Shown: positions 1 through 22,882 of the stretch, one piece after another
How positions within the stretch are numbered: the stretch's first letter is position 1
How the letters are laid out: each line of letters begins with the position of its first letter
From: a virus
Virus record (IMG/VR): IMGVR_UViG_3300021519_001384
Location: 1-22,882 of that record
Direction: 5' to 3' (one strand)
Length of the DNA stretch: 22,882 nucleotides
The notes under the pieces: model-generated
What the model saw: only the letters and a program-made list of their open reading frames with translations
The model's database searches: none
What the model was told of the DNA's origin: nothing
Translations under genes and position numbers: made by a program

Positions 1-1
1 C

Positions 2-667
2 GCTCAAAAGCAGCAGCTTGAGTCAGAAATGCAGGCTTGGAAGCAGGAGCAGGAAGCTCAAAAGCCCTCCCCGGAAAAGTACGAAGCATGGGCCGCGCAG
101 CAAATGGTCGCTGCCGACCAAAAGATCAAGGAAGCAGACAAACTTGAAAACGACGCCGAATTTGACAAGGCAGAGGCTTTGCGCGACGAGGCGAAATTCC
201 TCAAACGCGATGCCGCTTCCGCAATCAAGACCGCCGAAAACCAGAGGAAGAATCCCCCCGAGCTAATTCAGCAGAAATCTCAAGAGCAGTTTATCGCCAA
301 CCAGAAAGAGTGGGTGAACAAAGCTGCGATTGATTTTCCTGAATTTGCAAAGAAGGATTCGCAGGTCCAAAAGGACGCCGCGGCTTACTACAATCAGATT
401 GTGGCAAGCGATCCAAGCGTTACCAAGCTCCCTGGGTTTGTTTATTTCTGCGCCGAACGTGCTTCTTTGAAGTCTGCCGCTGACCGTGTGCCTGGCTTGA
501 CTAAGGAACTGACAGAAACCAAAAAACGGCTATCTCAGCTTGAAGCAATGACCAACCCGTCTCCGTCAGGTGGTGTGACTAAAATGCCTTCAGGGAAATC
601 CTATTTGGATCTTTCTCCTGAAGAACAATTCAACCAACTGAAGCAAGACGCGTCGGTTCTTTACTGA
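2..667 (+). CDS. Scaffold-like protein, 5'-truncated by the window edge
   Basis: The reading frame is open from base 2, so the gene begins upstream of the window; the first internal ATG, at 29, need not be the true start. At least 221 residues are visible. The protein is hydrophilic and strongly charged, rich in Lys, Glu, Gln and Ala, and looks mostly helical/coiled-coil, with a second Leu/Lys/Glu-rich helical segment near the end (LTKELTETKKRLSQLEA). The last part (LDLSPEEQFNQLKQDA) is a short amphipathic helix of the kind scaffolding proteins use to contact the capsid protein. It lies directly upstream (25 nt) of the major capsid gene, the usual scaffold position in podoviruses. The scaffold role is inferred from composition and position. 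No protease motif is visible, so a capsid maturation protease is not supported. Confidence 0.6.
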   Translation, partial: AQKQQLESEMQAWKQEQEAQKPSPEKYEAWAAQQMVAADQKIKEADKLENDAEFDKAEALRDEAKFLKRDAASAIKTAENQRKNPPELIQQKSQEQFIANQKEWVNKAAIDFPEFAKKDSQVQKDAAAYYNQIVASDPSVTKLPGFVYFCAERASLKSAADRVPGLTKELTETKKRLSQLEAMTNPSPSGGVTKMPSGKSYLDLSPEEQFNQLKQDASVLY

Positions 668-692
668 CCGCTGATACGCCACAAACAAAATT

Positions 693-1829
693 ATGGCCTT
701 AGTATCAACAACGAATCCGACAGATTTTTCAAATCGTAGACAACAGTACTTCAGCCGCGAACTGCTGAAGGAACTGGAATTCAACCTCCGCATGGCTCAG
801 TTTGCCGACCAGAAGTCCGCTCCTAACAGCGGCTTCCTCGCCTTGCGTTTCTTCCGCGCTCGTAAAGCCAAACGCGCAACCGCCACCCAAGGCCCAACCA
901 ACTTGACTGAGGGTTTGGTCAACAACAACAGCGCTCTTCGCAAGACGGAAGTCAGCGTTGGCACGTTGGACTGTTACCTCAATCAACGGGGCGATGATTT
1001 CGAAATCAGCGATATCGTCCGTGCAACGGATATTCTGGACACGCTACAGGTGTACATGAAGACCCTCGGCAAGGACGCTGCGCTGGATCTGGATCAGGTT
1101 ATCACCAATTCAATCATGGGTAACGCGACCACCACAAACTTGGCCAAAGGCCTTGGCTTGGGTGCCGCTCAGACCACGCTCTACGGGTCGAACAACACCT
1201 ACGGCATCGGCAGCGCCAACTACTTTGAGCGTTTTGCCGGTGTGGTGAACACAGGCACCAGCTCCACGGACTTCAACACGTTGGCCGGTCTGTCTGCTGC
1301 CAACAGCAAGTTCACCCGCCTGGAACATCTCCGCGCCCTCACCCAGCTGCGTGCGAATGACGTGCGCCCGCCCGATGGCAAGGTGTTCCCCGTGGCCGTG
1401 CCTCCGCAGGTCATGTATGACATCCGCCAAGACGGCACGCTGATTAGCGCGTTCACCTACCGCGACAACGCCAAGCTCTACAAGTATGAAGACTTTGAGT
1501 TGGACGGCGGCGCGTTCCTCAGCCACACCAACCCTTGGATTGAGGCGTCCGGTGGTTACGGCACTTTCAACACCGCTGGCAACATCTTCTCCCTGCTTTA
1601 CATTGGCGACGATGCTTTTGGCACTGTGAAGCTGTCCACGAACATCGCCGGCGGCGATCCCACGGCTCCCAAGATCACCATCTTGGATCAGGCCGACAAA
1701 TCCGACCGCTACAACCAAGTTGTGGCTGGTAGCTGGAAGTGCTTCTACGGGTCGATCCTCAAGATCACCAGCGATCCGTCTGACGTGCCTCACGTTGTCG
1801 CTCTCCGCTGCCATAGCTCCTTCCAGTGA
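693..1829 (+). CDS. Major capsid protein, N4-gp56-family-like
   Basis: 378 residues. It fits the N4-gp56 major capsid family (HK97-type fold): an N-terminal 'YFSRELLKELEFNLRMAQFA' stretch (about residues 19-38), then basic residues and a 'TNLTEG' motif matching the family's 'tpLtEG', a helical 'LGKDAALDLDQ' segment near residue 123-133, and a C-terminal 'ADKSDRYNQVVAGSWK' motif from residue 334 followed by the last beta strands. Length is within the family's usual 300-420. The protein would form the icosahedral shell. The start has no clear Shine-Dalgarno; the context is AAAATTATG. The gene follows the scaffold-like gene and is followed by a hairpin in an 89-nt gap. The family assignment is from recalled motifs, not a search. 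Confidence 0.85.
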   Translation: MALVSTTNPTDFSNRRQQYFSRELLKELEFNLRMAQFADQKSAPNSGFLALRFFRARKAKRATATQGPTNLTEGLVNNNSALRKTEVSVGTLDCYLNQRGDDFEISDIVRATDILDTLQVYMKTLGKDAALDLDQVITNSIMGNATTTNLAKGLGLGAAQTTLYGSNNTYGIGSANYFERFAGVVNTGTSSTDFNTLAGLSAANSKFTRLEHLRALTQLRANDVRPPDGKVFPVAVPPQVMYDIRQDGTLISAFTYRDNAKLYKYEDFELDGGAFLSHTNPWIEASGGYGTFNTAGNIFSLLYIGDDAFGTVKLSTNIAGGDPTAPKITILDQADKSDRYNQVVAGSWKCFYGSILKITSDPSDVPHVVALRCHSSFQ

Positions 1830-1862
1830 GATTGAGCGGGTGGTGACGGTATAACGGGGATT

Positions 1863-1889
1863 GGGTTGGCAGGGGTCTGCCAGCCCTTT
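1863..1889 (+). terminator. Hairpin after the capsid gene; weak terminator or attenuator
   Basis: A 10-bp stem (GGGTTGGCAG at 1863-1872 with CTGCCAGCCC at 1877-1886, one G-U pair) closes a GGGT tetraloop and is followed by only TTT before a C run. It lies in the 89-nt gap between the capsid gene and the next gene. The short T tract suggests partial termination or an mRNA-stabilising 3' end that keeps capsid expression higher than downstream genes, rather than a full stop. Confidence 0.5.
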
Positions 1890-1904
1890 CCCCCAAACAA
1901 GTAG

Positions 1905-1910
1905 AAAGGA
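1905..1910 (+). promoter_or_regulatory. Ribosome binding site (AAAGGA)
   Basis: AAAGGA lies 8 nt before the ATG at 1919. It is one of the few clear Shine-Dalgarno sequences in this window, where most genes have none, and it fixes the start of the gene that follows the capsid hairpin. Confidence 0.6.
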
Positions 1911-1918
1911 TCAATTTT

Positions 1919-2389
1919 ATGGCTTACAAAGACGACGACAAAAAGAAAAAAGGCGGTGACGGGATGGATGCTTTGATTGTGGCTGTGGGCAAAGGCGACA
2001 AAGGCGGTAAAGGCAAATCCAAAATGGATGGCGACGCTGATGACATGGGCGGCATGATGAGCGGACCCAAGGGCATGGAAGCCCCTGCAATGACCGGAGA
2101 CAAAGGAATGGGCAGCGCCGTTAGCGCGGAGGTCTGCGTGCCGGTGTCCTCGCTCAGTTCTCCTGGTGAAGACGATCAGATGACGTCCCCTGCTGAAGGC
2201 GACATGGTTCAGTTTCAAACCGAAGGCAAAATCAGCCGGGTTGAAGGCGACAACGCATACGTCACCGTGACGAGCGTCAACGGCAAACCCATTAGTGATG
2301 AGGGGGCCATGACAAAATCAACCCCTGAAGATTCGTCCATGGACGAGTTTGCCCAACTGAAATCTGAAGCGGCTGGAATGAACATGTAA
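1919..2389 (+). CDS. Small Met/Gly/Lys/Asp-rich capsid-associated protein
   Basis: 156 residues; not recognised as a named family. The first ~70 residues are low complexity (Lys, Asp, Gly and Met runs such as DDDKKKKGGDG and DDMGGMMSGPKGM) and are probably disordered. Residues ~75-125 contain a compact beta-type stretch (VCVPVSSL, GDMVQFQTEGKISRVEGDNAYVTV) resembling a small SH3/OB-like barrel. The acidic tail ends in EFAQLKSEAAGMNM. Position directly behind the major capsid gene suggests a head decoration or capsid-stabilising protein. That role is inference from position. A good Shine-Dalgarno (AAAGGA, spacing 8) supports the start. Confidence 0.55.
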   Translation: MAYKDDDKKKKGGDGMDALIVAVGKGDKGGKGKSKMDGDADDMGGMMSGPKGMEAPAMTGDKGMGSAVSAEVCVPVSSLSSPGEDDQMTSPAEGDMVQFQTEGKISRVEGDNAYVTVTSVNGKPISDEGAMTKSTPEDSSMDEFAQLKSEAAGMNM

Positions 2390-2393
2390 TGTT

Positions 2394-3215
2394 ATGAACC
2401 ACGCAACACGAACCATTGGGGATGCAACATCTGTCGTTGGCAGATGGGGAAGCGAAAGCACAACTCTTCGACCTGAGAAGTTGATGGACGTGCTTGTGTT
2501 TAACAGCAGCGCATCCCTGCTTTACATGCAGGTGTTTGACATTCCAAACAGCGTCATTGCGTTTGGAACAAAATACAGTGTGTCAGGAGCCTCAACTCCT
2601 ACAACCGTTGCATCAACGTCATACACGTATGTGTTTGGCGCAAACGACACGTCAATCACCAACGGATCGACAACGTATTACAAAAGCAGTTCTGTAACAG
2701 GATCTGTTGTTTTGGGAACGGACAACCTTACCGTTACGTTTACTGATGATTCGGTAACCCACGGTTTTACCACTGGTGACACCATCGCAATTACAGGAAT
2801 TCTTCCTGCGACTCCGTTTAACGGAACCTACACAGTTACCGTAATTGATACGACGACTTTCAGTTACAAACTGCAAGCGGTTGCAACTTCTAAAATCACC
2901 AGCTCATCATCCATAACCGCTACGAAGACTTTGCAAACGGCCACGTTTACCACGTCTTCTACTACGGTGACTCTTGCTGGAACCGCAAGCGCAACGATTA
3001 CAGGTTTGCTTTACAAAACGCTGCTTCCTCAAATTCAAATAGTCCCGGCGTCAACAGCCGTTCCAAAATTCTCGTTTCCAGTTCAACCTGGGTTGGGCGG
3101 CACTTTGGGCCGATCTGTGGACATGGTTGGAATCTATTGCGCTTGGTCCACTACGCAAGCCACGTTTACAGCCACTTCTGCAAGCGGTTCAATCGCCATC
3201 ATTCTCAAAGGATGA
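2394..3215 (+). CDS. Virion decoration/fibre-type beta protein with an inserted module
   Basis: 273 residues, Thr/Ser-rich and almost all predicted beta. The N-terminal ~60 residues (VLVFNSSASLLYMQVFD) and the C-terminal ~65 (VPKFSFPVQPGLGG, then DMVGIYCAWSTTQATFTA) resemble the two halves of a small phage structural protein usually about 100-130 residues long. Between them sits an extra region of about 130 residues containing 'HGFTTGDTIAITGI', 'FNGTYTVTVID' and 'TTFSYKL', a pattern I know as a recurrent beta module in phage tail/virion proteins. It starts 4 nt after the preceding stop and its stop overlaps the next ATG (ATGA). Likely a surface-exposed virion protein; the exact role is not determinable from sequence. 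Confidence 0.55.
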   Translation: MNHATRTIGDATSVVGRWGSESTTLRPEKLMDVLVFNSSASLLYMQVFDIPNSVIAFGTKYSVSGASTPTTVASTSYTYVFGANDTSITNGSTTYYKSSSVTGSVVLGTDNLTVTFTDDSVTHGFTTGDTIAITGILPATPFNGTYTVTVIDTTTFSYKLQAVATSKITSSSSITATKTLQTATFTTSSTTVTLAGTASATITGLLYKTLLPQIQIVPASTAVPKFSFPVQPGLGGTLGRSVDMVGIYCAWSTTQATFTATSASGSIAIILKG

Positions 3216-3646
3216 AATCCAAAATCATTGCCGCTGCCGCGTTGTTTGCGTGCTTGAGCGTTCAAGCGCAATTCGGTAGCGGCACTGGTTCTTACGGCAC
3301 CATTGGCGGCAACACATTCACCACGGTAGACAATACCACCAACTCCTACGTTGTAGGAACCCTCTACACGGCACCAGCGCAACGCGGGCTGCTCGTTGGG
3401 ACCGCTGTAATGACTGCACCAACTGGTGGCTCTGCTGGCGATCCTGTGATAAACGTGGGATACACCAACGGATCAGTGGGGGCATTTTTTCAAATACGAG
3501 GCGCTCACAACGGGGCGTTATTTTCTGGAACCAACAGCGTTCCTTTTACCATTCCGTTGGCCGCTAATGCCACGTTCAAGTTCAATCAAGCAAGTGAATC
3601 TGGGGCGTCTGCCTACATCACAAACGTCATGTTCTGGTCATTCTGA
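3212..3646 (+). CDS. Exported beta-rich protein with Sec signal peptide
   Basis: 144 residues from the ATG at 3212, which overlaps the upstream stop (ATGA) and is preceded by AAAGG. This start, not the longer in-frame one at 3137, gives a textbook Sec signal peptide: Lys at positions 2 and 4, a hydrophobic core, and SVQA before a predicted cleavage at Ala19/Gln20. The mature protein begins QFGSGTGSYGTIGG, identical to the next gene's product. The rest is Thr/Asn/Gly-rich and ends with strands typical of a small beta sandwich (LAANATFKFNQASESGASAYITNVMFW). No family is recognised. A phage virion-type protein with an export signal is unusual; it may be an envelope- or surface-displayed protein. 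Confidence 0.7.
   Translation: MKSKIIAAAALFACLSVQAQFGSGTGSYGTIGGNTFTTVDNTTNSYVVGTLYTAPAQRGLLVGTAVMTAPTGGSAGDPVINVGYTNGSVGAFFQIRGAHNGALFSGTNSVPFTIPLAANATFKFNQASESGASAYITNVMFWSF
3269..3310 (+). repeat. Copy 1 of a shared 14-residue mature N-terminus
   Basis: Encodes QFGSGTGSYGTIGG immediately after the predicted signal peptidase site. The same 14 residues are encoded at 3707-3748. The two 42-nt copies differ at six positions, all at third codon bases and all synonymous, so the peptide rather than the DNA has been conserved. Confidence 0.9.
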
Positions 3647-3649
3647 TTT

Positions 3650-4771
3650 ATGAAATGGAAAATCTCTCTGTTGATCTTTTTGAGTTCGTTGGCGTCTTCA
3701 ATGGCGCAATTTGGTAGTGGAACCGGATCTTACGGCACGATTGGCGGCACTTCGGTCACCAACGGATTGACTGGAAACAGCAACAACTTCTACGGCACAT
3801 TTGGAACGATTGTTCAGCCGGTTTATTCCACTACGGCAAGTTTGATAGTGTCTGGAATCACCAATGTCACTGGAATATCTGAAGCTTTGAGTCATTACAA
3901 CGGAACATATTATTGGAGCAACGGATTGCCGTCCCAAGGTCTTTGGGTTAAGGGAAACACAAACTTTTTTGGCTATTTTAGCGATGGATTTTCTGGGCCT
4001 TGCTTCACGACAAACATATCCAGTGGAGCAGCTTCTTTTATTGGCGATTACAACGAAACATGGATTCCGTTTTCTGGGTCGTTATTTAGCTCATCAATTG
4101 GCGTAAAAACATTCACTTTTCAAAACATCGGCGGTTCTTCAGACACCGAAACCGCAACATTCACATTGCCAATATCAACCGCCGCTGCCACCAATCTATT
4201 CACTCCAACGGCAATTTCGCTCATGGCGGCAAGCGGCAACACAAATTTGCTAATCTCAAACAATGACCCTTGGTTCACAACAGACAAGAATCCCACGCTC
4301 GATGTCAGCGGATCTGTGGATCAGGCATTGGTGGTTAAGGGGTCGGTATATGTGACCGGCACGTTTAATGGCAATGGCGGTGGGTTGACAAACATTAGCG
4401 GGGCATCAGGCGGTGGAGCGACCAATCTATTAAATGTCCGGCTGTATCCATACACCCAAGCCACAAACATCAGCATCTCATTGCCCAGCAGCGCGACTAA
4501 CATCTCGCAGCTCACCTACGCCATATTGGCCACCAACAACATCTACTTTGTCCAGCCGTCCAACCTCGTCGCTGGATTCAGCTTCTTGATCGACTGGCGA
4601 CAAGATAGCACCGGCGGACGAACGGCCACATGGAACACCAACTTCTGGAAGTTTCCATCGGCGCAGATTCTGACAATGACAACCAACGCAAATTCCGCAT
4701 CGCTCATCTCATGCGTGGTTGGTCAATACGCCACCAACATTTTTGTCATTCAATCCCTCAACTTCCAATGA
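3650..4771 (+). CDS. Tail-fibre-like protein with Sec signal peptide
   Basis: 373 residues. Residues 1-19 form a Sec signal peptide (MKWK, hydrophobic core, ASSMA), and the mature chain starts with the same QFGSGTGSYGTIGG as the previous gene. The middle is Asn/Thr/Ser-rich beta sequence. Around residues 233-250 is 'VTGTFNGNGGGLTNIS', a motif I know from phage fibre shafts and bacterial trimeric adhesins. The last ~60 residues (WRQDSTGGRTATWN, FWKF, ILTMTTNANSASLIS) match the common end domain of phage tail fibres. It starts 3 nt after the previous stop in the context GATTTATG with no Shine-Dalgarno and overlaps the next gene (ATGA). Receptor-binding or surface adhesin function is likely, but the signal peptide implies export from the infected cell. 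Confidence 0.7.
   Translation: MKWKISLLIFLSSLASSMAQFGSGTGSYGTIGGTSVTNGLTGNSNNFYGTFGTIVQPVYSTTASLIVSGITNVTGISEALSHYNGTYYWSNGLPSQGLWVKGNTNFFGYFSDGFSGPCFTTNISSGAASFIGDYNETWIPFSGSLFSSSIGVKTFTFQNIGGSSDTETATFTLPISTAAATNLFTPTAISLMAASGNTNLLISNNDPWFTTDKNPTLDVSGSVDQALVVKGSVYVTGTFNGNGGGLTNISGASGGGATNLLNVRLYPYTQATNISISLPSSATNISQLTYAILATNNIYFVQPSNLVAGFSFLIDWRQDSTGGRTATWNTNFWKFPSAQILTMTTNANSASLISCVVGQYATNIFVIQSLNFQ
3707..3748 (+). repeat. Copy 2 of a shared 14-residue mature N-terminus
   Basis: Second copy of the sequence encoding QFGSGTGSYGTIGG, again at residue 20, directly after the predicted cleavage site of a 19-residue signal peptide. Sequence on both sides has diverged from copy 1, leaving this peptide as the clearest shared part of the two neighbouring proteins. 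Confidence 0.9.
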
Positions 4772-5529
4772 GATACTTAATTGCATTGCTGCTGTGCTGT
4801 TCGATGCTGATGGCCGCGCCGCCTATTGGCTACAACGATCCGACGATTGGCGGGTTGGTGGCGTGGTGGGCGATGAATGAAGGGACTGGGACGGTTACGA
4901 CTGCCGATTTGTCTGGCAATGGCAACACCGGCTATCTTACCAATTCTCCTGCTTGGACAAATGGGGTGGTGAGAAGTGGGTTAAGATTTAATGGTGTTCA
5001 ATCATTAACATCAGGAACTTATATTGGAATTCCCAATTCACCATCTTTGCAGCAGATTCAATCAAATATAACAATTTCGGCGTGGTTTAATGCAAGACCT
5101 TCTGTAAATCTTAATGGAGGAGCTATAATTGGTAAAACATATGGAAGTTTCATTTCTCCATATCAATGTTTTGCAATCGGTATTGATCCCGGAATAAAAC
5201 CTGCCGCAGCTATTGGTGATGGAACAAATAGAACATTGTTTACAATTAATGGATCTTTAACAACAAACAGTTGGTATAATTTTTCATTAACTTATAATGG
5301 CTTACAAATGATTATTTATACAAATGGAATTTTTGCTGAAGCAACTAATACATCAATCAAAATAGCAACAAATAATGTTCCGGTTGCTATTGGATCTCAG
5401 ACGTATCTTACAGATGCATATAATGCTGTATTTGATGGAATTTTAGACGACATTCGCCTCTACAACCGCGCACTTTCCTCCGGCGAAATTCTCAAACTCT
5501 ACAACGGTGGTTACGGTTCACAAAAATAG
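4768..5529 (+). CDS. Secreted LamG (concanavalin A-like) domain protein
   Basis: 253 residues from the ATG at 4768, which overlaps the upstream stop. Residues 1-16 are a signal peptide (MRYLIALLLCCSMLMA), followed by a LamG/Laminin_G_3 domain over nearly the whole chain: 'GGLVAWWAMNEGTG' (from about residue 28), 'DLSGNGNTGYLTNSPAW', 'GLRFNG', 'ITISAWFNARPS', 'NSWYNFSLTYNG', 'IYTNG' and the closing 'GILDDIRLYNRALSSGEILKLYNGG'. LamG domains bind glycans or proteins, so it may attach to host polysaccharide or be displayed on the envelope. Bases 4981-5450, the core of the domain, are far more AT-rich than either end, a sign of recombination. An earlier in-frame start at 4630 would lose the signal peptide and is rejected. 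Confidence 0.88.
   Translation: MRYLIALLLCCSMLMAAPPIGYNDPTIGGLVAWWAMNEGTGTVTTADLSGNGNTGYLTNSPAWTNGVVRSGLRFNGVQSLTSGTYIGIPNSPSLQQIQSNITISAWFNARPSVNLNGGAIIGKTYGSFISPYQCFAIGIDPGIKPAAAIGDGTNRTLFTINGSLTTNSWYNFSLTYNGLQMIIYTNGIFAEATNTSIKIATNNVPVAIGSQTYLTDAYNAVFDGILDDIRLYNRALSSGEILKLYNGGYGSQK
4981..5450 (+). other. AT-rich island inside the LamG gene
   Basis: By hand count, GC is about 27% in 5221-5280 and 22% in 5281-5340, against about 62% in 4801-4860 and about 50% in 5461-5520 of the same gene. The reading frame is intact throughout. The step at both ends suggests that the domain core was exchanged with DNA of different base composition. Confidence 0.7.
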
Positions 5530-5532
5530 CCT

Positions 5533-5838
5533 ATGAAAAAACTCCTTCTATCCTTGCTCCTAATCTCATCCGCCGCACTCGCTCAGGATGTGCCGCCGGT
5601 TGTCGATCCGACTCCTGCGCCGCCAGTCGCTCCGTCCATCAACATTTCCAGCGTGACCAATGTCGTCACCATCGTGGATCCGATCATCCTGACCGCCGAT
5701 CAGATGGCGGGGATCATCGCAATGATTCAAAGCAGTGGCATCTCAGCCAATGTGCCGATCACCACGAACAATTTGAATCGGGTGAGCGTGATGAAGAACG
5801 TTGATGGGACGTTCACTGTGAGGATTTCGGTCAACTAG
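5533..5838 (+). CDS. Small exported protein with Pro-rich linker
   Basis: 101 residues. The N-terminus is a strong Sec signal peptide (MKKLLLSLLLISSAALA, predicted cleavage before Gln18), followed by a Pro-rich, probably extended segment (DVPPVVDPTPAPPVAPS) and a small alpha/beta region (ILTADQMAGIIAMIQSSG, then NVDGTFTVRISVN). No family is recognised. It is the fourth signal-peptide gene in a row and lies just upstream of two holin-like genes. A periplasmic protein helping lysis or anchoring the preceding fibre-like proteins is possible, but there is no direct evidence. No Shine-Dalgarno is visible before the ATG. Confidence 0.65.
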   Translation: MKKLLLSLLLISSAALAQDVPPVVDPTPAPPVAPSINISSVTNVVTIVDPIILTADQMAGIIAMIQSSGISANVPITTNNLNRVSVMKNVDGTFTVRISVN

Positions 5839-5848
5839 CCAAGAATTT

Positions 5849-6037
5849 ATGAACCGAATACTGGAAGACTTCAAAGCGATGGGCGCTGCCGCGGTTGGCA
5901 TTGGCAGTCAATATGCCCCGCTTTCCACTTGGGTTCAGATTTCGCTTGGCCTTCTTTCCTGTATTTACCTGTTTATCCGAATTGTAAAAGCGATTCGGGA
6001 TTGGGATCAAAAAGACCGTAATGATGACATTTTATGA
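5849..6037 (+). CDS. Small single-TM membrane protein, holin candidate
   Basis: 62 residues. One transmembrane segment at about residues 28-46 (WVQISLGLLSCIYLFIRIV) is followed by a charged tail (KAIRDWDQKDRNDD). Size, single membrane span and a hydrophilic C-terminus rich in charge are typical of small phage holins, and the next gene is also holin-like. It would insert in the inner membrane and control timing of lysis. The start context is AGAATTTATG without Shine-Dalgarno; the stop overlaps the next gene's ATG by four bases. Holin function is inferred from size, topology and neighbours; other small membrane proteins could look the same. Confidence 0.5.
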   Translation: MNRILEDFKAMGAAAVGIGSQYAPLSTWVQISLGLLSCIYLFIRIVKAIRDWDQKDRNDDIL

Positions 6038-6618
6038 ATAAAGATCAAACAACCGCACTCGTCCACGGCCTGATTAAAATTGTTGGGTCCGCATTGGCAA
6101 CTCACGGCTTCACCAAAGCCGCAGGCACCTTGAATTCCGAAGACGTCATTGGGGCCATCGTCATGGTGATTGGCGTCATCCTCGCCCACACCGCCACCGG
6201 AGCTAAAAGCTCTCCTCCTGCTCCGCCAACCGCAGGCACCGGCACCACGACCATCGTCGGGCTTCTGGCCCTCATTGTTTTTACCGGTTGCTCCAACACG
6301 GTCTACAAGGGGGCGCAGAACCAGACGCTCATCACCGAGCGGTTTTTTGGCATCAAAGTTACGGCCACCAGCGGCAGCGGCACGCCTGAGGTTTGCCTAG
6401 GCGCGGGTTCATCCACCTTTGCTGTCAACCCCGTCAGCACCAATACGCTTTATGCTGCCCCGTCGTTTAGCACCGTGGAGTTCAGCCAGAGCTTGAACCC
6501 ATTTGCCACGTCGGGATCTGAAAGCGCCGGTTGGGGGAATGTCAGCGTGAATCTGTCCACCAACGCCACGGCGCAATCTGCCACCATCCTGCCCAAGTTG
6601 CCGATCAAACTTAAATGA
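6034..6618 (+). CDS. Holin-like domain fused to a lipobox-bearing segment
   Basis: 194 residues. Residues 1-56 (MNKDQTTALVHGLIKIVGSA, then SEDVIGAIVMVIGVILAHTA) resemble short phage holin-like proteins of the Pam3-gp28 type: an amphipathic segment, then one membrane span at about 37-54. A Pro/Gly/Thr linker (60-72) leads to a second hydrophobic stretch ending in a lipobox-like site, LLALIVFTGC, with Cys86 as possible lipidation residue, followed by a 108-residue Ser/Thr/Asn-rich soluble part. The second half looks like a lipoprotein that would normally begin its own gene, so this may be a fusion of two genes, or both products from one frame, although no good internal start is visible near residue 70. 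It could combine holin and outer-membrane (spanin-like) roles. The start overlaps the upstream gene by 4 nt. Confidence 0.5.
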   Translation: MNKDQTTALVHGLIKIVGSALATHGFTKAAGTLNSEDVIGAIVMVIGVILAHTATGAKSSPPAPPTAGTGTTTIVGLLALIVFTGCSNTVYKGAQNQTLITERFFGIKVTATSGSGTPEVCLGAGSSTFAVNPVSTNTLYAAPSFSTVEFSQSLNPFATSGSESAGWGNVSVNLSTNATAQSATILPKLPIKLK

Positions 6619-7382
6619 AGACTCACAAGCGTTACGGGTGGATTCGCCAACGGCCGGACTTCCGAGATCGAAAGTTTTCGGTGCCGCCTGCTTTGACGGA
6701 CTTGCCTGCGCGGGTGGATTTAACGCAGACCGAGTTCATGCCTCCAGTTTACAACCAAGGGGACATTGGCAGCTGCACGGCAAACGCCATCGCCGCCGCC
6801 ATTGATTACGAGCGGGCCAAACAAGGGCTTCCGTTCCTTACCCCAAGCCGATTGTTCATTTACGCCAATGAGCGCATCATGGAACAAACCAGCCTGTCCG
6901 AAGACAGCGGTGCCCAAATTCGAGACGGAATCAAAAGCGTAAGGGATAGCGGGGTCTGTTCAGAATCCACATGGAGCTATTCCGAGGATTTCTCCACCAA
7001 GCCCTCCCAAGCCGCCTACGACGAAGCGCTAAAGTGCAAGGTCTCTTCATACCACGCGGTTGGCCAAACGCTGTTGGAGATCAAAGGAGCGCTTGCGGCA
7101 GGGCTTCCTGTCACCTGCGGGATCACGGTTTACGAGTCGTTTGAATGGCCGTCCGTGACCGAAACCGGTTTTGTTCAGATTCCCAAGCCCGAAGAGACAT
7201 CGCTCGGCGGCCACGCCATCCTGCTGGTGGGCTACAACGAGGCCGACAAGGAGTTTTTTGGCCGCAACTCTTGGGGCTGCAACTGGGGTCAGCACGGGTA
7301 TTTTGCCATTCCCTACGATTACATCACCAATCCGCACCTCGCATCTGATTTTTGGGTCATCAGCAAAATTGAAACCGCATGA
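6615..7382 (+). CDS. Papain-like (C1 family) cysteine peptidase
   Basis: 255 residues, a complete C1 peptidase domain without a pro-region or signal peptide. The N-terminal 'RQRPDFRDRKF' and 'LPARVDLT' are typical of bacterial/phage C1 members. All catalytic residues are present: Gln48 of the oxyanion hole and Cys54 in 'NQGDIGSCTANA', His200 in 'LGGHAILLVGY', and Asn218 in 'GRNSWG'. It hydrolyses peptide bonds by a thiol mechanism; the substrate is unknown. It overlaps the holin/lipoprotein gene upstream (ATGA) and the fibre-like gene downstream (ATGA), so expression is probably coupled to both. Its slot behind the holin-like genes is where an endolysin usually lies, so a role in lysis, host envelope digestion or processing of the exported proteins is possible. 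Active enzyme is likely; its biological role is inference. Confidence 0.93.
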   Translation: MKTHKRYGWIRQRPDFRDRKFSVPPALTDLPARVDLTQTEFMPPVYNQGDIGSCTANAIAAAIDYERAKQGLPFLTPSRLFIYANERIMEQTSLSEDSGAQIRDGIKSVRDSGVCSESTWSYSEDFSTKPSQAAYDEALKCKVSSYHAVGQTLLEIKGALAAGLPVTCGITVYESFEWPSVTETGFVQIPKPEETSLGGHAILLVGYNEADKEFFGRNSWGCNWGQHGYFAIPYDYITNPHLASDFWVISKIETA

Positions 7383-9073
7383 GCAAACTGCTTGAAATTC
7401 TACGCACGGGCCGAGCGCCTGGCTACAAATGCAACAACGACGCCGTGGACCATGAAAGCGTCTATCACAAGGGGCCAAAAGGGCTGAAAGAAGTCGAGAA
7501 CCAGCCCAAGTGGAAAGGTGGTCCCAATCACAGTTCCAAGGACATCGCCAAACATTTTGGCATGAGCCGGGACTTCATCAAACACACATGGTCCAAAGCA
7601 GTCCCACTCTTGGCGTTCATGATGTGTTTGTCCGCGTTTGGGTCCGGTGAGATCACACCAGGATACGTGTTCACCACCACCGCATCTGCCGACACCCTTG
7701 GTAAGCTGGTAAGCCAAGCCACCATTGGCCCGACGTTCTACAGCGCCAAGACTGCAATCACCACGCCGTCGTTAAACGACACGCTGCTCGCGCTTCAGAA
7801 CGGGACTCTTTACCAAGAAAGCGTTTCGACATTCTTCAAGCCTTTGATCGCAAATCAGACCACGCTCTCCGGCGCTGCGAATGTTGGGGATCAGTTGCTC
7901 ATCTACAGCACCAACTCCCTTGGAAATTACAGCGTCACGGTGAGCAATCTTCTCAACGGAAGCTCAATCATTAACGCCAGCAGCTTGACGTTTGGCAACA
8001 GCAACGGGTTCAACCTTGGCAGCTACAGCGGAAGCCTTTTCAGCACCAATGACCCTCCTTACATCTCGATTTACGGCACAAACGGAATTCCAAAGCAAAT
8101 CGCTTTGACCAACCTGATCGCCAACGCGTCCGGAAACCTTGGAACAAACCTTTTGGTGCCGTATCACTTCACGCAGATATTTCGCCCGTATGATTACGGC
8201 TGGACGAATTTTTACACAAACGTGTGGGGCAACTACACCAACACGTTGGCGATCACCAACCTCTACGTCTACACCAATGGCACTCAGTTTCCGTATCCGA
8301 CGCTGGTGGACACCGACACGGTTCCGGTTTATTCCTTCACGCAAAAGACAAACACAACCGCCACGCTTGCCGCAGTTTATCAATACATGACCAACCGAAC
8401 ATCCAACCTTGGGTTGCCGTCATACACTTCTGCCCGCGTTCAGTTTCAAGGCATTGCAAACAGTTTGTTGGTAAGCAACAACGCTTCTGGAACGACAATA
8501 CAAGTCAGCAATAATCCAAGTTTTTCATTCACCGCTGGCACGATTTATCCGATGCTTTTGATGACAAACACAACGCAAACTCAAAAGATATTTTTGAACG
8601 TGTATACCAACCAAATTGTGTATGTGATTCCACAAGCAACCAACACCACCGTGTTCCAAGTTTACAGCAATTACACTTCCGCGTTGGCTGTAACAAATCC
8701 AATGGCTGTCAATCAACCTGGTTCTGGCGGGTTCAATTTTCTCTCTTTTGTAACGAACTACACCGCCTACAACTGTGATGTGATTCCCGTGGTAAACGTA
8801 TTGCCCGGCGCTTCAGGCCCAACGTATTTGCCCGGTGTTTACGACGTGTTTTTCAGAACAAACTCGTTAACCACAAACTATTACGTGAACGGAAGCTCAA
8901 CGCTCGCCTCTGGAAGACCAGGGATTGTATTCATAGAAAACCAAAACATATCAGGCGCTGGCGGGTATCTTCCGTCAACAAACCAATTTAGAGTTGGGTC
9001 CGGAGATCAAAACATTGCAAGCCCTTACGTAGCCAACTCCAGTTTGATGCACGTCATTGTAAACCCACAATAA
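7379..9073 (+). CDS. Fibre-like beta protein with internal export-like segment
   Basis: 564 residues from the ATG at 7379, which overlaps the protease stop. Residues 1-61 are hydrophilic and basic, ending in an HTH-like stretch (SSKDIAKHFGMSRDF). An in-frame ATG at 7562 (Met62) would give a typical signal peptide (two Lys, then AVPLLAFMMCLSAFG), so two products, or an N-terminal extension, are possible. After it, 'PGYVFTTTASADTLGKLVSQATI' (about 94-116) matches the start of many phage fibre proteins ('tFtdge.vta.kLn.Lv..atI'), and 'TTPSLNDTLLAL' follows as usual. The remainder is Asn/Thr/Ser/Tyr-rich beta sequence (NYTNTLAITNLYVYTNG). A receptor-binding or surface protein is likely. No Shine-Dalgarno is seen at either start. 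Confidence 0.65.
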   Translation: MSKLLEILRTGRAPGYKCNNDAVDHESVYHKGPKGLKEVENQPKWKGGPNHSSKDIAKHFGMSRDFIKHTWSKAVPLLAFMMCLSAFGSGEITPGYVFTTTASADTLGKLVSQATIGPTFYSAKTAITTPSLNDTLLALQNGTLYQESVSTFFKPLIANQTTLSGAANVGDQLLIYSTNSLGNYSVTVSNLLNGSSIINASSLTFGNSNGFNLGSYSGSLFSTNDPPYISIYGTNGIPKQIALTNLIANASGNLGTNLLVPYHFTQIFRPYDYGWTNFYTNVWGNYTNTLAITNLYVYTNGTQFPYPTLVDTDTVPVYSFTQKTNTTATLAAVYQYMTNRTSNLGLPSYTSARVQFQGIANSLLVSNNASGTTIQVSNNPSFSFTAGTIYPMLLMTNTTQTQKIFLNVYTNQIVYVIPQATNTTVFQVYSNYTSALAVTNPMAVNQPGSGGFNFLSFVTNYTAYNCDVIPVVNVLPGASGPTYLPGVYDVFFRTNSLTTNYYVNGSSTLASGRPGIVFIENQNISGAGGYLPSTNQFRVGSGDQNIASPYVANSSLMHVIVNPQ

Positions 9074-9074
9074 A

Positions 9075-10142
9075 ATGAACCTCGCCACCATCGCAGACCT
9101 CATCGGCAAACGCAGCGGCCTTGTTGGTGCAAACGATGTGCTTGCCGCCAAAGCGTTTCTTACCATGCGGCACGACCAGCTTTACAGGTCGTTTCTTTGG
9201 AAGGATTCCCTCATCACCTACGTTGTGCCGATCCAAGTAGACGCAAGCGCCTACCTGCTCACCGATCCTTACATGCCATCCAAAGGCCAGCTGCTGATGC
9301 CCACGGACATGCAACAGGTCGTTGCGGTGAGGACCAGCGAGGATTATCTCAACGTGGAGCGCCCGATGGTTTACTACCGGATCTCGCAAGATCAGTTTTC
9401 CAACACCGGGGCGCCGGTAGAATACTACGGATTGCCAAGATGCGTTTGGGAAACTGATGTGGAATGCAGTTGGTTTTTAAGAAGCCAGCCATCGGACGAC
9501 GGAAAATCTGTCATTTTTGAATACACAGGATCGGCAGCTGAATACTACGGTGGTCTTGCAAAAGTGGACACCGCGGATTTTGACTCAACTCAAGATCACG
9601 CGTTTGCTGGAAAATGTTCAAAAATAAACTACATCACCCCTTCCGCAACATTGTCAGGGTCCGCGTCGTTGCTTGTGGCCCCGGGCGACACCGTTGATCC
9701 CACCGGAGCTATTGGACCGGTGAGCCAATTAAACGGGCTGGACAAAGGCGGTTCGCAATTTCCGCAACGGGAGCAAGTCCGGTTTGTCCAGATTCCAAAC
9801 AAAGCCACCACCATCCGCGTTCTTGGAAAGCGCACGCCTCCCAGGTTTACGGCAGACACCGATGTGCCGGGCATCCACGGGCTGGACGCCATTGTGTTTG
9901 CCCTTGCCTACTACGACATGTGCTTGCGTGACGAGCGCAGTGCAGAAGAGGCAATGGCCTCCGCGGCTGAGGCTGTCGGTCCTCAATATCTGAGCAACGG
10001 AATTGCCGGTGGTTTTCTCAAAAAGCTCATCGAGGAAGAAGTGGAGCAGGGAGCATACAACACTCGCATCATGCCTGAGAGCGGGTTTGGTGGTGACGAG
10101 TATTTCTTTGGGCCGTATCCTACCAAGAGTCAACCTTATTGA
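9075..10142 (+). CDS. Phage adaptor/neck protein (head-to-tail connector) candidate
   Basis: 355 residues. The C-terminal third has the pattern I associate with podovirus adaptor proteins: 'VRFVQIPNKATTIRVLGKRTPPRF' (a strand pair with the R-xPPxF signature, near residues 235-258), 'DTDVPGIHGLDAIVFALAYYDM' and a following helix rich in Ala and Glu (SAEEAMASAAEAV), then 'LKKLIEEEVEQ'. The N-terminal part (LATIADLIGKRSG, then helices) fits the helical bundle that contacts the portal. It begins one base after the previous stop and is followed by the nozzle-like gene, the usual adaptor-nozzle order. Role: ring beneath the portal that connects head and tail. The assignment relies on motif memory and order. 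Confidence 0.6.
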   Translation: MNLATIADLIGKRSGLVGANDVLAAKAFLTMRHDQLYRSFLWKDSLITYVVPIQVDASAYLLTDPYMPSKGQLLMPTDMQQVVAVRTSEDYLNVERPMVYYRISQDQFSNTGAPVEYYGLPRCVWETDVECSWFLRSQPSDDGKSVIFEYTGSAAEYYGGLAKVDTADFDSTQDHAFAGKCSKINYITPSATLSGSASLLVAPGDTVDPTGAIGPVSQLNGLDKGGSQFPQREQVRFVQIPNKATTIRVLGKRTPPRFTADTDVPGIHGLDAIVFALAYYDMCLRDERSAEEAMASAAEAVGPQYLSNGIAGGFLKKLIEEEVEQGAYNTRIMPESGFGGDEYFFGPYPTKSQPY

Positions 10143-10145
10143 ATC

Positions 10146-11855
10146 ATGGCATCTCAACGGCAATATGATCGGATGAGAAATTTTGGCGGCGGGGTGGACG
10201 CGTTCCGACCTGCTGACGAACTCAAGGATTCTCAATGCCAGTTGATGAGCAACGTGATTGTGCGCGACAACTTCAGCGTCCGCACGCGGCCAGGGTTTCA
10301 GGCAGTTGATTCGCTTTCGCACACATGGGCATCTGCTGTTGTCGCCAACGCAACCATCACCGGAGGTGTTCAAGGAATGGCGTTCTACAACCCGTCAACC
10401 ACCGCTTCAAAGCTGTTGTTTGTGGGAGTTGGAAACAAGTTGTTCACTTGGGACAATTCAAATTGGGCATACGTCACGGCGGCAAATTCGTTTGTTCCAA
10501 GCGCTTCGTTCACGGCAGAGCAAGGAGTGAGCGGCATCATTTTCTCGGACGGCAGCGGCGTTCCTGTTTATTTTGACGGCACGACTTGGACCAAATACTC
10601 AGATGCTACGGCAGGTGAAGAAATCGTTATCACAGGCTGCACGATGTTCAAATGGTGTGGCGGTCGCATGTGGGCGGCTGGAAACACGTCACTTTCTGAC
10701 ACCATTTGGTTTAGCAAATTGCTTGAATATAGGCCCAAAAGCCTTGCAACAACTACGAGCTGGGGAACATCAGGATCTGGTTACGGAAGCACCCGAATTG
10801 GAACCGGAAACGGGGATGCGATCACCGCCTTGGTGCCGATGCAAAACAACATCTTGTGCGTTTTAAAAGCCAGTTCGGTTTGGCTTGTAAACGTGCAGCC
10901 GGGGTCGACAAATCCAAACGGAACAATCGGATCTGGTTGGAGCGCCACAGAAGTTGGCAGCAGTATCTCTATGGCGTCCGGATGCGTTGGGCCATACGCT
11001 GCGGTGATGTATGAAAACGACGTCATGTTCATGAGTCAAGACGGCGTCAGGAGCGTCCAAATGATGCAGGCTTCTGCGGGTCAATATCAGCTTTCCGCCG
11101 CTCTCAGCACTCCTGTCCAGCCAATCATTGACCGGATCAACTGGCCATACGCCAACCTGATCAGGGCCGTAAAATACCGCCACTTGGTGCTTTGGTCGGT
11201 GCCTTTGGACAATTCACTGGTGAACAATTACGTGATCGTCTACAACGGCCGCCTAGGCGCTTGGACGGGCTATTGGACCGGTGTTCCGGCCAACGCAATG
11301 GTGGCAACAAGGTTCAACAACACAAACGAGCTTTACGCTGGCGGTTCAGACGGTTCTGTCAAAAAGTGGGCTGATGCCCAATCAAACCTGAGCACCGACA
11401 CGACGTATGTGGATTCATCCCTGACCACATCTCCCTACACCACCCCGATAAACACAGGGATCCCGTGGGAAGTGGACACTCGGTCGTTCAGCTTTGGCAA
11501 CCTTGACGCCAGCAAAAAGCCTCGGGCTGTCTTGTTTCGCTTCACCGCTGGAAATTGCTCGGTCAGCTACACTGCCACGGCGGACCTCATGGATGACGAT
11601 GCTTGGACCAACAACGTGGAGCCAAGCAACCTCAACAACCTTTACTCCGGCAACCTTTTGAACCCAGATGGCAGTTTGGGCGGGTCATTCCTGCTGTCAT
11701 CCTCTTCTCCCATTGAAACTTACCGCAGTCTGGAGGGGCTGTCGTATTTCAACGAGATGTATTTCAAAATCTATTCCGCTGGTTCTGGGTGGATGGAGTT
11801 GAGGAACATCACCGTCACCGCGTTCTTGAAATCGGTTAAGGATCCAAACGCATGA
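10146..11855 (+). CDS. Beta-propeller nozzle/tail protein
   Basis: 569 residues. It opens with the signature of nozzle/stabilisation-type phage proteins: 'FGGGVDAFRPADELKDSQCQ', 'MSNVIVRDNFSVRTRPGF' (about residues 15-55). The following 300 residues contain repeated short beta blades (LFVGVGNKLFTWDNSNW, VYFDGTTWTKYS, LCVLKASSVWLVN, VMFMSQDGVRSV, HLVLWSVPLDN, VIVYNGRLGAWTGYW, ELYAGGSDGSVKKW), consistent with a propeller such as that of T7 gp12 or P22 gp10. The C-terminal ~130 residues form a second beta domain. It would form the distal tube that gates DNA. The start follows the adaptor stop by 3 nt, without Shine-Dalgarno. Confidence 0.65.
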   Translation: MASQRQYDRMRNFGGGVDAFRPADELKDSQCQLMSNVIVRDNFSVRTRPGFQAVDSLSHTWASAVVANATITGGVQGMAFYNPSTTASKLLFVGVGNKLFTWDNSNWAYVTAANSFVPSASFTAEQGVSGIIFSDGSGVPVYFDGTTWTKYSDATAGEEIVITGCTMFKWCGGRMWAAGNTSLSDTIWFSKLLEYRPKSLATTTSWGTSGSGYGSTRIGTGNGDAITALVPMQNNILCVLKASSVWLVNVQPGSTNPNGTIGSGWSATEVGSSISMASGCVGPYAAVMYENDVMFMSQDGVRSVQMMQASAGQYQLSAALSTPVQPIIDRINWPYANLIRAVKYRHLVLWSVPLDNSLVNNYVIVYNGRLGAWTGYWTGVPANAMVATRFNNTNELYAGGSDGSVKKWADAQSNLSTDTTYVDSSLTTSPYTTPINTGIPWEVDTRSFSFGNLDASKKPRAVLFRFTAGNCSVSYTATADLMDDDAWTNNVEPSNLNNLYSGNLLNPDGSLGGSFLLSSSSPIETYRSLEGLSYFNEMYFKIYSAGSGWMELRNITVTAFLKSVKDPNA

Positions 11856-12313
11856 TCAGCGAAATGAAAGAATTTGCCGGTTTGAAGGCTCACTTGGATC
11901 AACTTGAGGCGTTTTGCCTTGAGAATCGAGGCAAGACAATGCCTTGGGCCAATGACCGCAACCTCCTTCGCCAATATTTGGAGTTTTGCCATTTTACGGG
12001 TAAGGTGGCGGTGTTGAGCAAAGACGGGAAAATCAACACGGCGATCTTTTGGTGGCCTGATCATTTTGAACACATTGAGGCAAAGCACGTCAACGGCATG
12101 AGCCAATTTGAGTGGAGGCCGATGGTCAACAACGCGGATTCCATTTTTGTTTCCGACGTCATCGGGTGCCACAAGGGTGTGAAGCAGATAGCAGCCAACG
12201 TGGTGTTGATGGACAAGCGCATAATGGGCATGCCAAAATACACATACCGGCACGGTAAACTATTGAAAATATCAAACAAGCTCTTCATGAGGGCTATTTT
12301 TGGAAAGCAATAA
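11852..12313 (+). CDS. Small protein with possible GNAT/HlyC-like acyltransferase fold
   Basis: 153 residues. Not confidently recognised. The middle, 'VLSKDGKINTAIFWWPDH' then 'NADSIFVSDVIGCHKGVKQI' (about residues 51-115), followed by 'MGMPKYTYRHGKLLKIS', has the strand-turn-helix order of a small GNAT or HlyC-type acyltransferase: a central 'D-V-I/V' strand, a Gly/Lys turn and a helix, then a closing strand with Arg-His-Gly-Lys. T7 gene 13, which also precedes gene 14, occupies the same place and affects assembly of the internal core, so this could modify or help load the internal proteins; that comparison is by position only. The ATG overlaps the upstream stop and is preceded by AAGGA (11838-11842). 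Confidence 0.4.
   Translation: MISEMKEFAGLKAHLDQLEAFCLENRGKTMPWANDRNLLRQYLEFCHFTGKVAVLSKDGKINTAIFWWPDHFEHIEAKHVNGMSQFEWRPMVNNADSIFVSDVIGCHKGVKQIAANVVLMDKRIMGMPKYTYRHGKLLKISNKLFMRAIFGKQ
12302..12307 (+). promoter_or_regulatory. Ribosome binding site (GGAAAG)
   Basis: GGAAAG lies 7 nt before ATG 12315, inside the end of the preceding gene. It favours ATG 12315 as the start over the in-frame TTG at 12300. Confidence 0.55.
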
Positions 12314-12314
12314 T

Positions 12315-13340
12315 ATGGGTGGATCACCGAAAATATCAGACCCGAACGAAGCGGCGGCGGCAGGGGTTCAGCGCCAGACGCAGCTCTACCCTTACGAATA
12401 CATGATCAACGCCCTTTCCCAGCTTGGGCAAAAGGGGACCGCAATCAACCCGGTGACCGGAAAGCCTGTCGCCCTTGACTTCACGGGACAAGGAACCGCC
12501 GACGTCCAAAACGTGTTTCAGGGCCAGATGGCCAAGACTCTTTTGGACATTCAACAAGGGATGGGGCCGCAATTTGTCGCTCAGCGTCTAAATGAACTGA
12601 AGCAGTCTGACCCTACCGGTTACGCCGCTTACCAGCAGTTGTTTGAACAAATCCAGCAGGAAGCCAATCAAGGAGGGCCAAACCTCCAGCTTTCAACGGA
12701 CACCCAAAATCAAATTCAAAACGTCTTGCAGGCCAGCAAGCAGCTCACGCCCGAGGAGTTGTCGCAAGTTCAGCAAGGGGTCAGAGGAAACCAGGTGCAA
12801 AGCGGACTCTACCTTGGGGCCATGCCAGCGCAACAAGAGGCATCCGCTGTGGTGAATGCGTTGGATCAAAAGCAAGCTGGCGCACAAAAGGAGGCGCAAT
12901 CATTCCTTCAGGCTGGAATCAGCCCGTCCGACATCCAATATCGCAAGACTCAACAGGACATGGCAAACCTTGGGGCGTTCATTGCCGGCCAGAATCCCAC
13001 CGCCCAGTTCAGTTCGATTGCGGGCGCTGGTCAAGGCGCTGCCCCTTATCCAGACACCGGCTATTCAACGCCCACCATGAACCTCGGTCAAATGGCGGGT
13101 CAAGGCATTCAAGAGGCCAATCAGGCGTATGGGATTCAGAACCAGTATTCTCAGTCTCAAGCCAATCCTTACATGGCCGGGCTGTCCACCGCGTTGCAAG
13201 GTGCGTCAACCGCTGCGGGATTGGGATGGCAACCGTTTCAACAGTCGTTCACCGCGCCTTCAGCGCCTGCTGGAACCGTAACATATGGCGGATCCTCTTA
13301 CGCGCCCGGGGCCGCGCCCGCCAGCGCATGGGGACAATAA
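12315..13340 (+). CDS. Internal-virion-like protein, Ala/Gln-rich (paralogue 1)
   Basis: 341 residues from ATG 12315; the in-frame TTG at 12300 has no upstream Shine-Dalgarno, while GGAAAG lies 7 nt before 12315. Composition is rich in Gln, Ala, Gly and Ser, with helical central parts (FVAQRLNELKQSDP, LSTDTQNQIQNVLQASKQL, LTPEELSQVQQGVRG). The C-terminus holds 'NPYMAGLSTALQGASTAAGL' and 'GWQPF' (from residue 284), closely matched in the gene at 13818. By order and composition it resembles T7 gp14-like internal core proteins, which are packaged in the head and ejected to form a channel across the outer membrane. That role is inference; no enzymatic motif is visible. Confidence 0.5.
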   Translation: MGGSPKISDPNEAAAAGVQRQTQLYPYEYMINALSQLGQKGTAINPVTGKPVALDFTGQGTADVQNVFQGQMAKTLLDIQQGMGPQFVAQRLNELKQSDPTGYAAYQQLFEQIQQEANQGGPNLQLSTDTQNQIQNVLQASKQLTPEELSQVQQGVRGNQVQSGLYLGAMPAQQEASAVVNALDQKQAGAQKEAQSFLQAGISPSDIQYRKTQQDMANLGAFIAGQNPTAQFSSIAGAGQGAAPYPDTGYSTPTMNLGQMAGQGIQEANQAYGIQNQYSQSQANPYMAGLSTALQGASTAAGLGWQPFQQSFTAPSAPAGTVTYGGSSYAPGAAPASAWGQ

Positions 13341-13843
13341 TGCTAATGGAATCGATTGTTCAATTAAAGACGCCTCACGAGTTTGCATTTGAATGTATGC
13401 AAACCGATGCCCAACGGGTGATCGACAAAATTGAAGACATCAGCGATCAACTTCCCCAAGTAGATTGCCCGTTGAATCATTTTTTTTATCCGGGACTTTA
13501 CGTCAAAGAGCGCAGGTTTCCGGCGGGGATTTTGGTAACAACCCCAGTTCACACCGAGGAACATCCCTACACCATAGTGAGCGGCACTGCAGTTGTTTGG
13601 ATTGAGGGGGTGGGTTGCAAAAAGTTGATTGGGCCTCATAATGGGGTGACAAAGCCTGGGACCCGAAGACTCATACTTTGCGAAACAGACGTGGTTTGGA
13701 TGACGTTTCACCCCAACCCAACTGACACCAAAGACCTTGAAGAGTTGGACAAAAGGCTGTTTTATCATTGGAAGGAAGAGCGCAGGAAAATCAACCAATT
13801 AGCCTTGAAAGAACAAAATGATCAAAACGAACCGACAGTTTAA
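13340..13843 (+). CDS. Cupin-fold phage protein
   Basis: 167 residues. ATG 13340 shares its A with the upstream TAA stop (TAATG) and is preceded by GGGGA (13330-13334), which decides the start. After a helical N-terminus the beta barrel shows 'RRFPAGILVTTPVHTEEH', with candidate metal ligands His71 and His75, then 'PYTIVSGTAVVWIEG', 'IGPHNGVTKPGTRRLILCE' and 'DVVWMTFHPN' with His124. This is the cupin pattern of a phage-encoded family I know by its 'H.y.iisG...v...pGtrR...e..vW.t.H'. The function of this family is not established. It lies between two paralogous internal-virion-like genes, overlapping the second by 26 nt. A structural or morphogenetic role is more likely than an enzymatic one. 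Confidence 0.75.
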   Translation: MLMESIVQLKTPHEFAFECMQTDAQRVIDKIEDISDQLPQVDCPLNHFFYPGLYVKERRFPAGILVTTPVHTEEHPYTIVSGTAVVWIEGVGCKKLIGPHNGVTKPGTRRLILCETDVVWMTFHPNPTDTKDLEELDKRLFYHWKEERRKINQLALKEQNDQNEPTV

Positions 13844-15158
13844 TTTTCACAATTACAACGGTGATTTTCTGACTCCACAATTTGGAGTTTTTTTGTTTGA
13901 GGAGCCTCAATTTCAAGCTGGTGTTGCAACCGCAATAGCCGCAGTTGGCCTTGCCGCCAGCATTGGTGAATTTGCCTACACTCAAGCCAACCAGCCAAAA
14001 GCCCCCAACCTTGCAGCGTCATCGGCCGCAATGGCCGACCTTCAGGCACAACTGCTGCCTGTGGTTCGCGGGATGCAAGCCGCGGCTGAGACCGGCGGGG
14101 AATCTTTAAAGCCTGGCTTTACCCAAACGACGGTAGGCGGAAGCGAAAGGGCAAGAATTCAAGCTGAGATTGATGCCGTAAAGAAAAACCAGCCGTGGAT
14201 GGGATCAAGAGCGGCAACGGCGCAAGCTGCAGCAGACCCCAATAGCCCCGGAAACAAAAAGAACTCGGCAGATATAGCAAGGCTTACCGAAGAGCTTAAA
14301 AACACGCCTGAAGGCGGCGGCGTGGTTTACAAAGACGATAAAGGGCGAACTGTTCCAAAAGAAAGCGCGATGGTCAGCTTTGCTGGGATGAGCCAAGCCG
14401 ACATCCAAGGCGGGTTGATGAAGCAGATGGCCGAGGGCCAGCTTGCCAACGAAGCCAAATACGGGCCTGATTTTATCAAATCTGCTTTGGAACAAGAAAA
14501 GCTGGCCAACCCCGAGCAATTTGCCGCTCGTGAACAGCTTTACCAAGACATCCAAAAGCAGATTCAAGCGCCGCCCACAAGCCCGGTGGCCGCAGAGCTT
14601 CAGCAGCGAGCAGCCGCAAAGGTGGCAGCAGGATCTGGCCTGACGCCCGAGGAGCAGGCAATGCTGGACATCGCGGTCAAAGGGTCCACCGCCGCGCAGG
14701 GAGTTCCTGAAGGAACTGACTTTTCCAAGGCGCTTACCACAGGGATGGCCGGCACCCAAAGGCAAATGGCTTCAGCGGGAGCTGGGATGAACTGGTTGGC
14801 AAGCGGTCAGACACCAGAGGACATCGCCTACCGAGCGCGGCAGCAGAATCTAAGCAACCTGAGCAGCTACGTGGGCGGCAGAACGCCGCAAAGCCAGTTT
14901 AGGGCGCTTTCAGGGGCGCAACAGGGCGCAGCACCCATGGCGCAGGCTCCAGCCCTTCCTGGCTTCAATATGGGCGCTGGTCAGCAGGGCGCGGGAGCAG
15001 GACTTGCGACATATGGACAACAGGTGCAAGCTGCAATCAACACACCGAACCCTTGGATGGCGGGATTGAGCGGGGCGATGGGTGCCGCAAATGTGGCAGG
15101 AAAAGCCGGGTGGAGTCCGTTTGCCACTCAGAGCCAAACATCAGGCGTAGCCATTTAA
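13818..15158 (+). CDS. Internal-virion-like protein, Ala/Gln-rich (paralogue 2)
   Basis: 446 residues if ATG 13818 is used; this overlaps the cupin gene by 26 nt and its first 25 residues look atypical (Phe/Asn-rich). A TTG at 13893 with GGAG 5 nt upstream would give a shorter N-terminus directly before the hydrophobic helix 'FQAGVATAIAAVGLAASIG'. Such a helix near the start is typical of T7 gp14-like proteins. A large Ala/Gln/Glu-rich helical region follows (AKYGPDFIKSALEQEKLANP). The C-terminal 60 residues match the gene at 12315: 'QQGAAP' and 'NPWMAGLSGAMGAANVAGKA', 'GWSPF' from residue 411. Probable ejected internal protein. Alternative start: 13893, uncertain. Confidence 0.5.
   Translation: MIKTNRQFNFHNYNGDFLTPQFGVFLFEEPQFQAGVATAIAAVGLAASIGEFAYTQANQPKAPNLAASSAAMADLQAQLLPVVRGMQAAAETGGESLKPGFTQTTVGGSERARIQAEIDAVKKNQPWMGSRAATAQAAADPNSPGNKKNSADIARLTEELKNTPEGGGVVYKDDKGRTVPKESAMVSFAGMSQADIQGGLMKQMAEGQLANEAKYGPDFIKSALEQEKLANPEQFAAREQLYQDIQKQIQAPPTSPVAAELQQRAAAKVAAGSGLTPEEQAMLDIAVKGSTAAQGVPEGTDFSKALTTGMAGTQRQMASAGAGMNWLASGQTPEDIAYRARQQNLSNLSSYVGGRTPQSQFRALSGAQQGAAPMAQAPALPGFNMGAGQQGAGAGLATYGQQVQAAINTPNPWMAGLSGAMGAANVAGKAGWSPFATQSQTSGVAI
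13872..13894 (+). terminator. Intrinsic-terminator-like hairpin at the start of paralogue 2
   Basis: A perfect 6-bp stem (ACTCCA 13872-13877, loop CAATT, TGGAGT 13883-13888) is followed by an unbroken T run (13888-13894). It lies 28 nt after the cupin stop and covers the GGAG that would serve a TTG start at 13893. It could act as a partial transcription terminator after the cupin gene, or as a structure hiding the ribosome site. Confidence 0.5.
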
Positions 15159-15162
15159 AATT

Positions 15163-16074
15163 ATGAATTACCGAGACATCGAAATGCTGAACCAGTCCAT
15201 GAGCGGACTGGGCGATACATTGTTGCGAAACCGGATGATGGCCGAACAAAAGGCCGACAGGGCGCAAGCCGCGGCTGAACGAGCGCAAGATCGAGGCGAC
15301 CGGCTGGCGGCTCAGAAGTTCAATCAAGAAGCCGAAAAAGAGCGTTTGAACCAGCAGGTGCTTGATCGGTTGGCAAACAACAGGATCCGTGAAGCTCAAG
15401 AGATGAGGGGGGAGGCGCAAGATACTGCCACTGCAGAATATCGTAAAGCTCAAGAGATGAGGGGGGCGGCGCAAGATACTGCTACTGCAGAATATCGTAA
15501 AGACACGCTAAAAGTGCAAAACGAGACGTTGAACGCGCAACGTAAGGCGCAGTCAGAAAAATCCAAAGATAAAAAAGCCGACGATTTGGCCGAATCAGCT
15601 AAAGAGTCTTTGGAGCAGTCTAAAAAAAATCTTTTGAGCTACATGAATTACATGGCCGAACAGGTGAAGAGTGGAAAGTCGGACAACGAATACGCAAACA
15701 ATCACGTCTTGAATTGGTTTAGCTCTCTTCCAGAGGTGGAACAAAAAGCAATGATGACGCAACCGCTTTATCACATGATAAAGGACAAAACCTATAATTG
15801 GAAGGCTCACCCCACCCAAGGCGGAAGCGGAAGAAAGCCAAGCTCAACCAAAACTATTACAGGCCCACTTTTTGACGCTTTAGGAAATATGCGTGTTGAT
15901 CCTAAAACAGGAGAGCCGATTACTTACACTAGAAAGGAAAAAACCAATTACGGCGAAGAAACAGATTCTTCATCTGCCCCTTCCTCTGTTGCAAAACCTC
16001 CCGCTTCCGAAGAAGCGGATCTCAGTCGCTTTAAAGTACTTGACGTAACTAAAAAGTTTCCTGGTTCCCCATAG
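15163..16074 (+). CDS. Coiled-coil internal-virion-like protein
   Basis: 303 residues. The N-terminal half is a long charged helix (MMAEQKADRAQAAAERAQ, DRLAAQKFNQEAEKERLN) carrying an 18-residue tandem duplication at about residues 78-113. Residues ~145-205 are a second helical domain (LLSYMNYMAEQVKSG, HVLNWFSSLPEVEQKAMM). The C-terminal third is Pro/Ser/Thr-rich and probably disordered. It is located between the gp14-like proteins and the giant protein, the place of T7 gene 15, though much shorter than T7 gp15. Start context AAAATTATG, 4 nt after the previous stop, no Shine-Dalgarno. Role in DNA ejection is inferred from context only. Confidence 0.5.
   Translation: MNYRDIEMLNQSMSGLGDTLLRNRMMAEQKADRAQAAAERAQDRGDRLAAQKFNQEAEKERLNQQVLDRLANNRIREAQEMRGEAQDTATAEYRKAQEMRGAAQDTATAEYRKDTLKVQNETLNAQRKAQSEKSKDKKADDLAESAKESLEQSKKNLLSYMNYMAEQVKSGKSDNEYANNHVLNWFSSLPEVEQKAMMTQPLYHMIKDKTYNWKAHPTQGGSGRKPSSTKTITGPLFDALGNMRVDPKTGEPITYTRKEKTNYGEETDSSSAPSSVAKPPASEEADLSRFKVLDVTKKFPGSP
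15394..15501 (+). repeat. 54-bp direct tandem duplication in a coding region
   Basis: Unit 1 is 15394-15447 and unit 2 is 15448-15501. They differ at two bases: GAG/GCG (Glu to Ala) and GCC/GCT (silent). Each encodes 18 residues starting AQEMRG and ending AEYRK. The high identity shows a recent in-frame duplication that lengthens the coiled coil by 18 residues. Confidence 0.95.
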
Positions 16075-16077
16075 GTT

Positions 16078-19000
16078 ATGCCTGACTTTAAAATTCTGGA
16101 CTCCAAAACCGGTGCGGAACTGACCATCACGGGGCCAGAAGCGCCCACGCCGAGGGAGATGGCGAAGCTGTTTGCCATCCACGGCAAGTCAGCATTGGAG
16201 AAAAAGTTCAAGGGCGAGATGGAATCAGGAATGCCGGTTGTTCCGACGCAGCCAGCGTTTCCCACCCCTGACCAGATCACGCCCGTGGGCGCCAGCGCGG
16301 TGACTGAGCAAAAGCCCGTAATGCCACCGCCTCCCGTGACGACCCCGTTCTCAGGGCCGCTGCCTGCGGAGCCGACGGCTGCGGTTCGCAATGTTCAGCC
16401 TGAGCCTGAGCCGGTAACGGTGAATCCTTTCTCAATGGATTTGAAGCCTGAGTCGGCCCGCCAAATAGGGATGGGCGAAACCATTAAAGGAGGGCCAAAA
16501 GTTGAAACAGCCAGCGCTTCAGAATTGTTTGCGGATTTTGGCGCTGGAGCGGCTGAAGTTTATGACAGTGTAAAAAACAATCAAGGGATCGACCTTGCCG
16601 ACACCTTGAAGGTTTTGATGCCGCAAGAGATAGACGCGGCTGACAAAGAGCTGCAAAGGATGTCTGACGAAGGGACTTCCGCAGAACAGCTTTTGGCGGG
16701 TGCCGCTGGCGTCGTCCAAGGCGGGCTTGAACTGGGTAACGGATTGGTCAAGTTTTTGACCAGCGCAAACGGGATCATGATGACCGCTGGAATGGGTGTT
16801 CCAATTTTGAAAACCCCCATAGCGATCAAGTTTGCCGCAGACATGATAGAAGGCGGATACATTAATTCCAAAGAAGCTTTAAAATCTTTGGATGATGGTG
16901 ATTTGCGCGGGTTTGGCAAACAGGCCACCGCAGCGTTTCTTTCGTTTCTTGGCGCAAAACACGTTGGCAAACCGGTTTACGATAAATACATTCCTGACGT
17001 TTCTGCGTTTGTGCCTGGGGCTGAATTGAAAAAGCCTTCCATTGCAGAGCGGACCAAGGGCGTAAAATTTCAAGGTGTCAACCTGAAGCAGCCTGCTGGC
17101 GCATTGCCAACTCAAGGCCCAGTCACCGAAGAGCAAGCCGCCACCAAGCAGCAAGAGGAAGCTGCGATAATTGAAGAGCGCAAAAAGACCAGAAACACGG
17201 CCATTCAAAACGCTCGCCCGGCAGTTCTTCTTCCTAGCGGTGAAACACTTGTTGGCAACCAGGGTGAAAGCCACAACGAAATCATCGCCAGAAACAACCT
17301 GACAACCGATCAGGCAAGCAGCCTTGAACGCGTGTTTGTTCTTGGAAACCGAATACTGAACAGGCCAAACGCGGCAAAGATTTTAGGCGTTCCAACGCTA
17401 ACAGAACCAGGGAAGCTTCATTCTGGCGATTTGGCAGCGGCTCAAGAGGCTTTGTCTGGAAAACCCCTTGAACCTTCAACAAAGCGGGAAGGCGAACCTG
17501 TTGGCCTTGAGCCAGCGCCTGCCACTTCGGAGATTGTCCAGCCGTTCGAAGGCGAAGTCGCAGAGGTTGCGCCGCCCGTTGAGCCGGTTGCGGCCAAAGA
17601 ACCCGTTGTCGAGGCTCCTGCCGCTTCCGCAGAGCCTTCCACTGTTGTTTCTGCCGTTCCTGAGGGGGAAGCTGGGTTGCCTTCAATCGGTGAAGTCATT
17701 GAACATCCTATTTCAGAACCTGAATCCCCTTACGGAGCCACCGAGGTGTGGAGGGCTGACGACGAGTCTGGAGATCAAACCATTCAAATTGAGTTTGCCA
17801 ACGGAGATCAAGTCCGGGTTCGTGCTGGGGTGCAGGCTGACGGATCTTTTATTCCGGTAAACAAAGCGATTGATGAGGTGATCAAATCAAGGCCGCGGAA
17901 CCCACTGCAAAAAAGCGGCCAGACCGTTGAAACTCCCAAACTGATTTCAAACAAAGGCAAAAAATCAGGGTTCTTTATTCGCCCCAGATCTGACGGCATT
18001 TGGGACATTTTAGACGAAATCGCAATGCAAAAGGGGCTGAGGGCAAAAGAAGCCAAAGATGTTGGCGGCGAATACGACGGCTATAACAGCGCCATTAAAG
18101 GCATTGCCAAGTGGGTTGTCAGAAAAGGGAAGGGAATGCGCCCAGACATCATGGTCAAAAACATTCAAGAGCGGTTTCCTCAAATTCAAAACTCTGACGA
18201 CCTTTACGCTGCAATCGACGCCGCGGTGGAAGCTAGAAAAGCCAATGCTAAAACCGGAGGGGGATCTGAAGCGCAGATGATGAGGTTTTACGAAGCGGCG
18301 GTTGAACCTAAAAACAAAACCAAGCTTCAGAAAATTCCAGCGTCATCTTTGGTGATTGGTCAAAAGTTCAGCGTAAAAGCTGAAAAGTTTCCAACCGCAG
18401 AATTTACCGTAACCGGCAAAGATGAGTTGCAAGAGGTGATCACGGTGCGCGATGGAGATGCCTTTGGGGTTCAAGAGATCCCCATGAGTGATGACATTTT
18501 CATCAAAAAGAAAAGCCTTACAAAAGCGGAGCCTCAGGTGGAGTTTCCAAGGGAAACCGAATTGATTGGGGAGCTTCCTGAAGCGGAGCCAATTGAATCT
18601 AAAAAGGGGACCCCAATGGACGAGGCGTCAAACGCCGCCGACCTTCCTCCTAAAGAACAAGTGACACTGGACGACGTGGAACCGGAATCTGAAGTCGGCC
18701 CTGGCCTTATCGGGTTTGGGGGCGCTATGCCTTCTGAGTTTTCGTATGACAAAGGGGAGGCTATGTCCATTCGGAATGCCGATGTGGACCGTCAGCTTTC
18801 GGCCTTGGGATTTTCTCCGCTTATGAAGGCGGCAAAAAAAAGCTTTGGCGTGGTGTGGGATCGTGCAATGGCTCGGATGGAAAAAGATAGCTATTATCAA
18901 GACAAGTTAATTAAACAGCTAAAAAGAAAACCAAGATCCGTAACCGACGAGGAGGACGCCGTCCTTCTTCACCGCCAAATCGACCTTCGCAACGATTACA

Positions 19001-22000
19001 ATCGGGCCAGCGCTCAATACAAGCAGGCGGTTGCTGATAAGAATGAAACATTGATCAATCAATACAAGTTGGCTGTTAATTCCATTGGTCAAATGATAGA
19101 GGAGTTGGCTTCCGTTACGCGAAAAGTTGGCACCGAAACCGCTCGGGGGCTAAACGCCCGCAAGCTCATGCTTTACGAAGATTTTTCGTTGGCGAAGATG
19201 GAATCCGATGCCATCAATGATCGTGGTGGGAAAATTTTTGACATATCCAACCCGGTTGATGTGGCGGAAAAGCAAAAGATTGAGGATCTTCACGCCAAAA
19301 TCGAAGCCGCAGCAAAGACTTACAACGAATACGTGGAAAAGTCCAAAGCTGAAAAAAGCGAGCTTGAGGCCAAGGCGATATTGGCCGAACAGGCGTTAAA
19401 AGAAAGAGCCGCTCTTCCAAGTGATTACATCATTGATTTGGCCAAGCGGTGGACCAACAAACTTCACAACAGCAGGGATGCCGCAAGGGCGAGAATTGCA
19501 AAAAGAAAAGTTGATGGAAGACTTTTTAGCGGTGGCTTGGATCCTGAAGATTTGGATGATTTTGCCATCATTGCGGCAAGTCACATTGCGGATGTGGGGT
19601 TGGACGTTGTCAAGGTAGGGGCGCTGTTGGCTGATGAGTTTGGAAAAGGGATCAAACTTCACATTGAGGAAATTTGGAATGCCGCTCGAAAGATCATCGA
19701 CCAAGGGCCGGAAGGAGCGCAAACCAAAGACGCAAAAGACAAAGTCAAAGAAAAGGTAAAGCGCGAAAAGCCCACCATTGAAACAATCAAGAAAGACATC
19801 TCTGAAAAGATGGACGCTTTTGATTTGGACCCCGACAGCGACGGAAAATTGGACATCTCTTATGACGTTGTAAAACTGGCAAGAAAGTTTGTTGAGCAGG
19901 GCGCTGTGGACAATTTTCCAGTCGAGCAGCGGGCAATTGAGCTTGTTAAGCTGGTTCACAATGCTTTGATGGACATTGATGACGAACTCACTCAGAGAGA
20001 CGTCATGGATGCCATTAGCGGTTACGGAAAATACAAAAAGCTGTCAAAGGATGAGATTTCCGTAAAGTTGCGCGATTACAAAGGTCAGATGCAACAGCTC
20101 GCAAAGCTGGAAGACCTTTTGGCAACCGGCACCTTTGAGCCAACAGGCGTTGAAAAGAGAACGCCGTCTGACGAAGAAGCAATTTTGATCAGCAAGGTGA
20201 GGTTGGATCCTTCATATCAAAAGAAAAATCAGATCAAAAGCAGAATGTCGTATTACGAGCGGCAAATTCGTTTGCTCGAAAAGCAGATTGCCAAAAAAGA
20301 GCGCATTATCAAAACCAGAAAGTCCGCAGTCGCAGACAAGTCCTTGAAAGCGCTTGTTGTAAAATACAAGGCCACCAAAGAGCTGTTCGACAAGACTTTT
20401 GAAGGGGATTGGCTTGATGTTCAAAAGAGGGATGAGCTGCTCAAAAAGGAGGCTGCGAGGCTGGACAAGATCATTGCCGAGAAGCAACGCAGGTTGAACA
20501 CCGGAGAGGTGGAAGCCAAGCCTCGAGTCCTTGAGCCTGTTGACAAGGTGATCAGTGAAAAGAGAAAGAAAGCCTTCGATTTGGAAAAGCTGATACAAAA
20601 AGCCAGAAGCCAAAAGACCGCGTCTGCCAGGGCGCTTCAAGCAAAAGAGAGGGAGCTTAAAAAAATAAACGAAGAGATTGAGAAGAGGAAGGCGGATTTG
20701 GCCGCAAACAGGGTTGACGTTAGAAAGCGAGTTGCAAAACCCGTGGACCCGGAAATCGCTGTTGCACGGCAGCAGCTCAAAGAAGTGAATGAGGAAATCC
20801 GACTTCGCAGAGAATCGGCCAAGCCAAAAGCCACCTACCAAGAGAGGGCGCTAAAGGCTTACAAAACACGCTTGGAAAAGTCCATTACCGACCTTCAAAG
20901 ACGAATCAAAGACAACGATTACAGCCGAAAGTTGAAAAAGGATTTCAAGTTGGATGACAAGGCAATTGAACTGAAAGCGATTGAGCAAAACTTCAAAAAC
21001 GAGCATCGGAGAAATCGGGAGAGGGTTAGAATTCAGAACATGAAGTGGTATGAGAAAGTCCCTCGTTGGCTCACTAGCGTTTACCGATCCAACATTTTAA
21101 CAGCTCCAACAGCCATTGGTAAATTGCTGAGTGCCGCAACTTATCGGGTCGCCATTGCCACAGCCGAAGAAGCTGTTGGAGGCGTTTATAGCCGGTTGCC
21201 GATTATTAAAGAATACGCTGCCGGCGCTCCCAGAGAGGGGTATTTCAGCATTGAAGCTGAGTCTAGGGCCATTTCAAGGGCTTTTACTCAAGGCATGAAA
21301 GACGCCAATCAGCTTATCCGAACCGGCACAAGCGACCTTGAATTGAATTACGGCAAACAGCGCATCATGCCCCGAGAATGGACCGAGTTTGTTGGCAACC
21401 TGCACAGCGCGTTAAAATCCAGCGCAAAAAGAAACGAGTTTGAACGATCCTTTGCAAAAAGAATGGAATTTGCCATTAGAAAAGGGGTGGAAGATCCCAC
21501 CGACATGGTGGTGCAAACCAAAATTGCAATGGACGCATACAAGGACGCCACGCGTGCGGTTTTTCAAGATAACAACATGCTCGTGGAAGCATACAAACGC
21601 GCAATGTCTAGGTTTACTCAAGAAGACATTGAAGGAAAGACGAGCAAAATTGGAAATTCGTTGGCATTTTTTCTTAACACGGTGCTTCCCATTGTTAAGA
21701 TTCCAACAAACATTGCCAGCGAAATTGCACAATACAGTGTGGGAACTTTAATGGCGGCTGGCCAAATAGCCATAGACGCAAGCCCAGGATACAAGTATTT
21801 GATCAAAGGCGATTTGAAAGTTGGCCTTGAAATGATCCGAGGATCGATTGATGGGCTGAGTCCAGAGGCAAAAGATCTGGTGATGAGGAATTTGAAAAAG
21901 GGGAGTCTTGGAGCGGCGTTGGTGGCGGTTGGATTTTGTAATCCATCTATGTTTGGAGGTTATTACCAACCTAGGGAAAAGCGCGAGCCGGGAGATTTAA

Positions 22001-22512
22001 AGCCTGGCCAGGCAAGGCTTCCAAAGATACTTCAACACATGAAGCTCATGGGATACAACGTCACAAACGAAGCGGTTCTTTCAATTTGGATTCACAACCC
22101 GCTGCTCGAGTGCGCTCAAATAGGGGCAACAATATCAAGGGTGGCCAATTCTTACGCAAACAAGCACAGTATTGAAAAGCGGGGGATTGGAGAAGGGATT
22201 TGGCAGGCTGCTTGGGGTGTGGCAGAACAAATTCCTTTTACTGAGCAAATGTTCAAATTGTCCAAGTTGCACGATGCTGATCAAAGAGACAAATGGCTTC
22301 ATTCGATTGTGAAATCCGCAACGATCCCTCGCGCTATTCAATGGATAGCCGAAATGCAAGATTCCGACCAAGATTGGAAACCCATCAAGCGCGAAGAGAA
22401 AACATTTTCTGAATCTCTGCAATCTGGAATTCCATACATGAGGCAAAACCTTCAACAAAAGATGGAAAAAATCCCATTGCCAAAAGGCATGCCAAGGATG
22501 CCAAAGAAATAA
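16078..22512 (+). CDS. Giant polyvalent/ejection protein (2144 residues)
   Basis: N-terminus (1-45) followed by Pro-rich linkers (about 50-120 and 485-545). Residues ~150-310 contain helices and a hydrophobic stretch (LGNGLVKFLTSANGIMMTAG, about 220-260). 'LPSGETLVGNQGESHNEII' (about 385) and the following 'FVLGNRILNRPNAAKILGV' resemble a recurring domain of phage polyvalent proteins. 'LDPEDLDDFAIIAASHIADV' to 'EFGKGIKLHIEEIWNAA' (about 1157-1204) matches another. Residues ~1330-1643 are Lys/Glu-rich coiled coil with repeated modules. The C-terminus has 'FFLNTVLPIVKIPTNIASEI' (about 1863-1882) and 'SLQSGIPYMRQNL' near 2115, close to the LPD38-type end domain. It would be packaged and injected with DNA, as for T7 gp16. 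No lytic transglycosylase motif was found. Confidence 0.75.
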   Translation: MPDFKILDSKTGAELTITGPEAPTPREMAKLFAIHGKSALEKKFKGEMESGMPVVPTQPAFPTPDQITPVGASAVTEQKPVMPPPPVTTPFSGPLPAEPTAAVRNVQPEPEPVTVNPFSMDLKPESARQIGMGETIKGGPKVETASASELFADFGAGAAEVYDSVKNNQGIDLADTLKVLMPQEIDAADKELQRMSDEGTSAEQLLAGAAGVVQGGLELGNGLVKFLTSANGIMMTAGMGVPILKTPIAIKFAADMIEGGYINSKEALKSLDDGDLRGFGKQATAAFLSFLGAKHVGKPVYDKYIPDVSAFVPGAELKKPSIAERTKGVKFQGVNLKQPAGALPTQGPVTEEQAATKQQEEAAIIEERKKTRNTAIQNARPAVLLPSGETLVGNQGESHNEIIARNNLTTDQASSLERVFVLGNRILNRPNAAKILGVPTLTEPGKLHSGDLAAAQEALSGKPLEPSTKREGEPVGLEPAPATSEIVQPFEGEVAEVAPPVEPVAAKEPVVEAPAASAEPSTVVSAVPEGEAGLPSIGEVIEHPISEPESPYGATEVWRADDESGDQTIQIEFANGDQVRVRAGVQADGSFIPVNKAIDEVIKSRPRNPLQKSGQTVETPKLISNKGKKSGFFIRPRSDGIWDILDEIAMQKGLRAKEAKDVGGEYDGYNSAIKGIAKWVVRKGKGMRPDIMVKNIQERFPQIQNSDDLYAAIDAAVEARKANAKTGGGSEAQMMRFYEAAVEPKNKTKLQKIPASSLVIGQKFSVKAEKFPTAEFTVTGKDELQEVITVRDGDAFGVQEIPMSDDIFIKKKSLTKAEPQVEFPRETELIGELPEAEPIESKKGTPMDEASNAADLPPKEQVTLDDVEPESEVGPGLIGFGGAMPSEFSYDKGEAMSIRNADVDRQLSALGFSPLMKAAKKSFGVVWDRAMARMEKDSYYQDKLIKQLKRKPRSVTDEEDAVLLHRQIDLRNDYNRASAQYKQAVADKNETLINQYKLAVNSIGQMIEELASVTRKVGTETARGLNARKLMLYEDFSLAKMESDAINDRGGKIFDISNPVDVAEKQKIEDLHAKIEAAAKTYNEYVEKSKAEKSELEAKAILAEQALKERAALPSDYIIDLAKRWTNKLHNSRDAARARIAKRKVDGRLFSGGLDPEDLDDFAIIAASHIADVGLDVVKVGALLADEFGKGIKLHIEEIWNAARKIIDQGPEGAQTKDAKDKVKEKVKREKPTIETIKKDISEKMDAFDLDPDSDGKLDISYDVVKLARKFVEQGAVDNFPVEQRAIELVKLVHNALMDIDDELTQRDVMDAISGYGKYKKLSKDEISVKLRDYKGQMQQLAKLEDLLATGTFEPTGVEKRTPSDEEAILISKVRLDPSYQKKNQIKSRMSYYERQIRLLEKQIAKKERIIKTRKSAVADKSLKALVVKYKATKELFDKTFEGDWLDVQKRDELLKKEAARLDKIIAEKQRRLNTGEVEAKPRVLEPVDKVISEKRKKAFDLEKLIQKARSQKTASARALQAKERELKKINEEIEKRKADLAANRVDVRKRVAKPVDPEIAVARQQLKEVNEEIRLRRESAKPKATYQERALKAYKTRLEKSITDLQRRIKDNDYSRKLKKDFKLDDKAIELKAIEQNFKNEHRRNRERVRIQNMKWYEKVPRWLTSVYRSNILTAPTAIGKLLSAATYRVAIATAEEAVGGVYSRLPIIKEYAAGAPREGYFSIEAESRAISRAFTQGMKDANQLIRTGTSDLELNYGKQRIMPREWTEFVGNLHSALKSSAKRNEFERSFAKRMEFAIRKGVEDPTDMVVQTKIAMDAYKDATRAVFQDNNMLVEAYKRAMSRFTQEDIEGKTSKIGNSLAFFLNTVLPIVKIPTNIASEIAQYSVGTLMAAGQIAIDASPGYKYLIKGDLKVGLEMIRGSIDGLSPEAKDLVMRNLKKGSLGAALVAVGFCNPSMFGGYYQPREKREPGDLKPGQARLPKILQHMKLMGYNVTNEAVLSIWIHNPLLECAQIGATISRVANSYANKHSIEKRGIGEGIWQAAWGVAEQIPFTEQMFKLSKLHDADQRDKWLHSIVKSATIPRAIQWIAEMQDSDQDWKPIKREEKTFSESLQSGIPYMRQNLQQKMEKIPLPKGMPRMPKK
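20069..21005 (+). other. Repeated coiled-coil modules in the giant protein
   Basis: About four degenerate units of roughly 45-55 residues can be aligned by eye: near residues 1331-1384, 1461-1508, 1525-1578 and 1598-1643. Each has a charged helix (for example LDKIIAEKQRRLNTGE, LKKINEEIEKRKADLA, LEKSITDLQRRIKDND), a short basic turn (KPRVLEPVD, KRVAKPVDP, LKKDFKLDD), and a second helix beginning with an acidic residue. The pattern occurs in other phage polyvalent proteins and probably forms a long rod. Confidence 0.6.
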
Positions 22513-22542
22513 AAAGGCCGCTTCCCATCTCTGGGAGGCGGC
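22511..22542 (-). terminator. Intrinsic terminator for the minus-strand gene
   Basis: An 11-bp stem (22517-22527 with 22532-22542, one G-U pair, TCTC/GAGA loop) is followed on the minus strand by CTTTTTATTTCTTT, a good T tract. It lies between two converging genes. On the plus strand the T tract is missing, so termination of the late transcript here would be weaker or would depend on the hairpin alone. Confidence 0.8.
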
Positions 22543-22564
22543 GTGAATCGATCGGGATCTTAAA

Positions 22565-22849
22565 CTAGGCTGTGGGCTTCTTAGCCTTGGGCAAAGCCGC
22601 TGCGGCGGCATCTGCAGCGGCCTGAGCGGCGGCGGCAGCGTCAGCAGCAGCCTTGGCGTTATACGCGTCCCATGCGGTCTGGGCGAGCAGCGCACCTTCA
22701 GCCGCAATCCTCAGCGGAAACCCGCCGATTCTCAGTTGGTTGTTGCGGTCATAGAATTCCGCAATTTGGCCAACCAGCACGCCACCCTGGCCGTCCGGTG
22801 AGAGGATGGCGTCCCCTCTCATCAACTCGGTTCCATTTATGTCTTTCAT
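22565..22849 (-). CDS. Small protein with Ala-rich helical tail
   Basis: 94 residues. The first ~50 residues form a compact domain beginning 'MKDINGTELMRGDAILSPDG' and 'GQIAEFYDRNNQLRIGG', the strand-rich style of many small phage early/middle-gene proteins ('DInG.el..GD.V'). Residues 65-85 are a nearly pure Ala helix (AKAAADAAAAAQAAAD) followed by a basic end, KAKKPTA, resembling histone H1/HU-like tails. Function unknown. The start context on its strand is TGTTATG with no Shine-Dalgarno. It faces the late genes 3' end to 3' end, 52 nt away, separated by the terminator, so it belongs to a separate transcription unit. Confidence 0.7.
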   Translation of the reverse strand: MKDINGTELMRGDAILSPDGQGGVLVGQIAEFYDRNNQLRIGGFPLRIAAEGALLAQTAWDAYNAKAAADAAAAAQAAADAAAAALPKAKKPTA

Positions 22850-22882
22850 AACAGAAAAACAGACTGGATCAGGGAAGGAAGG

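What the first reader, a model, noticed from the sequence alone, without database searches (positions are those of the whole stretch)
5849..7382. Papain-like protease in the endolysin position of a lysis-like cassette
Two holin-like genes, the second with a lipoprotein-like part, are directly followed and overlapped by a C1 cysteine peptidase with an intact Gln/Cys/His/Asn active site. No muramidase, amidase or transglycosylase is visible in the window. Papain-family enzymes are not classical endolysins, so either lysis uses a peptidase that attacks surface-layer or envelope proteins, or the enzyme processes the neighbouring exported proteins. The active site is seen; the lysis role is inference.
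Basis: partly seen in the sequence, partly recalled or inferred. Interest (0 to 1): 0.58.

Follow-up and report, generated by a model that had tools for sequence, protein, structure and literature searches.

The report
Papain-type protease in phage lysis cassette
An uncultured phage carries an intact papain-like protease tightly coupled to its holin gene; related arrangements elsewhere suggest it is a helper that cuts envelope proteins when the cell bursts, rather than a replacement for the usual cell-wall enzyme, but no activity has been tested.

Summary
Window 5849-6037, 6034-6618 and 6615-7382 are two membrane genes and a C1 peptidase with Gln48/Cys54/His200/Asn218, linked by ATGA overlaps. 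The protease is xylellain-type: closest solved structure 3ois at 42% identity; model pLDDT 89.9. The lysis-cassette reading is supported. The second membrane gene has a homologue in another phage (L028) that passes the Phage_holin_10 cut-off, and L028 keeps the order g8-hol1-hol2-C1 although synonymous sites are saturated. In Gordonia phages and Mufasa8, C1 homologues sit in annotated lysis cassettes; in phage MMB025 the C1 domain is fused to a glycosyl-hydrolase-like and a peptidoglycan-binding domain.

The stronger claim, that C1 takes the endolysin's place, is not supported. The window is a 22.9-kb fragment without terminase or portal. Syntenic relatives lack C1. Other cassettes with C1 often carry a murein hydrolase beside it. 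Most viral C1 genes lie outside lysis cassettes: neighbours at 59 loci showed no general lysis enrichment over control genes.

Best reading: an accessory, holin-released protease acting on envelope proteins (inferred, about 0.5). Xylellain-type proteases in tailed phages are already published, so this is a variant of a known kind.

The parts
5533..5838 (+). g8, 101-aa exported small protein (signal-peptide-like N-terminus by eye); first gene of the block shared with L028
   Evidence: 97% identical over 67 residues to L028; about 95% DNA identity over 5536-5859
5849..6037 (+). hol1, 62-aa one-TM holin-like protein
   Evidence: 69% identical in L028; small TM ORFs of like size in the same slot of G001 and L025; no family match
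6034..6618 (+). hol2, 194 aa: Phage_holin_10-like N-terminal part followed in one frame by a lipobox and a 109-residue lipoprotein-like part
   Evidence: own match E 0.048; L028 homologue passes PF23987 cut-off, 32.4 bits; alignment 68%
6615..7382 (+). C1, 255-aa xylellain-type papain-family (C1A) peptidase, no signal peptide or TM by eye; catalytic Gln48 (6756-6758), Cys54 (6774-6776), His200 (7212-7214), Asn218 (7266-7268)
   Evidence: PF00112 58.7 bits; 3ois E 1.7e-54; model pLDDT 89.9, pTM 0.89; Foldseek 3ois TM 0.89
7379..9073 (+). g12, 564-aa protein with conserved N-terminal ~75 residues, overlapping C1 by ATGA; right border of the variable slot
   Evidence: conserved in G001, G002, L025; the gene just upstream differs in each

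Best explanation
The gene is a xylellain-type C1A cysteine peptidase recruited into a phage lysis module. It is made in the cytoplasm together with two holin-like proteins (gene overlaps: shown). When the holin opens the inner membrane, the protease reaches the periplasm and cuts envelope proteins such as peptidoglycan-bound or outer-membrane lipoproteins, or a surface layer (inferred). It acts as an accessory lysis enzyme; murein itself is probably degraded by a separate enzyme encoded outside this fragment (inferred from relatives).
For: Overlapping genes hol1/hol2/C1. The holin family match in the L028 homologue passes its cut-off, and a PF23987 holin lies in the same slot of G001 at 44 bits. 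The order g8-hol1-hol2-C1 is kept in an otherwise different phage, while C1 shows dN 0.34 with saturated dS, so the linkage is old and C1 is under purifying selection. C1 homologues lie in lysis cassettes of Gordonia phages GMA2, Mareelih, Morgana and Lilbeanie (next to holin and lysin A genes), Arthrobacter phage Mufasa8 and Thermoanaerobacterium phage THSA-485A. In phage MMB025 the C1 domain is fused to Rv2525c_GlyHyd-like and PG_binding_1 domains. Metagenomic cassettes: L074 (SleB-C1-TM-lipoprotein), L095 (transglycosylase-like-C1-TM/spanin-like, by eye; one neighbour matched SLT), L048 (amidase-TM-TM-C1), L099 and L087 (lipoprotein-C1 overlap beside TM genes). A small TM gene adjoins C1 in 10 of 63 non-redundant viral loci against 13 of 212 control genes (Fisher p 0.02).
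Against: Viral C1 genes in general are not lysis genes. PHROG and Pfam scans of 149 of 164 operonic neighbours (59 loci) showed terminases, RNA ligases, methyltransferases and others, with one SLT and one Phage_lysozyme2 match in the 25 of 63 Pfam families listed. The 135 control ORFs showed amidase (2), endolysin (2) and endolysin (1) PHROGs in their 25 of 195 listed families, so as many or more. C1 is beside tRNA or HNH genes or isolated in Sycamore, Circinus, Indlovu and GX15bay, and among hypotheticals in FLC9. The nearest rows after L028 in the tree (L036, L043, L030) lie by a terminase or among unrecognised genes. Against bacterial C1 loci the TM-neighbour difference is not significant (10 of 63 against 5 of 66, p 0.17). 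No substrate or activity data exist.
Confidence: 0.5

Rival explanations
1. C1 is a non-lysis passenger or structural-module protease: it processes or trims neighbouring exported/tail proteins (g4-g8, g12) or acts on host proteins, and sits in a variable slot before g12 by chance of insertion.
For: The slot just upstream of g12 is filled by different genes in each syntenic relative, each overlapping g12 by 4 bases: lipoprotein-like in G001, a 170-aa PHROG_1128 protein in G002, an IPT/TIG-domain protein in L025. Most viral C1 genes are outside lysis modules.
Against: The block hol1-hol2-C1 is kept in L028, which has a different virion module and no g12 after C1. C1 was recovered inside lysis cassettes of phages of other hosts.
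Confidence: 0.33
2. C1 is the phage's sole endolysin and cleaves the peptide stems of peptidoglycan, so a protease replaces the muramidase or amidase.
For: No murein hydrolase family in 20 of 21 window ORFs; Peptidase_C1 is the only lytic-like family among the listed Pfam matches of 52 ORFs of G008. Papain-fold domains (C39-like N5) are proposed catalytic domains of mycobacteriophage lysin A (PMC3314691, passages seen).
Against: The window is a fragment and G008 may be one. G008 has a candidate exported SleB-like ORF, L108:1571-1939 minus (single-sequence searches missed it; its two-row profile with L074 hits SleB at E 3.5e-4; the Hydrolase_2 model did not hit it). Syntenic G001 lacks C1 and has a small exported lysozyme-like candidate elsewhere (weak). 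Cassettes with C1 elsewhere often hold canonical lysins too. The fold matches proteolytic C1A enzymes, and no NlpC/P60 or CHAP model matched.
Confidence: 0.1
3. C1 is a virion-associated enzyme used at entry rather than exit.
For: It lies amid late structural genes, directly before g12 and the connector/tail genes.
Against: No fusion to a structural domain in the window, and tight coupling to holin genes here and in L028.
Confidence: 0.07

Closest known systems
Xylellain (Xylella fastidiosa C1A peptidase, PDB 3ois) and the xylellain-type short bacterial C1A group
   Same: 42% identity, model TM-score 0.89; same catalytic residues and the same short N-terminal YGW..PD.RD segment instead of a long pro-domain
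   Different: Encoded by a phage and overlapping a holin gene; function of neither is established here
'Cysteine protease' of Gordonia phage lysis cassettes (GMA2, Mareelih, Morgana, Lilbeanie)
   Same: C1-family relative between lysin A genes and the holin, with gene overlap in Morgana and Lilbeanie
   Different: GMA2 C1 is only 26-31% identical to the window's; in the tree this actinophage group is separated on a long branch; those cassettes hold lysin A and sometimes lysin B
N5/C39-type papain-family domains of actinobacteriophage lysin A (for example BetterKatz gp29)
   Same: papain-fold cysteine peptidase used as a lysin domain (PMC3314691, PMC4982276; passages seen)
   Different: C39-like rather than C1A as described there; in BetterKatz paired with a GH19 lysin
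Alicyclobacillus phage MMB025 'endolysin' (754 aa)
   Same: N-terminal C1 domain 29% identical to the window protein
   Different: fused to glycosyl-hydrolase-like and peptidoglycan-binding domains; the window protein is a single domain
Canonical holin-endolysin cassette
   Same: holin gene directly followed and overlapped by a soluble hydrolase without signal peptide
   Different: hydrolase is a C1A peptidase and not a recognised murein hydrolase

Membership tests
Papain family C1A, xylellain type | PF00112 match over the curated cut-off | tested here: met
   58.7 bits against 20.7
Papain family C1A, xylellain type | Gln, Cys, His, Asn active site | tested here: met
   invariant Q48 C54 H200 N218 in 22 of 22
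Papain family C1A, xylellain type | fold and short N-terminal segment of xylellain | tested here: met
   3ois TM 0.89 over 265 columns; aligned from residue 5
Papain family C1A, xylellain type | proteolytic activity | not testable with these tools
   sequence and model only
Phage_holin_10 (Pam3 gp28 family) | PF23987 match over cut-off for hol2 | tested here: inconclusive
   window protein 14.1 bits, below 27; L028 homologue 32.4 bits, above
Phage endolysin | hydrolysis of peptidoglycan | not testable with these tools
   no assay
Phage endolysin | match to a known murein hydrolase family (amidase, muramidase, transglycosylase, NlpC/P60, CHAP) | tested here: not met
   four Pfam families listed for the protein, none of these
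Phage endolysin | gene in a holin cassette and cytoplasmic, awaiting holin release | tested here: met
   position and overlaps; lack of a signal peptide judged by eye only
Phage endolysin (sole lysin) | no other murein hydrolase in the whole genome | tested here: inconclusive
   window is a fragment; relatives G001 and G008 have weak exported candidates

The most novel reading that the evidence does not exclude
A holin fused in one frame to a lipoprotein, plus a holin-released papain-type protease, make up a complete lysis system without a murein hydrolase, destroying the envelope by cutting its proteins.
Probability: 0.07. Interest if true: 0.85.

Novelty: new variant of a known kind. Interest (0 to 1): 0.42.

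Why it matters
If C1 proteases are accessory lysis enzymes, lysis of some hosts would need a proteolytic step besides holin, endolysin and spanin. The Gordonia phages that carry a C1 relative inside their cassettes grow on laboratory strains, so the question can be tested by gene removal now. I found no experiment on this role in the searches made (listed under Tried and rejected).

Tried and rejected
Single-protein scans with the window C1 found no relative in viral contigs or genome contigs; an alignment of three rows did. Rejected as a general rule: 'viral C1 means lysis gene' (see evidence against). Rejected as proof: absence of a murein hydrolase in the window, because the record is a fragment. 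Not concluded: the G002 slot protein L019:18371-18883 minus looked to me like a permuted NlpC/P60-type protein, but Pfam gave nothing, PHROG_1128 carries an unrelated name, PDB and phage searches found nothing, and its single-sequence model was poor (pLDDT 38). Not concluded: G001's 107-aa exported ORF as lysozyme (Glucosaminidase E 0.026; PDB search gave only one unrelated weak hit; relatives in four Manatee Spring phage records without function, two of them read). The hol2 scan of viral contigs gave only L028's contig; the scan with the start of g12 gave only G001 and G002. MCP search of the phages collection found no match. Host not determined.

Literature: PMC10380794 (passages) already reports xylellain-type C1A acquisition by Myo- and Siphoviridae; PMC9671378 (find only) on G. 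rubripertincta lysis cassettes has no hit for cysteine, papain or cathepsin; PMC9096620 (passages): its endopeptidase is M23, so not a precedent; PMC9703825 (passages): papain-like amidase is a tail gene; PMC2873492 (passages) concerns C10 proteases; PMC10318531 and PMC9862828 (passages) gave no C1A lysis case. Ten paper searches listed no experiment on a C1A protease in phage lysis; this covers only the open library held.

Full report
What is there. The window is the whole of one linear viral record of 22,882 bases. It holds a scaffold-like gene, a major head protein (PHROG_1357, E 1.8e-26), a run of exported small proteins, the block under study, a SU10-adaptor-like protein, a head-closure-like protein and a 2144-aa protein. 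I saw no terminase, portal or replication gene, so the record is a fragment. The finding's three genes are at the stated places and joined by ATGA overlaps; C1 also overlaps the next gene, g12.

The protease. It matches PF00112 at 58.7 bits and xylellain 3ois at E 1.7e-54. Gln48, Cys54, His200, Asn218 and Trp220 are invariant in 22 of 22 aligned sequences. The AlphaFold2 model has pLDDT 89.9 and pTM 0.89; its best Foldseek match is 3ois, TM 0.89 and 42% identity. In BFVD the best matches are Peptidase C1 entries of giant viruses and uncultured tailed phages; lower ones are named 'Peptidoglycan binding-like' and 'N acetylmuramidase (Fragment)', and 'Endolysin' of Gordonia phage OneUp appears weakly. 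By eye the protein has no signal peptide.

The membrane genes. hol2 matches Phage_holin_10 below the cut-off (14.1 bits). Its homologue in L028, 68% identical, reaches 32.4 bits against a cut-off of 27. In syntenic relative G001 a 75-aa protein in the same slot reaches 44 bits. In the window and L028 the holin-like part runs on in frame into a lipobox and a lipoprotein-like part; in G001, G002 and L025 small TM proteins and lipoprotein-like or exported proteins are separate ORFs.

Syntenic relatives. Three contigs share the gene order (MCP 68-79% identical): G001, G002 and L025. C1 is absent from G001 and G002 by PF00112 and from L025 by tblastn. The slot before g12 holds a lipoprotein-like ORF in G001, a 170-aa PHROG_1128 protein in G002 and an IPT/TIG protein in L025, each overlapping g12. 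The membrane genes of the cassette are therefore kept while the gene in the C1 place varies.

A second carrier of the module. L028 lies in G008, a 42-kb record with Mu-type portal, terminase and GP7 major capsid protein, hence another kind of phage. It holds g8 (97% over 67 residues), hol1 (69%), hol2 (68%) and C1 (64%) in the same order. DNA identity in 75-base steps is about 95% across g8, 91% in one part of hol2 and about 30-75% elsewhere; C1 has pN 0.27 and pS 0.91 (dS saturated). The linkage is thus old and C1 is under purifying selection, while g8 was shared more recently. Pfam scan of 52 of 58 G008 ORFs listed Peptidase_C1 and Phage_holin_10 and no murein hydrolase in the 25 of 29 families shown. 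A 122-aa exported ORF on the other strand resembles SleB; the evidence is weak: no Pfam, PHROG or PDB hit alone, but SleB 4f55 at E 3.5e-4 with a two-row profile whose other row, L074, itself matches Hydrolase_2 over its cut-off.

Other phages. tblastn with the window protein found 24 phage records, and with the GMA2 protein 54. Of 14 neighbourhoods read, two have no annotation. Of the other 12, seven show C1 in a lysis context: GMA2, THSA-485A (directly after a GH25 lysozyme), Mufasa8, Mareelih, Morgana, Lilbeanie, and MMB025 as a fusion. Five do not: FLC9, Indlovu, Sycamore, Circinus, GX15bay. These 12 were picked by me and are not independent: four are Gordonia phages and form one long-branched group with Mufasa8, Indlovu, Sycamore and Circinus.

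Survey and controls. After removing near-copies, 66 viral and 69 bacterial loci remained. A small TM gene adjoins C1 in 10 of 63 viral loci and 13 of 212 control genes (p 0.02), and in 5 of 66 bacterial loci and 10 of 131 controls; viral against bacterial gives p 0.17. L028 was not counted as positive because the gene caller lengthened hol2. Among the positives, L074, L095 and L048 have a murein hydrolase close by (for L095 the SLT match is assigned by eye). But the neighbour scan of 149 proteins showed no general lysis signal, and control ORFs showed more endolysin/amidase PHROGs in the listed part. On a tree of 148 rows the 14 lysis rows I chose need 11 label changes, at least 4 forced by well supported branches: association with lysis genes arose or was lost several times.

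Interpretation. Position, old linkage to a holin, cytoplasmic form, and repeated presence in lysis cassettes favour a lysis role. Presence of canonical lysins beside it elsewhere, and its absence from syntenic relatives, favour an accessory role. The C1A fold favours proteins as substrate. The last step, which protein is cut, is inference. Confidence 0.5.

What is known. Acquisition of xylellain-type C1A peptidases by Myo- and Siphoviridae is in print; the passages I saw give no role (PMC10380794). Papain-family C39-like domains in lysin A are in print (PMC3314691, passages), as is a cysteine protease-like lysin in BetterKatz (PMC4982276, passage; annotated as N5 domain). The new element is the C1A protease coupled to a holin-lipoprotein fusion in an uncultured phage group, and the repeated pattern across phages.

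Noticed in passing
window 6034-6618; L028:7405-7998: A holin-like domain and a lipobox-bearing lipoprotein part are fused in one frame in both phages, whereas relatives encode them apart. Signal peptidase II cleavage would split them; no close in-frame start was seen before the lipobox.
   Followed up: partly
L108:1571-1939 (minus), in G008: 122-aa exported ORF with SleB-like motifs (GEAGGEP, GQTTFYK); candidate murein hydrolase missed by Pfam and PHROG.
   Followed up: partly
L017:10633-10956 (minus), in G001: 107-aa exported ORF just after the giant gene, lysozyme-like by eye (AIYTQEGG...YGI), with unannotated relatives in Manatee Spring phages (L192:3627-3977, L193:4896-5318).
   Followed up: partly
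L018:7315-7461 and L025:11408-11662: Lipoprotein-like ORFs partly embedded in another frame of a small ORF, in the manner of embedded spanin pairs.
   Followed up: no
L019:18371-18883 (minus), in G002: 170-aa protein in the place that C1 has in the window; matches PHROG_1128, named 'enoyl-CoA hydratase/carnithine racemase-like', a name that looks wrong to me. A like-named gene stands four genes upstream of the C1 endolysin in phage MMB025 (L002).
   Followed up: partly
window 12300-13340 and 13818-15158: g16 and g18 look like paralogues: each also matches the other's place in G001 and G002 by tblastn.
   Followed up: no
L036:5834-6205, L096:9624-10049, L099:9043-9591: Proteins resembling DUF1353 (DGASIP-type motif, by eye) lie within two genes of C1 in three loci.
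   Followed up: no
L196, L197, L198 (Gordonia phages): A small unnamed gene lies between lysin A and the C1 protease in three Gordonia phage groups; its role is not annotated.
   Followed up: no
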